From: Bacteroidota bacterium
GTDB taxonomy: Bacteria > Bacteroidota > Bacteroidia > Palsa-965
Direction of reading: 5' to 3'
Assembly (NCBI GenBank): GCA_020402865.1
Contig: JADBYT010000001.1
Location: 186,001-250,000 of the forward strand
Length of the DNA stretch: 64,000 nt
The translations under genes and the position numbers were made by a program. Below, one piece after another: positions 1 through 64,000 of this stretch (positions are counted from its first letter, which is position 1; every line of letters begins with the position of its first letter). The notes below the pieces were generated by a model. That model did not search any database and was not told the DNA's origin. It was given only the letters and a program-made list of their open reading frames with translations.

Positions 1-114
1 AAGGGAATTATGGCCGCCATTGAAGAAGCAGGCTTTGTGCCGCAACTTCGGAATCAGCAGTATCAGTATCGTGAACTTCCGGAACACATCGAAGAGCAGG
101 TGATTAATTATTGA
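1..114 (+). CDS. 3' end of a CDS, possibly MqnC-like radical SAM enzyme (partial)
   Basis: Frame 1 is open from the window edge to a TGA at 112-114, giving the last 37 residues of a protein whose start lies outside the window. The tail contains AGFVPQLRNQQYQY, which resembles the C-terminus of dehypoxanthine futalosine cyclase (MqnC, menaquinone synthesis by the futalosine route). Only this tail is visible, with no catalytic motif, so the family call is tentative. The next gene is a lipoprotein on the same strand about 50 bases downstream. Confidence 0.4.
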   Translation, partial: KGIMAAIEEAGFVPQLRNQQYQYRELPEHIEEQVINY

Positions 115-162
115 CCGGCAGCCCGATTTCTTTTATATTTGAAAGTAAACCGCCGGCAACGG

Positions 163-630
163 ATGAAGCATTTTTTTCTGTTTTCTGTCATCACCCTGCT
201 TTTGTGTGCAGGATGTAAACCGGAACCTGTGTTCCCGGTTGAACCTGTGCTTACGTTTAAAGAATTCATTCAAAACAATACATCCGATTCACTTCAGGTG
301 GTATTTTCGTTTACTGATGGTGACGGAGATATTGGTGTGGATGAAACCGGGACTGATTCAAATCTGGTGCTTACACTTTATGTGCGTGATAATGCAGGGA
401 ATTTTATTCCGCAGGATAATATTTCCACCGCTGCGCCCGATTCCATTTACTACAACTACCGTATTCCGCCACTCACACGCTCACAGAAGGGCGTTGAAGG
501 TGATGTGTATTTAACGGTAAACAAAGACTTTATTTCGCGCGATACGATTCGCTTTAATGCGTTTATGGTTGATCAGACACAGCATCGCAGCGCAACCGTT
601 CAAACTCCTACTGTTATTCTTCTGCGCTGA
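163..630 (+). CDS. Small lipoprotein of unknown function
   Basis: The 155-residue product starts with a short charged segment, a hydrophobic stretch and the lipobox LLCAGC, so it is probably lipidated and held in a membrane. I chose the ATG at 163 over an in-frame TTG at 139 because it puts the signal peptide at the N-terminus. The mature part is beta-rich with an acidic segment (DGDGDIGVDETGTD near residues 50-65), which could bind calcium. It ends 16 bases before the gliding-type surface protein at 647, suggesting co-transcription. No family recognised. Confidence 0.75.
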   Translation: MKHFFLFSVITLLLCAGCKPEPVFPVEPVLTFKEFIQNNTSDSLQVVFSFTDGDGDIGVDETGTDSNLVLTLYVRDNAGNFIPQDNISTAAPDSIYYNYRIPPLTRSQKGVEGDVYLTVNKDFISRDTIRFNAFMVDQTQHRSATVQTPTVILLR

Positions 631-646
631 TTAACTCACATTCTTT

Positions 647-3364
647 ATGAAACGTCTGCTGCTATTTGTTGTGTTCTTCTTTGCTGTATTTGCAGCGAAA
701 GCCACACACAATATAGCCGGCGAAATAACCACACGCTGTGTAGGGCCGGGCTACAACGTAATTGAAGTAACCGTAACAACCTATACCGATTCAAACAGTC
801 CGGCCGACCGTTGTGAATTAATTGTAGAGTGGGGCGATGGCAATTCGGAAATTGTTTATCGTGTGGACGGGCCTGCGGGCAATTGCCCTTCTCCTTCTAC
901 TATGGGCATTCTGCTTGGCAGCAGCTACCCCAATATTCAGGTAAACTACTACCGGGCCACACACACGTATCCGGGCCCAAGCGGAGTCACCCCGTACATC
1001 ATCCGAATGAAAGATCCGAACAGGGTTGCCGGCATCGTAAATATTCCCAACTCGGTAAACGAACCTTTTTACCTGCAAACTGAGGTGTTTGTGGATCCCA
1101 ACATTGGTTGCAATTCCACACCCGCACTCACCAGTTTACCGCTTGATAAAGCCTGCACCGGTTCGTGCTTTTATCACAATGCCGGAGCAGTTGATCCTGA
1201 CGGCGACAGCCTTTCATATCGTGTAGGGCCTTGCCTTGATACACTTGGCAATCCCATTGCCGGATACCAGCTGCCCAATGTGGCCGGAGGCGGTAATTTG
1301 CAAATAGATCCGGTAACCGGCGATCTGTCGTGGTGTACACCTCAAATTCAAGGCAAGTACAATCTGGTTATTTATATCGACGAGTGGCGGAGCTTACCCA
1401 ACGGAAACCGGGTACGTATAGGTACTGTGCTTCGCGATATGTCGGTAGATGTAGAAGACAACTGCCAGAATGATCCGCCGCAAATTCCCAATCTGCCCGA
1501 TTTGTGTGTGGATGCCAATACCAATGTAAGCTTCAATTTTACGGTTACCGACCCCAATGCCAGTGACCAAGTGCGTTTGCTTGGACTTGGCGGCGCGTTT
1601 GCTTTGCAGCCTAATCCGGCTGTGCTTACACCAAGTGGTCCGGGCTATTCGCCGCTGCCTATTTCAGCTTCATTTACGTGGACACCCAGTTGCGAAGAAG
1701 TTCGTCTGCAACCGTGGATCGTTACGTTTAAAGCCACCGATAATCACAGCGTTACGCCGTTAACTGATATTGAGTCGGTGCGCATTACGGTGGTGGCTCC
1801 CGGCCCGCCCACGCTCACCGCCACACCGCAGGGCTCGTCGATGACACTCAGCTGGTCTGCAGCGCCATGCAATCCTTCGGGCAACCGGCGTTTGCAATAC
1901 CGTGTTTATCGTCGCAACGGCCCCAGTGGCTGGAATCCGGCCCAGTGCGAAACCGGCGTGCCGGCCTACACCGGCTTTGTGCTGGCAGGTATTGTAAACG
2001 ATCCGGTAACTACGTTTGTGGATAATAACAACGGCAGCGGACTTGTGCCGGGGCTCGATTACTGCTACCGCTTGTGTGCTGTGTACGTTGACGGAGCACA
2101 AAGCTACGCCTCGCCAGAAGCCTGCAGCGAACTCCTGCGCGATGTGCCCGTGATTACCCATGTGGACATTACGTCCACTTCCTCCACCGCAGGCACACTC
2201 GATCTGCGTTGGGTGAACGCCATTCCCGACGGCATCAATTTCGATACGCTGGCCAATCCCGGGCCTTACACACTAACCATACAGCGCGCAACCGGATTTA
2301 CGCTCAGCAACCCGGCTGTAGTAAGCACGGTTACCGTTCCGTTTTTTACACAGCTTCCCACGCTTTACTCCGACGGCGGCTTAAATACCTCGGGCACAGC
2401 CTACACGTATCGTATCGACTTTGCGGCTTCAACCGGAAGTATTGGCAACTCGCAGCAGGCATCGTCAGTATTTGCCACTGCGGCGGGCGCCGATAATCAG
2501 GTGCAGCTTTCGTGGAATGAAGTGGTGCCGTGGACGAATATCCGGTACGATATTTTCCGTTTCAATACGCTAAGCAGTGCGTGGGATTCTGTAGGCTACG
2601 CATTCAGCCGCAATTTTACCGATACCGGTTTGCTCAACGGCACACAGTACTGCTATTATGTGCGCGCAGTGGGCACGTACAACAATGCCACGCTGCCCTC
2701 GCCGCTTTATAACCGCTCGCAGGAAGTATGCGCCACGCCGGTTGACAGCACGCCGCCCTGCCCGCCCGGCCTTACCGTAGTTTCAGACTGCGATGCCGGA
2801 AACAACCAGCTTGTGTGGACAAACCCGATGCACATTGACGGCTGTACTACCGATGATGTGGTGCTTTATCATGTATGGTTTACACCGCAGCAGGGGCAGC
2901 CGTTTCAGATTATTGCCACCATTACCAATGCAAACGATACGCAGTTGCTGTTTCAGGATTTAAGTTCGGTGGCGGGGTGTTATGCCATTACGGCTGCCGA
3001 TACACTGGGCAACGAAAGCAGTTTCAGCAATGTGTTCTGCATCGACAACTGTCCGGTGTATGAATTGCCCAACGTATTTACACCCGACGGCGACAACATA
3101 AATGATTTGTTTGTGCCGTTTCCTTACCGCCACATCCAAAGCATTGATCTGAAAATATACGACCGCTGGGGCGCACTGGTGTTTGAAACCACCGATCCGG
3201 CTGTGCGCTGGGACGGGTTGGGTATGCAGAGCAACCGGCTTTGCAGCGACGGTGTATATTATTATGTATGCACCGTGAATGAAATTCATCTGTCGGGAAT
3301 AAAGCAGCGCGAACTGAAGGGCTTCGTACATTTGTTTGGTAAACCATCGGCCCGGCCGCAGTAA
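647..3364 (+). CDS. Large secreted protein with type B T9SS sorting domain (gliding-associated C-terminus)
   Basis: The 905-residue protein has a signal peptide (residues 1-19, ending AAKA). Beta-sandwich regions follow, of cadherin/PKD and fibronectin III character, for example repeats with TYRIDF and YCYYVRAVG near residues 590 and 670. The last about 90 residues begin ELPNVFTPDGDNINDLF and contain YDRWGALVF and GVYYYVCTV, the marks of the CHU_C/gliding motility-associated domain that directs type IX secretion and surface anchoring. It lies between a lipoprotein gene and ribE, 11 bases before the latter. Function is probably surface adhesion or scaffold; the exact role is not visible. Confidence 0.85.
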   Translation: MKRLLLFVVFFFAVFAAKATHNIAGEITTRCVGPGYNVIEVTVTTYTDSNSPADRCELIVEWGDGNSEIVYRVDGPAGNCPSPSTMGILLGSSYPNIQVNYYRATHTYPGPSGVTPYIIRMKDPNRVAGIVNIPNSVNEPFYLQTEVFVDPNIGCNSTPALTSLPLDKACTGSCFYHNAGAVDPDGDSLSYRVGPCLDTLGNPIAGYQLPNVAGGGNLQIDPVTGDLSWCTPQIQGKYNLVIYIDEWRSLPNGNRVRIGTVLRDMSVDVEDNCQNDPPQIPNLPDLCVDANTNVSFNFTVTDPNASDQVRLLGLGGAFALQPNPAVLTPSGPGYSPLPISASFTWTPSCEEVRLQPWIVTFKATDNHSVTPLTDIESVRITVVAPGPPTLTATPQGSSMTLSWSAAPCNPSGNRRLQYRVYRRNGPSGWNPAQCETGVPAYTGFVLAGIVNDPVTTFVDNNNGSGLVPGLDYCYRLCAVYVDGAQSYASPEACSELLRDVPVITHVDITSTSSTAGTLDLRWVNAIPDGINFDTLANPGPYTLTIQRATGFTLSNPAVVSTVTVPFFTQLPTLYSDGGLNTSGTAYTYRIDFAASTGSIGNSQQASSVFATAAGADNQVQLSWNEVVPWTNIRYDIFRFNTLSSAWDSVGYAFSRNFTDTGLLNGTQYCYYVRAVGTYNNATLPSPLYNRSQEVCATPVDSTPPCPPGLTVVSDCDAGNNQLVWTNPMHIDGCTTDDVVLYHVWFTPQQGQPFQIIATITNANDTQLLFQDLSSVAGCYAITAADTLGNESSFSNVFCIDNCPVYELPNVFTPDGDNINDLFVPFPYRHIQSIDLKIYDRWGALVFETTDPAVRWDGLGMQSNRLCSDGVYYYVCTVNEIHLSGIKQRELKGFVHLFGKPSARPQ

Positions 3365-3375
3365 CAAACCGTTTT

Positions 3376-3966
3376 ATGTTTTCAGGAATAGTAGAAACGC
3401 TGGGCAGCGTGTGCACACTGCGCCACGAAGCAGGCAACCTTCATATTGAAGTAGAAGCCGTATTTAACGGTGAATTGAAAATTGACCAGAGCATTGCACA
3501 TAACGGTGCCTGCTTAACGGTGGTGGCGCTTACAGAAAACACCTACACCGTTACCGCCATTGCCGAAACACTTCGCAAAACCAATCTTGGCAACCTGCAG
3601 CCCGGCAGTAAAATCAATCTCGAACGCTGCATCCGTCTCGGCGACCGCCTCGACGGGCACATTGTGCAGGGGCATGTGGATTTAACTGCCATGTGCAAAG
3701 AAGTAAAAGATGATAACGGCAGCTGGATTTTCCGGTTTGGCTTCGATGCGGCTTCGGGGTTTGTAACTGTACCCAAAGGCTCTGTGTGTGTGAATGGTGT
3801 AAGCCTTACCGTAGTGGATAGTTTGCCCGGTGAGTTTTCAGTGGCCATTATTCCTTATACCTGGGAGCATACCAATTTTCATCTGCTCAAAGCCGGCGAT
3901 GTGGTGAATCTTGAGTTTGATATTATCGGAAAATATGTGGCCGCACTGGCAAAACCGCATCAGTAA
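3376..3966 (+). CDS. ribE: Riboflavin synthase, alpha subunit
   Basis: The 196-residue protein starts with MFSGIVETLGS, typical of riboflavin synthase, which turns two 6,7-dimethyl-8-ribityllumazine molecules into riboflavin plus a pyrimidine. It shows the two tandem lumazine-binding barrels of the family: residues 1 to about 88, and about 97 to 190, the second containing VQGHVDLTA and GFVTVPKGSVCVNGVSLTV. Length is normal. It follows the surface protein gene by 11 bases. I see no FMN riboswitch upstream, and no other rib gene is in the window. A terminator hairpin follows at 4027-4054. Confidence 0.93.
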   Translation: MFSGIVETLGSVCTLRHEAGNLHIEVEAVFNGELKIDQSIAHNGACLTVVALTENTYTVTAIAETLRKTNLGNLQPGSKINLERCIRLGDRLDGHIVQGHVDLTAMCKEVKDDNGSWIFRFGFDAASGFVTVPKGSVCVNGVSLTVVDSLPGEFSVAIIPYTWEHTNFHLLKAGDVVNLEFDIIGKYVAALAKPHQ

Positions 3967-4026
3967 ATAAGGCAGAAAAGAAACTGAAGAAGGAAGATTT
4001 TCCGAAATTTTATTTTCTAAACAAAA

Positions 4027-4054
4027 AAAGCCGGTTTACAGCGTAGCCGGCTTT
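4027..4054 (+). terminator. Hairpin terminator after ribE
   Basis: AAAGCCGG pairs with CCGGCTTT across a 12-base loop, followed by a T-rich stretch (TCTCTTTT). It sits 60 bases after the ribE stop and fits a rho-independent terminator for the 163-3966 gene run. Confidence 0.75.
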
Positions 4055-4274
4055 CTCTTTTCCTCTGAAATGCATTGCTGATAATTGTTCCGGGCGTTAG
4101 ATCCGGGCGCTTTGTTTAGTTTTTGTTTAGCACTTGTGCGATAAGCCAGTGTATGCCGTTGGGATAATTTCCCCGATTATTTATGAATTGAACAGGTAAG
4201 AAAACCGAATTCCTTGTTGAACCTGTACGTAGTTACCGGCGTAACATTGTGCAGTAATCTAAAACATCAACACA

Positions 4275-5324
4275 ATGAAAGCCTTCTTTACCTTCATTAT
4301 CGGTTATATGATTCTTTCCGGTAATCTTACAGCCCAATGCAACGCATCGTTTACCTGGTCGCAAACACAGAACAATGTAATTGCATTCACAAATACATCT
4401 ACACCCGCATTTGTAAACGGTATCTGGTCTTTTGGCGATCAGCAAACGGGTTATCAAAGCAATCCGGTGCATACTTATGCCAATCCGGGGACGTATTTTG
4501 TTTGTCTCACCATTTTCGATTCGCTCTCTAACTGTCAGGATTCATATTGCGACACGGTGCAGGTGACCGGCAATGCGCAGGTGTGTAATGCCAGTTTTAC
4601 ATGGGTGCAAACCGGGCCGGGAGTAATTGCATTTACCAATACCTCCACACCTTCCACTTCGGGGTATTCGTTTTCGTGGAGTTTTGGGAACAGCCAGACA
4701 AGTTCGGCCGTGAGTCCGTCGCATACGTATGCGTCGCCGGGTTCATATATTGTTTGCCTCACCATGTTTGACTCGGCTAACTGCCAGTCAACGTATTGCG
4801 ATACCATTCAGGTGAACGGCAACCCGCCGCCGCCCTGTCAGGCTGCATTCAGCTATTCAGTAAATGGTTCGGGGCAGGTGCAGTTTACCAATACATCGTT
4901 GCCGGGAACAGTGGGTTACTTCTTTTCATGGACATTCGGCAACAGTCAGTCGAGTTCGGCTGTAAATCCTTCTACTACCTATACCTCGTCGGGCAATTAT
5001 ACTGTTTGCCTCACCATGTTTGATTCTACTTGCCAGTCAACCTTTTGTGATACCATTCAGGTAATTATCAGCGGCACGAGTGAACTCGAACAACTTGGCT
5101 GGTCGTTGTATCCCAATCCGGCAAATGATATGCTCAATGTGCAAACTCCTGCCGCACTTAAAGATTTGAATTATCACATACTTGATGTAACGGGCCGCGA
5201 GGTACATGCGGGTGTATTTAATGAAAGCCGGATTTCAATTGTTGATTTATTGCCCGGTGTGTATTTGTTAACTGTAACGGATGATGAGGGTCATGTTTCT
5301 GTAAAACGTTTTATGAAGCAGTAG
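4275..5324 (+). CDS. Secreted PKD-repeat protein with type A T9SS sorting domain
   Basis: The 349-residue protein has a signal peptide ending about LTAQ (residue 21). Three tandem PKD-like repeats of about 80 residues follow, each opening with CNASFTW or CQAAFSY and carrying WSFG or WTFG, HTYASPG-like and VCLTMFDS motifs. The C-terminal domain (from WSLYPNPANDMLNV, ending LTVTDDEGHVSVKRFMKQ) is a type A sorting signal for the type IX system. It is a close paralogue in design of 5788-7158 downstream. Probably exported and cell-surface or released; ligand unknown. Confidence 0.85.
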   Translation: MKAFFTFIIGYMILSGNLTAQCNASFTWSQTQNNVIAFTNTSTPAFVNGIWSFGDQQTGYQSNPVHTYANPGTYFVCLTIFDSLSNCQDSYCDTVQVTGNAQVCNASFTWVQTGPGVIAFTNTSTPSTSGYSFSWSFGNSQTSSAVSPSHTYASPGSYIVCLTMFDSANCQSTYCDTIQVNGNPPPPCQAAFSYSVNGSGQVQFTNTSLPGTVGYFFSWTFGNSQSSSAVNPSTTYTSSGNYTVCLTMFDSTCQSTFCDTIQVIISGTSELEQLGWSLYPNPANDMLNVQTPAALKDLNYHILDVTGREVHAGVFNESRISIVDLLPGVYLLTVTDDEGHVSVKRFMKQ

Positions 5325-5350
5325 TTCAGTTTGTTTGTGTGTATCGATGT

Positions 5351-5378
5351 AAAAAGCTCCGGATTTCCGGGGCTTTTT
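5351..5378 (+). terminator. Hairpin terminator
   Basis: AAAAAGCTCC and GGGGCTTTTT form a short stem about 26 bases after the stop of the PKD protein gene, ending in a T run. Confidence 0.7.
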
Positions 5379-5787
5379 GCTTTTCGGATATTCCCGGACT
5401 TCATTCATTGACTACACCTTACAGTTTGAGTACAACTCAAAATTGTCCATTTCAAAGCCGAAGGGTAAAGTCTGGACCGCTTCTGAGGTCTAAAACCAAT
5501 GTTGAGTTTAGTTCTGTTTGTTTAGTTTGTACACTGCGTGAGAGGTGAAGATGAAAGTGGTTTTAGATTCGAATAGTTGTTAAAATAAATAATATGAATA
5601 ATATTCTAGGTATTGTTATTGCTATGTTGTATTGGTTTTGTATCGTAATAATGTAAAATTAATTGTTTTTGTTCAATCGGTTTAAATTCGGTTAGATTGC
5701 AGCTGAGGGAGTAAGGGAGGCGAGATGTTTGAATTTTTCTAAATAAACGGCAGATGATCTTGCGGTCGAATTTAAAATCTAATTCAC
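5379..5787. other. AT-rich gene-free stretch
   Basis: About 400 bases between the terminator and the second PKD gene. It becomes very AT-rich from 5560 onward. I see no credible coding frame, RNA gene or repeat. It probably holds the upstream regulatory region of the gene at 5788. Confidence 0.5.
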
Positions 5788-7158
5788 ATGAAAAAACAAA
5801 TTCTCTTTCTGACGCTGCTGGCAGGTTTTTCTGTTGAGGCATCCGGGCAATGTACGGCTTCGTTTAATGCAGGCCAGACCCAAAACAACGTGGTGAATTT
5901 CACCAATACATCCACACCGGTTAATCCCAATACTACCTATTTCTGGTGGAATTTCGGCGATAATACGCCGGGCGATTTTAGTGTGAATCCTTCACATACG
6001 TATTCCGCTCCCGGAAATTATCCGGTCACACTCTCTATGCTCGATTCCGCGAGTCAGTGTTTAAGCATTGTAACGGATACGATAGCGGTTACAGGGAATG
6101 TAATTTGCAATGTAGTTGTGTTTTCAATGCCGGTTTCAGATGCAAGCTGTGCAACCTGTGCGGATGGAGTGCTTTCTGCCACTGCATTGGGTGGTACGGC
6201 TCCCTACACGTATGCGTGGAGCAACGGCGATACCGGTAGTACTGTTTCCGGTTTGCTGCCCGGTCAGTATGTAGTATGTGCAACAGATGCTAACGGCTGT
6301 TCATCGTGCGATACTGCTTATGTGGCCGTACAAACTCAATCATCATGCAATGCATCGTTTACTACAACGCTCAATGCCGGTAATGTGTACAGCTTCACCA
6401 ATACCAGCACAAGTTCGCCCACCGCCGGCTATTATTGGGATTTTGGCGACGGAAATACATCTTCGCTTGCAAGTCCGACACATAGCTATGCACTTTCGGG
6501 TAATTATGCAATATGTTTATTTGTGTATGATTCTGCGGCGATGTGCTTTGATTTGGCCTGCGACACACTGATGAATGTGATTGGGAATAATCCCTCCTCA
6601 TGCAATGCTGATTTTTATATTGTTTATGATACCCTGCAGAGCAGCCCGATGGCGTGGGTGATTAATCTTTCCACAGCTTCACCTTCAGCCACCTTTATCT
6701 GGAGTTGGGGCGACAATACCTACGATACCACTGCGTTTCCCTCACATGTGTATGCACAGCCGGGGACTTATACCATTTGTCTCAGCATAATTGATCAGGC
6801 CGGCAATTGTTACGATACCCTGTGTCAGTCGCTTATCGTATTCCGTCTTGCACAGCAGGCCGCCAGTTCGCCTTTTGTGGTGAATGTGGTGTCTTCAGTT
6901 CCTACGGGTATCGAAGCCGTGGAAACCGACACATGGTCGCTTTATCCGGTGCCTGCTTCTGAAGTGCTTCACATCCGTTCGTCAGAAACGCTCACCGGCC
7001 GTCGCTTCCGCATCGTCGATCTTTCAGGGCGTATGGTGGAATCAGGTGTACTGACTTCTTCGCAACTTACCGTTGACGCATTAGAAAAAGGTGTGTATCT
7101 GCTTCAGCTCGAAAGCAGCGGAGGGAATTTCAGTACGCAACGATTTTTGCGTCAGTAA
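5788..7158 (+). CDS. Secreted PKD/SprB-repeat protein with type A T9SS sorting domain
   Basis: The 456-residue protein has a signal peptide ending near ASGQ (residue 21). The order is a PKD repeat (ASFNAGQTQ... to about residue 105), one SprB-type repeat (CATCADGVLSATALGGTAPY with YAWSNGDTGS, about 112-175), two more PKD-like repeats with YYWDFGDGN and FIWSWGDN, and a type A sorting domain from WSLYPVPASEVLHI to the end. The first PKD repeat is close to that of 4275-5324 (TQNNV.NFTNTSTP in both), so the pair probably arose by duplication. A strong terminator follows directly. Confidence 0.85.
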   Translation: MKKQILFLTLLAGFSVEASGQCTASFNAGQTQNNVVNFTNTSTPVNPNTTYFWWNFGDNTPGDFSVNPSHTYSAPGNYPVTLSMLDSASQCLSIVTDTIAVTGNVICNVVVFSMPVSDASCATCADGVLSATALGGTAPYTYAWSNGDTGSTVSGLLPGQYVVCATDANGCSSCDTAYVAVQTQSSCNASFTTTLNAGNVYSFTNTSTSSPTAGYYWDFGDGNTSSLASPTHSYALSGNYAICLFVYDSAAMCFDLACDTLMNVIGNNPSSCNADFYIVYDTLQSSPMAWVINLSTASPSATFIWSWGDNTYDTTAFPSHVYAQPGTYTICLSIIDQAGNCYDTLCQSLIVFRLAQQAASSPFVVNVVSSVPTGIEAVETDTWSLYPVPASEVLHIRSSETLTGRRFRIVDLSGRMVESGVLTSSQLTVDALEKGVYLLQLESSGGNFSTQRFLRQ

Positions 7159-7181
7159 TTCATTCGCACAAGCGTAAAATT

Positions 7182-7215
7182 AAAGCGGCTTCCGGAATTA
7201 CCCGGAAGCCGCTTT
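7182..7215. terminator. Perfect bidirectional hairpin between convergent genes
   Basis: A perfect 14-base stem (AAAGCGGCTTCCGG with CCGGAAGCCGCTTT) around a 6-base loop lies between the + gene ending at 7158 and the - gene ending at 7232. A/T tails on both sides suit a terminator for both strands. Confidence 0.85.
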
Positions 7216-7231
7216 GTTTGCAAACAAATAA

Positions 7232-7672
7232 TCAGGAACTCTTGAATCCTACCAGTATGGATACGCAGCCGGTGGCGTTGCCTTTGCTGTTTTCGTTACG
7301 GCCGCCGTCAACTACAACTTTAAGCTGCGTGGTGGTTTTTACTTTAAAATCCCACACATCCGTATTGTTTTTGGTTTTGCTGTCGAACACAATACGCCCT
7401 TTCATATCATACACCACAAACGAAACGTTTTCGAGTGTTTCTTCGGCGCATACAAGAATGCGGTAATCCTGTCCGGAGTTGAACGTGAGTACGGCTTCCG
7501 TTTTCTGTCCTTCGCGCATTTGCACTGTATTCATTTGTCCGTTGTGGGTAAACGGCGAAACTTTGGTGATGCATTTGCGTGACCAGTTTTTGCTGCATTG
7601 CGCATAGGCAAGCTCGCCGGCAGAAGCGAAAAGGAGGACAGCAGCAGTAATAGCGATGTAAAAACGACGCAT
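7232..7672 (-). CDS. Small secreted protein of unknown function
   Basis: A 146-residue product starting at MRRFYIAITAAVLLFASAG; the signal peptide probably ends at LAYA. A start further upstream (7699) exists but would put nine residues before the signal peptide. The mature part is beta-rich, with AEETLENVSFVVYDMKGRIVFDS and a glycine-rich end. It contains four cysteines, two of them in CSKNWSRKC. The YDMKGRIVF stretch resembles a beta-sandwich of the T9SS C-terminal type, but there is no proper sorting signal. Family not recognised. Confidence 0.65.
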   Translation of the reverse strand: MRRFYIAITAAVLLFASAGELAYAQCSKNWSRKCITKVSPFTHNGQMNTVQMREGQKTEAVLTFNSGQDYRILVCAEETLENVSFVVYDMKGRIVFDSKTKNNTDVWDFKVKTTTQLKVVVDGGRNENSKGNATGCVSILVGFKSS

Positions 7673-7760
7673 TGGAGTTGTTTGAAAAAGCACAAACACG
7701 AATTGTGCCAGTTCATGCGTTTTTTACGTGGGGTGTGTGTGCAGGGTTTCAAACGGCCGC

Positions 7761-8666
7761 TCAGGTCCGGCTCACAATTTTTTCACGAATCACCTTTACC
7801 TTGTCGAAAATAGCCTTGAACTCAAGCGCATTAAGGCTTACAGGCTTTACTTCGTCTTCGGCGCCGATTACGGTGATGCCGTTTTCTTCTTTAGCCGACG
7901 TTTCGGGGGGGGCGGGGAGTTTATCGTATTCTTTTTTCAGCTCCTGCAAATCGGCAGCCAGTGCCTGAAGGTCGGCGTTTTTATGGCTGTTGAGCAGGTC
8001 AATGAGTTTGTCGAGCGAGAAACGCTGTTCGGCGATGCGGATACGGATTTCGTTGTTGTTTGTTTTTTCGGCCACACGGCAGGCAAGGTAAAGTCCTTCC
8101 ACCCAGCCCCCGGCAATCATCAGTGCCGAAGCGTGCTGCTGGTTGTTTTCGTGCAGCAGGGCATCACAGTCCCAGTAGGCGTTTGTAATAATGTTCAGTA
8201 CCGAATCGCGGCTGCTCATGTTGGCTTCAAGCCTGTTGCGCAGGCTGGGCGAAAAGGCTGCGGATACGTGCAACCCATCGGCCAGCTTGTTGGCGCAGCT
8301 CATAAACATCATCGTTTCGGCTGTCTGGTTCATGATGCCGGCAAACGAAAGATCGGCACCATAGATGCCCAGGTTGAGCGCCTGCGAAGTGGTGGTGGTG
8401 TAGCGCGATACATTTTCGGGCGCGTTGGGCAGGTCTTTGTCGTAGCCCGCACCGGCACGGCGCAGCAGGTCGGCCATTTCAATAGGTGAGGGAATGTAGT
8501 AGAATACATTTTCGGCCGAGGCCGTGTTGGCGGCGTTGGTGTCTGTGAGGGTATCCTGCACCGTGCCCGATGGCTCCTCGCTGGTGCAGCCTGCGGCAGA
8601 TGCAAGTGCAGCCAGCACCACAAAAATGTATATGGCCGGAAATGCGGCAAATTTGATTCGGGTCAT
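7761..8666 (-). CDS. Conserved lipoprotein of unknown function
   Basis: A 301-residue protein with a hydrophobic N-terminus and lipobox ASAAGC (Cys at residue 27), so probably lipid-anchored. The mature part is mainly helical, with SPIEMADLLRRAGAGYD near residues 59-75 and a coiled stretch ALAADLQELKKEYDKL near 236-251. I recall similar lipoproteins in Bacteroidota genomes but cannot name a function. It is divergent from the T9SS protein gene at 8766; the 99-base gap holds both promoters. Confidence 0.7.
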   Translation of the reverse strand: MTRIKFAAFPAIYIFVVLAALASAAGCTSEEPSGTVQDTLTDTNAANTASAENVFYYIPSPIEMADLLRRAGAGYDKDLPNAPENVSRYTTTTSQALNLGIYGADLSFAGIMNQTAETMMFMSCANKLADGLHVSAAFSPSLRNRLEANMSSRDSVLNIITNAYWDCDALLHENNQQHASALMIAGGWVEGLYLACRVAEKTNNNEIRIRIAEQRFSLDKLIDLLNSHKNADLQALAADLQELKKEYDKLPAPPETSAKEENGITVIGAEDEVKPVSLNALEFKAIFDKVKVIREKIVSRT

Positions 8667-8765
8667 GCGTAAAAGCGGGTTCAGCTAAGCGTGATTAATG
8701 TGGTGTTGAACGCGAATGCGAATCGCAAGTTACAAAGTGAGCCGGAATTGTCGTAATTTTTCGGT

Positions 8766-10148
8766 ATGATGTGCCAAATACGCGTTTATCCGGTCTTGTT
8801 TCTCATGTGGCTTGCAGGCGGTTTGTTGCAGGCGCAGACCGCGGCCCAGCGCTGGGACAGTTTAAAAGCCGTGCAGCAGCCGGTAATTCAGGCACCTTTT
8901 GCCGCCAGTTATTTTGCCCCGCAGGCCCAGCCCTTGCACAGTTACGGCTGGGAAGACGGCATTCACCTGAACCGCAGCGGCACCATGCTGTATGCGCTTT
9001 ATTCGCCGGCCGATTTGTTTTCGTGGCTTGGTTTTATGAGCGCCACCGCCGGAAATCCCAATTACACCCTTTGCGATGTGTTTGGCACCGGCGCCTATTA
9101 CCGCAGCTATGCCCCGCTTTACGGCATGGATATTACGGGCAACGCATTCGGCTGCGATACGTTTATCAATATCGACCTTGTGTATAGCCGCGTAGATGCC
9201 TCCACCGGGCTGTTCAACAACTGGCAGCTTTCGGGCATACGCACGCAGGCCGCCATAGAAGGTTCGCCCATGCCGGTGTTCAATGCCGCAAATCCCGCGC
9301 TGATTGATATTTTTCTGTTCACCCGCAACAACGACATCTGGATGATTCGTAATGCGGCCGATACGCTTTCGGGTTTTGCCTCGGCCGTGCGTCTGCCCAC
9401 ACCCATCAATCCCGATTCCACCGAGTTTCAGGCCGACAATCCGCACCTCGAACGCCTCAACGGCGATACATTGCTGCTGGTGTTTGAAAAATACACCAAC
9501 GCCGCCTTCCGCGATTTTTACTACACACTCAGCAACGACGATGGTGTAACGTGGAGCGCACCGCAACTCATTACCACCGTTTCGGCAGCAGCAGGCCACA
9601 TTGAGCATCCGCACGTTTGGCGGCAACCCAACAACGGCCCGTGGACATTCTGGTACTCGCTCGATTACGATATCTGGCGCGCTGTGCAAACCGTTCCGGG
9701 CAACTGGGACAGCTGGGGCAACCATGCCATGGTGGTGAGCAAAGGCACAACGGCTTCCATTGGCGAGCCTGTGCTGGATGCGGCGGGCAATCTTTCGTTT
9801 GCTGTAGGCTACGCATTCCCGCAGCCCGGCGATTCAACTGATGTGGTGGATGTTGACCCGTGGGTGGCACGCATTATTCCCAATGCAGTTGCAGAAACGG
9901 CGTTGCCCGCGCTCAGTGTGTGGCCCAATCCGGCACAGGCGTTTTCGCAGCTGCTGGTTACCTGCCCCGCGCCCGATTCCGATGTGCAGTTTACGCTCAC
10001 CGATGTAAGCGGGCGTGTGCAGGCGGTGTCTGCTGTGCCGCTTGGCGCGGGTCGTTTTCAGTTGTATGTGGATCTGGCGCCGGGGGTGTATGTGCTTTCG
10101 GTGGGGGGCGGGGGTGTGTGGGTGTCGGAGCGTGTGGTGGTTTGGTAG
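8766..10148 (+). CDS. Secreted BNR/propeller-type protein with type A T9SS sorting domain
   Basis: The 460-residue protein has a signal peptide ending about LLQAQ (residue 24). The body contains an Asp-box-like motif (SNDDGVTWSAP, about residues 255-265) and several blade-like segments, suggesting a sialidase-fold beta-propeller, though no catalytic set is evident. The C-terminal about 80 residues (LSVWPNPAQAFSQLLV to the end) are a type A sorting domain. MMCQ gives two adjacent ATG starts. Its 3' end is the left border of the cassette array, and a degenerate copy of that end occurs at 21751-21906. Confidence 0.75.
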   Translation: MMCQIRVYPVLFLMWLAGGLLQAQTAAQRWDSLKAVQQPVIQAPFAASYFAPQAQPLHSYGWEDGIHLNRSGTMLYALYSPADLFSWLGFMSATAGNPNYTLCDVFGTGAYYRSYAPLYGMDITGNAFGCDTFINIDLVYSRVDASTGLFNNWQLSGIRTQAAIEGSPMPVFNAANPALIDIFLFTRNNDIWMIRNAADTLSGFASAVRLPTPINPDSTEFQADNPHLERLNGDTLLLVFEKYTNAAFRDFYYTLSNDDGVTWSAPQLITTVSAAAGHIEHPHVWRQPNNGPWTFWYSLDYDIWRAVQTVPGNWDSWGNHAMVVSKGTTASIGEPVLDAAGNLSFAVGYAFPQPGDSTDVVDVDPWVARIIPNAVAETALPALSVWPNPAQAFSQLLVTCPAPDSDVQFTLTDVSGRVQAVSAVPLGAGRFQLYVDLAPGVYVLSVGGGGVWVSERVVVW

Positions 10149-10155
10149 GGGGAGA

Positions 10156-10289
10156 TTGTAACGAGCGGCGGCTTTGCGTTCGGGCGGGATTTTTAGCACT
10201 ACACTCGATACGGAGCACCACAGTTAAAATATAGCAAAAAGCGTCAGACGAAGCACTGAACCCCGCCTGACGCAAAGCCGCTGTTGGCC
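10156..10289 (-). repeat. attC-like site A (distal end of array)
   Basis: Imperfect palindrome of 134 bp. On + the left core is TTGTAAC and the right core GTTGGCC. The inner arms GGCTTTGCGTTCGGGCGGG and CCCCGCCTGACGCAAAGCC pair, with unpaired bases on one arm, as in attC sites. Its right core (ACGGCCAAC on -) matches, with one mismatch, the complement of the core at 11982-11988 that starts the same cassette. It touches the 3' end of the T9SS gene at 10148. Confidence 0.75.
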
Positions 10290-10305
10290 GTAGCCGTTCG
10301 TTGTT

Positions 10306-10659
10306 TTATTTCGCCTTTCGTTTCTTGAATGATTTTGCAACTTTATTGTATTCAAGGCATAAGTTTAAGAAAAATTCAAAGTCTTTTCTGTCTTTAAACC
10401 CGTCAGGATTTATATAGCAGTAACCTTTGTATTCTTTGCCTTTCATTAACATTGTCTCGTAACCCTCTTTTTCGTAAAGTTCTTCCTGTCGGCTTGGGTC
10501 AAAGCGTAACATCAATTTTTCATCGCTTACACAAACACAAGTCTTTCCGTTTACCATAAAGTTTAGAACATTGAACATTAGTTTTTCTTCAATGTCTATT
10601 TCCGGTATTTCGGCAAGATATTCTCTAACTCTGTCAGCAAGATTTGTGTCGTAAGCCAT
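10306..10659 (-). CDS. TfoX N-terminal-like domain protein
   Basis: A 117-residue protein with MFNVLNFMVNGKTCVCVSDEKLMLRFDP near residues 28-55, matching the TfoX/Sxy N-terminal domain pattern (MFGG.aFMvnGkm..gv....l..R). It is the last gene of the distal cassette; its stop lies 17 bases before the right core of site A. Solo TfoX-N proteins are common cargo of unknown role, so a link to competence should not be assumed. It lies 9 bases after the VOC gene, so both are probably co-transcribed on the - strand. Confidence 0.75.
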   Translation of the reverse strand: MAYDTNLADRVREYLAEIPEIDIEEKLMFNVLNFMVNGKTCVCVSDEKLMLRFDPSRQEELYEKEGYETMLMKGKEYKGYCYINPDGFKDRKDFEFFLNLCLEYNKVAKSFKKRKAK

Positions 10660-10668
10660 AAATGAAAT

Positions 10669-11043
10669 TTATTTACGAGAATGAAGGCCTACTGTATTGC
10701 CTTCCGTGTCAATGAAAATTGAGATGAAACCAAATTCACCAATATTCATTTTAGGTTGTACAACTTTTCCACCTGATGCTTCAATTCTTTGTTCTTCTGC
10801 AATATTGTCTTCGGTTTCAAAATAGACAACCGTATTATTGCTGCTCGGAACAAAATCGGCTTTCTCCACCAATGCCCCTGAAATATCGTGGCTTTCAGGG
10901 CTGAAAGGGAAAAATGATTGTTTGCCCCATTCAATGGGTGCATCTGTCAGCTTTAAATTGAAAACTGTTTCGTAGAACTTTTTTGCGCGGTCTAAATTTG
11001 CCACATTGATGTCAAACCAACCAACTGGATTTACATTTGCCAT
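10669..11043 (-). CDS. VOC-fold (glyoxalase/bleomycin-resistance-like) protein
   Basis: A 124-residue protein starting MANVNPVGWFDINVANLDRAKKFYETVF, the usual opening of a VOC-fold protein, with VVYFETEDNIAEEQRIEASGGKVVQPKMNIGEFGFISIFIDTEGNTVGLHS as the second half. One paired beta-alpha-beta-beta-beta unit set is present; a dimer would form the metal site. The substrate cannot be told. The start at 11043 is preferred to 11070 because the extra residues are Lys/His-rich and non-conserved. It sits between a TfoX-like gene and an AraC regulator in the distal cassette. Confidence 0.8.
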   Translation of the reverse strand: MANVNPVGWFDINVANLDRAKKFYETVFNLKLTDAPIEWGKQSFFPFSPESHDISGALVEKADFVPSSNNTVVYFETEDNIAEEQRIEASGGKVVQPKMNIGEFGFISIFIDTEGNTVGLHSRK

Positions 11044-11128
11044 TTTACTATGATTTTTATGTTTTTGCACGATTGCGATGCAAAGGTAGAATCACCCTAA
11101 GTGGCAAAATTGTAAAAATGGGACAAGG

Positions 11129-11953
11129 CTATTTTTTGTCAAAAATCAACGACATTTTAAGGTTGTCTCCGAAAAACTCTTTTGGTGTTAAACCTGTAAA
11201 TTCCTTGAATTCTTTTATAAAATGTGCCTGGTCAAAATATTCGTTTTCATAAGCCAGGTCAGTTAGACTTGTAATGTCTTCATTCAACAATACTTTCAAA
11301 GTCGTTTGAATTCTAATTGTCTTGGCGAGTTGCTTCGGGCTTAATCCTATAGCTGAAGAAAATTTCCGAGCTAATTGTCTTCGGTTTATGTTATTGCTTT
11401 CTGAAAATTCATTTACAGAAAACCGGCCATTTCTGTTGAAAATAGTCTCAACTGTTGATTTTACGATATTGTCAATAGTTTTTTTATTGGTTAATTGTTT
11501 GAAAAGAAATGCCTCTATAATTTGAATTCTTTCAGGCGTAGAGTTTGCATTTAATATTTGTTCACCAAGCTTTTTGCCGTCTTCTCCAAATAATATATCC
11601 AATCGTACAGCTTTGTTTTCCATCTCCTTAATTGGGATTGACGAGAAAGGCAAAAATCCATTAGGCTTAAATTGAACAACAAAACTGCCCGTTACGCCAA
11701 CCGGCTCAATCACATAAGGTTTTGTCAATTGTCCGATTAAAAAGCATTTTGGTAAAATTGTTATTTCACCATTTTGAGAATGATGTTTGTAAGTGTCACC
11801 GTAGTGAAATATTAATTTCATTGTTCCGTCTGGCACAATGGTGTTTTTGAGAGGTATATTTTCCTTTTCACCGTCTAATGTCCAATATCGTTTGACAAAC
11901 TCTGTCAGTTCGATATTTGGTTCATATGTTTTCGGGTTTAATTCCATTGTCAA
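11129..11953 (-). CDS. AraC-family transcriptional regulator
   Basis: A 274-residue protein. Residues 1 to about 165 form the N-terminal sensing region seen in DUF6597-type regulators (YWTLDGEKENIPLKNTIVPDGTMKLIFHYGD). Residues about 170-270 form the AraC double helix-turn-helix, with NNINRRQLARKFSSAIGLSPKQLAKTIRIQ and LAYENEYFDQAHFIKEFKEFTGLTPKEFF. It is the first gene of the distal cassette, 29 bases after the cassette core, and probably regulates the VOC and TfoX-like genes behind it. A second regulator of similar design is at 16405-17232 in another cassette. Confidence 0.88.
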   Translation of the reverse strand: MTMELNPKTYEPNIELTEFVKRYWTLDGEKENIPLKNTIVPDGTMKLIFHYGDTYKHHSQNGEITILPKCFLIGQLTKPYVIEPVGVTGSFVVQFKPNGFLPFSSIPIKEMENKAVRLDILFGEDGKKLGEQILNANSTPERIQIIEAFLFKQLTNKKTIDNIVKSTVETIFNRNGRFSVNEFSESNNINRRQLARKFSSAIGLSPKQLAKTIRIQTTLKVLLNEDITSLTDLAYENEYFDQAHFIKEFKEFTGLTPKEFFGDNLKMSLIFDKK

Positions 11954-11981
11954 TTTTTGTACGGTGTCTTTTTACAAAGAC

Positions 11982-12113
11982 GGCTAACGGTTTGCAGCTT
12001 TGCGAAGGGCGGGACTTTTACGACAAAACTTGATTTGAAAAACTAATGTTTGATTAACCACCAAACTGTCTTTGAAACACGAAACCCCGCCTTTTGGGCA
12101 GGTGCTGTTAGGC
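11982..12113 (-). repeat. attC-like site B
   Basis: A 132-bp imperfect palindrome with + cores GGCTAAC (11982-11988) and GTTAGGC (12107-12113). Arms include GCTTTGCGAAGGGCGGGAC and CCCCGCCTTTTGGGCAG. Its right core is the exact complement of the core at 14996-15002, which starts the same cassette. The stop of the bestrophin gene lies 6 bases to the right. Confidence 0.82.
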
Positions 12114-12119
12114 GTGGTT

Positions 12120-13022
12120 TTATTTCAGTTTGTCGCATACTTCATTGCAGTTTTGTTCTATTGTCTTACAAATTTCGTCTATGGTTACAGATGTTTTGTT
12201 TTCTGAAAATGGCTCTCCAAACAAATTCGCAAGTTTGTTTATTGTCAAAAAGGCTGTGCTGATGATAACCATTATTGGAACAGCCAAAAACTCAAAACCA
12301 CTTTCTTCACCACCTAAGTCAATGTCACCGATAAACAATGGAATAAGTATTACATAGAAGCTCACTATTAATTTAGTGAATGCGCTATAAATCATTAGGA
12401 ATGGTGTATTCTTTATTCTTTCTGCTTTTCCTTGAATGTCAAAAAAACGGTTGATGTGTTGCATCAAATCTCCTTTTTCAATTCGTGCTATTGGTGCAAA
12501 ATCATCTTCAATTTCTTTGGTGATGGCCAATAAAATTTCATTTGAAATTTTATTATCAGTGTTGATTTTAAAGTCTGATATTAGTTCGATAGATTGGTTG
12601 TCAAATGTTGGATGTAAGTTGTTCTGCATTTCATTTTTTAGCTGTCTAATATATAAAATGCTTAATCCTATGATTTTACGCCCTTTAAGGCTTAGATTAT
12701 TTTGTTTGGTTTCTTTGAAATGTTGTTCATTTCCATAGTAGGCATAAATTTTAGCAACAAAGCTTCGTGTATTGTTTGTCAATTCACCAAATATTTTCCT
12801 TGCTTCCCACCATCTGTCATACGCAGAGTTCATCCTGAAACCAAGGAAGAAAGCCACAGCTAGACCAAATACCGAACCTATTTGTCCAGATATTTTGTAA
12901 ATGTGGTCACCGAAATATTCTTCAAGAGCCAGCACAAAAATTGTATAAACCGTTGTAATTATAATAAACGGTGTTGCAATTTTTAGCAGGTGAAGTAAAC
13001 CTTGCTTTTCTGTTTTTATCAT
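12120..13022 (-). CDS. Bestrophin-family membrane channel
   Basis: A 300-residue membrane protein with the bestrophin signature FRMNSAYDRWWEARKIFGEL (about residues 61-80) after two N-terminal transmembrane segments, and two more near residues 205-265. Bestrophins form pentameric anion or cation channels; plant thylakoid members feed bicarbonate to carbonic anhydrase. Here it is the last gene of a four-gene cassette that also encodes a beta-carbonic anhydrase, which makes a role in bicarbonate or pH balance plausible but unproven. It starts 2 bases after the DUF2231-like gene ends. Confidence 0.87.
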   Translation of the reverse strand: MIKTEKQGLLHLLKIATPFIIITTVYTIFVLALEEYFGDHIYKISGQIGSVFGLAVAFFLGFRMNSAYDRWWEARKIFGELTNNTRSFVAKIYAYYGNEQHFKETKQNNLSLKGRKIIGLSILYIRQLKNEMQNNLHPTFDNQSIELISDFKINTDNKISNEILLAITKEIEDDFAPIARIEKGDLMQHINRFFDIQGKAERIKNTPFLMIYSAFTKLIVSFYVILIPLFIGDIDLGGEESGFEFLAVPIMVIISTAFLTINKLANLFGEPFSENKTSVTIDEICKTIEQNCNEVCDKLK

Positions 13023-13024
13023 TA

Positions 13025-13519
13025 TTAATCGTCTTCGTCTTTTTCAGCGTTATTATTGTCAGTCGCAGGGACACTATTACTGCTTCTTATTTCGGTGTGT
13101 CTTATTTCACCGCCAGTTGTACCTGTCTGTTTAGCAAAGAATAATACTACAAATGCGAAAATCAATGTTGCAATTGAAATTATTGAAGAAAAAGATTTTT
13201 GTTTAAAGCTAGTCCAAAGTCCTAGCAAAGAAATGCCACCGAGAATGTAAGAAAGTATAGCGAATGTTTCTGCTGTTTCTTCGTGGGTTTCTATGAAGTT
13301 TTCAGTAACTCCATTTATGTTTTCTACTACTTCTTCAGCACCTTCACCTGTATTCATAGCTGCTATCGCGGTTAATGCACCAAGAATAAAAATCATAAAT
13401 GCCGTCCGATTCACAGCTTCTGATTTTGAAATAAGTCCTGTAATCATTACGATTACTCCCACGATAGGGAAAATGATGGGAAAATGATTTACCACTAAAT
13501 GCCAATGTGCCCCGTTCAT
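13025..13519 (-). CDS. DUF2231-like membrane protein
   Basis: A 164-residue protein with four or five transmembrane segments, opening MNGAHWHLVVNHFPIIFPIVG. The His-containing start (HWHLVVNHFPI) matches the H.hP..v.fPi pattern of DUF2231 membrane proteins, which have conserved histidines of unknown role. The C-terminus is polar and acidic (NNNAEKDEDD). It lies between the VIT1-like and bestrophin genes with gaps of 15 and 2 bases, so it is translated from the same message. Confidence 0.7.
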   Translation of the reverse strand: MNGAHWHLVVNHFPIIFPIVGVIVMITGLISKSEAVNRTAFMIFILGALTAIAAMNTGEGAEEVVENINGVTENFIETHEETAETFAILSYILGGISLLGLWTSFKQKSFSSIISIATLIFAFVVLFFAKQTGTTGGEIRHTEIRSSNSVPATDNNNAEKDEDD

Positions 13520-13534
13520 ATTTTATTTTTTGAA

Positions 13535-14236
13535 TTAAATGTTTACTCCAAATAGGTAACCAACTAACGCAGAAAGCACCATTGCAATTGTTCCCCAAAT
13601 TGTAATTCGCAAGATAGCTTTTTTAATACTTGAACCACCTGTTTTCGCAGATGTGGCTCCTAAAATGACGAGAAAAATTATTGTAAAACCATACAACCAA
13701 TATTCCATTCCTTTAATGGGTGCAAAAAGAGCAACTAAAAGCGGTAATACACCACCAACAGTAAAAGATGCTCCTGATGCTAAAGCAGCTTGTATTGGAT
13801 TTGCTTGACTTATTTCGTTGATACCTAATTCGTCTCTAATATGAGTTCCTAATGCATCTTTTTCGGTTAGTTCAATTGCTACCTGCATAGCTGTTTCTTT
13901 TTTCAGTCCACGTTTCTCATAGATTTGAGCCAAAATATTAAGTTCTTCATTTGGCATTTCCTTAAGTTCTTTAATCTCTCTTTCAATGTCTGCTTTTTCG
14001 GTGTCTGTTTGAGAACTTACAGAAACATATTCACCCGCTGCCATAGATAAAGCACCAGCAACAAGTCCAGCGACTGTTGCTAAAACAATCGGCTCTCTTG
14101 TCGAACTTGCAGCAGCTACCCCAATAGCAAGACTTGAAATTGAAATTATACCGTCATTTGCACCAAGAACAGCAGCTCTCAACCAGTTGCTTCTGTGTAT
14201 GTAATGGCTGTCTAAATAGTTGTCGATTGTTATCAT
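13535..14236 (-). CDS. VIT1/CCC1-family metal transporter
   Basis: A 233-residue protein with WLRAAVLGANDGIISISSLAIGVAAAS near residues 18-44 and GLVAGALSMAAGEYVSVSSQTDTEKADIEREIKEL near 57-90, both typical of the vacuolar iron transporter family. A charged cytosolic helical domain (about 78-150) and three further membrane segments follow. Family members move Fe(II) or Mn(II) against protons. It is the second gene of the four-gene cassette, between carbonic anhydrase and the DUF2231-like protein. Length is normal and no key region is missing. Confidence 0.9.
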   Translation of the reverse strand: MITIDNYLDSHYIHRSNWLRAAVLGANDGIISISSLAIGVAAASSTREPIVLATVAGLVAGALSMAAGEYVSVSSQTDTEKADIEREIKELKEMPNEELNILAQIYEKRGLKKETAMQVAIELTEKDALGTHIRDELGINEISQANPIQAALASGASFTVGGVLPLLVALFAPIKGMEYWLYGFTIIFLVILGATSAKTGGSSIKKAILRITIWGTIAMVLSALVGYLFGVNI

Positions 14237-14282
14237 AATGAAATAGTATAATTATATCTGTTTTATCTTTTAAATTAGCGGT

Positions 14283-14930
14283 TTAAAGGTCGTCAAACTC
14301 ATAAAGTGGGTCCATATAGTCCTTATATGTCATTGTATATATTTTTTTAATAAGACCATCTTGCAAACTGTAAACCCAACCGTGGATTGATGGAATTTGA
14401 TGTTTTTTCCAAGAACGCTGAACAATACTGGTTTTGGCTAAATTCATTACTTGCTCTTCAACATTAAGTTCTATTAATTTATTTAATCTATCTTCTGGTT
14501 TCGTTTGAAAATCAATTGTGTTTCTATGGTTTTTATAAACATCTTTAATATTTCTAATCCATTTGTTAATTAGGTCATAGTCGTGTCTGCTCATTGCCGC
14601 CTTAACTCCGCTACAGCCATAGTGTCCGCATACTATAATGTGTTTAACTTTAAGATGGTCAACAGCATATTCTAACACAGCCAATAAATTCATATCAGTA
14701 TGAATAACCATATTTGCTATGTTTCGATGAACAAAAATTTCACCTGGCTGTGTTCCTGTTATTCTGTCAGCAGGTACTCTGCTGTCGCTGCAACCTATCC
14801 ATAAAAATTCAGGTTTTTGAACGTCTGCTAACCTAGCAAAATACTCAGGATCATCCTTAATTACATCAGATGCCCAGTGTTTATTATTCTCTATGAGTTT
14901 ATCAATACTACTTATTTCTTCAGCTTTCAT
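14283..14930 (-). CDS. Beta-class carbonic anhydrase
   Basis: A 215-residue protein with the beta-CA zinc site: Cys47 in GCSDSRVPA (with Asp49-Arg51), and His103 and Cys106 in CGHYGCSGV. It interconverts CO2 and bicarbonate. Length is normal for the family and no signal peptide is seen, so it is cytosolic. It is the first gene of the four-gene cassette, 66 bases after the core at 14996-15002. Together with a bestrophin channel it could serve inorganic carbon or pH handling. Confidence 0.93.
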   Translation of the reverse strand: MKAEEISSIDKLIENNKHWASDVIKDDPEYFARLADVQKPEFLWIGCSDSRVPADRITGTQPGEIFVHRNIANMVIHTDMNLLAVLEYAVDHLKVKHIIVCGHYGCSGVKAAMSRHDYDLINKWIRNIKDVYKNHRNTIDFQTKPEDRLNKLIELNVEEQVMNLAKTSIVQRSWKKHQIPSIHGWVYSLQDGLIKKIYTMTYKDYMDPLYEFDDL

Positions 14931-14995
14931 TTTTTAATCCTGTTGGTGGTACTATTTTCAAAAAAGTTTAGTCGCCCGTGTTATTTTAAAATTAT

Positions 14996-15127
14996 GCCTA
15001 ACGGTTTGCAGATTTTCGATGGACGTGTTTTTTACCGCCAATGTTGATGCGGAGAACTGAACTTTCTGTAACCACAAAAGTTTCAAGCATAGACGAAACC
15101 CCGCCTATTGCCAATGTGCTGTAATGG
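14996..15127 (-). repeat. attC-like site C
   Basis: A 132-bp imperfect palindrome, + cores GCCTAAC (14996-15002) and GTAATGG (15121-15127, the latter with T to A in the invariant GTT). Arms include CGGTTTGCAG on the left and AACCCCGCCTATTGCCAATG on the right. Its right core differs by one base from the complement of the core at 15481-15487 that starts the same small cassette, so this cassette may have lost mobility. Confidence 0.78.
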
Positions 15128-15137
15128 GCTGCATTTC

Positions 15138-15480
15138 TTATCATTCTATAAAATTTAGTTGTCTCGCCAAGTCAACATTTGTCGTAACGAGCAGGTTGTC
15201 CATTAATGGAAAAATTTCAGTTTCTTCGTCACGATTAAATTCAGAAGCACTTAAAATAATTGTCTATCCGTTTTCCGTTTTGATCTCAATTGTCTGCGGA
15301 TATGTTGTATAAACTTTATTTGGGCTGTCAAGATTTGAAGTCCAGGTCTCTTCCCATATTATTTTGAAGTCGACTATTTTTTGTCCGATGATTTCAGTCC
15401 ACTTTGCTTCTGATGAAACGTCCCATTTCTGTTCGTAGTCATTTGTACTTTCTGTAAGGTCAAGCAGCTTTGATTGTAGC
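15138..15480 (-). pseudogene. Broken small cassette gene, unknown function
   Basis: One reading frame runs from about 15480 to a TGA at 15138-15140, interrupted by an in-frame TAG at 15264-15266. Before the stop it reads KLLDLTESTNDYEQKWD... to TIEIKTENG; after it, TIILSASEFNRDEETEIFPLMDNLLVTTNVDLARQL. The continuity of the two halves and the cassette boundary show a single gene with a nonsense change. No in-frame ATG exists inside the cassette, so the 5' end may also be damaged; the only upstream ATG in this frame lies inside site D. Family unknown. Confidence 0.6.
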
Positions 15481-15654
15481 CCATAACGTTTTCGGGCTAC
15501 GCGCGGTGCGGAATAAATAACCACAAAACTCTCTTAACCGAAAACCTTTATTAAATATACTGAACTTAATGGCAAATGCAAAAAATATTCTGCTGCTGAA
15601 AAAATACATTTGCAACTTGCACAAGCTCCGCATTGCGTGTAGCTTGTGTTGGTG
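15481..15654 (-). repeat. attC-like site D (long form)
   Basis: At 174 bp this is the longest well-kept site. + cores are CCATAAC (15481-15487) and GTTGGTG (15648-15654). Paired arms are CGGGCTACGCGCGGTGCGG and CTCCGCATTGCGTGTAGCTTG. The right core plus flank (GCCACCAAC on -) is the exact complement of the start of the same cassette at 17388-17396. Confidence 0.75.
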
Positions 15655-15659
15655 GCAGT

Positions 15660-16337
15660 TTATTTTGCTATTAGTTTGAATATGTTTTTTCTAGTTAATA
15701 CAAATATTAATGTTACTGTAATTGTCCAAACGGTTACCAGAACTGGTGAACCGAAAATCCAATTTTTGCTCAATACTCCCATTGCTAGCAATGTATTCAT
15801 ACCTAATAGAACTATCAATATGTCAAAAATAAATGGCAATAGTAAAAACATTAAAAACCATCCGATTTTATGCCTGTTTTCAATCAGTCTGTATGCTTTT
15901 ATGAGAGGAAAAGCTACAATAAGTATAATCAAAATCAAAACGATAATCCTCGATAAATCCCAGTTATCAATAAATGTATCAGCCACCACCACTTCGTCTC
16001 CACCGCCAAATATTGGATTTAATATTCTTCCAAAGGGCATGTTAGCAAATATCAATGAAAAACCTAAAGCTTTTTGGTTTTGGTTATTATTATCCAAAAG
16101 AAAACTTCCAAACCAAATCATTACAAATGTAAATACTGGTCCTGCGATAGTTGAAAATATTCCATATGGATTTGTTTCACAGCTATCGCAAAGTCCCCAA
16201 ACATTAAAATCTCTTTGACCCCAACATCCGCAAATTAAACGTCCAACAGAAGTGTGAACTATTTCATGTGCTTCGTGCATCATAAAAGTCAGAGCTAAAA
16301 ATGTCAATACATATTGGAATGTTAATTTTATTTTCAT
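15660..16337 (-). CDS. Membrane protein with HEIVH motif, possible intramembrane zinc protease
   Basis: A 225-residue protein with about five membrane segments. Near residues 21-27 it reads HEAHEIVH, which contains the zinc-peptidase motif HExxH (HEIVH) at the end of the first hydrophobic segment, as in M50-type site-2 proteases. A Cys-rich loop follows (CGCWGQRDFNVWGLCDSC). A second-half motif such as NPxxDG is not evident, so peptidase activity is uncertain. The stop lies 6 bases from the right core of site D, and the gene shares a cassette with the AraC regulator at 16405, which may control it. Confidence 0.55.
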   Translation of the reverse strand: MKIKLTFQYVLTFLALTFMMHEAHEIVHTSVGRLICGCWGQRDFNVWGLCDSCETNPYGIFSTIAGPVFTFVMIWFGSFLLDNNNQNQKALGFSLIFANMPFGRILNPIFGGGDEVVVADTFIDNWDLSRIIVLILIILIVAFPLIKAYRLIENRHKIGWFLMFLLLPFIFDILIVLLGMNTLLAMGVLSKNWIFGSPVLVTVWTITVTLIFVLTRKNIFKLIAK

Positions 16338-16404
16338 AGTCAGTTATTTTAATCGACTACAAATTTGGCAAATTGAATACTGATAAAATTGTAAAAGATT
16401 TACC

Positions 16405-17232
16405 TTAACTATATATCCAATGAATATTACTGCCTTCAATCGTTTTTAGATCTTTAAAGAAAGCCTTTGGTGTGAATCCAGTTAATGATTTAAAATCGCC
16501 TACCATATGCGATTGGTCAAAGAATTCAATTATATAACTTAATTCGGACAATTTGGTATTTTGATTGGACTGATGTTTTACTGATAAGGCATTTCTGAAG
16601 CGAAGGATTTTCTTATACTCTGAGGGTGTTTTGCATAAATGTTTTTTGAAATGTGATATTAGTGTCTTTTGGCTTACTTTACACTCTTCTGCTAAATCAG
16701 ATGTTTTGATATTATAATTTTCTTGAATTAGATGAATGGCATTGTATAAAAAAGGATGTTCAAATCCAATAATTTTAGTTGCCCAATAGGCCTCTAATTC
16801 TTGAGCTAATAAAGCTTTGTCTTCTATTTTCAATATTTCGCTCATAGATTTTTCATAATCCAAAAAAGGTACAAAAGAATCATAATAACTAGTGCTATAA
16901 GTTTCCAGTGATTTTTCTAAAAAAGCATTAAGACCTAAAGGTTTAAAATAGATGCAGATTTCTTTTATGTCTCCTTCATATTGAAAGCAAATAGGCTTAT
17001 TAAATCTACAAACCAAGCCGGTATTTATAGATTTCGACTTGGAAAATTTGGTAATAATTTTTTTTGAAGTTATTATGCTTTCCGAATTTAGTTCTACTGA
17101 TACAAATGTAATAATGGAAGGAAATGTTAAATAACTGACTTTCTTTTCATTTCGAGAATGTTCCAAAATGTAAAAACTGTCAATGTATCTTTGAAGCTCT
17201 TTGTTTTGTGGTTTGAACGTTTTAATTTGCAT
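16405..17232 (-). CDS. AraC-family transcriptional regulator
   Basis: A 275-residue protein. The first about 165 residues form a variable sensing region. From about residue 175 the AraC double helix-turn-helix is clear: IKTSDLAEECKVSQKTLISHFKKHLCKTPSEYKKILRFR and LSYIIEFFDQSHMVGDFKSLTGFTPKAFF. It reads into the HEIVH membrane protein gene 67 bases downstream on the same cassette. About 155 bases separate its start from the cassette core at 17388, enough for a promoter of its own. Confidence 0.87.
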   Translation of the reverse strand: MQIKTFKPQNKELQRYIDSFYILEHSRNEKKVSYLTFPSIITFVSVELNSESIITSKKIITKFSKSKSINTGLVCRFNKPICFQYEGDIKEICIYFKPLGLNAFLEKSLETYSTSYYDSFVPFLDYEKSMSEILKIEDKALLAQELEAYWATKIIGFEHPFLYNAIHLIQENYNIKTSDLAEECKVSQKTLISHFKKHLCKTPSEYKKILRFRNALSVKHQSNQNTKLSELSYIIEFFDQSHMVGDFKSLTGFTPKAFFKDLKTIEGSNIHWIYS

Positions 17233-17387
17233 GCAATTGCTAAGTTATTGAGTTTGTTTTGTGACACTAACTGACGTTTTGTTTAATGTTTGATTCCGTT
17301 GTTTATAGGCTTTATTTGGAGTATAAATTCTCCCTTTTTCTAATCCTTAACTTCGGAGATCGTGGAGTGAGTCTAAGAGTGAATTGC

Positions 17388-17518
17388 CACCAACGTTTTC
17401 GGGCTTTGCGTTGGTGGGCTTTTGAAACCGTAAACTGTCTGCCAGCACCAAAGTTAATTAATTGCTAAAATGTTTCTATTCGTACTGTCCGCCCACTAAC
17501 GCAAAACCCGTGTTAGGC
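17388..17518 (-). repeat. attC-like site E
   Basis: A 131-bp imperfect palindrome, + cores CACCAAC and GTTAGGC. Arms are CGGGCTTTGCGTTGGTGGGC and GCCCACTAACGCAAAACCCG. The right core extended (GTGCCTAAC on -) is the exact complement of the start of the same cassette at 18199-18207 on +. The stop codon of the gene at 17513 lies inside the core, a hallmark of gene cassettes. Confidence 0.85.
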
Positions 17519-18172
17519 ACAGTTATTATATTTCTGTAGTAGTTCGTCAAAGTTTATTTTTTCCGTTTCTAAATGTCCCGATGCTCCATGTGTTTTCATA
17601 AAATTCCATTTTGCTTTCTTGTCAATTTTCACTGGCTGAACTTTTTCACTTAACGGGTAAATCTGTCTGCCAACGAGTTTGAAAAAGCTGTCCTCGTATA
17701 TTTCAAAGTCTAAGCATGGGAACTTTTTATTTAAATTGTATTCAGTGTCCCACATATATAAAACTTCGTTGTCGTTAAGCTCAACAATATACAAGTCGCT
17801 TTCATCTTCATATTCTGGTGCTATTGCAATACGTTTGGTGTTAACTAGGCAAGTGTCAACCGTCCCTTTCTCTATAGCTGAACTTAGTTGTCGTAAAAAT
17901 AATTTATGTCTGTTTTTCTGTTTGTAGATTTCGTAAGGCCCAAAAACAATAAACGAAAAGGCGAAAACAGCAATTGTCCCGAAAAGAAACGTCCAAAAAC
18001 TGTCTGGAATTATAGTCGTAATATATGTCAAACCTGCTCCTAAAAGTCCAGCAATAAGAAAATGATAGAACTTAATTTTACTACTTGTTTCCTTTTCTTT
18101 CTGCGTTTTCAATGTCTTTAATATTCGCAACTCGTCAGGGTGAAAATTTCTTGTCGTATAAGCAATGTTCAT
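17513..18172 (-). CDS. Cassette-borne protein with two membrane segments, unknown
   Basis: A 219-residue protein with a charged N-terminus, two adjacent hydrophobic segments (FYHFLIAGLLGAGLTYITTI and FWTFLFGTIAVFAFSFIVFG, about residues 35-78) and a polar C-terminal domain of about 135 residues rich in Asp/Glu. No family recognised. The start is 27 bases from the cassette core and the stop codon lies within site E, so the gene nearly fills its cassette. The first promoter upstream is the array promoter at 20511-20540, unless the cassette has its own. Confidence 0.75.
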   Translation of the reverse strand: MNIAYTTRNFHPDELRILKTLKTQKEKETSSKIKFYHFLIAGLLGAGLTYITTIIPDSFWTFLFGTIAVFAFSFIVFGPYEIYKQKNRHKLFLRQLSSAIEKGTVDTCLVNTKRIAIAPEYEDESDLYIVELNDNEVLYMWDTEYNLNKKFPCLDFEIYEDSFFKLVGRQIYPLSEKVQPVKIDKKAKWNFMKTHGASGHLETEKINFDELLQKYNNCA

Positions 18173-18198
18173 TGTTATGGTGTCTGTCTTATAATTGT

Positions 18199-18330
18199 GC
18201 CTAACGGTTTGCAGCTTGGCGAAGTGGCGGATTTAGAAGTGCTTAGTTTCAATTTAGCACAAATGTTTATTAGAAATCCGAATGTTCAATTTAGCACTGA
18301 ACCCGCCATTTTGCCAAACTGCTGTTGTGC
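18199..18330 (-). repeat. attC-like site F
   Basis: A 132-bp imperfect palindrome, + cores GCCTAAC and GTTGTGC. Arms are GGTTTGCAGCTTGGCGAAG and CCATTTTGCCAAACTGC, with AGTGCT/AGCACT repeats nearer the loop. The right core CGCACAAC (-) is the exact complement of the start of the same cassette at 19440-19447. Confidence 0.85.
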
Positions 18331-18341
18331 GTTCGTATTTC

Positions 18342-19412
18342 TTAAAATTGCTTTTCAAAAGCCTTTTCGTTAAACTTAAATATATTTCCGTCTGCCATTC
18401 CAAAAAACAAATTGTTTTTGTTGTCTTTATAAATAGTCCAAATCATTGGGTTAGATAGTTTGTTACTAATTGAATAGTTTGTCAAAGTTTTACCGTCAAA
18501 TTGCCAAGCTCCTGTATATAAATCTCCAAACCAAATATTGCCTTCCGAATCTTCTTCAATAGCAAAAGGGTGTTCCAATGTGCCTGGTTCTGATTTATTT
18601 CCATTTCTTTTACTTGTTGGATGAATTAAGTGATGCTTTTCAGAAAAATTAATTGTTGAATTACCTTCTATAAGCAAAACGCCAATTCCATTATTTCCTA
18701 TCCAAATTCGTCCTTTTGAATCTGCTAATACACTTCTTATATGCAAACGCTCATTATCTTTTAGGTTTAATTTTTCTTTATCAAAGATATTTACCATTTT
18801 ACCATCATAGTTAAATAGCGCTGCATAAGTTGCAATCCATACTTTACCGTCTTTATCTTTTGATATACCCGTAACACCATAAGTATTGTCAGAATTATCA
18901 GCATTTTTATTTTTAGGTTTTGGGAAAATCAAATAGTTCATATTTATTCCGTCAAAACGATTTATTCCGTCTTCCGCACCCGCATTAAACCATAAATCTC
19001 CATTGGTTTTATTCCAATCAAATATTGGGTTGTTATTTATAGATGGATAATTAGTAAACTTTCCTTTGTCATATACACTAACTCCTCTTGCAGTTCCAAA
19101 CCAAATTTTTCCATTATTGTCTTCTTGGATTGAACGGATTTGATTGTCTGCTAACCCTTCATTTGTTGTAAAGTATTCAAATGATTTTCCATTATATAAA
19201 CTTACGCCTTCGTTATGGCTTCCAAACCAATAATTACCTTTACTGTCCTGAAAGATAGCACGTATTCCAGAAGTAAATTTTAAGGTGTCGGTTTTTGAAG
19301 TTACTACCAATTCGGGCTTATCAGTTTCTTTTTCTGTTGATTTCTTTTCAATACAAGAAAAGTTTAAGGTCAATAATAGTAGTATGTAAATCATTTTCAA
19401 TTTTTTGTTCAT
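18342..19412 (-). CDS. Lipoprotein with two-component-regulator-type propeller repeats
   Basis: A 356-residue protein with a signal peptide and lipobox LNFSC (Cys at about residue 20). From residue 48 on it consists of Reg_prop repeats of the pattern I.qDskGnyWFGt..gVs.ydG..f (SKGNYWFGSHNEGVSLYNG, NNGKIWFGTARGVSVYDKG, SEGNIWFGDLYTGAWQFDG). These blades build the periplasmic sensor propeller of hybrid two-component proteins, but no kinase or membrane domain follows, so it is a stand-alone propeller, probably in the periplasm or on the outer membrane. It is the only gene of cassette 2. Confidence 0.85.
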   Translation of the reverse strand: MNKKLKMIYILLLLTLNFSCIEKKSTEKETDKPELVVTSKTDTLKFTSGIRAIFQDSKGNYWFGSHNEGVSLYNGKSFEYFTTNEGLADNQIRSIQEDNNGKIWFGTARGVSVYDKGKFTNYPSINNNPIFDWNKTNGDLWFNAGAEDGINRFDGINMNYLIFPKPKNKNADNSDNTYGVTGISKDKDGKVWIATYAALFNYDGKMVNIFDKEKLNLKDNERLHIRSVLADSKGRIWIGNNGIGVLLIEGNSTINFSEKHHLIHPTSKRNGNKSEPGTLEHPFAIEEDSEGNIWFGDLYTGAWQFDGKTLTNYSISNKLSNPMIWTIYKDNKNNLFFGMADGNIFKFNEKAFEKQF

Positions 19413-19440
19413 TGTCTATTTCGTGTTTTTCTAATATGAC

Positions 19441-19573
19441 GCACAACGTTTTCGGGCTTTGCGTTCGGGCGGGATTTCGAAGCACAAAGTTTCAATATAT
19501 TACTAAAGTTCATTAGAAGCACAATGCTCCAAGTTTGCACGTCACCCCGCCTGACGCAAAACCCGTGTTATGC
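19441..19573 (-). repeat. attC-like site G (first cassette)
   Basis: A 133-bp imperfect palindrome, + cores GCACAAC and GTTATGC. Arms are CGGGCTTTGCGTTCGGGCGGG (one extra base relative to its partner) and CCCCGCCTGACGCAAAACCCG. The extended right core GTGCATAAC (-) is the exact complement of the cassette start at 20499-20507. The arms are nearly the same as those of site A at the far end of the array. Confidence 0.87.
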
Positions 19574-19586
19574 ACAGCCATTCTTG

Positions 19587-20489
19587 TCATTTGAGGTAGA
19601 AATATTCTTGAAACACCCATTTGTCACAGTTTTCAGGAATTAAGTTTGTTTTATACTTCTGTTTAGTTACCCACTCGCTAACTTGTTGTTCCCAATTTTT
19701 ATCTTCTTTGTTGTCCACGCTTGTTCTTATCATAAAAATTTCGCAATTGCCTTTCTTATCAATTGTCCCGTAAACCATAATGTAATATTTGCAGTCTGAA
19801 TATTCTTTTACTTCTGTCCTGTTTAGTCCTTTAATTAAACTTTCTCTAAATTTATTTCCCGTAATTAGGTCAGGAAATAAATAGCCTTCAGGATATTTAA
19901 TGTCACGATAGTATTTTGTCTGAGGTTCTGGAATTTTCGTAATACTATCCCACTTTTTAAAATCTGCTTTTTTATGTCGGTTGATTATTTTTCCTGTCAA
20001 CAACTCAATACAAACAATCTTATCTTCAAGAGTATTAATGTATAATGTGTCATTGGTAACATTCATTGTCTTATACCACAAAGTATGTGAACTTGTTTGT
20101 TGAAGTTTACTTTTGTCTGTTACCAAATCGTCTATGAAATATGTAATTGAACTTTTTCCGTTAATGAAAATTTCTATCAACTCCTGTTTCTCAAAGTCTG
20201 AATGCCCCCACATCCAATAGGTCGTTGTAACTAAAGTCTTCCCTGTGTTACTGATAAATGCTTCTGTTGGTAAGTAGTTGTCAATTTTGTAAAGTTCTTT
20301 TTTGCTTTTACTATCATAAACAATGGTCTTCCCAAAATTTGTCAAGTCGTAATTGTAAAATGGGATTGATTTGAAATAAAATTTCTCGTCTTCGGAGTAT
20401 CTGTCATACTGATATGCGGGTCCTGGTAAGTCAGCCTTAACTGTCAAACTGCAAAAAATGGTCAATATGAATATTATTGCTCGTGTCAT
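19587..20489 (-). CDS. Secreted protein of unknown function, first cassette
   Basis: A 300-residue protein starting at the ATG at 20489, 12 bases inside the cassette core. The signal peptide is MTRAIIFILTIFCSLTVKA. The frame stays open upstream to 20561 but that part would cross the recombination core, so I reject it. The body has beta-rich segments; the last about 90 residues (YIMVYGTIDKKGNCEIFMIRTS...) loosely resemble a TonB C-terminal-like fold, a weak guess. As the first cassette it is the gene best served by the promoter at 20511-20540. Confidence 0.7.
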   Translation of the reverse strand: MTRAIIFILTIFCSLTVKADLPGPAYQYDRYSEDEKFYFKSIPFYNYDLTNFGKTIVYDSKSKKELYKIDNYLPTEAFISNTGKTLVTTTYWMWGHSDFEKQELIEIFINGKSSITYFIDDLVTDKSKLQQTSSHTLWYKTMNVTNDTLYINTLEDKIVCIELLTGKIINRHKKADFKKWDSITKIPEPQTKYYRDIKYPEGYLFPDLITGNKFRESLIKGLNRTEVKEYSDCKYYIMVYGTIDKKGNCEIFMIRTSVDNKEDKNWEQQVSEWVTKQKYKTNLIPENCDKWVFQEYFYLK

Positions 20490-20500
20490 TCTATGGTTGT

Positions 20501-20507
20501 GCATAAC
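20501..20507 (-). other. attI-like recombination core
   Basis: GTTATGC on the - strand (GCATAAC on +) marks the boundary between the recombinase side and cassette 1. The complementary core ends the same cassette at 19567-19573. The strand break would be expected between G and TT. No palindromic partner is seen on the recombinase side, as expected for attI rather than attC. The call rests on position and core complementarity. Confidence 0.65.
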
Positions 20508-20510
20508 TTT

Positions 20511-20540
20511 CAAATATACGCAATTATTCCATTTTTCAAA
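20511..20540 (-). promoter_or_regulatory. Cassette promoter (Pc-like), Bacteroidota consensus
   Basis: On the - strand TTTG (20540-20537) is followed after 18 bases by TATATTTG (20518-20511), an exact match to the Bacteroidota -33/-7 consensus TTTG and TAnnTTTG with near-standard spacing. Transcription would begin at about the recombination core and read into cassette 1 and the array. This mirrors the Pc promoter of known integrons. Confidence 0.7.
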
Positions 20541-20608
20541 TTCGAAATAGTTGCACAGCAAATCCCATTAAAACAAGGATTTAAGTAAAAAGATATATAA
20601 AATACGTA

Positions 20609-20657
20609 TATTGCGCATAATGAATATCTAATTTGAGGATATACAAAATGCGCAATA
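20609..20657 (+). promoter_or_regulatory. Inverted repeat over the recombinase start codon
   Basis: TATTGCGCAT (20609-20618) and ATGCGCAATA (20648-20657) are perfect complements. Inside them GAATATC (20622-20628) and GATATAC (20638-20644) pair with one mismatch. In RNA this would fold the AGGA at 20636-20639 and the ATG at 20648 into a hairpin and could restrain translation; as DNA it could be a regulator or recombinase binding site. Confidence 0.55.
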
Positions 20658-21718
20658 GCTGGAATTCTTATTCATTCACATTTGGAAGCCATAAGGGGCT
20701 ATCCGTGATTTGGATTTCATTTCCTAAGGATAATTTGCTGATTGCACATTTGAAAGAACATACCCGGCCGGTTTGGAGCCAAAGCAAAAAAATGTGGTAC
20801 GTAAATAACAGTCCTCAACACCGGAAATTATTTCAATTAGAGGATCAGCCTTCAGGAAAGGAAGTGTTATCCCAAATTGCATCTGTTAACTTAGCGGCTT
20901 TTCAGCGTTTTAAAGAGCAACTCCTGCTTAAAGGATACAGCCAGCACACAATACGTACCTATTCCATTGAGTTTGCCCAATTACTTTATGTGCTAAAAAA
21001 ATATCCTGTTGATAAACTTACTTCCGAGCGATTGCGGGCCTATTTCTTGTATTGCATACAGGAATTACAAATGAAAGAAAACCATTTGCATAGCCGTATC
21101 AATGCAATTAAGTTTTATTTCGAACAAGTGCTCCGGCGTGAGAAGTTCTTCTTAGAAATTCCACGACCTAAGAAACCGAGTTCCTTGCCTAAAGTACTGG
21201 ATATGGATGATGTGAAAAAGATATTATCGCTAACAGAGAATATCAAACATCGGGTAATGCTGAAGCTCTGTTACGGTATGGGCTTGCGGGTAAGTGAAAT
21301 TGTAAATCTGAGAATTTCAGATATTGACAGTAAGCGTATGCAGGTGATGGTTGTAAGTGCCAAAGGGAAGAAAGACCGTTATGTAAATTTGCCCCGGTCT
21401 ATATTGGGTGAACTTCGTGAGTATTTTATTACTTACAAACCCAAAGATTTTCTTTTTGAAGGAATGTATGGCGGACAATATAGTGTGAGGAGCGTGCAGG
21501 CGGTGTTTAAACAGGCCATGAAGAAGGCGCGGATAAGGAAGAAGATAGGCATACATAGTTTACGACACAGTTATGCCACACATTTACTGGAACAGGGAAC
21601 AGATATTCGCCTTATTCAGGAACTGCTTGGACATAACGATATTCGAACCACTGAAATATACACGCACGTTAGCAAGAAAAGCCAGGGCAATGTAAAAAGT
21701 CCTTTGGATGCGATGTAG
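20648..21718 (+). CDS. Tyrosine recombinase, IntI-like, without the IntI-specific domain
   Basis: A 356-residue protein. I chose the ATG at 20648 (AGGA 8 bases upstream) over the TTG at 20633. Residues 1-70 form an N-terminal extension with PVWSQSKKMWYV, seen in Bacteroidota integrases. Residues about 75-170 are the SAM-like core-binding domain. The catalytic domain has Arg214 (GLRVSE), Lys239, His303 and Arg306 (HSLRH), His329 (LLGH) and Tyr338 (IYTH), so it should be active. The tail GNVKSPLDAM resembles the IntI tail. Between Lys239 and His303 there are only 64 residues, too few for the extra helix domain of integron integrases. It lies divergent to the cassette array. Confidence 0.88.
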   Translation: MRNSWNSYSFTFGSHKGLSVIWISFPKDNLLIAHLKEHTRPVWSQSKKMWYVNNSPQHRKLFQLEDQPSGKEVLSQIASVNLAAFQRFKEQLLLKGYSQHTIRTYSIEFAQLLYVLKKYPVDKLTSERLRAYFLYCIQELQMKENHLHSRINAIKFYFEQVLRREKFFLEIPRPKKPSSLPKVLDMDDVKKILSLTENIKHRVMLKLCYGMGLRVSEIVNLRISDIDSKRMQVMVVSAKGKKDRYVNLPRSILGELREYFITYKPKDFLFEGMYGGQYSVRSVQAVFKQAMKKARIRKKIGIHSLRHSYATHLLEQGTDIRLIQELLGHNDIRTTEIYTHVSKKSQGNVKSPLDAM

Positions 21719-21728
21719 GCTTGTGTTC

Positions 21729-21750
21729 TTAATGCGCATTCAGCCAATTA
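21729..21750 (-). pseudogene. Copy of the polA 3' end
   Basis: Read on the - strand this piece encodes NWLNAH followed by TAA, against NWLDAH and TGA at the real polA end (25648-25669). About 20 of 22 bases agree. It begins 10 bases after the recombinase stop. It is too short to be a gene and I read it as the junction of an old tandem duplication. Confidence 0.6.
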
Positions 21751-21906
21751 CTGCCCGATGCCGATGCACAGTTTACGCACACCAATGTAAGCGGGTGTAT
21801 GCAGGCGGCGTCTGCTATGTCGTTTGGCGCGGGTCGTTTTCAGTTAAATTTGGATGTGGCGCCGGGGGTGTGTAGGTTACGGAGCGGGTGGTGGTTTGGT
21901 AGGGGG
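21751..21906 (+). pseudogene. Degenerate copy of the 3' end of the T9SS gene at 8766-10148
   Basis: This stretch matches 9962-10151 (the C-terminal sorting domain and the bases after the stop) over most of its length, for instance GGCGCGGGTCGTTTTCAGTT and GTGGTGGTTTGGTAGGGGG in both. There are many point changes and one deletion of about 28 bases. It is not translatable as a sorting domain. Like the original, it runs directly into an attC-like site. Confidence 0.8.
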
Positions 21907-21913
21907 GGGACGG

Positions 21914-22097
21914 GTTGTAGATTTGCGATGGGCAGAAATTGAAAAACTTTCAGCTCGTTAAGGTAGTTTTGTAAAGTTAAATAGTTAAAGTGAAATTTTG
22001 TTGTTGGGCAATATCAGTCAAGCTTAGAAACACAGTTGCCGCATCTACCAAAGTTGAGAGTTGTGCTTCAGTTCGCATAACGCCCACCCTGTTGGCG
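21914..22097 (-). repeat. Degenerate attC-like site J
   Basis: The left end TTGTAGATTTGCGATGGGCAG resembles the left arms of sites A and C, and the right core is GTTGGCG (22091-22097). The complement of the right core matches, with changes, the start of the same cassette at 23070-23076. At 184 bp it is longer than the main class and its arms pair poorly, so it is probably inactive. Confidence 0.45.
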
Positions 22098-22107
22098 GCA
22101 TATGCTA

Positions 22108-23031
22108 CTAAAAATAGTCATCATCGTCCTCTTCAAGTTTTTTGTCGGAACCAATTATTGAAACGTACTGTGCCCTTTCTTTGTCGAACGGAGCATCTTC
22201 GTATCTGGTTTCTAATTCCTCCAATAGAATCTGTTTAGGGTGAATGTCAGTTAAATATTTTATATATTCATTAGCTGAATGTGATTCAAATTCAATGGGC
22301 TTTATTTTATTAATAAATTCAACAAATCCATCGTCAAATTTATTTTGAAGAAATGCAATCAGTAATTCTTTGCGAAGTGTTTTCTCCCTCTCAAAAGTAA
22401 AATCTTTGGCGATAAATATTTTGTATGCTTTTGTGTCATATGTAATTTCATAAGTATAAATATTTAAGGCACTTGCTAATTCTTCAATCAAGCCGTAAAG
22501 AGTCTGAGATATTTTGCCAATTGTTCTGCCCCAAAAGTTTCTCATTCGATTATCAATCTCTGTTGAAACAGGAAGTTCCGCAAGAATTTTTGTCTTAAGA
22601 TGCTTTTCAAAAAAATCAATAAGCAAAGCCTTGCTTGAATTTTCATTATATACAGAATGAAGTCCAAATCTGTCATATCTGCTTGACTTATAGAAGTCAG
22701 ATAACATTTGCAGGAAATGAATATGCACGTCTGAAAACTTTAAAGAATGCCTTTTCTTTAATCTGTTAAATAGGTCTAGGTGATTATGAGTTATTAACGA
22801 TCTTTCAAAATCTTGTTGGTTGATGTGTTCTGTGTGTTCTGAAAGAATAATTGCTATTTTTAGAATTCGCTCAACACCGACAGAGGAATTATAAAGAAGC
22901 TCAAAACAATCTTCTTCAAAATAGAAAATATCCATTCTGTCAAAAGTATGTAGTGAGTTAAATATGAAAGATCCTGAAATTTGCAGTTCTGTCCCCAAAC
23001 GGAAATTTTTCCAAAATTCAGTCTGATTCAT
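22108..23031 (-). CDS. Helical protein of unknown function in the decayed array
   Basis: A 307-residue, mostly helical protein with an acidic tail (KKLEEDDDDYF). The segment GVERILKIAIILSEHTEH near residues 52-69, with LITHNHLDLFNRLKKR after it, has the look of HEPN-type helical bundles, but no clear Rx4-6H ribonuclease motif can be placed. No signal peptide or membrane segment. It is intact, and its stop lies about 10 bases from the right core of site J, so it is a former or present cassette gene. Function not recognised. Confidence 0.65.
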   Translation of the reverse strand: MNQTEFWKNFRLGTELQISGSFIFNSLHTFDRMDIFYFEEDCFELLYNSSVGVERILKIAIILSEHTEHINQQDFERSLITHNHLDLFNRLKKRHSLKFSDVHIHFLQMLSDFYKSSRYDRFGLHSVYNENSSKALLIDFFEKHLKTKILAELPVSTEIDNRMRNFWGRTIGKISQTLYGLIEELASALNIYTYEITYDTKAYKIFIAKDFTFEREKTLRKELLIAFLQNKFDDGFVEFINKIKPIEFESHSANEYIKYLTDIHPKQILLEELETRYEDAPFDKERAQYVSIIGSDKKLEEDDDDYF

Positions 23032-23069
23032 GTGTCTCTATAGTTTGATGTATGTTTATAAAGTATTGT

Positions 23070-23200
23070 CGCCAATGTTAAAGTATTGACGTTATGGCGG
23101 AAATAGCAATGCGTCAGCAGATATAGTACAAAAGCTAGATAGCAGCACAAACTTTGAGCCTATATTCGTCAGCCGCCATAATGCCAATACAATGTTATGC
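23070..23200 (-). repeat. attC-like site I
   Basis: A palindrome of 131 bp. The arms GTATTGACGTTATGGCGG and CCGCCATAATGCCAATAC pair well. The right core GTTATGC is standard; the left core CGCCAAT has lost the final AAC (AAT instead). The left core still matches the complement of the 3' core of the neighbouring cassette at 22091-22099 with one or two changes. Confidence 0.65.
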
Positions 23201-23204
23201 GATG

Positions 23205-23809
23205 TTATATTTTGCTCCAAATTTCTCTTGCCAATTGCCTTGCTTGTAGCCCATAACCATTTACCTCAACAGAATTAAGAAAAATATTTTGCCCGTATTG
23301 ATATTTTGGAATAAGTCTTTTGTCTGCCAAACCATTGTGATGCCTTAAACAGTTGCGAATGTCGTTTACAAACTTTACTTCAGTAAACAATTATGCCGAA
23401 ATTCCTTGAAGATTCTTTTCGATAAATTTAATTTTTTCCGCTAAAGTCAAGTGCCTTGACTGTTTCTCGGCGAGTGATAAAATTAAATTGTCGCCCTTTT
23501 CTTTTATTGTTCTGAGAGTTACTTTAAAATCGTTTTTGTCTGGGTTTGTAACTAATAGTTTTACAATACTTTTAGTCAAGAAGTCCTCAAAGTCAAGAAG
23601 CCCTCAAAATGAACTAAGCCTAAAAGAAGAGCAGATTTTGTTATATGATTTTTGTAATTATCAAAATTGTTTCCATAAAGCTGTTCAATAGTCATTCTTA
23701 TATTAAAACGGTAGTGATGCTTTATTCGTTGGTAAACTTGTTCATCTGAAACTTCAAGAAAACCAACTAATTGATTTAGTTGATTTGTAAGATAGTCAAG
23801 ATCGTTCAT
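23205..23809 (-). pseudogene. Broken gene for a HEPN-like protein
   Basis: Three frames form one ancestral gene. The first (from ATG at 23809) is shifted by a 17-bp tandem duplication (23574-23590 and 23591-23607, 16 of 17 identical). Removing one unit gives HFEDFLTKSIVKLLVTN in a single frame. A TAA at 23391-23393 then interrupts the same frame before LFTEVKFVNDIRNCLRHHNG. The segment RNCLRHHNG contains Rx4H, the usual HEPN ribonuclease motif. The last stop lies close to the core of site I. The original was probably about 200 residues and part of a toxin-like or defence-like cassette; that role is inferred. Confidence 0.65.
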
Positions 23810-23820
23810 TAGCTATTGTC

Positions 23821-23954
23821 TTAGTGACGGTTGTCAGTAGTGATAATATCGCAAAACTAACTTCGGATTTGCGAAGAAGAGGATGAGATAGCCCCGCTCA
23901 TTAGCATTTTTAACTAGGCGCTGTCAAATGCGAGGTGGCGGCATAAAGTTACGC
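23821..23954 (-). repeat. Possible degenerate attC-like site K
   Basis: The right core GTTACGC (23948-23954) contains the stop of the neighbouring gene. The left part (TAGTGACGGTTGTCAG) resembles GCCTAACGGTTTGCAG of sites B and C, and the length (134 bp) fits. The arms pair poorly and the core complement is not found at the cassette start, so this is a weak call. Confidence 0.3.
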
Positions 23955-24431
23955 TATACTTGCGTGTCTGCTTATTGTAAATATTAGATCTGTAAAGTCG
24001 TCGTTGGGTTTTACGTCATTGCATTTATATCGCCAGCCCGTCTCGGTTTTTTCTTTTTTCATTGCGAAACCATTATGACCCATGTGTTGCGTTCCGTTGA
24101 TTAGAGCCATGTTGTAAAACCTTATGTATCCCTTCTTATTTTTACATTTGACTGTAAAAGTAAAAGGAAGCTTCGACTTCTTTTTCTTTCTTTCTTCTGG
24201 GGGAATAGAATAATGTTCAAACACTACTGCTTTTTTTACAGTCTCTCCAAATATTGAGACATTTTCGGTAAAGCCAATACCCTGAATGAATTCCGAATTA
24301 GTGCTTTCGATTATCACTATAATTTCTTCATTAAGCTTAAGGCTAATGGTGTCCGACAAATAAATAGTCTCACCAGCAAGATCAACCGGTTGTCCCTTGG
24401 TTTGTATGAAATATTTTTCAAATGATGCCAT
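23949..24431 (-). CDS. Small protein of unknown function in the decayed array
   Basis: A 160-residue, beta-rich soluble protein with a basic patch PPEERKKKKSKLPFTFTVKCKNKKG (about residues 77-101) and no signal peptide or membrane segment. The frame is intact. Its stop lies in the core-like GTTACGC, which supports a cassette origin. It is flanked by a broken HEPN-like gene and a membrane protein gene. No family recognised; an immunity-type protein is possible, but nothing in the sequence proves it. Confidence 0.6.
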   Translation of the reverse strand: MASFEKYFIQTKGQPVDLAGETIYLSDTISLKLNEEIIVIIESTNSEFIQGIGFTENVSIFGETVKKAVVFEHYSIPPEERKKKKSKLPFTFTVKCKNKKGYIRFYNMALINGTQHMGHNGFAMKKEKTETGWRYKCNDVKPNDDFTDLIFTISRHASIA

Positions 24432-24462
24432 TTTATGCCCTGATGAATTCGTTAGACACTTG

Positions 24463-24647
24463 CAATAACTAGTTGAGACTTTGCGTCTGGGTCAGTTCAT
24501 GTGCTCAAAATCTGGCAAACTATACTTAACTTAAATAGTAGTATAATCCACTGATTTTAAAATCACTTCTTTTGTCACATACATACTGAAAATCAAGTTT
24601 CCCCTCGCCAAACTCTGACTTATAAAAGTAACTTAAATAAGTTATAT
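24463..24647 (-). repeat. Degenerate attC-like site L
   Basis: The left part AATAACTAGTTGAGACTTTGCGTCTGGG resembles the left arms of sites A, E and G (CTTTGCGT followed by a G run). The right core GTTATAT (24641-24647) contains the stop of the next gene. The right arm is lost, so the site is probably dead. Confidence 0.4.
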
Positions 24648-25409
24648 ATTATAGTTTTCTCTCGTATATTTTTTGTCATAGTTCTTTTTGTTGTTAAAGT
24701 AATTGATCCATTCCATTGTTGCGTCGTTTATGATGTTTTTATTGTCCCGATAATGAACCAAGAAGTAATAGAGAGAAATCAGATAAATAATTCCAAATAT
24801 AGATCCGAGGGTGACGACTGTTTCGGAGTTGACTTTTGCTTCATCAAAAAGCAAGCAGCTTTGTGCATAAAAAATAATACCTGAAAAAAAGATATAGACA
24901 ATTTGTATTTGATAAAACAGTTTAATTTCTGATGCGGGCACATAGGTGGAAATCACTGATTTTTGATTTATTGGGCGAATCCGAAGTCCATTTTTCTCTT
25001 TTTTTATTGCATTTGTTCCTGATGTGTTTTTTTCTACCCGATTAGCAAGTATCCAAAGTCCCCGCGTTTCTTTTTCATAATCTTTATCCTCGGTATTAAT
25101 CTGAGCATATTTATATCTGGGAAGTTCAAATGCCACAAACGTATAGGATACTTGTCTTACGGCTTGTGAAACCCATATTTTGCCTATGTTATTGCAAATC
25201 CAAGTGAGTATTATCATAAAAAGGCAAATAAGAAAAGAGGAAAGAACGGTTTCGGTTTTCGAACTTGAATACACTAATGCCACAAAACCTGCGATCTGAT
25301 AGAGGAAAAGCAATCTGAAGCTGTTGAATATCTGAATAAACTCATTTTTTAATGTAGTGTAACACTCTTTGTCCAGAGGATCAAGATTATTAATGGGATT
25401 GGGATTCAT
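24642..25409 (-). CDS. Membrane protein of unknown function
   Basis: A 255-residue protein with four predicted membrane segments in two pairs (about residues 31-50 and 55-75, then about 170-190 and 200-220). A soluble middle part contains YKYAQINTEDKDYEKETRGLW. The fourfold layout with a long polar loop resembles SMODS-associated or RipA-type cassette proteins, but I cannot assign a family. The stop codon lies in the core-like GTTATAT of site L. It is the last gene of the right-hand array before polA. Confidence 0.65.
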   Translation of the reverse strand: MNPNPINNLDPLDKECYTTLKNEFIQIFNSFRLLFLYQIAGFVALVYSSSKTETVLSSFLICLFMIILTWICNNIGKIWVSQAVRQVSYTFVAFELPRYKYAQINTEDKDYEKETRGLWILANRVEKNTSGTNAIKKEKNGLRIRPINQKSVISTYVPASEIKLFYQIQIVYIFFSGIIFYAQSCLLFDEAKVNSETVVTLGSIFGIIYLISLYYFLVHYRDNKNIINDATMEWINYFNNKKNYDKKYTRENYNI

Positions 25410-25647
25410 ATATGCTAATTATTAATTATTTGCATCTATCTAATGTCGAAAATTAGCATAATGATTTCATAAAAACAAAATTTTGAATTGTAGCTTGAGG
25501 CAATAATTACATTGCTTTTTAACTCAAAAAATCAATGGTTTAGAATATATCCTAAAAACGACTTATGAAAATAGCCTATCCCAGCGATAACACTTAGTTA
25601 TCACTGCATATCAAATAGGTTTTTGTACTCTTAACGCTAATTACACC
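25410..25647. other. Gene-free end of the right-hand array
   Basis: AT-rich, no coding frame. It holds a palindrome GATAAC-ACTTA-GTTATC (about 25583-25599) and a weak core-like GCATAAT near 25457. The segment ends at the polA stop. It may contain the remains of the last recombination site. Confidence 0.45.
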
Positions 25648-28464
25648 TCAATGCGCATCCAGCCAATTATCCCCCGTTCCCATTCCCACCTCCACCGGCA
25701 CGCTCAGCTTCACGGCGTTTTTCATGGCGTTTTCAATAACCGGTTTCACCAGCTCCACTTCATCCAGCGGCACATCAAACACCAATTCGTCGTGTACTTG
25801 CAGCAGCAGGCGGGTGCGCACGTTCATGGCTTTGAGTTCTTTGTGTACGTTGATCATGGCCACTTTAATCATGTCGGCGGCGGAGCCTTGTATGGGGGCG
25901 TTTATGGCGTTGCGCTCGGCGAAGCCGCGTACTACGGCGTTTGACGAGTTAATGTCGCGGAGGTAGCGGCGGCGGCCGAGGATGGTTTCTACGTAGCCGT
26001 GCTCGCGGGCAAACTCCATTTGCGTGTCCATGTAATCTTTAATGGCGCTGTACTGGATGAAGTATTGCGAAATAATTTCCTGCGCTTCCTTGCGCGGAAT
26101 GTTGAGGCTTTGCGAAAGTCCGAAGGCCGATTGTCCGTAAATAATACCAAAGTTTACGGCTTTGGCCTTGCTGCGCATTTCGCGCGTTACTTCTTCCTGC
26201 GACACGCCAAATACGCGCGCGGCAGTGGCGGTATGGATGTCGTGGCCGTGGTTGAAGGCTTCGGTCATGCCGGGGTCTTTGCTGAGCGCGGCAATAATGC
26301 GGAGTTCAATTTGTGAGTAGTCGGCCGAGAGCAGGGTCCAGCCTTCGCCGCGCGGTACAAAAGCCTTGCGTACTTCGCGGCCGCGGGCGGTGCGGATGGG
26401 AATGTTTTGTAAGTTGGGATTGTCGGAACTGAGGCGGCCGGTGGCGGCTACTACCTGGTTGTAGCTGGTGTGTACGCGGCCGGTGCGCGGATTGACCATT
26501 TGCGGAAGTGAATCGACATAGGTGCTTTTCAGCTTCACCATTTCGCGGTAGTTGAGAATCTGCTCCACAATGGGATGCTTGCCCACGAGCTTCTGCAAAA
26601 TGTCTTCGCTGGTGGCGTACTGGCCGGTGCGGGTTTTCTTGGGCTTGTCGCCAATGGCAAGCACTTCAAACAAAATATCGCCCACCTGCTTTGGCGACGA
26701 AATATTGAACGGTGTGCCGGCCAGTTCCTGAATGTGTTTGTCGAGCGTGGCAATTTCTTCGGCCAGCGCAGCCGATTGTTTGGCCAGCGTGGCCGTATCA
26801 AGCGTAATGCCTTCGGCCTCCATGGCGGCAAGCACTGGCACAAGCGGCATTTCCACTGTATCAAAAAGCGGGCGCACGTTTGACGATGCTAGCTCAGGCT
26901 CAAATACCTTGCGCAGCTGGAACGTTACATCGGCATCTTCGGCAGCGTATTCTTTTATCTCGTCAAGCGGCACATCGCGCATGCTTTTCTGGTCTTTGCC
27001 TTTTTTGCCAATCAGTGTTTCAATGCTCACCGGCGAATAGTGGAGGTACGTTTCGGCAAGCACATCCATGTTGTGGCGCATATCGGGCTGCAGCAGGTAG
27101 TGCGCAATCATGGTGTCAAACAACTGTCCGCGCAGGGCAATGCCGTAGCGTTGCAGCACGCTGAGGTCGTACTTTATGTTTTGTCCGGTTTTGCCGATGC
27201 TTTCACTTTCAAACAGCGCGCGGAATTCTTCCAGCAAGGCTTTCGCTTCGTCCTGATTGGCCGAAACCGGTACATACCACCCCGTGCCGGCTTCCCAGCT
27301 GAACGAGAGGCCTACAATTTCTACATTGTGTGCGTCAAGTCCGGTGGTTTCGGTATCGAAGCAGAAGCTTTGGAGCTGGGCAAGCTGTGCAATGAGTGCG
27401 GCACGTTTTTCGGGCGTGTCGGCCAGGTGATAGGTGTGGGGCGTATCGGCAATGGTTTTGTGCGTAACGGGTGCGGCTGTATCTTCACTGCTTTGTGTAT
27501 CGCTTTCGTCGCCGCCGGTGTTGCCGAAAATGTCTATCTGCCCCGGTTTTGTTTTGCGCGATGCGGCCGATGTGTTTAATTCTTCGGCGGCAGGTTCTTC
27601 GCCAAGCACAATTTGCATGAGTCGGCGGAACTCAAGCTCGCCAAATACGGCGCGAATTTTTTCCTTGTCGGGCTCGCGGTAGCGGAGTTGTTCTTCGTTC
27701 AGTTCAACCGGCGCATCGAGCAGAATGGTGGCGAGTTTTTTGGAGAACAAAGCCTGCTCGGCATGTTGTTCTACTTTTTCTTTTTGCTTGCCTTTGAGCT
27801 TGTCGCTATTGGCAATCAGGTTTTCGACACTGCCGAATTGCTGCACAAGGGCAATGGCCGTTTTTTCGCCCACGCCCGGAATGCCGGGTATGTTATCCAC
27901 ACTGTCGCCCATGAGTCCGAGAATGTCGATGACTTGTTCGGTACGTTCAATGCCGTAGCGTGCGCATACTTCCTTGACGCCGAGTTTTTCGGGCGGGCCG
28001 CCTTTGTAACCGGGCTTATAGATGAAAATGTTTTCTGAAACCACCTGACCGTAGTCTTTGTCGGGTGTCATCATGAAGGTGATGTAGCCTTCGGCTTCGG
28101 CTTTTTTGGCGAGCGTGCCAATGATGTCATCGGCTTCGTAGCCGTCTGATTCGAGTGTGGCGATGTTGAATGCGTCGAGCAGCTGGTAGATGTAGGGGAT
28201 GGCCACGCGCAGGTCTTCGGGCATTTCCTGGCGGTTTGCTTTGTAGTGTTCATAATCCACATGGCGCTGCGTGGGAGCGGCGGTGTCGAACACAACGGCA
28301 ATGTGTGTGGGCTGTTCTTTCTTGAGCAGATCGAGCAGGGTATTGGTAAAGCCGAATACAGCGGAGGTATTGAGGCCTTTTGAGTTGATGCGGGGACTGT
28401 TGCTGAATGCGAAATAGGCGCGGTAAATGAGGGCGTATGCGTCGAGCAGAAAAAGTTTTTTCAT
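25648..28464 (-). CDS. polA: DNA polymerase I
   Basis: A 938-residue protein with all three domains. The 5' nuclease lies at residues 1 to about 290 (LFLLDAYALIYRAYFAF, SDGYEADDIIGTLA, GDSVDNIPGIPGVGEKTA). The 3'-5' exonuclease lies at about 345-530 with the intact motif CFDTETTGLDA. The polymerase lies at about 560-938 with LLSADYSQIELRI, KAVNFGIIYGQSAFGL and the end LQVHDELVFDV. It repairs DNA and replaces RNA primers. Low-complexity linkers (about 300-340) separate the first two domains. The 3' end forms the right border of the cassette region, and a copy of its last 22 bases is found at 21729-21750. Confidence 0.97.
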   Translation of the reverse strand: MKKLFLLDAYALIYRAYFAFSNSPRINSKGLNTSAVFGFTNTLLDLLKKEQPTHIAVVFDTAAPTQRHVDYEHYKANRQEMPEDLRVAIPYIYQLLDAFNIATLESDGYEADDIIGTLAKKAEAEGYITFMMTPDKDYGQVVSENIFIYKPGYKGGPPEKLGVKEVCARYGIERTEQVIDILGLMGDSVDNIPGIPGVGEKTAIALVQQFGSVENLIANSDKLKGKQKEKVEQHAEQALFSKKLATILLDAPVELNEEQLRYREPDKEKIRAVFGELEFRRLMQIVLGEEPAAEELNTSAASRKTKPGQIDIFGNTGGDESDTQSSEDTAAPVTHKTIADTPHTYHLADTPEKRAALIAQLAQLQSFCFDTETTGLDAHNVEIVGLSFSWEAGTGWYVPVSANQDEAKALLEEFRALFESESIGKTGQNIKYDLSVLQRYGIALRGQLFDTMIAHYLLQPDMRHNMDVLAETYLHYSPVSIETLIGKKGKDQKSMRDVPLDEIKEYAAEDADVTFQLRKVFEPELASSNVRPLFDTVEMPLVPVLAAMEAEGITLDTATLAKQSAALAEEIATLDKHIQELAGTPFNISSPKQVGDILFEVLAIGDKPKKTRTGQYATSEDILQKLVGKHPIVEQILNYREMVKLKSTYVDSLPQMVNPRTGRVHTSYNQVVAATGRLSSDNPNLQNIPIRTARGREVRKAFVPRGEGWTLLSADYSQIELRIIAALSKDPGMTEAFNHGHDIHTATAARVFGVSQEEVTREMRSKAKAVNFGIIYGQSAFGLSQSLNIPRKEAQEIISQYFIQYSAIKDYMDTQMEFAREHGYVETILGRRRYLRDINSSNAVVRGFAERNAINAPIQGSAADMIKVAMINVHKELKAMNVRTRLLLQVHDELVFDVPLDEVELVKPVIENAMKNAVKLSVPVEVGMGTGDNWLDAH

Positions 28465-28694
28465 GGTGTAGTGTGTGTTCGGAACAACAGGAAAGCGAAG
28501 GTAAGGTTAGTGGGCGTTGTTTGCCAGTGTGCGGGGGAAATTTAGGGGGCTTTTTTGTGTGCTGCGGAAAGTTTTTTCCTTCAAAGCCGGAGAAACTTTC
28601 CGCATTGTTTGTGCAAGTCTGTGCCTTGCGGCAGGCTGCCTGGGAAATTTTTGGAGGGCTTGTTTTAAAAAAGTTGCAAACTTTTTTAATCAAT

Positions 28695-28735
28695 GCATCC
28701 GGTTTCTATCGTCTTCGACGATGGAAACCGGATGC
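28695..28735. repeat. Long near-perfect hairpin upstream of polA
   Basis: GCATCCGGTTTC-T-ATCGTC pairs with GACGAT-G-GAAACCGGATGC around a TTC loop: 19 positions with one T-G mismatch. A second small hairpin (GCCTGC/GCAGGC) follows at 28737-28754. It lies in the 370-base gap between the polA start and the gene at 28834-29409. It could be a transcript barrier or a mobile palindrome; no T run follows directly. Confidence 0.6.
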
Positions 28736-28768
28736 AGCCTGCCTTGCCGCAGGCTTGACTGAAAACCA

Positions 28769-28801
28769 GACGACCCGGAGCTTGGAGGCACCCGGGTCGT
28801 C
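28769..28801 (-). terminator. Hairpin terminator of the gene at 28834-29409
   Basis: On the - strand GACGACCCGG and CCGGGTCGTC form a 10-base stem around a 13-base loop, followed by TGGTTTTC. It lies about 35 bases after the stop of the - strand gene. Confidence 0.7.
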
Positions 28802-28833
28802 GGCGGAAACTACTACTAAGGGAAATCTTCGGG

Positions 28834-29409
28834 TTAGTTGCCTTTTTGGGAGGCAGCCCACTCGTTATATTCTTCGGCTATTTCGATGCAATCAGTCAGT
28901 TCGTATTTTTTGTCTTCGGCCTGAATGCGTTCTACCAGTTCGGTATGATCGGCCATGAGATCGGCTACGATTTTTTTGAATTTACCGGTTTTGAGTTTTT
29001 GGGGTTCTTCGCCCTGCTTATCGGTATTTTCAATAAAGTATTCTTTCTCTACCACAATTTCACTTCCGCGCTGCAATTCGTACTGAAATTCATACACGTT
29101 GATGCGGCCTGTGGCGAGTACTTTTACGAAGGCCATTTCGCCACCAATGCGGCGGGAAAGGAATTTTACGTCTTCGTAGCCGTAGGATTTAACCTTTTCA
29201 GGGTTGTAGGATTTCTTTTCGGTTTCGGAAAGTTTGATCTGTACTTTTGAGTAAAGATCAATTTCCTTCTTGGTGTTGTAACGCACCTCACCTTTCACGG
29301 TGTCGCCCGAATTGAGCACCACATAGCCCGTTTTCCATACATACTCGGCGCGGGCTGTGATGAACAGACCGGAAGCGAGCAGCAGGGCCAGTGTAAAAAA
29401 CTTTTTCAT
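28834..29409 (-). CDS. Secreted protein of unknown function
   Basis: A 191-residue protein with a signal peptide MKKFFTLALLLASGLFITARA. The mature part starts with EYVWKTGYVVLNSGDTVKGEVRY, a pattern I associate with a conserved Bacteroidota family in which a short beta-barrel-like domain follows the signal. A helical C-terminus follows (about 135-185). It stands alone on the - strand, divergent from ftsX and followed by its own terminator. Function unknown. Confidence 0.7.
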   Translation of the reverse strand: MKKFFTLALLLASGLFITARAEYVWKTGYVVLNSGDTVKGEVRYNTKKEIDLYSKVQIKLSETEKKSYNPEKVKSYGYEDVKFLSRRIGGEMAFVKVLATGRINVYEFQYELQRGSEIVVEKEYFIENTDKQGEEPQKLKTGKFKKIVADLMADHTELVERIQAEDKKYELTDCIEIAEEYNEWAASQKGN

Positions 29410-29688
29410 TGCGTTGAATAATTGTTTTTATGTGTGAGCATCCCAAAGAAAGGTCATTGCCCGTGTGAAAGCAAGAGGATGTGAATATCTGAGCCGGGAT
29501 GTTAATAAGTTGTGCAAACCGGGTTTATAACCGGTGGTTTGAAAACCGGGTTTTGGTATGCAAATAATGCAAAAGCGTGAATAGGGCGGTCGTTCAGGGG
29601 TTTTTCACGATGTTTTTTGTAAAACTTTCGGGCGTGCGGACTAAAGCGGGTGGGTGAGGTTTGTATTTTCGCCGCAAACCTTTTTCCA

Positions 29689-30567
29689 GTGGCTTCACTT
29701 TCGTTCCGCAACCGTTTCCGCACCGCTTCTGCCACCATTGTAATAAGTATTACACTGGCTTTGATTATGCTGGGCCTGCTGGGCGCCATGCTGCTGAAAG
29801 CGCGCTCGGTTTCTGATTATGTGCGCGAAAACGTGTCGGTAATGGTGTTGCTTGACCGTGATGCGCGGGAGGCAGATATTATCAACCTTCAGAAAACGAT
29901 TGACCGGGCACCGTGGCGGAAAAGTACGCTGTACATCTCACGCGAGGAGGCCGCTGAAATGATGAAAAAGGAACTTGGCGAGGATTTTATTGCCACGTTG
30001 GGCGAAAATCCGCTGCAGCCCACCATTGAAATCAACCTCAAGGCTGCATACGCCAATACCGACAGTCTGACATTTATTGAACAGGAGCTGCGCAGCGACG
30101 CGCGAATAAAAGACGTGGTTTATCAGAAAGACTTAGTGGGCGAACTGAACAACCGCATGGGTTCATTAGGGCTGGTGGCTACGGTGGTGAGTGCGGCGCT
30201 GTTGTTTATAGCAGTGGTGATAATATTTATTACGGTGCGGCTTAGTATCTATTCACAGCGGTTCCTGATCCGCACCATGGATCTGGTGGGCGCCACGCAG
30301 CGTTTTATCCGCCGTCCGTTTGTGTGGCGCGGTGTGGTAAACGGCATAATGGGCGCGCTGCTGGCAATTGCGGCCACCACAGTTGTAATTCTGGCGCTTG
30401 ACCGTAATTTCCGCGATTTGCAGCTGGTGCAGCTGGGCGATGTGCAAACGCTGGCCCTGCTGGCGCTGCTGCAACTGCTGCTGGGTGTAGGCATTACGTG
30501 GATAAGCACCATAATGGCCGTGCGCAAATACCTGCGCCAAAGTGCGGATGCGCTTTACCGGAACTAA
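29689..30567 (+). CDS. ftsX: Cell division protein FtsX
   Basis: A 292-residue protein with a short cytosolic start, a first membrane segment (ATIVISITLALIMLGLLGAM), an extracytoplasmic domain of about 130 residues (VRENVSVMVLLDRDARE...) and three further membrane segments, the FtsX permease layout. With FtsE it forms an ABC-type complex that controls septal peptidoglycan hydrolases. I chose GTG at 29689; the earlier GTG at 29650 would place the promoter-like TATTTTCG (29665-29672) inside the gene. It begins the run ftsX, DUF3098, uppP, truB, typical for Bacteroidota. Confidence 0.9.
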   Translation: MASLSFRNRFRTASATIVISITLALIMLGLLGAMLLKARSVSDYVRENVSVMVLLDRDAREADIINLQKTIDRAPWRKSTLYISREEAAEMMKKELGEDFIATLGENPLQPTIEINLKAAYANTDSLTFIEQELRSDARIKDVVYQKDLVGELNNRMGSLGLVATVVSAALLFIAVVIIFITVRLSIYSQRFLIRTMDLVGATQRFIRRPFVWRGVVNGIMGALLAIAATTVVILALDRNFRDLQLVQLGDVQTLALLALLQLLLGVGITWISTIMAVRKYLRQSADALYRN

Positions 30568-30631
30568 CAGCCTCTAAGCTGGTTTTTTATTGCACCGGAC
30601 GATTTGGGTGTATAGCCCTGATTGCAGCGGA

Positions 30632-30720
30632 AATCAACTAAAACAAAAACTGTGGCTAACCTCTACGAGATCTTTAAGATCTCGTAGAGGTGAATACTAA
30701 TTTTTTTGTTTTAGTTGATT
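30632..30720. mobile_element. Nested perfect inverted repeat, MITE-like
   Basis: An outer 18-bp perfect repeat (AATCAACTAAAACAAAAA at 30632-30649 with its complement at 30703-30720) encloses an inner perfect palindrome with 16-bp arms (ACCTCTACGAGATCTT at 30659-30674 and its complement at 30676-30691). AGCGGAAA occurs at 30626-30633 and 30723-30730 on either side and may be a target duplication. No coding frame. It lies between ftsX and the DUF3098 gene and could be a small non-autonomous element or a strong RNA hairpin. Confidence 0.6.
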
Positions 30721-30846
30721 GGAGCGGAAAGCAGGAGCGGACGGTATTTTGAGGCTTCCCGCAGGTTCGCTCCAAACTATTCAGGGGCAAAAACTCCAAT
30801 AAGTCATAAAAACACGGGGCACCGTTCCCACTTTGGCCTCAATACT

Positions 30847-30854
30847 TATCTTTG
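30847..30854 (+). promoter_or_regulatory. -7 promoter element of the DUF3098 gene
   Basis: TATCTTTG is an exact match to the Bacteroidota -7 consensus TAnnTTTG and ends 4 bases before the ATG at 30859, so the transcript would have almost no leader. No clear -33 TTTG at standard distance. It supports the start at 30859. Confidence 0.5.
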
Positions 30855-30858
30855 CGTT

Positions 30859-31149
30859 ATGGCTAAGATTAACATAAAGAAAGACGCCCCCGCTGCTGCT
30901 GCTTCTTCAGAGAAGGCGAAACCTGCCACAATGGCTTTTGGCCGCACCAATTACCTGATTATACTTGGTGGTGTGGTGATGCTCATTATCGGCTATCTGC
31001 TTATGGTAGGCGGCGGGTCTGACGATCCGAATGTGTTTAACGAAGAAATGTTCAGCACACGCCGTATTACGGTATCGCCCATTGTGCTGCTGCTGGGTTT
31101 TGTGGTGGTGCTTTACGGCATTATGCACAAAGGCAAAACACAGGCCTAA
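30859..31149 (+). CDS. DUF3098 family membrane protein
   Basis: A 96-residue protein with an Ala/Lys-rich cytosolic start (MAKINIKKDAPAAAASSEKAKP), two membrane segments (NYLIILGGVVMLIIGYLLMVGGG and VSPIVLLLGFVVVLYGIM) and a loop DDPNVFNEEMFSTRRITVSP between them, the DUF3098 pattern. The frame stays open upstream to 30715, but that part crosses the promoter-like element and the inverted repeat, so the start at 30859 is better. It sits between ftsX and uppP, as in many Bacteroidota. Function unknown, probably linked to envelope growth. Confidence 0.85.
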   Translation: MAKINIKKDAPAAAASSEKAKPATMAFGRTNYLIILGGVVMLIIGYLLMVGGGSDDPNVFNEEMFSTRRITVSPIVLLLGFVVVLYGIMHKGKTQA

Positions 31150-31224
31150 CCAAATCATACACGCTTTTTCAACCATGCAAAATGTTTTCCGCTCGAAAGT
31201 CCGGGAAACATTTTTCTTTTTCCG

Positions 31225-32019
31225 ATGGGTATAGCTGAAACACTTGTACTGGCCGTTATTGAAGGGCTCACTGAATTTCTGCCGGTATCGTCAACCGGGC
31301 ACATGATTATTGCCTCGTCGTTTATGGGCATTGCGGCCGATCCGTTTGTGAAAACGTTTACCGTAGCCATACAGCTTGGTGCCATACTTTCGGTGCTGGT
31401 GCTGTACTGGAAACGTTTTTTGCAAAGCGTGAATTTTTATGTGAAACTGGCCATTGCGTTTGTGCCGGCCGCCGTGTTTGGTTTTTTGCTGAACGATTAC
31501 ATTGATGCACTGCTTGAAAATGTAATTGTGGTAGCCGTAACACTGGTGCTGGGCGGCGTGGTGTTTTTGTTTATAGATAAATGGTTTGCGCGAAACGAAA
31601 CGCAGGGCAGCGATGAGGTGAAACCGCGCTCGGCATTGCTCATTGGCCTGTTTCAGGTGGTGGCTATGATTCCGGGCGTATCACGCTCAGCGGCCACCAT
31701 TATTGGCGGGTTAACGCAGGGACTAACGCGGCGGGCGGCGGCCGAGTTTTCGTTTTTTCTGGCGGTGCCCACCATGTTTGCGGCCACGGCCTACAAGTTG
31801 TTTAAGCTTTGGAAGGAGGGCGGCAGCTTTACACCCGATCAGACACAAATGCTGCTGCTGGGCAATGTAGTAGCGTTTGTAGTAGCCATAGCGGCCATAC
31901 GTGGTTTTATCGGTTTCCTTTCGCGAAGGGGTTTTGCGGTGTTTGGCTGGTACCGTATAGCGCTGGGGCTGGTGCTGCTTGTTATTCATTTCTTCTTTTT
32001 TCCGCTTACCGTAGCATGA
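31225..32019 (+). CDS. uppP: Undecaprenyl-diphosphatase
   Basis: A 264-residue membrane protein with the BacA/UppP signatures [16 protein letters not shown] (residues 10-25) and [15 protein letters not shown] (about residues 150-164). It removes a phosphate from undecaprenyl pyrophosphate, recycling the lipid carrier for peptidoglycan, and confers bacitracin tolerance. About eight membrane segments; length is normal. Its stop TGA overlaps the truB start ATG by shared bases, so translation of the two is probably coupled. Confidence 0.95.
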
Positions 32020-32768
32020 TGCGCACCTATGATTTTGCGGCCGGTGAGGTGCTGCTTATTGACAAGCCGCTTACCTGGACATCGTTTGATGCGGTGAACC
32101 GCGTGAAATATCAGATTACGCGGAGGCTGAAAATAAAAGCCAAAGTGGGGCATGCGGGTACGCTTGATCCGCTGGCTACAGGGCTGCTGATTATTTGCAC
32201 AGGCAAATTCACCAAGCGGCTCGACAGCTTTCAGGCGCAGGAAAAAGAATATACCGGCACCATTGTGGTAGGAGCCACCACGCCCTGCTGCGATCTTGAA
32301 AAGCCGGTGGATGCGTGGTTTGAAACCGCACACATAAGTGATGAGCTGCTGCACCGCACTGCCATGCAGTTTATGGGAAAGCAAACGCAGGTGCCGCCGG
32401 TATTTTCGGCTATTCGTGTAAACGGCAAACGGGCCTACGAACACGCCCGCAGCGGCCGCGAAACAACCATGCCGCCGCGCGAGGTGGAAATTCCGGCATT
32501 TGACATTACCGGCATACGCCGCATTACCGATGAGCAGGGCCACGCACTTATTGAAGTTGATTTTAGAGTGGCCTGCAGCAAGGGCACCTACATACGCTCA
32601 CTGGCACGCGATTTCGGGCAGGCGTTGGGCGCCGGCGGGCACCTGAGCGCCCTGCGCCGAACCAAAATAGGCGAGTTTGACGTGAAAGACGCCATTACTA
32701 CAGCGCAGTTTATGGAACTGATGGAGGAAATGGAAAAAAGCCTGAATGTGGACGGAGATACTGCGTAA
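32016..32768 (+). CDS. truB: tRNA pseudouridine(55) synthase
   Basis: A 250-residue protein with [22 protein letters not shown], the motif [16 protein letters not shown] with catalytic Asp51, and FSCA-like [31 protein letters not shown] near the end. It makes pseudouridine 55 in the T-loop of tRNAs. Two consecutive ATG codons (32016, 32019) are possible starts; the first overlaps the uppP stop. Length is on the short side, without the C-terminal PUA part of larger forms, as is common in Bacteroidota. It ends 2 bases before the convergent gene at 32771. Confidence 0.95.
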
Positions 32769-32770
32769 CC

Positions 32771-34375
32771 TTAAATTTTGAGCACATCAAAATTCTTCAC
32801 CTCCGGAGCCGGGAAATAGTAAGGGAAACAGATATAAAATTCATAATACCCTTCGGCCGGAGGAACAAACGTGCCGTTTAGCTGCACACACTGTTCCTGT
32901 TTCCAGATCTGCTTGGCAAGCTGTTCGGGCTTATCGGCATAACGGTAAAATACGTTGGCCTGAACAATTTGCCGGGTTTGTGCGCTTAGCTGATATAACT
33001 GGCCGGCACTGAGGTAATGCCTGCCCCTGAATTTGTAAAACAGAAACTTAGGAATGGCATAATTGTGTGGAAGGCTGGTGATGTGGCGCAGCTGGTAACG
33101 GCGTTTGCCCGAATGAAAACGGATTGCAGTAAACGGTGTGGCGGCCTGCACCCAGAGTGTGCCGTTTTGCGATTGCACAGCAGCACGCTTCCATGAACCG
33201 GTGCCTTTACGTACCCAAATTTCAGGCAGTTCGGCAAAAAGCGTGTCGAAACCGAGGCGGATAAAACGCACCTCGTTTTGCCAGCTTATCTGGTGGGTGG
33301 CACCTGCACGTAGCCTGCACGACAGCGAATCTGATGCGGCATAATGCTTTTTACGCAGCTGGATGCCGCCCGGTATGGCTTTAAGACTGTCTTCAAATAA
33401 TTTGCTGGTTTGCAGCCCGCCGATGGTTTTAGAGGAGTCGAGGGCAATAGCAAACTGATACCGGGGCGCTTTGTAGAATTGGGTTCTCGTGTCGAATTTA
33501 TTGACTGCCATTGGCGACCAGATCATCATTTGCCGGTAAAATGCAGAGTCGCCGTAGTAGTACAGTAAATGCTCCATCTGCGTAAGCTGATACCTCATAT
33601 ATTCATTCGTCACGCCGCTGTTTGTCCGGTTATAGTTTGTCCATGTGGGTGTATCGTACTTGTGCAGGGTGTTCAGCAACGACTGATAGGCCGCATTATG
33701 CACCCGCCGCGCAGCCGTATCGCCCGGAAATACTTCAAGATATTCAGCAAGGCCGATGAGTCCGTTAATAAAACCATTCAGCACCTGTGGCGATTTTTTT
33801 GAATTCGGGTATTCTTCAATCCACAAATAACCTTCGGGTGTTTTGCCAATTGTTCCTTTATTGTCCTGCGTGCGGAGCATAAACTGTGCAACCTGCTGCA
33901 TTTTTACCAGTGCGGTTTTGTCTTTGGTAAGATCATAGTAGCGATACAGAAAGGAAAGCGCCACGCCCTGCGTCATTCCCGAATACCAGGGTGCATTTAA
34001 GTCGTGAAACTTGAAACGGTATGGCAGCCCCATGTATTTTCTGTCTTTACTTATTTCCACTAAAGCCGTATCGCAGAAATAGCGATACTGATTAATTACC
34101 TGTGCACGGGCGTCTTTGTTTGCCGTGGCCTGGTATTCGTGATAATTCATAATTCCCCAAATGGCAATGGAGAGTGCGTGATATTGTTTGTTCTGCGTAA
34201 GAATGCCGGTGCTGTCAATAGCACGGTTGTGCATACCCAGCCATTGTGTGGTGTTGAAGTGAGCCGTAATGCAACTGTAGTTTTTTGGTTTTGGCGCTGT
34301 TTGCCCCCATGTCAAATTGAAAAAAAGTAAAAGCAGAACCATTAATCCTTGTCTAAGGAAAACATGTAAAGGCAT
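32771..34375 (-). CDS. Secreted D-glucuronyl C5-epimerase-like protein
   Basis: A 534-residue protein starting MPLHVFLRQGLMVLLLLFFNLTWGQ, a signal peptide. The central part contains the motifs of the glucuronyl C5-epimerase C-terminal domain: APWYSGMTQGVALSFLYRYYDLT (about 147-170) and EEYPNSKKSPQVLNGFINGLIGLAEYLEVF (about 207-237). Enzymes of this type invert C5 of uronic acids in heparan-like chains; the bacterial substrate is unknown. A C-terminal beta domain of about 170 residues follows. No T9SS signal is seen. I chose the ATG at 34375 because the upstream extension lacks a signal-like start. Confidence 0.78.
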   Translation of the reverse strand: MPLHVFLRQGLMVLLLLFFNLTWGQTAPKPKNYSCITAHFNTTQWLGMHNRAIDSTGILTQNKQYHALSIAIWGIMNYHEYQATANKDARAQVINQYRYFCDTALVEISKDRKYMGLPYRFKFHDLNAPWYSGMTQGVALSFLYRYYDLTKDKTALVKMQQVAQFMLRTQDNKGTIGKTPEGYLWIEEYPNSKKSPQVLNGFINGLIGLAEYLEVFPGDTAARRVHNAAYQSLLNTLHKYDTPTWTNYNRTNSGVTNEYMRYQLTQMEHLLYYYGDSAFYRQMMIWSPMAVNKFDTRTQFYKAPRYQFAIALDSSKTIGGLQTSKLFEDSLKAIPGGIQLRKKHYAASDSLSCRLRAGATHQISWQNEVRFIRLGFDTLFAELPEIWVRKGTGSWKRAAVQSQNGTLWVQAATPFTAIRFHSGKRRYQLRHITSLPHNYAIPKFLFYKFRGRHYLSAGQLYQLSAQTRQIVQANVFYRYADKPEQLAKQIWKQEQCVQLNGTFVPPAEGYYEFYICFPYYFPAPEVKNFDVLKI

Positions 34376-34435
34376 AAAAAGCGGTTTATTTTGGGGGAGA
34401 TGATCTAATAACGCACAAATATGGATTGGTTTCAA

Positions 34436-34765
34436 AAAAAGCGTCGAAATTTCTTACCGCTAACGGATTTTCAGTTTTCGGTCGGATTAAACCTGTTTCC
34501 AGTTGCAAAAAGCAGTTAACTGTTTGATTTTTGGTGAATTAACCGTGAGCAGGGCAGGATGTTTCCACGGATACCTGATCATGCGGCTGACAACCGTTAA
34601 TTTTACATTAGCTCAGGGGAATACGAAAAAATTAATTCCCGGTCTTATCGCATCTAAACCTGCGTTTATCCTTCAATTAAGTTCATTTAGAGAAATTTTT
34701 ATCCCTGAAAACGTTTACAAACACCCAACATTCCCTTCATATTTTGAAAAAAATGGCGTAACCTC
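34436..34765. other. Gene-free stretch upstream of the queA promoter
   Basis: AT-rich region between the start of the epimerase-like gene and the queA promoter. One open frame of 88 codons (34503-34769, +) exists but its composition is unlike the neighbours and its end overlaps the promoter, so I do not call it a gene. No repeat seen. Confidence 0.5.
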
Positions 34766-34797
34766 TTGACAACGGGGTATGTTGGGGGATATATTTG
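34766..34797 (+). promoter_or_regulatory. queA promoter
   Basis: TTGAC at 34766-34770 and TATATTTG at 34790-34797, an exact Bacteroidota -7 element, with 21 bases between TTG and TA. Transcription would start near 34804 and leave a leader of about 130 bases before the queA ATG. Confidence 0.65.
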
Positions 34798-34803
34798 CGC
34801 CCG

Positions 34804-34932
34804 ATTTTCAGGCATTTTACTCTGGGTGATGGCAAAACTCCTTTTGTAGTGTACTGGAACCATGTATCACTAAACAACCAGGCGAGATAGCCGGTTTACC
34901 GGCCCGTAGCAGTACGACTCCCCACACGCACT
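34804..34932 (+). ncRNA. Possible structured leader of queA
   Basis: About 130 transcribed bases before the queA start, GC-richer than the region upstream. Visible pairings are TAGTGTAC with GTATCACTA around TGGAACCAT (34839-34865) and GCCGG-TTTA-CCGGC (34890-34903). I do not recognise a preQ1 riboswitch, whose short H-type pseudoknot pattern is absent. A short separate RNA is also possible. Confidence 0.35.
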
Positions 34933-35982
34933 ATGAAACTATCACAGTTCAAATTCACGCTGCCCCGCGAACTTGTTGCCGATTATCCGGCAAAAAACCG
35001 CGATGAGTCGCGGCTGATGGTGATTGACCGCAAAACAGGTACAATCGAGCATAAGCTTTTTAAAGACATTCTCGACTACTTTGAAGACGGCGATGCCATG
35101 ATTTTGAATGATACCAAGGTGTTTCCGGCCCGTTTGTATGGCAATAAGGAAAAAACCGGGGCAAAAATCGAGGTTTTTCTGCTGCGTGAGCTTAACCGCG
35201 AAAGCCGTTTGTGGGATGTGCTGGTTGATCCGGCCCGTAAAATCCGTATCGGCAACAAGCTTTATTTTGGCGAAAACGATTCGCTGGTGGCTGAAGTAAT
35301 TGACAACACCACCTCACGCGGCCGCACACTGCGTTTCCTGTTCGACGGGCCTTACGAGGAATTTAAGAAAACCATTGAGGAGCTGGGCAACACACCCATT
35401 CCGAAATACATACGCCGTCCGCTGCAGGCCGATGATGCCGAGCGTTACCAAACCGTGTATGCCCGCGTAGAAGGTGCAGTAGCGGCCCCCACAGCCGGTT
35501 TGCACTTTAGCCGCGAGTTGCTTAAGCGCCTCGAACTCAAAGGCGTTGGCTTTGGCATGCTTACCCTGCACGTGGGGCTGGGCAGTTTCCGCCCGGTGGA
35601 GGTGGAAGACCTTACCAAACACAAAATGGAATCGGAGCAGGTAGAAATTCCCCAGTCGTGTGCCGATGTGGTGAATGCCGCTAAAATCCGTAAAAAGCGC
35701 GTGTGCGCCGTAGGCACCACCTGCGTGCGTGCCATAGAAACCTCCGTTTCTACCGAAGGTTTGCTGAAGCCCTACATCGGCTGGACCAACCGCTTTATTT
35801 TTCCGCCGTATGATTTTCAGATTCCCAACTGCATGATTACCAACTTCCACGCGCCCGAATCGACGCTGCTGATGATGGTAACTGCGTTTGGCGGCTATGA
35901 TCTGATTATGAAGGCATACAAGGAAGCTGTGAAGGAAAAATACCGCTTCCTCAGCTACGGCGATGCCATGCTTATTTTGTAA
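34933..35982 (+). CDS. queA: S-adenosylmethionine:tRNA ribosyltransferase-isomerase
   Basis: A 349-residue protein opening [32 protein letters not shown], with [17 protein letters not shown] (about residues 54-70), [19 protein letters not shown] (about 177-195) and [25 protein letters not shown], all standard for QueA. It transfers the ribosyl part of SAM to preQ1 in tRNA to form epoxyqueuosine. Length is normal. A terminator follows at 36007-36044. Confidence 0.96.
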
Positions 35983-36006
35983 GCTGAACCACTCTCCAAT
36001 AAGTGC

Positions 36007-36044
36007 AAAAGCGCATCATCCGCAAAGGGTGATGCGCTTTTTTT
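36007..36044 (+). terminator. queA terminator
   Basis: AAAAGCGCATCA and TGATGCGCTTTT form a 12-base stem, extended by CC/GG with a small bulge, followed by a run of T. It ends 11 bases before the convergent sdpI-like gene and may serve both strands. Confidence 0.85.
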
Positions 36045-36054
36045 ATGGCAGTGT

Positions 36055-36723
36055 TTACTGCTGTGTAGGTGTTTTGCTGAGTTTTTTCCAAAGCAGATAA
36101 GAGTAAACCACTACCCCTGCCGTGCTGAGTAAAATTCCGGAAATGAAGGTGATAAACATGGCTTCGGCCGGTAGCAGAAACACAAGCGGCAGCATGATTA
36201 GTGCCATAATTACCCACACACGGCCGCCAAGACGGTGTGTTTTGCGCCACACCTCATCGTTGCTGAGTGTCCACGGGGTGCGGATGCCGGCAAAGTAGTT
36301 GGGCTTTACCACCGTCATGTAATTACCCAGGCCGAGAAACAGCAGCAGTACCATGATGGTAATGATGCGCGGAATATCGGTAACTGTGCCCAGCGCGGCT
36401 AAAGCGGCCACAACGGGCAGTGCGGCAAAGAAGAGATGAAGCACAAGCCGCAGCGAGCCGAAGCCTTTATCGTCTGCCGCCAGCTGTTTGCGCTTGGGAT
36501 CGATTTTGGGGATGAGCAGCAGCAGCGGATAGGCAGCCAGCCCGATACATGCAAATACCCAAAACGTGGCGGGGCTGCCCATTCTGTCAACCTGCCCGTC
36601 GGGGCCCCAGTGCACAGGTACTTTTTCGGGGTAGCTGCCCCAGGTTACAGCCATAAAAATGAGCGGCGCCAGCGAAAGTGCAAGAAGCACAAGTTCGAAA
36701 GGCTTTGTAAAGATCGTTTTCAT
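36055..36723 (-). CDS. sdpI: SdpI-family membrane protein (DUF1648 plus SdpI domain)
   Basis: A 222-residue protein with six membrane segments. The DUF1648 part has YPEKVPVHWGPDGQVDRMGS (about residues 31-50); the SdpI part has NYFAGIRTPWTLSNDEVWRKTHRLGGRVW (about 140-170). In Bacillus SdpI is the immunity protein against the SdpC killing toxin and also the signal receptor that sequesters SdpR. Here it overlaps the sdpR-like gene by 4 bases (ATGA), so the pair is translated together. No sdpC gene is nearby, as in most Bacteroidota, so the native role is open. Confidence 0.88.
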   Translation of the reverse strand: MKTIFTKPFELVLLALSLAPLIFMAVTWGSYPEKVPVHWGPDGQVDRMGSPATFWVFACIGLAAYPLLLLIPKIDPKRKQLAADDKGFGSLRLVLHLFFAALPVVAALAALGTVTDIPRIITIMVLLLFLGLGNYMTVVKPNYFAGIRTPWTLSNDEVWRKTHRLGGRVWVIMALIMLPLVFLLPAEAMFITFISGILLSTAGVVVYSYLLWKKLSKTPTQQ

Positions 36724-37004
36724 TGTTTTTTCTTTTTAGGGTTATCATTTTTCGTTTTCAGGCTCATTACCCAGCTCAGTGCTTCATCAAGCACCGTGGT
36801 GTTGAGCGTGTAAAGGATAAACTGCCCGTTGCGTTCCGAGGTAACCAAACCAGCCTGCCTGAGCAAATCAAGATGATGCGATATGCTTGGTTTGCTGATG
36901 TGAAACGCATCGGCTATTTCTCCTGCGGTCATGTCGCGCTCGCGCAACATCGCCAAAATTTCACGTCGGGTTTCATCGCCTAAGGCTTTAAATAATGTAT
37001 TCAC
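36720..37004 (-). CDS. sdpR: SdpR-type ArsR-family repressor
   Basis: A 94-residue winged-helix protein: LFKALGDETRREILAMLRERDMTAGEIADAFHISKPSISHHLDLLRQAGLVTSERNGQFILYTLN, typical for autorepressors of the SdpR subgroup. A Lys-rich tail ends it. It is the first gene of the sdpR-sdpI operon and probably binds the two perfect inverted repeats at 37029-37076 just upstream. No metal-binding cysteines of ArsR-type metal sensors are present. Confidence 0.92.
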   Translation of the reverse strand: MNTLFKALGDETRREILAMLRERDMTAGEIADAFHISKPSISHHLDLLRQAGLVTSERNGQFILYTLNTTVLDEALSWVMSLKTKNDNPKKKKQ

Positions 37005-37028
37005 GAAACAAATTTACAATGAAATTCG

Positions 37029-37076
37029 ATATTTAGATAAATGTCTAAATATTGAACACTGACAGTAGTCAGTGTT
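37029..37076 (-). promoter_or_regulatory. Two adjacent operator-like inverted repeats before sdpR
   Basis: ATATTTAGA-TAAATG-TCTAAATAT (37029-37052) and AACACTGAC-AGTA-GTCAGTGTT (37055-37076), each with perfect 9-bp arms. The first lies 24 bases upstream of the sdpR start, within the expected promoter, and is the likely SdpR operator. The second could be another operator or the terminator of the gene upstream on +; no T run supports the latter. Confidence 0.65.
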
Positions 37077-37099
37077 TGGTATGGATTGATGAAAGGGCG

Positions 37100-38476
37100 T
37101 TAATTGGTGGATGAAGGAATCACCTGCATTTCACGCAGCATGCGATAGGCCAGTGCCTTACGGGCATTACCGAAATGCGGATTGTTGTAATCAGTTGAGG
37201 TGGTGAGCAGGTTGGCGAAGTAATATACTTTGCTGCCCACTTCCACATAACCCACATACCAGCCGGTCATGAGCAGCGAATCGGTATAGCCCCAGCCGGT
37301 TTTGCCGTACATGGTAAATTGGCCGTTCGCTTCATTAATCATTATTTTCTTTGTGGTACCCATTGTTTGTTCCGAAAACGGGAGCTTATTGTCGTGCAGG
37401 AGTTTTAAAAATTCGATCTGTTGTCCGGCACTGATCCGCAATTTTCCGGTGAGCCAGAATTGTGTTATGCCTCCGGTGGTATCTGCGTTTCCGTAGCCGC
37501 ACGAATCGAGCCACATCTTCATTCGTGCTGCACCCACACGCCGCGCCAGTTCCTGATAATACCACACGGTTGAGTTTTTGTAGGCTTCCTGCAGATTTTG
37601 AGTTTTATTCCAGTTGGGGTTCTGGTGCTTTTTGCCATTCCATTCAAATACCTGCTGTTCATCTTTCAATACACCTGTTTCGAGACCAATAAGTGTATTG
37701 CAGATTTTGAAAGTGGAAGCCGGAGTGACTTGCCACGTGGCCATTGACTGATTTACATACGTGTATTGCTGCAACTGCGGGTCGTATAGTACAAAGCAAC
37801 CCTGCACGCCAATTGAATCGTAGAGGTAGTTCAGGTCATTGCGCATTACCGGGGGCAATGCGGCATGTGGTTTTGCAAAATGCCGGCTGAGTATGTTGTT
37901 GAATTGAGTGTATGGTGACTTGTGCATATTCATTCCGGGAAATGTGGTGCTCAGGTGTTTCAACTCATTGAGTGCGCCACGTTTAATAAACCCGTTAAGA
38001 ATGACGGTATGCTGATTGTTAGCGGTATAACAATTGTCGTAAACTACAAGATGCTGCTTGGGACGATATAGGTCGCAGTATGGGTAAACGGAGAACAATA
38101 CACATAACTCATCTTCCCTGTCTTCATCCGCATTTTCCAGCCAAACCGTATCAATCTGAGCCGGGGCAAAGCACGATGATGAGATATGCAATGTATCAGG
38201 ATGAAGAACTGCTTTATATCCATCGTAAGCACTAACCGCCGGGTAAACCAATGTAATCTGATTCCGGTTGGCATCGGGTGCAGTTCGCACGAAAAAGAAA
38301 ATCAAGGAAGAATCGCTATTGGAAAAGCCCACACCGAAGGAATGGTAATCCATCAATGAATCTCCGGGCTGCAAAGCGAGCAAACGATAAATGCCAATCC
38401 GCGAAGTATCTGCCTCCTGCGCACCGAGCAAAGATGCAAAACAGCCAATCAGTGCGGTGAGCAGGAGTTTGCGCAT
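37100..38476 (-). CDS. Class D (OXA-type) beta-lactamase-like protein with N-terminal extra domain
   Basis: A 458-residue secreted protein with signal peptide MRKLLLTALIGCFASLLGAQ. Residues about 210-455 carry all the class D marks: Ser254-x-x-Lys257 (STFK), Ser302-Thr-Val304 (STV), Tyr328-Gly-Asn330 (YGN) and Lys392-Thr-Gly394 (KTG, followed by W). It may hydrolyse beta-lactams or act as a related penicillin-binding sensor. Residues 21 to about 205 are an unrelated beta-rich domain with several cysteines, absent from ordinary OXA enzymes of about 260 residues. It starts 2 bases after the aspS stop and is probably in the same transcript. Confidence 0.85.
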   Translation of the reverse strand: MRKLLLTALIGCFASLLGAQEADTSRIGIYRLLALQPGDSLMDYHSFGVGFSNSDSSLIFFFVRTAPDANRNQITLVYPAVSAYDGYKAVLHPDTLHISSSCFAPAQIDTVWLENADEDREDELCVLFSVYPYCDLYRPKQHLVVYDNCYTANNQHTVILNGFIKRGALNELKHLSTTFPGMNMHKSPYTQFNNILSRHFAKPHAALPPVMRNDLNYLYDSIGVQGCFVLYDPQLQQYTYVNQSMATWQVTPASTFKICNTLIGLETGVLKDEQQVFEWNGKKHQNPNWNKTQNLQEAYKNSTVWYYQELARRVGAARMKMWLDSCGYGNADTTGGITQFWLTGKLRISAGQQIEFLKLLHDNKLPFSEQTMGTTKKIMINEANGQFTMYGKTGWGYTDSLLMTGWYVGYVEVGSKVYYFANLLTTSTDYNNPHFGNARKALAYRMLREMQVIPSSTN

Positions 38477-38478
38477 GG

Positions 38479-40224
38479 TTATACGGTAGTGTTGATGCTG
38501 AGTTCTTTCAACTGTTTCGCATCAATAACCGACGGCGAATCGATCATGACATCGCGGCCGGCATTGTTTTTCGGGAAAGCAATGAAATCGCGAATAGAAT
38601 CGGCACCGCCGAAGAGTGAGCAGAGACGGTCAAAGCCAAAGGCAATGCCGCCGTGCGGAGGTGCGCCAAACTCAAACGCATTCATCAGAAAGCCAAACTG
38701 GGCCTGCGCTTCTTCGGGCGTAAAGCCGAGTACGCCAAACATGCGCGCCTGCAAATCGCGGTCGAAAATGCGGATGGAGCCGCCGCCCACTTCCACGCCG
38801 TTTATCACCATGTCGTAAGCGTTGGCGCGTACTGCACCGGGATCGGTATCGAGTTTGGCAAGGTCTTCGGGCCAGGGCGCGGTAAACGGGTGGTGCATGG
38901 CAAACCAGCGGCCTTCGTCTTCGTTGTACTCCAGCAGCGGGAAATCAATTACCCACAGGCAGGAGAACGTATTCTTATCGCGCAGGCCGAGGCGTGTGCC
39001 CATTTCCAGACGCAGCTCGTTCAGCGCTTTGCGGGTTTTATCGGTATTGCCGGCCAGCAGCAGCAGCAAATCGCCGGGCCTGGCATCGAATGCAGCGGCC
39101 CATTTCTTCAGTTCGTCTTCGCTGTAAAATTTATCCACCGATGATTTGATGGTGCCGTCGTCGTTTACACGTGCATACACCAGGCCGCTTGCGCCCACCT
39201 GCGGACGTTTCACAAACTCGGTAAGCTCGTCAATCTGCTTGCGTGTAAACGAAGCGGCGCCGGTGGCGCAAATGCCCGCCACGAGTTCGGCATTGTCGAA
39301 CACGGGGAAGCCTTTGCCTTTTACCACGTCGTTCAGTTCCACAAAGCGCATTCCGAAACGTGTGTCGGGTTTATCGCTGCCGTAGTATTTCATGGCATCG
39401 GCGTAGCTCATGTGCGGCAGTTCGCCAATGTCTATGCCTTTTACTTCGCGGAAAAGGAAGCGCACAAGTCCTTCAAACATGTTCAGAATGTCGGCGCGTT
39501 CCACAAAGCTCATTTCACAGTCAATCTGTGTAAACTCCGGCTGGCGGTCGGCGCGCAGGTCTTCGTCGCGGAAGCATTTTACAATCTGGTAGTAGCGGTC
39601 GAAGCCGGCCACCATGAGCAGTTGTTTGAAGGTTTGCGGGCTTTGCGGCAGTGCGTAAAACTGGCCGGGGTTCATGCGCGAGGGCACTACAAAATCGCGC
39701 GCACCTTCGGGAGTGGATTTGATGAGCACCGGTGTTTCCACCTCAATAAACTGCTGGTTGTTGAGGTAGGCGCGTGTGGCCTGTGCCACGCGGTGACGCA
39801 GCAGGAGGCTTTCGCGCACGGGGTTGCGGCGCAAATCGAGGTAGCGGTATTTCATGCGCAGTTCGTCGCCGCCGTCGGTTTCGTCTTCAATGGTAAACGG
39901 CGGAGTTTTTGCGCTGTTGAGCACGGTAAGTTCCGATACGATAATTTCAATATCGCCGGTGGGCATGTTGGGGTTTTTGGCTTCGCGCTCGCGCACGGTG
40001 CCGGTGGCGCGTACTACAAACTCGCGGCCCAGTTCGGAGGCCTGCTTAAACAAGGCTTCGTTTACAGCCATGTTAAACGTAAGCTGTGTAAGGCCGTAAC
40101 GGTCGCGCAGCACCACAAAGGCCACGCCTCCGGCCATACGTGTATATTGAACCCAGCCGCAAAGGCTTACTGTTTTTCCGGCATCGGCTATGCGGAGTTC
40201 ACCGCAGTTGTGTGTACGAAGCAT
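38479..40224 (-). CDS. aspS: Aspartyl-tRNA synthetase
   Basis: A 581-residue class II synthetase. The N-terminal OB-fold lies at residues 1 to about 105 ([26 protein letters not shown]). The catalytic domain has motif 2 ([23 protein letters not shown]) and motif 3 ([15 protein letters not shown]), with the bacterial GAD insertion between (about 290-415). It charges tRNA-Asp. Length is normal. The OXA-like gene follows 2 bases downstream. Confidence 0.97.
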
Positions 40225-40299
40225 AAAGCAAAAATGAGTTGTAAAGGACTGCGAAGGTACAAAAGATGCGGGGTTCGGGAATATACATCGAACCCAATA

Positions 40300-40330
40300 A
40301 ACCTACTTTATTCTTAACTCAAAGTAGGTT
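40300..40330. repeat. Perfect inverted repeat between divergent genes
   Basis: AACCTACTTT and AAAGTAGGTT (10-bp arms, 11-base loop) lie in the gap between the start of aspS (-) and the start of the gene at 40407 (+). No gene ends here, so a terminator role is unlikely; an operator or small repeat is possible. Confidence 0.5.
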
Positions 40331-40406
40331 AATTTGCTGGCAGTTAAGGTTGAACATAACGCAGAATAGGTTAAATTCGTAGTACTGCACCCTCCCGGAC
40401 CAACTA

Positions 40407-42335
40407 ATGCATTCATCCCGTTTTTTACTCATCCTGTTTTTGCTGTGCCCCTTTTCTGTGGTTTATGCGCAGGTTCCGCAATCTGCACCGCAGGCAATTG
40501 TAGTCACTGCGGTTGTGAACGACATGTCGTGCAGCAGTGTGTGCGATGGCGTAATCACAGCCAGTGTATCGCCGGCCGGAGTATATCAGTATGCCATTGA
40601 TAATTTACCGTTTCAGTCGTCCAACGTATTCAGCAATTTATGTGCAGGTACTTACCGTATTTCTGTGCGTAATTCTTTTGGCGATAATGATACGGCTATG
40701 GTGACGGTGGGGGTGATGCCGCCGCCTGTGGCGCAGTACAACACGCAGGCTGCTACCTGCGCCTCACTTTGCGGAGGCGTGCTGGAAGTGTCGCAGGTTA
40801 ATCCTCCGGGTTTTTATCAGTTCAGTATCAACAACGGGCCGTACCAGACCGACAGTGTGTTTGCGGGGTTGTGTCCGGGAATGCAAGCCATTGCGTTGCA
40901 GCGTGTACCGGGGTGTGTGTTTACGGATTCGGCGTTTATTGATCCGGCTCCTGTGTTTACAATACAGGTTACTACAGACAGCACATCCTGTCTCGAACGG
41001 TGTGATGGCAGCATTCAGATACAGCCTTCGCTTCCGGGGAGTTATCAGTACCAGCTCAACAATACCACACCACAAGCATCACCCGTGTTTGCAAGCCTCT
41101 GCGCAGGCTCCTACCAGGTTGTGGTAACCGGCCAGCCGGGTTGTACTGACAGCGCCACTGTAGTGGTTGCAGCGCCTCCGTTTGTTACACTTTCGGCAAG
41201 TGTAATTTTGCCCGCCTGTCACAATTATTGCGATGCGGAATTAAGTGTGCAACCCTCACTGCCGGGGAATTATGAATACAGTATCGACAGCGGTTTAACC
41301 TACCAGCCATTCAATGTATTTACTGCGCTTTGCAGCGGTGTTTATCCGGTGCAGGCAAAAAACGAAAACGGTTGTTTGTTCTATTTCACACAAACCATTC
41401 CTAATCCGCCGCTCCCTCCGCTTACGGTGGTTCCGGCCAACCCGTTGTGTGCAAACAGTTGTAACGGAGCCGTGGAGCTGCTCTCACCGGGTGCTGTGCA
41501 GTTTGTACTTGATACTGCAGTGCAGGCACAAAATACTTTTTTCAACTTATGTGCGGGCAGTTATGTGGTAAGCATAGCCGACAGTGCGGGTTGTTTTGTG
41601 ACGGATAGTGTAACGCTTACCGATCCGCCTCCGCTTCAGTTACAGGCAGTCGTGCAGGCTTCGGTATGTAACAATTGCAACGGGAACATCAGCCCCTCGG
41701 CTTCTGGCGGAACTCCCGGTTATACATTTTCATTCTTTGATGGCAGTGGTCCGGTTTCGGGAAATAACCTTTGCGCGGGAACCTATTCTGTGCTGGTCAG
41801 TGACAGCAACAGTTGCACCGGAACTGATACTGTTTATGTGATTTCCATTCCGGCAATTCATATTGATTCGGCCGTGGTGGTGAGTGATGTGGACAGTGCA
41901 GGAACGGGTTCGGCAGCGGTGTATGTGTCGGGCAGTAATGCTGTTTCGTTTGTGTGGAGTCCTGCTGTTTCCGGTTCCTCATCGGCTGCCGGCTTGTTGC
42001 CGGGAGTTTATTGTGTATCGGTAACCGATTCGGCCGGGTGCGCTGATTCGGTTTGCGTAACGGTGGGTAATATTATTTCGGGGATGGATGAGCCAGCAGC
42101 TCAGGCGGGTATTTCGGTATTCCCCAATCCGTTCAGCAACGAGCTCAACGTGCAGGGTGTGGCGCCGCAAAGCCGTTTCAGGCTGAGTGATGCTTCGGGG
42201 CGGCTGGTGCTCGAAGGTGTTATTCCGTTTGATAACAGAATCGGAATTCCGGCCGATCTCGCTCCGGGAAGCTATTACATTACGGTGTATTCAGGCTTAT
42301 CCCAACACCATCAGCCGGTAATGAAAACCAGATAA
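40407..42335 (+). CDS. Secreted multi-repeat (SprB-like) protein with type A T9SS sorting domain
   Basis: A 642-residue protein with a signal peptide ending about VVYAQ. At least six repeats of about 65-75 residues follow. They share C..CDG.i, G.Y.Y.id, F..LCAGtY and a final gC.. (for example SCSSVCDGVITASVSPAG, SCLERCDGSIQIQPSLPG, LCANSCNGAVELLSPG). This is the SprB/surface-adhesin repeat style, rich in cysteine pairs. The last about 85 residues (ISVFPNPFSNELNVQG... to KTR) are a type A sorting domain. It is probably a cell-surface adhesin. Confidence 0.85.
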   Translation: MHSSRFLLILFLLCPFSVVYAQVPQSAPQAIVVTAVVNDMSCSSVCDGVITASVSPAGVYQYAIDNLPFQSSNVFSNLCAGTYRISVRNSFGDNDTAMVTVGVMPPPVAQYNTQAATCASLCGGVLEVSQVNPPGFYQFSINNGPYQTDSVFAGLCPGMQAIALQRVPGCVFTDSAFIDPAPVFTIQVTTDSTSCLERCDGSIQIQPSLPGSYQYQLNNTTPQASPVFASLCAGSYQVVVTGQPGCTDSATVVVAAPPFVTLSASVILPACHNYCDAELSVQPSLPGNYEYSIDSGLTYQPFNVFTALCSGVYPVQAKNENGCLFYFTQTIPNPPLPPLTVVPANPLCANSCNGAVELLSPGAVQFVLDTAVQAQNTFFNLCAGSYVVSIADSAGCFVTDSVTLTDPPPLQLQAVVQASVCNNCNGNISPSASGGTPGYTFSFFDGSGPVSGNNLCAGTYSVLVSDSNSCTGTDTVYVISIPAIHIDSAVVVSDVDSAGTGSAAVYVSGSNAVSFVWSPAVSGSSSAAGLLPGVYCVSVTDSAGCADSVCVTVGNIISGMDEPAAQAGISVFPNPFSNELNVQGVAPQSRFRLSDASGRLVLEGVIPFDNRIGIPADLAPGSYYITVYSGLSQHHQPVMKTR

Positions 42336-42444
42336 ACGGCGCTGATTCTTAAAATCTTCATTAAATCTGCCCTTACATTCAAACTAATTACTGTACAAGG
42401 GTTTCATTGTGTGTAAATTCGCCCCCCGGATCTAAACCACACGT

Positions 42445-43896
42445 ATGAAAATAGCAGTAGCCAAGGGCGACGGTATCGGCCCAGAAATTATGGAAGCCGT
42501 GCTTTCCATTTTCCGCGCAGCACAAGTTGAGCTTGAGTTTGTGCCAGTTGACATGGGCAAATACATGTACGATCAGGGTTTCAGCACCGGCATGACGCCC
42601 GAAGCCAAGGCCACCATTGAAAGTTTGGGCATTTTGTTTAAAGGCCCCATGGAAACGCCCAAAGGCAAAGGTGTAAAAAGCATTAACGTAACGGCCCGCA
42701 AGGTGTGGAATACGTATGCCAACAAGCGTGTGTTCCGTTCGCTCAATGGTGTGGAAACCGTGTTCAGCAAGGCCGGTATTCCGATTGACATTACCATTGT
42801 GCGCGAAAATATTGAAGATACCTACGGCGGAATCGAGCACATGCTTACGCATGATGTGGCGCTTTGCCGCCGCTTCATTACCAGGCCCGGCTCGCTGCAG
42901 GTACACCGATATGCGTTTGAAATGGCGCGTAAGAAAAAGGCGCGCAAAATTACCTGCGGCCACAAAGCCAACATCATGAAAATTACCGATGGTCTTTTCC
43001 TCGAAGCGTTTTACGAGGTGGCAAAAGACTATCCCGATCTGGTGGCCAACGATATTATTGTGGACGATCTGGCCATGAAACTGGTGGCAAAGCCCGGCGA
43101 GTTTGATGTGGTGGTACTGCCCAATTTGCAGGGCGACATTATTTCTGACCTCTGCGCCGGACTTGTGGGCGGACTTGGCTTTGCGCCCTCGGCCAACATT
43201 GGCGACAATATTTCCATCTTTGAAGCCGTGCATGGTACCGCGCCCGATATTGCCGGGCTGCAGAAAGCCAATCCTACGGCGCTGCTCATGAGCGGAATTA
43301 TGATGCTGCGTCATCTTGGCTTAACTGCAAGCGCGGCCAAAATTGAAAACGCACTGCTTTACACACTCGAAGAAGGTGCGCATACGGCTGATTTCGGCAA
43401 GCCCGGCACACCCGCACTCCATACACAGCAGTATGCAGATGCCATTATCGCCAATCTCGGCAAAAAGCCTGCAAACACGCCTGTAGCCGATGCTCAGCCC
43501 GATACGCTTACGTTTACAGCACCGCAGCCGCTTACGCAAAATCTCATCAAGGAAACGCCTGCACAAAAAGGCGAAATCATTGGTGCCGATTTCTTTGTTG
43601 AAAGCAATGCGCAACCGGTAAAGGTGGCCGAAGCCTTTCAGCGCGTGCTTACACCAGCGTTTGAACTTCAGCTTATCTCCAACCGTGGCACACAGGTATG
43701 GCCCACAGGCTCGGTGTTTACCGAGTGCATGAACCAGTACCGCGTGCGCGTAATCAGCAAAAATGATGCGCCGGTGTCGCAGCAGGATATTCTGAATGAA
43801 TCACTGCGTGTGGCTGCCGAACTTAAAATCTGCTCGGTAGAAATGCTTATGACTTACGACGGTAAGAAAGCGTTTTCGCTGGCGCAGGGACAATAA
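42445..43896 (+). CDS. icd: Isocitrate dehydrogenase, NADP-type (long form)
   Basis: A 483-residue protein of the isocitrate/isopropylmalate dehydrogenase family: [52 protein letters not shown] and [27 protein letters not shown] followed by [21 protein letters not shown]. It decarboxylates isocitrate in the TCA cycle. After the catalytic domain (to about residue 345) comes a linker and a C-terminal domain of about 110 residues, as in the Thermus-like long form. A promoter-like TAAATTCG lies at 42414-42421. Confidence 0.92.
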
Positions 43897-43902
43897 TTTA
43901 TT

Positions 43903-43928
43903 CAGGGGCGCGATGATTCGCGCCCCTG
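43903..43928. terminator. Hairpin between convergent genes
   Basis: CAGGGGCGCG and CGCGCCCCTG form a 10-base stem around ATGATT, 7 bases after the icd stop and 32 bases from the end of the - strand gene at 43960. Weak T tracts on both sides. Confidence 0.65.
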
Positions 43929-43959
43929 AAAATATCTCCCAAACAATATTGATTGCCGG

Positions 43960-44421
43960 TTAATCAAAGCACGGCACGTACACCGAAATGGTTACGTCGT
44001 CTGAGCAGGTAGAGCCATTCTCGGCACAAATCTGTATCACGTAAGTAATGGTGTAGGTTCCGCTCTGTGCATAGCTGTGCGTAAACCACGGATTTGTTCC
44101 CGTTTCTGTTGTGCCGTCGCCGAAATCAATGGTGAACACACAAGCAGTGCCACTTGTAACGCTTGAGATGTCGCTGAAATAAACGTAGCATCCCAACGGA
44201 TATGCGGCAAGACCTGCTGTGCCGGCACATCCGCGTAATCCTGCAGCGAGCGAATCTGTGGTAGTTTCCGGCGTGCTTGCCGTTAGTACGTTGGCTGCAG
44301 CTTCAGAGCCTGAAGCTGTAACGGTTGCAAAAGCCTTCGTTTGCAGGCATAATGTAAAAAACAAGGCCATCACTGCAATTGCTTTCTGCATGCCTTGCGA
44401 CGGGAAGATTGATTTTTTCAT
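43960..44421 (-). CDS. Small secreted PKD-domain protein
   Basis: A 153-residue protein starting MKKSIFPSQGMQKAIAVMALFFTLCLQTKAFA, a signal peptide. A threonine/serine-rich linker follows, then one PKD-like domain with FTIDFGDGTTETGTNPWFTHSYAQSGTYTITYVI. Cysteines near the end (CAENGSTCSDD, VPCFD) could form disulfides. No sorting signal. The upstream extension to 44490 is rejected because the signal peptide would then not be N-terminal. Convergent with icd. Confidence 0.75.
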   Translation of the reverse strand: MKKSIFPSQGMQKAIAVMALFFTLCLQTKAFATVTASGSEAAANVLTASTPETTTDSLAAGLRGCAGTAGLAAYPLGCYVYFSDISSVTSGTACVFTIDFGDGTTETGTNPWFTHSYAQSGTYTITYVIQICAENGSTCSDDVTISVYVPCFD

Positions 44422-44755
44422 AGTTATTAGTTTTAGTTTATATGCAAACATATTTCTGTAATTGTCTGATGTCAATTCGTTTAGTAACACTGCGCAGATA
44501 TTCGTAGTAATTCATATTTATGCCTTGTTTATGAAGTTGATTGGCGAATTATTTCCTGATTTCTAATTCATTCCGGTTATTTGATTTAATTTCCACAGAT
44601 AGTACAATAGATACCGTTTATCATTTCCCCGCATCCGTTTCACTGACCTTTACGTGTTTTGTTGCTCAGGCCGACGATTCTTTTTTCTTCCTTCGATTTA
44701 TTCGTACTGTTTAACATGAAGCTGTCCGGAATTTTGGAATCCGTACCTTCGTGCT
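44422..44755. other. Divergent intergenic region, no gene
   Basis: About 330 AT-rich bases between the small PKD gene (-) and tadA (+). No coding frame or RNA gene seen. TACCTTCG at 44743-44750, close to the -7 consensus, lies just before the tadA start. Confidence 0.45.
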
Positions 44756-45205
44756 GTGGAAATTGATATTTATTCCGATGAGCGTTTCATGCAGGAGGCG
44801 CTCAAAGAAGCCCGCAAAGCATTCGATGCCGACGAAGTGCCGGTTGGTGCGATTATAGTAAGCGACAACCGCATTATTGCACGCGGGCACAACCTCACTG
44901 AGCGGCTAACTGATGTGACTGCACACGCCGAAATGCAGGCCATTACGGCAGCCGCAGGCTACCTCGGCGGCAAATACCTTACCGATTGTACACTTTACGT
45001 TACACTCGAGCCCTGCCTCATGTGCGCAGGCGCGCTGCACTGGGCGCAGATAAAGCGCATTGTATTTGGCGCACACGATCAGAAACGCGGTTACGCGCGT
45101 ATTGCAGCCCCTGTGCTGCATCCGAAAACAGAAGTAATTGGCGGCGTGCTGGAGGCGGAATGTGCTGTATTGATGAAAAACTTTTTTCAGGGAAAGCGGG
45201 GATAG
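44756..45205 (+). CDS. tadA: tRNA-specific adenosine deaminase
   Basis: A 149-residue protein with the zinc deaminase signature: His57-Ala-Glu59 (TAHAEMQA) and Pro86-Cys87-x-x-Cys90 (LEPCLMC). It converts the wobble A34 of tRNA-Arg to inosine. The start is GTG at 44756 (VEIDIYSDERFMQEALKEARKAF); an in-frame ATG at residue 12 would cut off the first helix, so GTG is more likely. A promoter-like TACCTTCG lies 6 bases upstream, which would make the transcript nearly leaderless. Confidence 0.93.
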   Translation: MEIDIYSDERFMQEALKEARKAFDADEVPVGAIIVSDNRIIARGHNLTERLTDVTAHAEMQAITAAAGYLGGKYLTDCTLYVTLEPCLMCAGALHWAQIKRIVFGAHDQKRGYARIAAPVLHPKTEVIGGVLEAECAVLMKNFFQGKRG

Positions 45206-45269
45206 GTTAAAGGAGTTGTTTCGTGAAAAGGAATAGCTATTTTCAACTGCATTCCCCGGAATACGAAGT

Positions 45270-45857
45270 ATGAATTTCATCGCCATTGATTTTGAAACCG
45301 CAAACCGTATGAGAAGCAGCATCTGCTCCATGGGTGCGGCCATTGTACAAAACGGCAAACTGGTTGAAACACTTCACTTTTACATTAAACCCGTTCCCGA
45401 TTATTACGACAGCTACAACACCGCACTGCACGGTATAAGCGATATTCATACGCGGCACATGGGCACTTTTGCCCGGCAGTGGCCGCAGCTGCAACAGTAT
45501 TTTCACAATCAAACCATTGTGGCACATAATGCGGCTTTCGATTGCAGTGTGCTGCGCTTTACGCTTGATCTCGAAAATCTCTCATATCCCGATCTCAGTT
45601 ACCATTGCACATACAGGCTGGCACAGAAAATGTTGCCGCTCGCAGGTTTTCGGTTAAGTGATGTGTCGAAATATTTTGGTATTCCGCTTCATCACCACAA
45701 TGCCGAAAGTGATGCAAAAGCAGCTGCGTTGATCGCCCTGCGGCTTTGCGAACTGAACGGTATAGATTCGCTGGATGCGCTTGCTGCCGGAGCCGGATTC
45801 AATACCGGTAAAATTATGCGCCACGAACGTACCTACCGGCCTTTCTCAAAAAGGTAA
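45270..45857 (+). CDS. DnaQ-like (DEDDh) 3'-5' exonuclease
   Basis: A 195-residue protein with the DEDDh active site: Asp7 and Glu9 (AIDFETAN), His86-Asn and Asp91 (VAHNAAFDCSVL), and His143 with Asp148 (HHHNAESDAKA). It should degrade DNA or RNA from the 3' end. It resembles stand-alone epsilon-like exonucleases rather than the Pol III subunit. It lies 64 bases after tadA on the same strand. The C-terminus (HERTYRPFSKR) is basic. Confidence 0.88.
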   Translation: MNFIAIDFETANRMRSSICSMGAAIVQNGKLVETLHFYIKPVPDYYDSYNTALHGISDIHTRHMGTFARQWPQLQQYFHNQTIVAHNAAFDCSVLRFTLDLENLSYPDLSYHCTYRLAQKMLPLAGFRLSDVSKYFGIPLHHHNAESDAKAAALIALRLCELNGIDSLDALAAGAGFNTGKIMRHERTYRPFSKR

Positions 45858-45958
45858 CAGCTCCGGTTTTGCCGTTCACCGCCTCCCGTTGTACGTTCGC
45901 CGATCGTGTGTTGAATAAAATAGGCCTCCGGTGCAGATTTGCTGAAAATTAACCGGCA

Positions 45959-46726
45959 ATGGATAATATCTTTAGCGAAGAAACAGCATCGGCATCTCAA
46001 CCTACGGAAGGAATGCATACAAATTTCAAAACAGCCATCGGGCTGCTGCTTGTGGGAGCGGGCGCATTTTATCTGCTGCCTGCGCTTGGCGTGGTGCTGC
46101 CGCTGTGGCTGTTCAGATGGGAAATGCTTTTTGTGGCGGCAGGTGTGTTCAGCGGCGTGGCCTGGCGGTTCAGAGGCATGTTCTGGCTGCTGCTTATTCT
46201 GGTAGGTTTTGCCTTGCTGGTTGATGATATCTTCCCCGGGCACAACCTCGGAGCCTATGGCTGGCCGGTTGTGCTGATTGTGTTCGGACTGTATTTTATA
46301 TTCGGGCGGAAAAAAGATACCCGCTTCTGGGGCAAAAGTACCCACAGCGATGAACACTACACCTCAGATATACCACCCACCGGCGAGGATTCGATAGAGG
46401 AGGTGGCTATTTTCGGACAGGTGCGCAAGAAAATTATTTCCAAGAATTTTCAGGGCGGCGATGTGGTGGCCATTTTTGGCGGCGCACGCATTGATCTTAC
46501 GCAGGCCGATATGAAGCAGGTGGCCGAACTTGAAATGGTAGGCATTTTTGGCGGCATACAGCTTGTGGTGCCCGCTCATTGGAAAGTGCGCACGGAAACA
46601 GCGGTAATTTTTGGCGGGGTGGATGATAAACGTATCGTGGCACAGGATTTTACTACAGGGACCGACAAGGAAATTATTTTGCGTGGCGTGGCTGTGTTTG
46701 GCGGTATTGAAATACGTAGTTTTTAA
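45959..46726 (+). CDS. LiaF-like membrane protein
   Basis: A 255-residue protein with four membrane segments in the first about 120 residues (the LiaF transmembrane/DUF5668 type). A beta-rich C-terminal half repeats GG and FGG turns (VAIFGGARIDLTQAD, VGIFGGIQLVVPAHWKV, AVIFGGVDDKR, VAVFGGIEIRSF), as in LiaF/cell-wall-active-antibiotics-response proteins. LiaF restrains the LiaRS-type sensor in Firmicutes. Here the next genes include a histidine kinase and a LytTR regulator, which suggests an envelope-stress circuit. Confidence 0.85.
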   Translation: MDNIFSEETASASQPTEGMHTNFKTAIGLLLVGAGAFYLLPALGVVLPLWLFRWEMLFVAAGVFSGVAWRFRGMFWLLLILVGFALLVDDIFPGHNLGAYGWPVVLIVFGLYFIFGRKKDTRFWGKSTHSDEHYTSDIPPTGEDSIEEVAIFGQVRKKIISKNFQGGDVVAIFGGARIDLTQADMKQVAELEMVGIFGGIQLVVPAHWKVRTETAVIFGGVDDKRIVAQDFTTGTDKEIILRGVAVFGGIEIRSF

Positions 46727-46750
46727 TTGTTCTTCTCACACATTGGTCAA

Positions 46751-47101
46751 ATGAACTGGTACATTTCAAAAATCGTATTTGAAATTGCGGCGGGCGGTTC
46801 ATCGCAGTTGCAGTGCGATGTACAGTATCGTTTGCTGCATGCCCGTAACGCGGATGAGGCACTTGAACTGGCGTTTGCAATGGGCCGGCAGGAAGAAGCC
46901 GTTTTTGTGAATGTGCACGGACAAACAGTAAGCTGCAATTTTGCCGGAGTTGCTGCGCTGCATGCGCTTGATGCGCCTTCGCATGGCTTGCTGATTTTTT
47001 CTGAGAGCGTGGAAAACTGCACGGAATCTGATATCGCAGCCATGCTTAAATTTCGCGCACCGCTGGCGCATCATGTGAAGGAGGGACCATGCGAAGTGTG
47101 A
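46751..47101 (+). CDS. DUF4288 family protein
   Basis: A 116-residue soluble protein starting MNWYISKIVFEIAAGGSSQLQCDVQYRLLHARNADEALELAFAMGRQEE, matching the DUF4288 pattern (wY...l.f......y.e...l..A.s.eEA...A...g). Function unknown. The start at 46751 fits the family better than 46727. It overlaps the histidine kinase gene by 13 bases and lies 24 bases after the LiaF-like gene, so all four genes of 45959-48871 are one operon. Confidence 0.75.
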   Translation: MNWYISKIVFEIAAGGSSQLQCDVQYRLLHARNADEALELAFAMGRQEEAVFVNVHGQTVSCNFAGVAALHALDAPSHGLLIFSESVENCTESDIAAMLKFRAPLAHHVKEGPCEV

Positions 47102-48159
47102 TACTGCTTTTCTGGAATGAGTTTCGCAGGCGGCTGCTGGTGTTTGTAATCTGGCTGCTGTGTTGTATTGTAGTGCATACTGGTGTTTTGCTGCAAGCCG
47201 GGCTCGACTGGAAGCATGCGCTTGCGGATGCGGTGGTGTCGAATTTGTTCATTGTCAAGTTTGCTTTTCTTACGTTTATCAGTCTGCAGTTTTATCTGCC
47301 GCGCAAGTGGACGGCTTTATACATTGCCGCCGAAGTAATTGTGCTTGCCGTGCTGGTTACGCTGATTTCGCGGGTTGTGCTTACGCAGATTTTTAGTGAG
47401 GATGCTGCTTACCATCTTTTCATCAATCAAACCCTGCTGGTGCGCATGCTGGTGGCGGCTTTGCTGGTGAGTCCGCTCATTGTGCAGGCGCAGAAACATT
47501 TGGGTGAGCAGCAGAATTCGGAATTACTGCTTCGTCAGCGCGAAATGGAAAAGCAGCTCCGGGAGGCCGAACTGGCTTTTCTGAGCCGGCAGCTGCAGCC
47601 GCATTTTCTGTTCAACAGTCTCAACTCGGTGTATGCACTCATGGGCAGCCGGCCTGATGATGCGCGCAAAATGATTCAGCAGCTTTCGGAATTTCTGCGC
47701 AGCAATTTGCGTACGGACGACCGCAAGCTGGTTTCGTTTGAAGAGGAATTGCACCTGCTTGAGCTTTACCTCAATATTGAACGCGTGCGCTTCGGGCATC
47801 GTCTCGCTACACGTGTGCAGGCGGGCGACGATGCGCTGAAACTGCTGCTGCCACCGTTTATTCTGCAGCCGGTGGTGGAGAATGCCATTAAGTTCGGACT
47901 GTACGACACCACCGGCGGCGTGGAAATTTCCATTGCGGCTGCAGTGCAAAACGGACAACTGCTGGTGCAGGTCGAAAATCCGTTTGATGCACAAACCGCC
48001 CGCCCGGCCGGGGGCGCAGGCTTCGGACTCGATTCAATAGGCCGCCGCCTGCAACTGATTTACGGCCGCAACGACCTGCTCGAAACCGCGCGGCAGGAAC
48101 ACGTTTTTCAAACCCGCATCACAATTCCGCAACCCAATGCCGAAAGTAATTCTCATTGA
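47089..48159 (+). CDS. LytS-type sensor histidine kinase
   Basis: A 356-residue protein with four membrane segments in the first about 135 residues and a coiled linker (about 140-165). It has the His_kinase domain with phospho-acceptor His172 in QLQPHFLFNSLNS, and an ATPase part with LQPVVENAIKFG and GFGLDSIGRRLQLIYG. No extracellular sensor domain, so it senses within the membrane or through a partner, perhaps the LiaF-like protein encoded upstream. It overlaps the regulator gene by 23 bases. Confidence 0.92.
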   Translation: MRSVILLFWNEFRRRLLVFVIWLLCCIVVHTGVLLQAGLDWKHALADAVVSNLFIVKFAFLTFISLQFYLPRKWTALYIAAEVIVLAVLVTLISRVVLTQIFSEDAAYHLFINQTLLVRMLVAALLVSPLIVQAQKHLGEQQNSELLLRQREMEKQLREAELAFLSRQLQPHFLFNSLNSVYALMGSRPDDARKMIQQLSEFLRSNLRTDDRKLVSFEEELHLLELYLNIERVRFGHRLATRVQAGDDALKLLLPPFILQPVVENAIKFGLYDTTGGVEISIAAAVQNGQLLVQVENPFDAQTARPAGGAGFGLDSIGRRLQLIYGRNDLLETARQEHVFQTRITIPQPNAESNSH

Positions 48160-48871
48160 CGACGAGCCTCTTGCGCGCGAACTCCTGCGCGAATACCTGC
48201 ACGATTTTCCCGCGCTGGAAATTGTGTGCGAATGCGGCGACGGGTTCGAAGGCCTCAAAGCCATTCAGCAACACAAGCCCGACCTCATTTTCCTCGATGT
48301 GCAGATGCCCAAAATTACCGGCTTCGAAATGCTCGAACTTACTGATCCCGCCCCGCCGGTAATTTTCACCACGGCCTTCGATGAGTTTGCCATGAAAGCC
48401 TTCGAGAGCCATGCCATCGATTATCTGCTCAAACCGTTCAGCAAAGAACGTTTTTCCAAAGCCATACAAAAATGGCAGCAGCAGCAAACCGCCCCCGAAA
48501 CGCTTCAGCAACTCCTCGATACACCCGCCGCGCAGGCCAGTGCCCGCCACCGCATTGTAGTGCGCAACGGCACCAGCATACGCATCATTCCCGTGCAGGA
48601 TGTGGTGTGCATGGAAGCCTACGACGATTACGTGAAAGTGTTTACCCAAAACGAATACTTCCTCAAAAAGAAAACACTTTCATTCTACGAAGAAACCCTT
48701 CCCGCTGCTGAATTTCTTCGCGTGCATCGCTCGTATCTCATCCGCCTCGATCAGCTTACCCGCATTGAGCCGTTTGAAAAGAACGGATATGTTGCGTTGC
48801 TCCGCAACGGGCGTAAAGTGCCGCTCAGCAGAACGGGGTATGGGAAGTTGAAGGAGATGTTGGGGATTTAG
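48137..48871 (+). CDS. LytTR-family response regulator
   Basis: A 244-residue protein. The receiver domain (residues 1 to about 120) has Asp8, Asp9 and phospho-acceptor Asp54 (LIFLDVQMPK), and Lys in YLLKPF. The LytTR DNA-binding domain lies at about 140-244 (IRIIPVQDVVCMEAYDDYVKVFT, FLRVHRSYLIRLDQL). It is the partner of the kinase encoded directly upstream and probably regulates this operon, though I found no clear pair of LytTR sites upstream of 45959. Confidence 0.93.
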   Translation: MPKVILIDDEPLARELLREYLHDFPALEIVCECGDGFEGLKAIQQHKPDLIFLDVQMPKITGFEMLELTDPAPPVIFTTAFDEFAMKAFESHAIDYLLKPFSKERFSKAIQKWQQQQTAPETLQQLLDTPAAQASARHRIVVRNGTSIRIIPVQDVVCMEAYDDYVKVFTQNEYFLKKKTLSFYEETLPAAEFLRVHRSYLIRLDQLTRIEPFEKNGYVALLRNGRKVPLSRTGYGKLKEMLGI

Positions 48872-48928
48872 GGGGGTAATTGTTTATTTAAATCAAACAT
48901 ACATTTCCATCATCTGCTGCGAATAAAA

Positions 48929-48967
48929 AACCGGGACACTTCCCCATTACAGAAAAGCATCCCGGTT
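48929..48967 (-). terminator. Hairpin terminator after the M16 peptidase gene
   Basis: On the - strand AACCGGGA and TCCCGGTT form an 8-base stem with a long loop, followed by TTTTTTATT. A smaller hairpin GAGGC-TTC-GCCTC precedes it (48977-48989). It may also stop the + strand operon ending at 48871. Confidence 0.6.
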
Positions 48968-49045
48968 ACTTGTGCTGAGGCGAAGCCTCCGATCGAATCA
49001 ATTAACGGTAGATAAACACACTGCCGCTTAGTTTGTTCGCAGCCA

Positions 49046-52003
49046 TTACATGCCGCGGAACTTACGTTTCTTTTTCTTCTTCTTTTTGTCAGTGGGTGCC
49101 GGTTCGGGCTGCGGCTCGGGTTTTTTCTCCGGTTGTTTTACTTCGGCCGGTTTCGGATTGCCGTTGCTGTCAACCTCCACAATGTTGTAGCCGAGACGTT
49201 TCAGTCTGTCGCCTATTTTGGCTTTGTCGCCCACCATCGAAATCACCAGCTCATCGGGATTAAACCATTTCTTGGCCATATCATCCACCTGCTTCTTGGT
49301 GAGGTTCTGGAGAATTTCGTTTTGTTTTACGGTGTAATCATCGGGCAGGTTGTAGTCGATGATGCGTTTGAGGAAGAGCAGTTTCTGGAACGGTTCTTCG
49401 TAGCGCAGTGCTTCGGCCTGCGAGATTGATTTTTTCATGTAGGCCAGTTCGGTTTCAGTGATTCCGTTCTCGGCATACTTGCGTATTTCGTTTACAAATT
49501 CATATACCGCACTGTCCGAAGCCTCGCGTTTTACACCGGCCGATGCCGTGAACGAACCGGTAAACGAGGTGCCCGAAAAGCCTGACCGTGCGCCGTAGGT
49601 CCAGCCTTTGTTCTCGCGCAGGTTAAGGTTGATGCGGCTGTTGAAATGCCCGCCCAGCGGATAGTTCATCATCTGTGCCATATAGTATTCGCCAAACGCA
49701 TCGTAAGGCAGACCAATGCGGCCGATGATGATTTCTGACTGCGCGGCATCGGGTTTGTCGTAAAGGAAAATGGTGGTTTTGCCGGCAGCGGGCACGGCAG
49801 CCATGTTCCCATCGGATTTGATCTGTACGCCGGTTGATGTCCATTTTTCGAGGAAACCGGTGTGTTTCAGCATTTCATCTTTGTTGAGATCACTCACCAC
49901 CACAAAGCGCGCAATGTTGGGCGAAATCATTTTGCGGTGATATTGTTTGAGATCTTCAAGCGTAATGGCTGCAATGGTTTCGACGGTGCCGCCTGCGGGA
50001 TAGGCTTTGATGTGATTGGCGCCGTAAACGGTTTTATTGAACATAAGCGAAGCCATTGAGCGCGGCTGTATGCTCAGGTTGCGCGCACTTTCAAGCTGCA
50101 TGTTTTTCACCAGCTCAAATTCCTGCTGGTCGAATTTCGGATGCAGCAGCTTTTCTTCTACCAGCGCCATTGTCGCATCAAGGTTGCGCGTGAGGCAGGT
50201 AATGGAAATCTGAATTTCCTCATCGTCAGAATAAATAGCTACTTCGCTGCCGAGCAGTTCAAGCTGCTCTTCAATCGATGCGGCCTCATACTTTTCGGTC
50301 GATTGATCCATCATTTTTGCCAGCATGGCTGCCGTGCCTGATTTGGCAGGTTCTTCCTGGCGGTGACCAGCCGAAATGCTGAGCAGCATGAAGGTGCGCG
50401 GAATTTCGGTTGACTGTGTGCCGATCATTTTCAGACCGTTTGCATAGCTGCCGCGCCAGATCGACGGCGGCATTACAGCGGGTGTAGGGCCGGGCACCGG
50501 TTTTTTCGAACGGTCGAAATTGTCAGCCGCTTTGCGCATGTTCAGGTTTTTGTACTCGGCCGATTCTTCGCTGCCTACGCGGTAAACAGGTGGTGTGTAA
50601 TTGTCGGGCCGGGCCGGAGCCACGTTTTTGCCTTTGGGCAATACGCTGAGAATAACAGCCGGTTTGCCTTTGATGTATTTGTTATATACACGCATCACAT
50701 CTTCCTTGGTTACTTTCTGGTAACGCTCAAGGTCTTTGGCAATCATGTTCGGGTTGTGCTGGAATGTGGCGTACGAAGCAATAGTAGAAGCCTTCCCTTC
50801 CACACTGCTCATCACATCCAGAAAATACGATTCGATATACAGTTTGAAACGCTGAAGATCGTTATCCGTTACGCCGCGCTTTTCAAATTTCTGCAACGCC
50901 ACGCCCAGCAGGCTGTCGGTTTCGCGCAGGCTGTGGCCGGGGTAGGGACGTATATCAATCATTATGGAACCGGTAAGTTCCTGCCCGTAGCTGTACATGC
51001 TGGCACGTTCGGCCACTTTGGTTTCGGTAAAGGTTTCGTAAAACACAGAGCTTTTGCCATCGGCAATAATCTGGCAAAGCGCGTCGAGTGCCGGTTCGTC
51101 TTCGTGCCAGCTCCAGATGCCCGGACGGGCAATGCTGAGTTGCGGCAGGCGCACCACATCTTCGTATGAAATGTAGCGGTCGCGGTCAACAGTTACCGGC
51201 ATTTTAGCCATGTCTTTTACTTCGGGGCCGCGCGGAATGCTGCCGAAATATTTCTCGGCCAGTTTCACCACTTCGGCTGTTTTCACATCGCCGGCCACGG
51301 TAAGGATGGCGTTGTTGGGGCCATACCAGCGCAGGAAAAAGTTTTTCAGATCGCCCACATTCACGCGGTTCAGATCGTCGATGTAGCCGATGGTGAGCCA
51401 TGAGTACGGGTGCCCCTGCGGATACATGGCGGCACTTATTTTTTCAAACACCAAGCCATACGGACGGTTATCGTAATTCTGGCCGCGTTCGTTTTTCACG
51501 GTGGCGCGTTGTACTTCAAACTTGCGCTGTGTTACCGAGTCGAGCAGAAAGCCCATGCGGTCGGCCTCAAGCCAGAGTGCAAGTTCGAGGTAGTTGGCCG
51601 GAACGGTTTCGAAATAGTTGGTGCGGTCGGTGTTTGTAGTGCCGTTGAGCGAACCGCCGGCTTCGTTTACCAATTTAAAATGTTCTTCATCGGCCACGTG
51701 CTCCGAGCCCTGAAACATCATGTGCTCAAAGAAATGTGCAAAGCCCGAACGGCCTTCCACCTCGCGCGCCGAGCCTACGTGGTAGGTGACATCAACGTGC
51801 GCAATCGGGTCCGAATGGTCTTCGTGTACCACAATGGTAAGGCCGTTGGTAAGCTCGTATTTTTCATAAGGAATCACGAGTTTACCGGCACCGTTGGTGG
51901 TTACCTTTTCAAGCAGTCTGGGTGCAGCCAGTGCACCGGTTGGTTTTTGTGCCGAAAGAGATAACCCGGCACAAAGGCTTAAAAACAGAGCAAGTTTTTT
52001 CAT
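49046..52003 (-). CDS. M16-family zinc peptidase, two-domain
   Basis: A 985-residue secreted protein with signal peptide MKKLALFLSLCAGLSLSAQ. The N-terminal half has the inverted zinc motif HFFEH (His90, Glu93, His94) and a downstream Glu172 as the third ligand. The C-terminal half (from about residue 530) repeats the fold without the motif, as in pitrilysin-type fused peptidases. It probably degrades peptides in the periplasm or at the surface. The tail is odd: a proline/glutamate linker followed by a lysine run (KKKKKKKRKFRGM), which may bind anionic surfaces. Confidence 0.92.
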   Translation of the reverse strand: MKKLALFLSLCAGLSLSAQKPTGALAAPRLLEKVTTNGAGKLVIPYEKYELTNGLTIVVHEDHSDPIAHVDVTYHVGSAREVEGRSGFAHFFEHMMFQGSEHVADEEHFKLVNEAGGSLNGTTNTDRTNYFETVPANYLELALWLEADRMGFLLDSVTQRKFEVQRATVKNERGQNYDNRPYGLVFEKISAAMYPQGHPYSWLTIGYIDDLNRVNVGDLKNFFLRWYGPNNAILTVAGDVKTAEVVKLAEKYFGSIPRGPEVKDMAKMPVTVDRDRYISYEDVVRLPQLSIARPGIWSWHEDEPALDALCQIIADGKSSVFYETFTETKVAERASMYSYGQELTGSIMIDIRPYPGHSLRETDSLLGVALQKFEKRGVTDNDLQRFKLYIESYFLDVMSSVEGKASTIASYATFQHNPNMIAKDLERYQKVTKEDVMRVYNKYIKGKPAVILSVLPKGKNVAPARPDNYTPPVYRVGSEESAEYKNLNMRKAADNFDRSKKPVPGPTPAVMPPSIWRGSYANGLKMIGTQSTEIPRTFMLLSISAGHRQEEPAKSGTAAMLAKMMDQSTEKYEAASIEEQLELLGSEVAIYSDDEEIQISITCLTRNLDATMALVEEKLLHPKFDQQEFELVKNMQLESARNLSIQPRSMASLMFNKTVYGANHIKAYPAGGTVETIAAITLEDLKQYHRKMISPNIARFVVVSDLNKDEMLKHTGFLEKWTSTGVQIKSDGNMAAVPAAGKTTIFLYDKPDAAQSEIIIGRIGLPYDAFGEYYMAQMMNYPLGGHFNSRINLNLRENKGWTYGARSGFSGTSFTGSFTASAGVKREASDSAVYEFVNEIRKYAENGITETELAYMKKSISQAEALRYEEPFQKLLFLKRIIDYNLPDDYTVKQNEILQNLTKKQVDDMAKKWFNPDELVISMVGDKAKIGDRLKRLGYNIVEVDSNGNPKPAEVKQPEKKPEPQPEPAPTDKKKKKKKRKFRGM

Positions 52004-52237
52004 ACGTTGTAGTTGCCGGCAGGTGTAATTAATTACCGGATTTATGCATTTTCAAAGTTAAGAAAAGCCCGGTGCCGGAAGTCAGTATATTCGATGAACG
52101 CTTCAAAACAAGGTTAAATGGACTGAGAAGGTATTTTGGTGGAAGCGCTGAGCGGGGAAATAGCGTCCGAACTAGTTTTTAAGCCTTGATTCACAGTGCA
52201 CTGCAACTTATGCAGAACAATTTCATGTAGTTGTATG

Positions 52238-52279
52238 TATCTTTGCAGCCTCCCGAAAGCCGGAAAGTTAGCCGGCTTT
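52238..52279 (+). promoter_or_regulatory. Promoter and leader hairpin of the bacilliredoxin gene
   Basis: TATCTTTG (52238-52245) is an exact Bacteroidota -7 element. About 5 bases after the expected start site a hairpin AAAGCCGG/CCGGCTTT with an 8-base loop (52256-52279) opens the leader, 32 bases before the ATG at 52311. It may stabilise the message or block readthrough into the gene. Confidence 0.55.
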
Positions 52280-52310
52280 CACAGGTTTCATATTAAACCG
52301 ACATAAGAAA

Positions 52311-52724
52311 ATGTATCCTCCTCAGTTAGTAATGCCCATGAAAGCCGAACTGGTGAACGCGGGCTTCGAAGATCTCACATCCCCCGAACAGGTGGATGCG
52401 GCCGTTAAGGCCTCAGGCACTGTGCTTGTGGTAGTAAATTCAGTATGTGGCTGCGCAGCCGGTGCTGCGCGTCCGGGCGTAAAGCTTTCGCTGCAGGGCG
52501 ATGGCAGCAAGCCGGCCAAATTAGCCACCGTGTTTGCCGGTTTCGATACCGATGCCACCAATCAGGCACGCCGCTATTTTGCACCTTATCCGCCTTCGTC
52601 GCCGTCTATTGCACTTTTTAAAGACGGCAAACTCGTACACTTCATCGAGCGTCACCACATTGAAGGCCGCTCAGCTGAAATGATTGCCGAGCATCTCAAA
52701 GGCGCATACGCCGAATTCTGCTAA
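52311..52724 (+). CDS. Bacilliredoxin (BrxA/BrxB, YphP/YqiW family)
   Basis: A 137-residue thioredoxin-fold protein opening MYPPQLVMPMKAELVNAGFEDLTSPEQVDAAV, with the family CGC motif at Cys46-Gly-Cys48 (NSVCGCAAG) and the end HIEGRSAEMIAEHLKGAYAEFC. In Bacillus such proteins remove bacillithiol from oxidised proteins; in Bacteroidota the family is common and bacillithiol-type thiols are plausible. Length is normal. A very strong terminator follows directly. Confidence 0.92.
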   Translation: MYPPQLVMPMKAELVNAGFEDLTSPEQVDAAVKASGTVLVVVNSVCGCAAGAARPGVKLSLQGDGSKPAKLATVFAGFDTDATNQARRYFAPYPPSSPSIALFKDGKLVHFIERHHIEGRSAEMIAEHLKGAYAEFC

Positions 52725-52733
52725 ACACCTTAC

Positions 52734-52777
52734 AAAAAAGCGCGGGAGCATCTGTTAATGCTCCCGCGCTTTTTTTG
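52734..52777. terminator. Strong bidirectional hairpin
   Basis: AAAAAAGCGCGGGAGCAT pairs perfectly with ATGCTCCCGCGCTTTTTT around a 6-base loop, with A and T runs at the base. It lies between the bacilliredoxin gene (+) and the convergent T9SS gene ending at 52790 (-). Confidence 0.92.
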
Positions 52778-52789
52778 GGTATTTACGGA

Positions 52790-54787
52790 TTATTCGGTAA
52801 TAATCATTTTGCGGCTGGCGGCTTCCTTGCCGTCGAGCACGAGCATGTAGATGTAAATTCCGGGACCAAATTCGTTGGCGGCAATTTCCATGCTGCCTTC
52901 GCCGGTGCCGTTAATGCCGAAGCTGCGGATCTGCTTGCCGGTAAGATCATACACATTGAGTTGTGCAGTGCTTACACCGGCAGGCACAGAATAACTGATG
53001 CGGGTAGCTACGTTAAACGGATTGGGTGCATTCTGGTCGAGGCGTGCGCCCACCATACCCACACCGTTTACACCGGCCGGATTGAGCAGGTTTTCGGTGC
53101 CTGGACGTGAAGCGGCAATTACGTTGCGCAGCGAGTCAATTTGTGTTTGCTGTGCTTTCATGCCTTCTACCAGCAGGGGCACAATGGCATCATAGTTTAC
53201 CTGATACAAACCGGTGGTTGCATCCTGCGATACGGCTTCGGGCACTACTTTCACCAACTCCTGTGCAATGAAACCATACTGGTTGCCTTCGGGCAGTTCC
53301 ATGGTTTCGTTGGCGCGGTAGCTGTAGGTGGTGCCACGCAGCTGCATTACTTTTTCCATCGGGTTGTTGATGGTTTCCACATTCTGCTTCAGGCGCTGAT
53401 CAGAGAACGCCCAGAAGCCTGTAGCGCGGATGCCGCCATTTACGTCAAGGAAGAAAGGTACTATTGCCGGACCTGCGTTCGGGGGTACGTTGAATGTACC
53501 TACGTCGATGGGTGTGGCGGTGTTGATACCCATGCGGCCGTTTGCCAGAATGGTAGCCACTTCCTTCAGGTTGTTGGTATTGTTCTGCGGCTGGTTGTTG
53601 CGGAAGTTAAAAGTGAGACGATCCTGCGTATTGGTAGCTGTAGAAACAGCACCTGCAAACTGAAGATCCTGCCAGGTAATCTGCGCCTGGTTGCCGTTTA
53701 CCTGTGCATTGAAACCGGCATCGCCGTTTTGTGCACGCAAACCGGTAATGTTGCTGCCCGGATTAATGGTGCTGTTGCCTTCCTGTCCGATTGAAGAGAA
53801 GGTAGCGGCTACCGGATTTGCAAAGCTGCCGTTGCTGAGTACGGTAATAGCGCGGAAAGCAGCGTCGCTGGCTGTGGGGGTGGCATCCACAAGGAATGCC
53901 ACTGTGCCCGGATCAGCATTCACGCCTACACGGCCACCGGGTGCAAACACCATCAGGTTTTTATCTGAGGGAATGCCCGTGGCGCTGTTGATAAACGTGT
54001 TGCGGATAAACATGCGCTGGTTCGGATCGGGCGCAGCGGTGTTGGTGCCGAAATTGATAATCAGATCAGGATTGGTGGTGCTCGGATTCTGAATCAGGCT
54101 GAAGGTAGCCAGACGCGACTGACGCACCACAGCCATTCCGTAGGTGGATGAAATAGGCTGACTGGCTGAGCCAGCCAAACCCAGACCAATCCACTGGTCC
54201 GTAGCATCAAAACCACCAAAATTACCCTGTTCAATCTGCGCCATTTGTCCGCCGGTTACGTCGAACAAGGCCTGAGGAATAAACGTATTTACACCCACAC
54301 GGCCAATAACAGAACACGTAAATAAACGTTTCCCTTCGGCACCATTGTCCACATAAAACGCATCACTTTTTGATACCAAAGTGCCAATTCCAATTACATG
54401 CCCGATACTGTTATTGGCAAATGCAATAGAATTGTTTGTAATGAAATGTTCTACGCGCCCGTTTATAATATCAGTCCGAAAACTAAAACCTGAATTGATA
54501 GGGCCAGTGCCAAATACGCGGAATGAGTTAGCTACATCAAGACGAGCTTGCGGTAGAGTGGTGCCAATACCAATAAACCCGTTGCTTGCCAGAATGCGGG
54601 CTCGCTCTATGTTGTTGGCACGGAAGATTACATCAAAATTATTATTAGAACCCAGAAACTGAGTTCCGGTTAATGTGTTACTGGCAATGGTGGCCTGTGC
54701 ATTCACATCATTGCTGCTCAATACTGCCATAGCCGCAAGCGCGGCAAATAATCCTGTACGGCGAAGGACTGTGTAGGGAATTTTCAT
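52790..54787 (-). CDS. Tail-fibre-like protein with S74 chaperone domain and type A T9SS signal
   Basis: A 665-residue protein with a signal peptide ending about VNAQ (residue 31). Long beta-repeat regions of the structural type seen in tail-fibre-like Bacteroidota proteins follow (GFIGIGTTLPQARLDV, NGRMGINTATP). The intramolecular chaperone domain (peptidase S74) lies at about residues 455-560, with AFSDQRLKQNVETINN and YGFIAQELVKVVPEAV. The type A sorting domain is LDQNAPNPFNVATRISYSV to the end. S74 domains fold trimeric fibres and cut themselves off; here it is inside the chain with a sorting signal after it. Probably a surface fibre. Confidence 0.88.
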   Translation of the reverse strand: MKIPYTVLRRTGLFAALAAMAVLSSNDVNAQATIASNTLTGTQFLGSNNNFDVIFRANNIERARILASNGFIGIGTTLPQARLDVANSFRVFGTGPINSGFSFRTDIINGRVEHFITNNSIAFANNSIGHVIGIGTLVSKSDAFYVDNGAEGKRLFTCSVIGRVGVNTFIPQALFDVTGGQMAQIEQGNFGGFDATDQWIGLGLAGSASQPISSTYGMAVVRQSRLATFSLIQNPSTTNPDLIINFGTNTAAPDPNQRMFIRNTFINSATGIPSDKNLMVFAPGGRVGVNADPGTVAFLVDATPTASDAAFRAITVLSNGSFANPVAATFSSIGQEGNSTINPGSNITGLRAQNGDAGFNAQVNGNQAQITWQDLQFAGAVSTATNTQDRLTFNFRNNQPQNNTNNLKEVATILANGRMGINTATPIDVGTFNVPPNAGPAIVPFFLDVNGGIRATGFWAFSDQRLKQNVETINNPMEKVMQLRGTTYSYRANETMELPEGNQYGFIAQELVKVVPEAVSQDATTGLYQVNYDAIVPLLVEGMKAQQTQIDSLRNVIAASRPGTENLLNPAGVNGVGMVGARLDQNAPNPFNVATRISYSVPAGVSTAQLNVYDLTGKQIRSFGINGTGEGSMEIAANEFGPGIYIYMLVLDGKEAASRKMIITE

Positions 54788-55030
54788 CGAATTTTGTTTT
54801 TGTGAAACATTAATGAAATTAAATTGTATTTACCTGCTACTGCAGTTGGCGGGCAAACACAAAAACCAAAACCACCAAGTCTGAGTTTTGTGCAGGACTG
54901 TTAATTACTTTTCCCGGAAAAAGAAGGATTAAATTCCGTTTTCTGTCGGGTATAAATAGTTAAATAGTTTGATTTCCAGTAATATGATTGTCTGTTGAAA
55001 AGTCCTTTGGCATACGTTTAAACAAAATAA

Positions 55031-55060
55031 AAAACCGCTTTATCACAAGGATAGAAGCGG
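55031..55060 (-). terminator. gatC terminator
   Basis: On the - strand CCGCTT and AAGCGG form a short stem around a 14-base loop, followed by a T run (TTTTTTATTTTG). It lies about 25 bases after the gatC stop. Confidence 0.65.
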
Positions 55061-55084
55061 CTCGGATAAGAGTTGTAACTGCGG

Positions 55085-55378
55085 TTATTTTTTCTCTACC
55101 ACTTTGGGAACTTTGAAATAATCTGAATCTTTTTTAGGTGCATTGGCCAGTACCACATCCTGTGCAAGTGGTTCTTTAATCTCATCTTCACGCAGGTGGT
55201 TTACTTCGTCAGTCATATAAATGAGAGGCTGCACATTATCAGTATCAAGCTCGTTCAGTTTTTCCACAAACCCGATCATGCGGTTCATGTCGTTAATCAT
55301 GGCCTGTTCGCCGGCTTCGTCAAATTCAAGACGGGCCAGGTGGGCAACTTGTTTTACGGTAGTACTGTCGATATTCAT
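55085..55378 (-). CDS. gatC: Asp-tRNA(Asn)/Glu-tRNA(Gln) amidotransferase subunit C
   Basis: A 97-residue protein: VKQVAHLARLEFDEAGEQAMINDMNRMIGFVEKLNELDTDNVQPLIYMTDEVNHLREDEIKEPL, the standard GatC pattern. With GatA and GatB it converts misacylated Glu-tRNA-Gln or Asp-tRNA-Asn. Its ATG overlaps the TGA of plsC (ATGA), so it is translationally coupled to plsC, an unusual partner; gatA and gatB are not in the window. Length is normal. Confidence 0.95.
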   Translation of the reverse strand: MNIDSTTVKQVAHLARLEFDEAGEQAMINDMNRMIGFVEKLNELDTDNVQPLIYMTDEVNHLREDEIKEPLAQDVVLANAPKKDSDYFKVPKVVEKK

Positions 55379-56136
55379 GCCTGACTGAGGGTTTGTGCGA
55401 TGGTTGTTCTGACCTGATGACGCAAATTTACCAAATCTTCTTCGGTCATGCCACGTGTGGGTACAGGTTTATGCACCACCACACGCGCCAGCCCCGGCCG
55501 GCCAAACGATTTGAAGAAACCGCCGTTTTGCAGCAGTGTCCAGTTGTTGCGAAAAGTAATGGGCACAATGGGCACCTGATGTTCAATGGCAAGGCGGAAG
55601 GCACCGTTTTTAAAGGGTTTCAGCTTTCCGTTCGATTCAATGGTGCCTTCGGGATAAATGAAAACGCTTTGTCCGGAGGCTAATTTCTCGCCGGCCTGGG
55701 TAAATGCCTTGTACGAACCCGTGCGCGATTTGCGGTCCACATAAATATTCATTCCCGCACGGCCCCGGCGTTCGCGGAAAAAAATGCGCAGCAGGGGCGC
55801 TTTGTCTATTTCCAGCTTGCCCATATATACAAAGTAGTGCGGCACCACAATGTAGCTGATTACAATATCAAGGTAAGAAGCGTGGTTGGCTACATACACA
55901 CACGGACTCCCATCGTGTGCGGGTGTTTCACGCGTGATGCGAAGAAAAACACCCGGTACGTGCAGTACCCAGCGCGCCCAGATACGCATAAGGCCAAATG
56001 CCTTGCGGTACCAGCTTGCACGTGAGAGCAGGATAGCAAACACCGGAAAAAGCAAAATCATGCTGCACACAAAGTTGAGCACGAAAAACAGTTTCCAGAG
56101 CGCGCGGGGTAAAATACCGAGATAGTGGCGATACAT
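55375..56136 (-). CDS. plsC: 1-acyl-sn-glycerol-3-phosphate acyltransferase
   Basis: A 253-residue membrane-associated protein with an N-terminal hydrophobic segment (LFFVLNFVCSMILLFPVFAILL), the HX4D catalytic motif at His85-Asp90 (NHASYLD), the glycerophosphate-binding FIYPEGTIES and a hydrophobic VPIVPITF block. It makes phosphatidic acid. I chose the ATG at 56136 because the alternative at 56163 lies upstream of a perfect -7 element (56148-56155). It is transcribed with gatC. Confidence 0.92.
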   Translation of the reverse strand: MYRHYLGILPRALWKLFFVLNFVCSMILLFPVFAILLSRASWYRKAFGLMRIWARWVLHVPGVFLRITRETPAHDGSPCVYVANHASYLDIVISYIVVPHYFVYMGKLEIDKAPLLRIFFRERRGRAGMNIYVDRKSRTGSYKAFTQAGEKLASGQSVFIYPEGTIESNGKLKPFKNGAFRLAIEHQVPIVPITFRNNWTLLQNGGFFKSFGRPGLARVVVHKPVPTRGMTEEDLVNLRHQVRTTIAQTLSQA

Positions 56137-56147
56137 GTTTGGGAATA

Positions 56148-56155
56148 CAAATGTA
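56148..56155 (-). promoter_or_regulatory. -7 element of the plsC-gatC promoter
   Basis: TACATTTG on the - strand is an exact match to TAnnTTTG and lies 12 bases upstream of the ATG at 56136. It decides the plsC start. No clear -33 element. Confidence 0.5.
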
Positions 56156-56163
56156 CTAAACAA

Positions 56164-56516
56164 TTACCCGGCAGCTTATTATTTCTATCTGTGTGACAGT
56201 GCTGCACTTTTACCAATTATCGATGAAATTAACCCTTTAATCGGCTTTTAATTTCCCTTTAATCTGTAGTAATTAATAATATTATTGTTATTGACAGGTA
56301 GAGTGATTTTTTGTAATGCATTAATATTCAGATTGCTGGTAATGTGTTTGTCAGGAATGGTTAATCAAAATAATATAATTGGTCATGTTTAACGGGCAAT
56401 ACTTGACTAATCTCCTGTGCAGATTACCGTAAGAAATCAACAGTAAGGACTGTTCTGCGTTAAGATAATCAGACCGGTAATCAACGGTTATCATTCAAAC
56501 ACAAATTACACGACTT
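56164..56516. other. AT-rich gene-free region
   Basis: About 350 bases between plsC (-) and a lipoprotein gene (+). Strongly AT-rich, with no credible reading frame, RNA gene or repeat. It presumably holds both promoters. Confidence 0.5.
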
Positions 56517-56987
56517 ATGAAACAACTTGCGTCCCTGCTTTTGCTTACGGTACTCGTTTTAGCCGTACCAGCCTGCAAAAAGTACCCAGAAGGCCCCACT
56601 ATCAGCCTGAGAACAAAAACCGCACGCGTATCGAATGAATGGACAGTAGAAAAAAGTATGCGAAACGGCGTCGATCAAACTGCTGCATTTAACACCGCAT
56701 ATTCAGGGTTAATTGAAACCTATACTAAAGACGGTGTCTGGACTTATTCCTACACAGATGCCGGAGGTAACTTGGTTTCAGGTGCGGGTGAATGGGAGTT
56801 TGAAGACGATGACGACGACGATGACGGGGATGGCGACGATGATCCGCGCAAATCATCGATTGAACGGGAAAACAGCAATAACCTTCCCTCTGAAATACAC
56901 ATTCTGAAGCTGGAGGAGAAAGAAATGTGGTATTGGTACAAAGAAAATAACGATCGCGTAGAGGTTCATCTCACGGAAAAGAAGTAA
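56517..56987 (+). CDS. Lipocalin-like lipoprotein with acidic run
   Basis: A 156-residue protein with a signal peptide and lipobox AVPAC (Cys at residue 20). The mature part has beta strands in the style of small Bacteroidota lipocalin-like lipoproteins (VSNEWTVEKSMRNGVDQTAAF, GVWTYSYTDAGGNLVSGAGEWEF). In the middle, residues about 97-110 are DDDDDDDGDGDDD, encoded by a GAC/GAT repeat (about 56804-56843). The acidic run may bind calcium or be a slippage product. A strong terminator follows. Confidence 0.75.
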   Translation: MKQLASLLLLTVLVLAVPACKKYPEGPTISLRTKTARVSNEWTVEKSMRNGVDQTAAFNTAYSGLIETYTKDGVWTYSYTDAGGNLVSGAGEWEFEDDDDDDDGDGDDDPRKSSIERENSNNLPSEIHILKLEEKEMWYWYKENNDRVEVHLTEKK

Positions 56988-57005
56988 GGTTTTTCAATAA
57001 TTGAG

Positions 57006-57039
57006 AAGGCGTGAGGAATAAATCCCCTCACGCCTTTTT
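57006..57039 (+). terminator. Hairpin terminator
   Basis: AAGGCGTGAGG and CCTCACGCCTT form a perfect 11-base stem with a 9-base loop and a T run. It ends the lipoprotein gene and lies just before the copied trpS 5' end. Confidence 0.88.
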
Positions 57040-57046
57040 CGTGTAT

Positions 57047-57109
57047 AACTTCCTTACTTTTGTTCTTTATCTGTTTCTCAAACTAACCATGAGTCGCATT
57101 GTTACCGGC
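57047..57109 (+). repeat. Duplicate of the trpS upstream region and first codons
   Basis: This 63-bp stretch matches 58248-58308, including AACTTCCTTACTTTT and ATGAGTCGCATT.TTACCGGC. Here the ATG (57089) opens a 20-codon frame that diverges from trpS after TG and ends at a TAG. The two copies bracket an island of about 1.1 kb and look like the trace of an insertion or duplication at the trpS start. Confidence 0.85.
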
Positions 57110-58247
57110 CTGGTGGCTGATTTTTGCCCGCCTGCCTTTGCCTTGCACTAGCCTGCCGAAAACTATGTGTTTAGGCAGAACAAATCAGAAAAATAACTGC
57201 AAAAAATTTGAAAACAATTAATATTAGTTATATTTGTGTTGGAGGCTTAGTCGGGAAACTGATTCTGCCTTTTTTTATTTTATGTAGATTATGCTCCAAA
57301 TTTCCATTTTGTTTATTTCACCTACTGTTCGATAGGTAGTATATCTGAGTGATTTTAACATTTCCACAAATTCATGTAGTTCTCTTCTAATCGGTTTCTC
57401 CATACTTTTTAGTCGCAGACCCCAGCAAATAAGGTAAGCAATCAAATCTGCAATTTGAATCCCCGTTGTTAAGTCACTATGAACGAAAAATGGCTCGGGT
57501 ATGATGAGTGAAGATCTTTGCCTGCCTTTAGTTGTTTTTTTAAAGTAGTTTTCGATTTCTGTGATTAATTTATGGCTGTGTGACTTTTCAAATTCATCAA
57601 AAACAACAATGCCTTGCTCTTCAGTCTTTTTTCATCCAAATAATAATACATCCTCTCAAGCACATACACATAATCTCTTCTGAGCAAACCCTCCGGGTCA
57701 CCATCAGTAATTCTGGGTTTTCCAGACTCCGACGAAATAGTGGCAAATACCCGAACTCTGAATCTGATACATAAATCAAGCAATCGTTTTACATATTCAA
57801 GTTTGGCCTGTGCCAGAGCAGCCCAATGGCGGGTTGTAGAATTTTTCCCATCAGAAAGACATTCCCGGGCAAGAGTTGTCCTTTCCTCGGCTGGTATTGG
57901 CGGGTGTAAAGCGGCATGTTTAAAGACCTTACTTTTGAGAAATGTCTGCCCCTTAATTTCTCTATGGCTGGTACCATAACGCATTCCAAATAGTTGTTCC
58001 TCATGTTGTTTTAACTGAGAAATCATATTCCATAAATTACAATCATTTATTGATACACCACAAAGTACTTCATAAGGAGATTTATCGTGGTCTGTACCAC
58101 TTTCATCAATAAAGAAAAAATAAGCCATAATTTATTTTCTGGGCAATATAAATCTTGTTTACGAATGCCTCAGCCAGGATAAATCATTTTGCTGTAAATG
58201 AGGATAATAAAATATTCCCGCCCGACTACCTCACATTTCCCTGCCAC
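57110..58247. mobile_element. Small island carrying a DUF3800 gene
   Basis: About 1.14 kb between the two copies of the trpS 5' end. It is AT-rich, carries one - strand gene (57275-58128) and no transposase or integrase. On + a TATATTTG element (57225-57232) is followed by a weak hairpin and a T run near 57277. Its edges show no clear inverted repeats. The mode of entry is unknown. Confidence 0.6.
57275..58128 (-). pseudogene. DUF3800 protein gene, frameshifted
   Basis: The first 178 residues (from MAYFFFIDESGTDHDKSPYEVLCGVSIND) have the DUF3800 start, an RNase H-like fold with acidic FIDESG. At a run of six T on + (57628-57633) the frame shifts. One more A in the - strand run would continue the protein as EEQGIVVFDEFEKSHSHKLI and on to IQIADLIAYLICWGLR, the usual DUF3800 end, with TAA at 57275-57277. 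The full protein would have about 284 residues. Either a real homopolymer deletion, a read error or slippage. DUF3800 genes often sit in mobile islands and near defence genes. Confidence 0.75.
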
Positions 58248-58287
58248 AACTTCCTTACTTTTACGCTTCATCTGAATACAAATTACC

Positions 58288-59259
58288 ATGAGTCGCATTC
58301 TTACCGGCATTCAGAGCAGCAACATTCCTCACCTCGGAAACATTCTTGGTGCGGTGCAGCCTGCGGTGCAGCTTTCGCACGACCCGGCCAATCACGCCAT
58401 TTACTTTATTGCCGATTTACACTCGCTCACCAGCCAGCGCGATGCAACTGCCCGCCGCGAAAGTGTACACGCCGTGGCCGCCACCTGGCTCGCTTTCGGA
58501 CTCGATACCGAACGTAATATTCTCTTCCGCCAGAGCAGTGTGCCCGAAGTATGCGAACTTACCTGGTACCTGAGCTGCTTTATGTCGTTTCAGCGTTTGC
58601 AGCTTGCACACTCTTTCAAAGACAAATCAGAAAATGGCGCCGATGTAAATACGGGTTTGTTTACCTATCCCGTACTCATGGCGGCTGATATTCTGCTGTA
58701 CGATTCAAACATCGTACCCGTAGGCAAAGACCAGAAACAACACATTGAGTTTACCCGCGATCTCGCCGAACGCATCAACCATCACTATCAGAAAGAAATT
58801 TTCGTGGTGCCCGAACACCGCATCGACGAACAGGTAATGGTAGTGCCCGGCACCGACGGACGCAAGATGAGCAAGTCGTACAACAACTTCATCAACATCT
58901 TCCTGCCCGAAAAGGAACTGAAGAAAGTGGTGATGAGCATTGTAACCGATTCCACTCCTCTCGAAGAGCCGAAGAATCCGGATACCGATAATGTGTTTGC
59001 CATTTACCGTTTGCTTGCTTCAGCCGCTCAAACCGAAGAACTGCGGGCAAAATACCTCGCCGGTAATTTCGGCTACGGTCACGCCAAAACGGCGCTGTAC
59101 GAGCTTATTCTTGATGCCTACAAAACCCAGCGCGAGTCATATCACCATTACATGAACGACCGCGCATCGCTGGAAGCCGAGTTGAAAAAGGGCGAAAATA
59201 AAGCGCGTGAAATTGCCTTGCCGGTGTTGCAACGCGTGCGTGAGGTGATGGGGTTCTAA
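58288..59259 (+). CDS. trpS: Tryptophanyl-tRNA synthetase
   Basis: A 323-residue class I synthetase with the HIGH-type motif PHLGN (residues 14-18), KMSKS at 193-197 and the family segments YFIADLHSLT and TGLFTYPVLMAADILLYDS. It charges tRNA-Trp. Length is normal and the gene is intact. Its upstream region and first codons are duplicated at 57047-57109, on the far side of the DUF3800 island; it retains its own copy of the leader. Confidence 0.96.
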   Translation: MSRILTGIQSSNIPHLGNILGAVQPAVQLSHDPANHAIYFIADLHSLTSQRDATARRESVHAVAATWLAFGLDTERNILFRQSSVPEVCELTWYLSCFMSFQRLQLAHSFKDKSENGADVNTGLFTYPVLMAADILLYDSNIVPVGKDQKQHIEFTRDLAERINHHYQKEIFVVPEHRIDEQVMVVPGTDGRKMSKSYNNFINIFLPEKELKKVVMSIVTDSTPLEEPKNPDTDNVFAIYRLLASAAQTEELRAKYLAGNFGYGHAKTALYELILDAYKTQRESYHHYMNDRASLEAELKKGENKAREIALPVLQRVREVMGF

Positions 59260-59261
59260 AT

Positions 59262-59612
59262 TTACTGCGCCGGAATTTCACCGCTCAGCACAATCTCGCC
59301 CTGCGGACTTTGCAATGTGCCCTGTTTCCAGATTCCTCCGTCAACATAAATGGTTACAAGAAAGGAATACTGCGGCGAGGTGCTGCTCACTTTAGCTTTC
59401 ATAAACTCGCCCGGTTCGGCACGGCGCACGGGCGATGTCCAGCTTGTGGCAGAGGAGGTAGTCTGCACTTCTGTTCCGGCGACGTTTTGCGTGTAGCTTA
59501 TTGTACACGTGGCCGATCCGCTGGCCTGTTTCACATTCACGGTAACCATGCGCGAATTGTCGCGTTTGCAGGCGGTAAAAGCGATAACGAGAACAAGCAG
59601 CAGGTAGCGCAT
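59262..59612 (-). CDS. Small lipoprotein of unknown function
   Basis: A 116-residue protein with a short signal peptide and lipobox AFTAC (Cys at residue 15). The mature part is beta-rich (MVTVNVKQASGSATCTISYT, YSFLVTIYVDGGIWKQG) and looks like a single small beta-sandwich. No family recognised. It is convergent with trpS, 2 bases apart. Confidence 0.7.
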   Translation of the reverse strand: MRYLLLVLVIAFTACKRDNSRMVTVNVKQASGSATCTISYTQNVAGTEVQTTSSATSWTSPVRRAEPGEFMKAKVSSTSPQYSFLVTIYVDGGIWKQGTLQSPQGEIVLSGEIPAQ

Positions 59613-59731
59613 GGTGATGAAAGTTGGTAAGGATAGTGTAATTTACGGCAAGGCCAGTTCACCGGCAAACGGCATTTGAGAAACGGTTGTGGGTAAATAA
59701 TAAATGGCATTCGGGTTGCGAATGCCAATCG

Positions 59732-60712
59732 TTAGCCCACCATGAGGTTGCAGCCGCGCACATCGCTGTGGTCGAAACGGCCGAGTATTTCGAAGCTGCC
59801 GTTTTCATGCAGTTTGCCCAGATCCTGTGTGGCAATGAAACTGCAGCTATGCAGGTTGGCAAGGTCTGTAATGCATACGCCGCCTGTTTTTCCGAATCCG
59901 GCCGTGCTCAGCGGGTCGTTCATTTCGCGTATGTGAATGCGCATCCACGGCGGGCAGTAAAAAATCCCGTCGCCTTTTGAGTAGGCCTGCGAAAGCAGCT
60001 CGGTCATGCCGTATTCCGAGTGGATATGTGCAACGGAAAACGCGCTGCATAACGTTTCATGCACTTCTTCGCGTATCATTTCGCGGCGTTTGCCTTTCAT
60101 GCCGCCGGTTTCCATAATTATGGTGTGCGGCAGCGGCTGCGGAAACTGTTCGGCCAGATCGAGCAGGGCATACGTTACACCCAGCAACAGCACCGGTTGT
60201 GCGGCCTGGCTGAGTTGCCTGAGCAAGGCAGCCAGTTCGGCGAGGTTGTGCAGGTAAAAACCGCTTTCGGGGCGGTTGCTGCGTTTTATCAGCGCATCGG
60301 CCATATATACCAGCGATGAACCTTCGCGTTCGAGGTACGAAGGCAGCAGCGCCAGCACGACGTAGTTTTGAATATCGCCGTAAAACAATTCAAAACTGCG
60401 CATGAAGCTTTCTTCATACAGCGAAACATCGGCTACAAAATGCTGCGAGGTAATTTGGCCCGTGGTGCCGCTGCTGGTAAAAATCTGCTGCGGCTGCAGG
60501 CCGTCTTCCAGTATGCGGTGTGTTTTGTACAAACTGGCCGGCAGGTAGGGAATCTGTGCGGGACTGGTTACGTTTTCGGGTGTAATGCCCAGCAATTGCA
60601 CAAATTCGCGGTACACGGCCACGTGCTGCGCCTGATGCCTGAATACGCGCAAGGTGAGGGCATCGTAATCAGCAGCGGTAAAAATCCCGTTTCGCAGTGT
60701 GGCCGCATTCAT
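59732..60712 (-). CDS. LuxE-like acyl-protein synthetase / adenylating enzyme
   Basis: A 326-residue protein of the LuxE/acyl-protein synthetase family, related to the adenylate-forming enzymes: the AMP-binding motif FTSSGTTGQITSQHF is at about residues 90-104, with VLLLGVTYALLDLAEQFPQPL, IMETGGMKGKRREMIREEVHETLCSAF and YGMTELLSQAYSKG further on. LuxE activates fatty acids for the luciferase pathway; here no lux genes are present. In Bacteroidota such proteins occur alone, perhaps acting on an acyl or aryl substrate for surface polymers. Role unclear. Confidence 0.8.
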   Translation of the reverse strand: MNAATLRNGIFTAADYDALTLRVFRHQAQHVAVYREFVQLLGITPENVTSPAQIPYLPASLYKTHRILEDGLQPQQIFTSSGTTGQITSQHFVADVSLYEESFMRSFELFYGDIQNYVVLALLPSYLEREGSSLVYMADALIKRSNRPESGFYLHNLAELAALLRQLSQAAQPVLLLGVTYALLDLAEQFPQPLPHTIIMETGGMKGKRREMIREEVHETLCSAFSVAHIHSEYGMTELLSQAYSKGDGIFYCPPWMRIHIREMNDPLSTAGFGKTGGVCITDLANLHSCSFIATQDLGKLHENGSFEILGRFDHSDVRGCNLMVG

Positions 60713-60821
60713 GCCGCAAAGTTCGCAATTTCTGCCAGAGTGGTTTTGCGCGGCAGAAAAGAAGAAGAGGCTGTTTCATGGGTTCGAAACAGCCTCTTCA
60801 AAAAATTATACTTCCACTAAA

Positions 60822-61973
60822 TCAGATAAACATATCGAGCAGGTAATACACCCCCGCGCCTACCGCACCCGAAACCGGTATGGTAAGAATCCACGCCCAG
60901 AGCAGGTTTACCGTAACACCCCAGCGCACGGCCGACACACGTTTGGTGACTCCCACACCGATAATGGCACCGGTAATGGTGTGTGTGGTAGAAACCGGTA
61001 CACCCATGCCCTGCGATACACCGTAAAGCGTAATGGCACCCGCTGTTTCAGCTGCCACACCTTCGAGCGGTGTTACTTTGGTGATTTTTGTGCCCATTGT
61101 TTTCACAATGCGCCAGCCGCCCATCATGGTGCCTAAACCAATAGCCGCATAGCATACCAGCGGAACCCAGTCGGGAATGTGTTTGATTTTTTCCTTGAGC
61201 TTGTGTCCGGTTTGTTTCTGGTATTCCTTCTTATATACTGCATAGGTGGCACCCTCAGGCAGTGTAACCTTGTCTTTGGTTATTTCGTCTTCGTAAGCAA
61301 ACCCGAGTGTGTTCCAGCTTTCGGTTTTGTAATTGCTATCAACCTTTATCATTGCGGCATTAAATACCATGAGCGCTGCGGCAATAATACCCATTACTTT
61401 CTGCGAGTCGCTGCCGCCGTGGCCGATACTGAATGCGGCCGAAGAAACCAACTGCAGGCGTTTAAACCAGCGTTCGGTTTTGGCGTGGGGCGAGTTGCGT
61501 ACAATGTTCAGAATAAGTACGGTGAGCAGATACGAAACTACAAGACCAATAATTGGCGCCAGGAAAATGAAGAGAAAGGTTTTGATGATGCTTTCCTGAT
61601 TCACTACGGCAAACGTGCCTGCGTGTGCAATGGCTGCACCTGCAAAACCGCCTATAAGTGTGTGCGACGAGCTTGACGGAATGCCATACCACCAGGTAAG
61701 CAGGTTCCAGAAAATGGCAGCCACCATACCGGCAAAAATTACAGTGAGGTTAATTGCATCACTGTGTACCGTTTTTGCCACGGTATCTGCTACTTTCAGG
61801 TCGAAAATCCAGAACGCCACAAAGTTGAAAAAGGCTGCCCAGAGCACCGCCTGAAAGGGCGAAAGTACCTTGGTCGAAACCACTGTGGCAATCGAGTTGG
61901 CTGCATCGTGAAACCCGTTAATCAGGTCGAATGCAATGGCCAGCACGATAATAATTATGAGTACTGTCATCAT
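60822..61973 (-). CDS. pit: Low-affinity inorganic phosphate transporter (Pit family)
   Basis: A 383-residue membrane protein with the two PHO4 signatures GFHDAANSIATVVSTKVLSP (about residues 20-40) and GAITLYGVSQGMGVPVSTTHTITGAIIGVG (about 310-345), and about ten membrane segments. It takes up phosphate with protons or sodium. A soluble loop of about 60 residues lies near 220-280. It is preceded by the DUF47 gene (20-base gap), so both are co-transcribed, as is usual for Pit with its accessory protein. Confidence 0.93.
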   Translation of the reverse strand: MMTVLIIIIVLAIAFDLINGFHDAANSIATVVSTKVLSPFQAVLWAAFFNFVAFWIFDLKVADTVAKTVHSDAINLTVIFAGMVAAIFWNLLTWWYGIPSSSSHTLIGGFAGAAIAHAGTFAVVNQESIIKTFLFIFLAPIIGLVVSYLLTVLILNIVRNSPHAKTERWFKRLQLVSSAAFSIGHGGSDSQKVMGIIAAALMVFNAAMIKVDSNYKTESWNTLGFAYEDEITKDKVTLPEGATYAVYKKEYQKQTGHKLKEKIKHIPDWVPLVCYAAIGLGTMMGGWRIVKTMGTKITKVTPLEGVAAETAGAITLYGVSQGMGVPVSTTHTITGAIIGVGVTKRVSAVRWGVTVNLLWAWILTIPVSGAVGAGVYYLLDMFI

Positions 61974-61992
61974 AACGAACAGTGGTTACGCC

Positions 61993-62631
61993 TTATGCGT
62001 ATTTAATCAGAATAGACTGAATGGTGTTGGCTGCATCTTCGCACTTGTCGGTTGCAGTTTCGAGTGCCGAGAGCAGTTCCTTGATCTTGATGATCTGAAT
62101 GGCATCCTTCTCGGTCTCGAAAAGCGAAGCAATGCTGCGGTTGAAAATATCATCGGCTTCGTTTTCGAGGCTGTTGATTTTTACGCAGGCTTCTTTAATG
62201 GCAGTGATGTCTTTCATATTCTTCAGGTTCACCACAGCTACATTCAGCTCGATAGAACCCTTGAGAATAATTTCAGCCAGCTTCACTACCGACTCGTTCA
62301 GCGTATCCATGCGGTAAAGCTCCACACGCTTTGATGAGCCATGAATAAAATCAAGTACATCGTCAATAGCCGAGGTGAGTGCGTGAATGTCTTCACGGTC
62401 AAACGGCGTAATGAAGTTGCGGCTGAGTTCGTTAAAAATCATGTGGGTGATGTTGTCACCCGTGTGTTCGAGATGCTCAATTTCCTTGATGAGTTCCTTG
62501 CGCTTTTCGGGAACGGTGGTAATCACCATTTCGTTGAGCACTTTTGATGCTTTAATCAGGTTTTCGGTAGCCTGCTGGAAAAGCGGGAAGAACTTGCGGT
62601 CTTTCGGGACGAGTAATTGTAAAATTCCCAT
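61993..62631 (-). CDS. DUF47 (PhoU-like) Pit accessory protein
   Basis: A 212-residue helical protein starting MGILQLLVPKDRKFFPLFQQATENLIKASKVLNEM, the DUF47/Pit-accessory start, with EHLEHTGDNITHMIFNELSRNFITPFDREDIHALTSAIDDVLDFI as the conserved core. It resembles PhoU and probably regulates the adjacent Pit transporter. The start at 62631 is preferred to 62667. It is the first gene of the DUF47-pit operon. Confidence 0.9.
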   Translation of the reverse strand: MGILQLLVPKDRKFFPLFQQATENLIKASKVLNEMVITTVPEKRKELIKEIEHLEHTGDNITHMIFNELSRNFITPFDREDIHALTSAIDDVLDFIHGSSKRVELYRMDTLNESVVKLAEIILKGSIELNVAVVNLKNMKDITAIKEACVKINSLENEADDIFNRSIASLFETEKDAIQIIKIKELLSALETATDKCEDAANTIQSILIKYA

Positions 62632-62729
62632 TGAATTCAGGATTGGTTTAGGACTAATCTGCGGCAAAGGTAATTTACCTGTCTGATAGTCAGGTTAAGT
62701 TAATGTTACCAATGTTAACTATCTGAAAA

Positions 62730-63389
62730 TCAGCTGTCTGATTCATGTTTGAGTACTTTGGCTTCGACGAAGAAGATAATTTCTTCGGCGATGTTTTTTG
62801 TTTGGTCGCCCACGCGTTCTAACTTTCTGATGATGGACAGCATATTCAGGCAATGCAGCGGATCCTGTGCGCTTCCAATCAGTTTGAGTGTAGTTTGTGT
62901 GGCGGCAAGGTTTATCTCGTCGAGCAGATCGTCTTTCGCAAATACGTCGCGGGCCAATGTGGTATTTTCTGTAATAAACGCTTCCAGCGAGTCATCCAGC
63001 ATACTTACAGCCGTTTTATACATTTCGTCAAAACGATAGGCTGTAATGAGTTCTTCGGGGAAGGGTGTTTTCACATCCAGTACATAGCGCGCAATTCCTT
63101 CGGCATTATCGCCAATCCGTTCGAGGTTGGTGTTAATTTTAAGCGCGGCAAGAATAAACCGAAGATCCACTGCTACCGGATTAAACAACGCCAGTATGTT
63201 TTCGCAGTCGCGGTCGGTTTTGAGTTCGAGCGAATTGATTTTACGCTCCAGTTCCAGTACTTCGCGTGCCAGGCCGTGGTCAAATTGCACGAGTGCGTTT
63301 TTGCACTTGCCGATTTGCGCGCGCACTAACCGCTGCATATCAATGAGCTGTTCTTTCAGCAGGTGTAATTCGGTATCGAGGTGCGTCAT
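62730..63389 (-). CDS. phoU: Phosphate signalling protein PhoU
   Basis: A 219-residue protein with two PhoU repeats of three helices each: LLKEQLIDMQRLVRAQIGKC with the signature LRFILAALKINTNLERIGDNAEGIARY (about residues 75-102), and a second with LNMLSIIRKLERVGDQTKNIAEEIIFF (about 180-206). It couples the Pst transporter to the Pho regulon and acts as its negative regulator. It lies 23 bases after pstB on the - strand, the usual place at the end of a pst operon. Confidence 0.93.
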   Translation of the reverse strand: MTHLDTELHLLKEQLIDMQRLVRAQIGKCKNALVQFDHGLAREVLELERKINSLELKTDRDCENILALFNPVAVDLRFILAALKINTNLERIGDNAEGIARYVLDVKTPFPEELITAYRFDEMYKTAVSMLDDSLEAFITENTTLARDVFAKDDLLDEINLAATQTTLKLIGSAQDPLHCLNMLSIIRKLERVGDQTKNIAEEIIFFVEAKVLKHESDS

Positions 63390-63412
63390 GCCTGATGCGT
63401 TTTCAATAATTA

Positions 63413-64000
63413 TTATCCGAAGCGCCCGGTGAGGTAATTCTGCGTTTTCGGATTTTGGGGATTGGTAAAAATGGCTTTGGTGAAGCCGGTTTCAATCAGT
63501 TCGCCTTCGTAAAAGAATGCCGTATAATCGCTCACACGGCCGGCCTGCTGCATGTTGTGTGTGACAAACAGAATGGTGTACTGATCTTTGAGCGAGTAAA
63601 TCAACTCCTCAATACGCGCCGCTGAAACCGGGTCGAGTGCCGATGCCGGTTCGTCCATAAGCAGCACCGAAGGTTCCACCGCCAACGCCCGCGCAATGCA
63701 AAGGCGCTGCTGCTGCCCGCCCGAAAGCTTCCATGCCGACTGCCGCAGTTTGTCTTTCACTTCATCCCACAAAAAAGCACGCTTGAGCGCATACTCTACG
63801 TGATCAGCAATAAATCCTTTTTCAGTAATTCCGTTTACACGCAGGCCGTAAGCCACATTTTCGTATATACTTTTCGGAAACGGATTGGGCTTTTGAAACA
63901 CAATCCCCACATTTTTCCGCAACTGATCCACATCGGCACTCCGGCTGTAAATATCCTGTCCGTCGATAAATATCTCGCCGGTAATACGGGCTTCGGGAAT
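63413..64000 (-). CDS. pstB: Phosphate ABC transporter ATP-binding protein (5' part outside the window)
   Basis: The frame is open from the window edge ([15 protein letters not shown]...) to the stop at 63413, about 195 residues. It has [27 protein letters not shown] (Q-loop region of PstB), the signature [16 protein letters not shown] and Walker [14 protein letters not shown], then the H-loop in [13 protein letters not shown]. The Walker A part lies outside. PstB drives high-affinity phosphate uptake with PstA/PstC. The gene precedes phoU on the - strand. Confidence 0.95.

Follow-up and report, generated by a model that had tools for sequence, protein, structure and literature searches.

A candidate cassette promoter within the insertion site of an integron-like system from a Bacteroidota bacterium

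Organization of the locus

The stretch of DNA analysed here (the window, 64,000 nucleotides from a Bacteroidota bacterium) carries a tyrosine recombinase gene and, divergent from it, an array of cassettes with genes on the minus strand, which are separated by seven hairpin sites (~10156-19573). The short region between the two, 20496-20524, is very probably the attI-like site of an integron-like cassette system, judging from its sequence and that of its relatives. The features are listed below, with the basis of each assignment in brackets.

20648..21718, plus strand: tyrosine recombinase of 356 aa, divergent from the array (N-terminal extension, SAM-like and catalytic domains)
20537..20540, minus strand: -33-like element TTTG (sequence and pattern search; enriched 17-22 nt upstream in relatives)
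20514..20524, minus strand: left recombinase arm of the attI-like site, ATTGCGTATAT (cassette-right-arm matrix, found only at a 7-nt spacer)
20511..20518, minus strand: -7-like element TATATTTG (all within the left arm, 20514-20518, and the crossover spacer, 20511-20513)
20507..20513, minus strand: 7-nt crossover spacer TTGAAAG (site alignment and arm matrix)
20505..20508, minus strand: predicted transcription start, coinciding with the crossover (from the -7 rule)
20501..20507, minus strand: core GTTATGC, crossover G20507/T20506 (mapped by the divergence of L015, L016 and L041 exactly at G/TT)
20496..20506, minus strand: right arm TTATGCACAAC, contributed by the inserted cassette (cassette-start matrix)
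19587..20489, minus strand: first cassette gene (start codon 17 nt past the crossover; the core itself contains a further in-frame ATG)
19441..19573, minus strand: attC-like site 1 (folding and R' end)
18199..18330, minus strand: attC-like site 2 (folding and R' end)
17388..17518, minus strand: attC-like site 3 (folding and R' end)
15481..15654, minus strand: attC-like site 4 (folding and R' end)
14996..15127, minus strand: attC-like site 5, with a degenerate stem (folding and R' end)
11982..12113, minus strand: attC-like site 6 (folding and R' end)
10156..10289, minus strand: attC-like site 7, the array end (folding)

The recombinase gives a Phage_integrase match of 138.6 bits and has a complete catalytic set, with R214, K239, H303, R306 and H329 invariant and Y338 nearly so among 18 relatives. 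An N-terminal extension of ~75 aa, which has no Pfam match, precedes the SAM-like domain. The best-scoring model is a XerA-type NCBIfam (212 bits, cut-off 220). TIGR02249 scores 206.5 bits against a cut-off of 265, and its match falls in two pieces. The IntI structure 2a3v also aligns in two pieces; its chain residues 206-246 are unmatched, with nothing in between in the recombinase. The IntI-specific additional domain (I2) near patch III is absent from the recombinase, and the 18 relatives have no insert there either. Filing the system as an IntI-based integron was rejected because this domain is missing. We therefore call it integron-like, and the likeness to Pc of known integrons that had been drawn in the initial annotation is to be read as an analogy.

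The array has the tandem R''-L''...L'-R' inverted structure of attC sites: all seven sites fold, and the same sites are present in the arrays of relatives. In these hairpins the outer cores pair and the R' end, AGCYSSAAAMCGTTR, is conserved. Allowing at most one mismatch, this end occurs 44 times in 4.9 Mb, compared with 22 for a reversed control pattern. Its 11 exact matches include five in the window array, three at C4 and one at C19, where further attI sites of this genome lie. The null for the attC scan at a relaxed threshold is 1.4 hits per 10.4 kb, so that an isolated attC hit is weak evidence; the analysis was restricted to sites carrying the conserved R' end. At the attC R' junction the left side carries no normal arm, which would fit, although it does not prove, recombination of a folded single strand.

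Unrelated cassettes, both in the window (20506-20485) and at 48 junctions in relatives, begin with a common motif, TTAnnnGCAAyynTAAAArAC. Its positions +14 to +22, which lie beyond the 10-nt arm, would form a 5' leader should the crossover be the transcription start. The gene on the left of the array has its 3' end (9971-10155) repeated immediately right of the recombinase (21753-21936), with 87% identity over 119 nt, which suggests a tandem duplication or an insertion of the whole unit. The segment 22075-23215, on the far side of the recombinase, holds a cassette-like gene (22108-23031, minus strand) and a hairpin (23090-23200), and is possibly the remnant of a second array.

Recombinase arms, crossover and cassette exchange

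An arm matrix was built from 48 cassette starts (consensus TTAnnnGCAA) and slid across the platform side. Its mean score was above 0 only at a 7-nt spacer (+1.3), compared with less than -6.9 at every other spacing. The layout of the attI-like site is TTGCnnnTAw - 7 nt - wTAnnnGCAA, with two inverted arms that we take to resemble dif arms. A gapless alignment of 20 non-duplicate sites showed T-16, C-14, A-9 and G-1 to be invariant; conservation is highest in the columns of the recombinase arm, among them positions that are free under the promoter rule. Some left arms are weak (L024, L042, L013 and L038), and as the anchors were picked by eye these sites carry less weight. The spacer keeps T-T-R in attI, a feature not common to the attC spacer GAAAACG. 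The core reads GTTATGC here compared with GTTRRRY in integrons, and its later positions vary freely in the 48 junctions.

Two inverted GCGCAT (dif-like) repeats, at 20610-20622 and 20640-20655, extend over the start codon of the recombinase and are found again in several relatives. From their sequence they are probably accessory binding sites, serving either as accessory attI sites or in autoregulation.

The initial annotation had named the GTTATGC core as the point where new cassettes enter, and a comparison of three relatives (L015, L016 and L041) bears this out. Their recombinase and upstream sequences are identical over 2,729 nt and diverge exactly after GAG/TT, with different cassettes beyond, so that cassette exchange at the attI-like site is seen by comparison of genomes. 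Two of the genomes belong to one family and the third to another. Identity across families could result from recent transfer or from contamination of draft genomes; since platforms identical over this length diverge at one breakpoint, the crossover is mapped whichever cause applies.

Homologous recombinases, 46-65% identical, are scattered sporadically across the class. No relatives were found in the viral contigs searched, the best full-length relatives in a plasmid search were only ~43% identical, and the Rfam search gave no match. The site and array lie downstream, not upstream, of the recombinase gene in L013 and L038, and also in L030, L032, L033 and L037. The genome under study has two further attI sites, L062 (C4, ~2058) and L063 (C19, ~967); both have attC-like sites after them, and no recombinase match was found nearby. 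TTGCGTATATTT is kept in all three attI sites of this genome. A single recombinase may serve several platforms in trans. GCGCAT motifs are also kept near these two integrase-less sites, upstream of both.

The promoter match at the core

Reading the minus strand from the recombinase gene to the array, the order is TTTG (20540-20537), N18 (20536-20519), TATATTTG (20518-20511), AAA and GTTATGC (20507-20501). The TTTG, the 18-nt spacer and TATATTTG are exactly as the initial annotation had described them, as direct inspection and a pattern search confirmed. With its AT-rich spacer the arrangement agrees with the sigma-ABfr rule for Bacteroides promoters, -33 TTTG and -7 TAnnTTTG, as given in excerpts of PMC7366714. 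If the 8-nt box is centred at -7, the predicted +1 is 20507/20508, beside the crossover 20507/20506 and in agreement with the start site first proposed. The promoter match is real and well placed, and it lies wholly on the constant, platform side of the crossover.

The rule TTTG-N17-22-TANNTTTG has six matches in the 64-kb window compared with 3.2 expected, and six or more are found in 12 of 100 shuffles, so that a match somewhere in the window is not unusual. The chance of a match with its start no more than 5 nt from the crossover is ~3e-4 (3.2/128,000 x 11 positions). TATATT would be present at the core anyway as recombinase arm and spacer, and given this TATATT, TTTG adds a factor of ~6% per site (1.27/20 in shuffles). 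The two halves of the match are therefore non-independent evidence. The -7 box covers five arm positions and three spacer positions, and its conserved portion, TATAT, coincides with the inner half of the left arm. As the box lies wholly inside left arm and spacer, its conservation has a recombination explanation; conservation of TATATTTG alone was rejected as proof of a promoter because the left arm accounts for it.

Other evidence does not depend on the arm. TTTG is found 17-22 nt upstream of the box at 10 of 20 sites compared with 1.27 +/- 1.10 expected, and 0 of 2000 dinucleotide shuffles reach 10, a result that overstates the significance since phylogenetic independence does not hold for all 20 sites. 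The reverse complement CAAA occurs once in the same range. Other distances at which TTTG is frequent are 10, 28-30 and 39-42 nt, so that the ~20-nt peak is not unique. Between 5 and 45 nt before the box, in 22 sites, 26 of 33 occurrences (at ~10, 20, 30 and 40 nt) keep phase with a 10.3-bp period. Phased T-tracts may thus account for part of the enrichment, and DNA curvature upstream of attI is possible. As for the host, TAnnTTTG occurs 13 times sense and five times antisense in 82 gene upstream regions of this genome, and TTTG-N17-22-TAnnTT[TG] seven times and twice, respectively. This sense-strand excess indicates that the host appears to use the -33/-7 rule. Of 22 sites, six have strict TAnnTTTG and one, the window's own, has both elements, while the -33 TTTG is absent from the C4 and C19 attI sites. 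We regard the sequence evidence for a promoter independent of the recombinase arm as moderate. The promoter reading of the initial annotation is strengthened by the TTTG enrichment and by the short cassette leaders described below, and weakened by the identity of TATAT with the arm and by the scarcity of the strict box.

On balance, the match is rather probably a Pc-like cassette promoter with transcription starting at the crossover. Another account treats the region as a recombination site only, in which TATATTTG is conserved as left arm and spacer, resembles a -7 element by chance and starts no transcript. It is favoured by the left arm, which repeats the cassette right arm in inverted orientation across a constant 7-nt spacer, by conservation that peaks on arm positions and not on promoter positions, by a full promoter at a single site of the 22, and by TCAATTAG and TCAATACG at the box in two relatives with the array downstream (L013 and L038). 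However, no arm needs the TTTG that is enriched at promoter distance, the T-T-R spacer kept in attI differs from the attC spacer, and in many cassettes the first gene starts too near the junction to leave space for a separate promoter. We consider this account unlikely.

Transcription might also come from elsewhere, namely from within the integrase gene, from upstream of 20545 or from cassette-borne promoters, with the core match contributing little. Such arrangements have precedents, as excerpts of PMC8876359 place Pc inside intI, 223-252 bp from the crossover, in class 1 integrons, and 65 bp upstream of the crossover in the chromosomal integron of V. cholerae. The distances from junction to first gene (from the crossover) in six window cassettes are 17, 34, 32, 161, 71 and 40 nt, no first gene being found in the seventh. 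The 161 and 71 nt, together with more than 100 nt in the first cassettes of some relatives, accord with cassette-borne promoters, but in four of the seven window cassettes the first gene begins 17-40 nt past the junction. Several cassettes thus have no room for their own promoter and a platform promoter would serve them; we consider a source elsewhere improbable. That the match is the promoter of the first cassette gene and not of the platform, or a functionless chance match, was already disfavoured and appears very improbable indeed: the strict pattern is hardly rare in the window (six compared with 3.2 expected), but both elements are platform-side, and this side is constant while cassettes change.

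Proposed mechanism and comparison with known systems

We propose that 20496-20540 is an attI-like insertion site that doubles as a cassette promoter. The recombinase encoded at 20648-21718 would bind the two inverted arms around the 7-nt spacer and join incoming cassettes at G20507/T20506. The main sigma factor of the host would read the platform-side TTTG/TATATTTG, and transcription would begin at, or 1-2 nt from, the first base of the last-inserted cassette, which would provide its own short 5' leader. As the -7 box overlaps left arm and spacer, the promoter would be blocked whenever the recombinase is bound; we infer that recombination and expression would be mutually exclusive. If the promoter is real, inserted genes would probably be expressed immediately. 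A shared promoter and arm would couple the insertion of a cassette to its expression in a simple way, and Bacteroidota genetics could use the site as a compact insertion-and-expression device.

Excerpts of PMC9024848 indicate that IntegronFinder 2.0 detected almost no complete integrons in Bacteroidetes, the one reported being in Salinibacter. Current models, according to excerpts of PMC7790495, tie attC recombination to the I2 helix. A cassette system that combines attC-like hairpins with a recombinase devoid of I2 would imply either another way of satisfying this requirement or a different mode of recombination for these hairpins. We tentatively suggest, as a possibility somewhat short of likely, a widespread unrecognised Bacteroidota integron-like family whose recombinase has no I2 and whose attI merges arm and -7 box. 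In such a family the crossover would be the transcription start, cassettes would be expressed from their first base, integrase binding would silence them and a single integrase would act in trans on several integrase-less platforms. In the open-licence literature, represented mostly by titles and abstracts, we found no account of a Bacteroidota system of this kind.

Several known systems share parts of this arrangement. The recombinase resembles the XerA/XerCD type, its best model being XerA-type; it differs from XerA/XerCD with dif in its ~75-aa N-terminal extension, the adjacent attC-like array and the 7-nt spacer. The Bacteroidetes sigma-ABfr promoter (excerpts of PMC7366714) is matched in both elements, with the difference that the -7 element here doubles as part of a recombinase site. 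The chromosomal integron of V. cholerae likewise has a platform-side Pc near attIA, but that promoter lies 65 bp from the crossover, is CRP-activated and belongs to a true IntI system (excerpts of PMC8876359). Pc2A of class 2 integrons lies inside attI2 and, as here, the cassette promoter is embedded in the insertion site and not in the integrase gene; Pc2A is of sigma-70 type and 192 bp upstream of the first gene, whereas the match here is of sigma-ABfr type with its predicted start at the crossover (excerpts of PMC8876359). Since Pc2A and the V. cholerae promoter are known inside or beside attI, the principle is not new; the novelty here, judged from the sequence, lies in the type of promoter, in a predicted start that coincides with the crossover, and in the host system.

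Follow-up and report, generated by a model that had tools for sequence, protein, structure and literature searches.

Known repeats and the Flavo-1 motif

ERIC, RUP and BOX elements are intergenic imperfect palindromes of 100 to 200 bp that vary between strains and have no known transposase, and the REP and ERIC repeats of enterobacteria are intergenic, strongly structured and neutral in orientation. In internal loops of the type 5'-GNA/3'-ANG, sheared G-A pairs can stack in both DNA and RNA. Canonical REPs carry GT[AG]G at the hairpin foot, and the structures of subclass 2.6 likewise lack it, according to the available portion of PMC6006769. Template switching is described as homogenizing the arms of inverted repeats in the accessible parts of PMC8604942 and PMC8794818. 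Flavo-1 (RF01705) is a Bacteroidetes motif from the 2010 comparative study of Weinberg et al. (PMC2864571, available part), is typed by Rfam as "Gene; sRNA" and stands among the sRNAs without function in a table of PMC9029176 (excerpt). In F. psychrophilum, it lies in sense and antisense of transcribed regions, with many matches outside them (PMC9723704, accessible text). A limited literature search found no published treatment of Flavo-1 as a mobile element or DNA repeat. The locus described here shows this known motif in a new light, as a true element that is scattered over the genome and has a second such element nested in it.

The element between ftsX and the DUF3098 gene

The window (the whole stretch of DNA that was analyzed, 64 kb) contains ftsX (Pfam PF18075/PF02687) and a DUF3098 gene (PF11297) that are 291 bp apart, with nested palindromes inside the spacer. 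The initial annotation had reported an 18-bp outer and a 16-bp inner perfect palindrome after ftsX, and both arms of each read as stated: the outer repeat is formed by AATCAACTAAAACAAAAA (30632-30649) and TTTTTGTTTTAGTTGATT (30703-30720), and the inner one by ACCTCTACGAGATCTT (30659-30674) and AAGATCTCGTAGAGGT (30676-30691) around a 1-nt center. The flanking motif AGCGGAAA was likewise found on both sides, in direct orientation, at 30626-30633 and 30723-30730. The feature is wider than 30632-30720, as it reaches about 30581-30773, and its parts are as follows.

30581..30773, + strand: whole extended Flavo-1-type element, 193 bp (aligned copy ends of this genome)
30610..30742, + strand: Rfam RF01705 Flavo-1 match (46.6 bits, gathering 42)
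30581..30612, + strand: left arm (alignment of the copies in this genome, sequence)
30613..30631, + strand: left core block TAGCCCTGATTGCAGCGGA, with GCA at 30624-30626 and GGA at 30629-30631 (Rfam match, alignment, sequence)
30721..30735, + strand: right core block GGAGCGGAAAGCAGG, with GGA at 30721-30723 and at 30726-30728 (Rfam match, alignment, sequence)
30626..30633, + strand: left AGCGGAAA, belonging to the core (sequence)
30723..30730, + strand: right AGCGGAAA, belonging to the core (sequence)
30632..30649, + strand: 5' arm of the outer palindrome, stem P4 (fold, sequence)
30703..30720, + strand: 3' arm of the outer palindrome, stem P4 (fold, sequence)
30639..30713, no strand: inner repeat unit, TAAAACAAAAA ... 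TTTTTGTTTTA around the apex palindrome, with relatives outside Flavo-1 (pattern sites)
30659..30691, no strand: inner (apex) palindrome, ACCTCTACGAGATCTT-T-AAGATCTCGTAGAGGT (exact and relaxed pattern counts)
30734..30773, + strand: right arm, with a weak hairpin GGAGCGGAC ... GTTCGCTCC and the GGTTCGCTCC end seen in the copies of this genome (sequence, alignment)
29650..30567, + strand: ftsX, upstream neighbor, start codon uncertain (open frame, Pfam)
30859..31149, + strand: DUF3098 gene, downstream neighbor (open frame, Pfam)

An inverted-repeat search of 30400-30900 returned only two pairs, which are both overlapping repeats in a longer, imperfect form, and for the window as a whole these two head a list of eight pairs. 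None of 200 shuffles was as stable as the RNA fold of 30581-30773 (z = -6.9) or the DNA fold of 30610-30742 (z = -9.7); these folds and the Flavo-1 match show that the nested palindromes are not due to chance. Elsewhere in the window, direct repeats with a spacing of about 246 to 252 bp (4377-5062) are perhaps the repeat domains of a large protein.

Copies and ends in the genome

The Flavo-1 model covers 30610-30742 (model positions 1 to 76) with 46.6 bits and an E value of 7e-7 when the window is searched; in the whole-genome search, under its own settings, the same site scored 39.5 bits, below the cutoff. Many further copies were found, as the initial annotation had suggested checking, so this is no single-copy feature. 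The model gave 39 matches in the genome at E<=10, of which 33 have E values under 0.01 and 11 exceed the cutoff, and missed six further copies, at C22:6.6, C17:63.0, C13:16.9, C8:47.6, C1 near 57 and C15:18.8 kb, which makes about forty-five scattered copies. The set of 39 copies that was read consists of 38 model matches plus one BLAST copy at a contig end (C1:259193), which together with a truncated copy at the end of C10 that has the flank in common with it looks like an assembly-end duplicate; the remaining model match, C1:111178, is a variant with both arms. Five partial BLAST matches were checked as possible solitary arms, and this candidate was ruled out, since all five hold the core, which is degenerate in some. 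Some copies cluster (C39, C15 and C6), which might suggest integron attC-like cassettes, and C39:1273-5037 holds three of them in one orientation, 1.6 to 2.1 kb apart, two being nearly identical.

The limits of the unit were placed with the 39 copies, of which 37 could be aligned on AGCC for the left end and 37 on GCTCC for the right end. Conservation begins about 33 nt before AGCC, with background to the left of GG, and on the right the information drops after GCTCC (GGTTCGCTCC), beyond which the flank is merely T-rich. As these ends are common to the copies of this genome, the unit here spans about 30581-30773 and is longer than the Rfam model. The outer arms are lineage specific, with a different left arm in the genus-mate G001 and no conserved one in G032, and the GCTCC or GCTTC end is present in 34/35, 14/16 and 13/17 placed copies of this genome, G001 and G032, respectively. 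The core carries symmetric internal loops (G-N-A/G-G-A) of the type 5'-GNA/3'-ANG, and the AGCGGAAA copies sit within it. A CTCCCGCAGAAAT-type sequence replaces the left G-N-A block in the copies at C17:63.0, C1:95.7, C1:111.2 and C11:45.1 kb, and it forms a hairpin in those at C17:63.0 and C1:111.2 kb.

The inner palindrome as a second repeat

The exact inner arms occur at four sites in the genome, and the relaxed pattern CGAGRTCT-N(1-6)-AGAYCTCG occurs at 13, with none in the reversed control. Eight of these sites are in Flavo-1 tips and five are elsewhere (C1:58053, C2:461170, C13:2333, C15:186109 and C15:186989), so the inner palindrome is a second repeat that is nested in the Flavo-1 tip. 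The independent sites are fewer than 13, as the C15 pair has similar flanks and C1:259223 lies in the likely assembly duplicate, the omission of which leaves 12 sites, 7 of them in Flavo-1. Read by eye, A/C-rich arms of the AAAACAAAAA kind accompany all of the inner sites except C2:461170. At C1:58053 the inner unit is centered in another palindrome, and in the Flavo-1 copy at C15:18.8 kb arms of the AAAACAAAAA kind accompany another apex palindrome. The relaxed pattern has no site in 58 related genomes, and the inner palindrome is apparently species restricted.

The junction in relatives

A search for DUF3098 in 39 genomes, including this one, detected the gene in 35, and of the 30 loci obtained 29 came from relatives; the addition of three named loci gave 32 relative loci, 31 of which carry both genes. 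In L083 ftsX is absent from the stretch, in L089 the two protein matches overlap, and L109 and L079 appear to come from a single genome. The gap between the two protein matches in relatives is 11 to 160 nt in 27/31, -25 in one and 239 to 255 in three. Of the 32 relative loci, 20 were scanned with Rfam, among them those of every one of the six other species in the genus, and none of these 20 has a Flavo-1 match at the junction; in the remaining 12 the core-anchor score at the junction is at most 7/10, versus 10 in this genome. Two Rfam-scanned loci (L082 and L094) reach anchor scores of 8 and 9 without an Rfam match. Far from being conserved at the same place in all relatives, the element was found in none of the 31 two-gene loci; among the relatives examined, the ftsX-DUF3098 copy was seen only in this genome and is lineage specific. 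The interruption of a compact junction holds, as the spacer is much shorter in most relatives, but the splitting of the transcript is not supported. In two junctions from other genera (L090 and L096), different inverted or repeated sequences fill the same spacer. Two genomes carry Flavo-1 upstream of ftsX instead (G004 and G020; loci L081, from the same genus, and L092).

Flavo-1 is present at E<=0.001 in 22/59 genomes, this one included, with 0 to 34 matches per genome among the 59 and also within the genus. Presence also varies at an orthologous site in another genus, namely purM-purN in the genus of G032, where 173 species were searched and the best 30 DNA matches were read: by eye, 10/30 loci have Flavo-1 and 20 are empty. 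On a purM+purN tree, the presence label needs six changes, at least four of which are forced by well-supported branches. The purM-purN spacers differ by whole modules, so that a gain looks the same as a loss or a replacement. In seven of these loci (L312, L314, L315, L319, L320, L321 and L333), a second palindrome, GCCTTGTCAAGGTTT...AAACCTTGACAAGGC, stands beside Flavo-1 with small changes, and many empty species have an AT-rich imperfect palindrome instead.

Comparison with known systems

The element shares with Rfam Flavo-1 its core structure and sequence, the Bacteroidota host and a score above the gathering cutoff, while the unit here is longer (with arms on both sides and a GCTCC end) and has a second repeat in its tip, and the evidence favors DNA over RNA. 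Like REP/REPIN sequences with TnpA_REP (RAYT), it is a dispersed intergenic hairpin with many copies and neutral orientation, with three Y1 adjacencies elsewhere, but Flavo-1 measures about 190 bp versus 20 to 40, and the Y1 genes of this genome have no adjacent Flavo-1. The suggestion of a REP-like hairpin is not supported at the hairpin foot of this element, where the canonical GT[AG]G (GTAG/GTGG) is absent; GTAG occurs within the apex stem. The resemblance to ERIC/RUP/BOX lies in the imperfect palindrome of 100 to 200 bp, the intergenic location, the lack of a known transposase and the variation between strains, whereas the sequences are unrelated, the inner hairpin of Flavo-1 is variable and the phylum is another. 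Perfect stems and compensatory changes are shared with template-switching hairpins, which are proposed for RNA in the available part of PMC8794818, while copying here seems to occur also between distant sites.

The initial annotation had also called the feature MITE-like, which is apt in that it is small, non-autonomous and dispersed but fails at the ends of the Flavo-1 unit, where there are no terminal inverted repeats (left, GGTTTTTTATTGCACC; right, on the opposite strand and toward the inside, GGAGCGAACCTGCGGG). Inverted ends are, however, present on the inner unit (TAAAACAAAAA/TTTTTGTTTTA). The two AGCGGAAA copies had been taken for a target duplication, with a one-copy empty site expected in relatives; this was ruled out, as both belong to the conserved hairpin core and other copies have the motif in their cores as well. 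No target duplication was noticed at the copy ends read by eye, and the genomes and loci examined yielded neither a mobilizing enzyme nor a target duplication nor an insertion boundary that is clean.

Placement and base pairing

Neighboring genes, called by a simple open-frame rule, were assigned for 27 clean cases after 12/39 copies with overlapping open frames or a missing neighbor had been dropped, and these cases divide into 9 convergent, 8 divergent and 10 tandem. For base pairing, 42/119 sequences could not be placed by the anchors and were dropped (4/39 from this genome, 4/20 from G001, 3/20 from G032, 18/20 from G020 and 13/20 from G052). Stems P1-P3 of the core covary, with several pair types, and in the 35 placed copies of this genome they have 235/245 Watson-Crick pairs, 4 G-T, 1 A-C and 5 others. 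The tRNAs of the same genome (n=34) served as a control for G-U only, as ARAGORN shows no A-C, and have 57/728 G-U pairs. G-U is rarer in the core (4/245, Fisher p 2e-4), also when four near-duplicate copies are left out (4/217, p 8e-4), when the filtered inner stems are added (4/507, p 8e-10), with the inner stem unfiltered (8/455, p 3e-6), for P1-P3 in three genomes (10/476, p 9e-6) and in all 77 placed copies (15/539, p 1e-4), where all of these p values ignore the relatedness of the copies and hence are too small. In P1-P3 of the three genomes there are 10 G-T versus 2 A-C among 476 pairs, which leans to wobble pairs; for all 77 placed copies the figures are 15 and 13 of 539.

The first six inner pairs in this genome, unfiltered, comprise 182/210 Watson-Crick, 4 G-T, 10 A-C and 14 others, and the filtered inner-stem count of 261/262 ends at the first poorly paired stretch. 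A-C gathers at the fourth inner pair (8/10 here, with C-A 11/11 in G001 and 12/16 in G032), which is a conserved mismatch.

Inner hairpins shared between unlike arms

Among the copies of this genome, six pairs reach a core identity of 0.91 or more, and their left arms are 0.46 to 0.62 identical and their right arms 0.64 to 0.79, the means over all pairs being 0.60 and 0.66. One more such pair, L050/L052, was excluded because it seems to be a duplicate (identity of 0.73 in the left arm, 1.00 in the right arm and 0.90 outside on the right). Inner identity is unrelated to left-arm identity in three genomes (rho -0.05, -0.12 and 0.06) and weakly related to right-arm identity here (rho 0.25, with 0.06 and -0.09 in the other two), and its correlation with core-block identity is 0.37 here, 0.17 in G001 (not significant) and 0.48 in G032. 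As inner identity tracks the core blocks and not the left arm, core and inner hairpin often travel together, with arms around them that are unlike. Individual pairs show closer likeness of the inner hairpin than of the core: L048 and C8:113223, 5 kb apart and in opposite orientation (inner 0.97, core 0.76), and L270/L273 of G001 (inner 1.00, core 0.82). Such sharing of inner hairpins would follow from gene conversion, from template switching or if the hairpin itself moved.

Y1 transposase-like genes

Y1_Tnp (PF01797) occurs in 44/59 genomes, including this one, which has three such genes. Of 36 Y1 loci scanned with Rfam (33 from other genomes and the 3 here), 3 have Flavo-1 about 120 to 250 bp from the Y1 match; at these loci (L169, L170 and L194, from G002, G055 and G025), the Y1 gene is also accompanied on its sides by short hairpins of its own. 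In G002 and G025 the only Flavo-1 of the genome adjoins its only Y1_Tnp match at E<=0.001. All three proteins carry the motifs DH[VTI]H, WQ, YI.NQ..HH or similar and by these resemble subclass 1.2, as far as the available portion of PMC6006769 describes it, and L177 and L191 have similar Y1 motifs and no Flavo-1. No Flavo-1 was found at E<=1 in the scanned stretches around the three Y1 genes of this genome, one of which (on C8) shows motifs like those of subclass 2.6 and has a different repeat at its flank. Three genomes with Flavo-1, namely G020 (27 matches), G026 (8) and G005 (5, incomplete genome), gave no Y1_Tnp match at E<=0.001. The window itself contains, at 28664-28738, a repeat related to the flank of the Y1 transposase-like gene at C8:50.6 kb (76-nt alignment, 82% identity), which is possibly a REP-like repeat of that subclass 2.6-like gene.

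Alternative explanations

The strong fold (z -6.9), the covarying stems, the slight excess of G-T over A-C in three genomes, the Rfam typing as sRNA and the coincidence of several F. psychrophilum matches with 5' transcribed regions (PMC9723704, accessible text) would all suit a functional RNA as filed by Rfam, either a small RNA or a cis-regulatory folded transcript, but a motif with no favored orientation to genes, fewer G-U pairs than tRNAs, indifferent sense or antisense placement in the accessible text of the same study and no presence at the ftsX-DUF3098 junction of relatives makes this unlikely, and we lean toward Flavo-1 here being a DNA repeat rather than an RNA. A terminator or transcript-splitting hairpin after ftsX is very unlikely. 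Although the hairpins are strong and the right flanks of the copies in this genome are T-rich after GCTCC, the sequence after GCTCC at this site is AAACTAT, which provides no U run for an intrinsic terminator; the element has no terminator-like site, the single match outside it is on the - strand and near the shuffle expectation, and 8/27 clean copies lie between divergent genes. Equally improbable is a site for a host DNA protein (nucleoid, gyrase or structure-specific nuclease) that is kept by selection and is not selfish: the intergenic, orientation-neutral and strongly structured copies would agree with it, the range of 0 to 34 matches among the 59 genomes and within the genus would not, and we know of no protein for which Flavo-1 is such a binding site.

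It is possible, but doubtful, that Flavo-1 is the substrate of a Y1 (HUH) transposase-like enzyme in the REP/RAYT fashion, with spread of the single-stranded hairpin. The odds of this link were raised by the third adjacency (G025) and are helped by the 3/36 scanned Y1 loci with an adjacent Flavo-1, by the sole Flavo-1 beside the sole Y1_Tnp match in G002 and G025 and by the subclass 1.2-like motifs (PMC6006769, available portion) of all three proteins; they are lowered by the choice of the G002 and G055 loci for their adjacency, by the varying side and strand relative to the Y1 gene, by the other hairpins beside each Y1 gene, by G020, G026 and the incomplete G005, which carry Flavo-1 without Y1_Tnp at E<=0.001, and by the Y1 genes of this genome, which lack Flavo-1 in the scanned stretches and one of which is flanked by another repeat. 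Rather unlikely, in our view, is that Flavo-1 is no RNA family but a DNA hairpin socket, into whose conserved shell exchangeable hairpin cassettes are copied at the tip; the shell would have paired G-N-A/G-G-A loops, the cassettes would include independent palindromic repeats, and almost identical inner hairpins would pass from site to site, with separate histories kept by the outer arms and, in some pairs, by the core stems. The partial coupling of the inner and core blocks weakens this idea; if it were true, bacterial repeats would have a further, new way of evolving, in which one hairpin is exchanged into another through a dedicated enzyme or through template switching.

Proposed model and implications

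The many copies with shared ends, the absence from the junction in relatives, the nested repeat and the neutral placement point to a DNA repeat, as do the covarying stems with few G-U pairs and the near-identical inner hairpins between unlike arms. We therefore read the ftsX-DUF3098 element, with a probability of about 0.6, as a lineage-specific copy of a DNA hairpin repeat that is dispersed and non-autonomous (the Flavo-1 shell), with a nested second palindromic repeat. Its working form would be a single-stranded or cruciform DNA hairpin that is exposed at replication. The conserved shell (two G-N-A/G-G-A loops, the two covarying pairs between them and P1 closing) may be recognized by a trans-acting protein, for which a Y1 (HUH) enzyme is one candidate. 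Template switching or short-tract gene conversion could keep the stems perfect and copy hairpins between sites. Probably neither ftsX nor DUF3098 depends on the element in any specific way, and the spacer merely tolerates it.

Since 2010, Flavo-1 has stood as an orphan motif. Should it be a DNA repeat, many Bacteroidota sequences annotated as sRNAs would be mislabeled, and the family would offer a large natural set of hairpins in which the upkeep and copying of stems can be studied without selection on RNA. The counting of G-U versus A-C pairs is a simple test that is usable on other orphan motifs.
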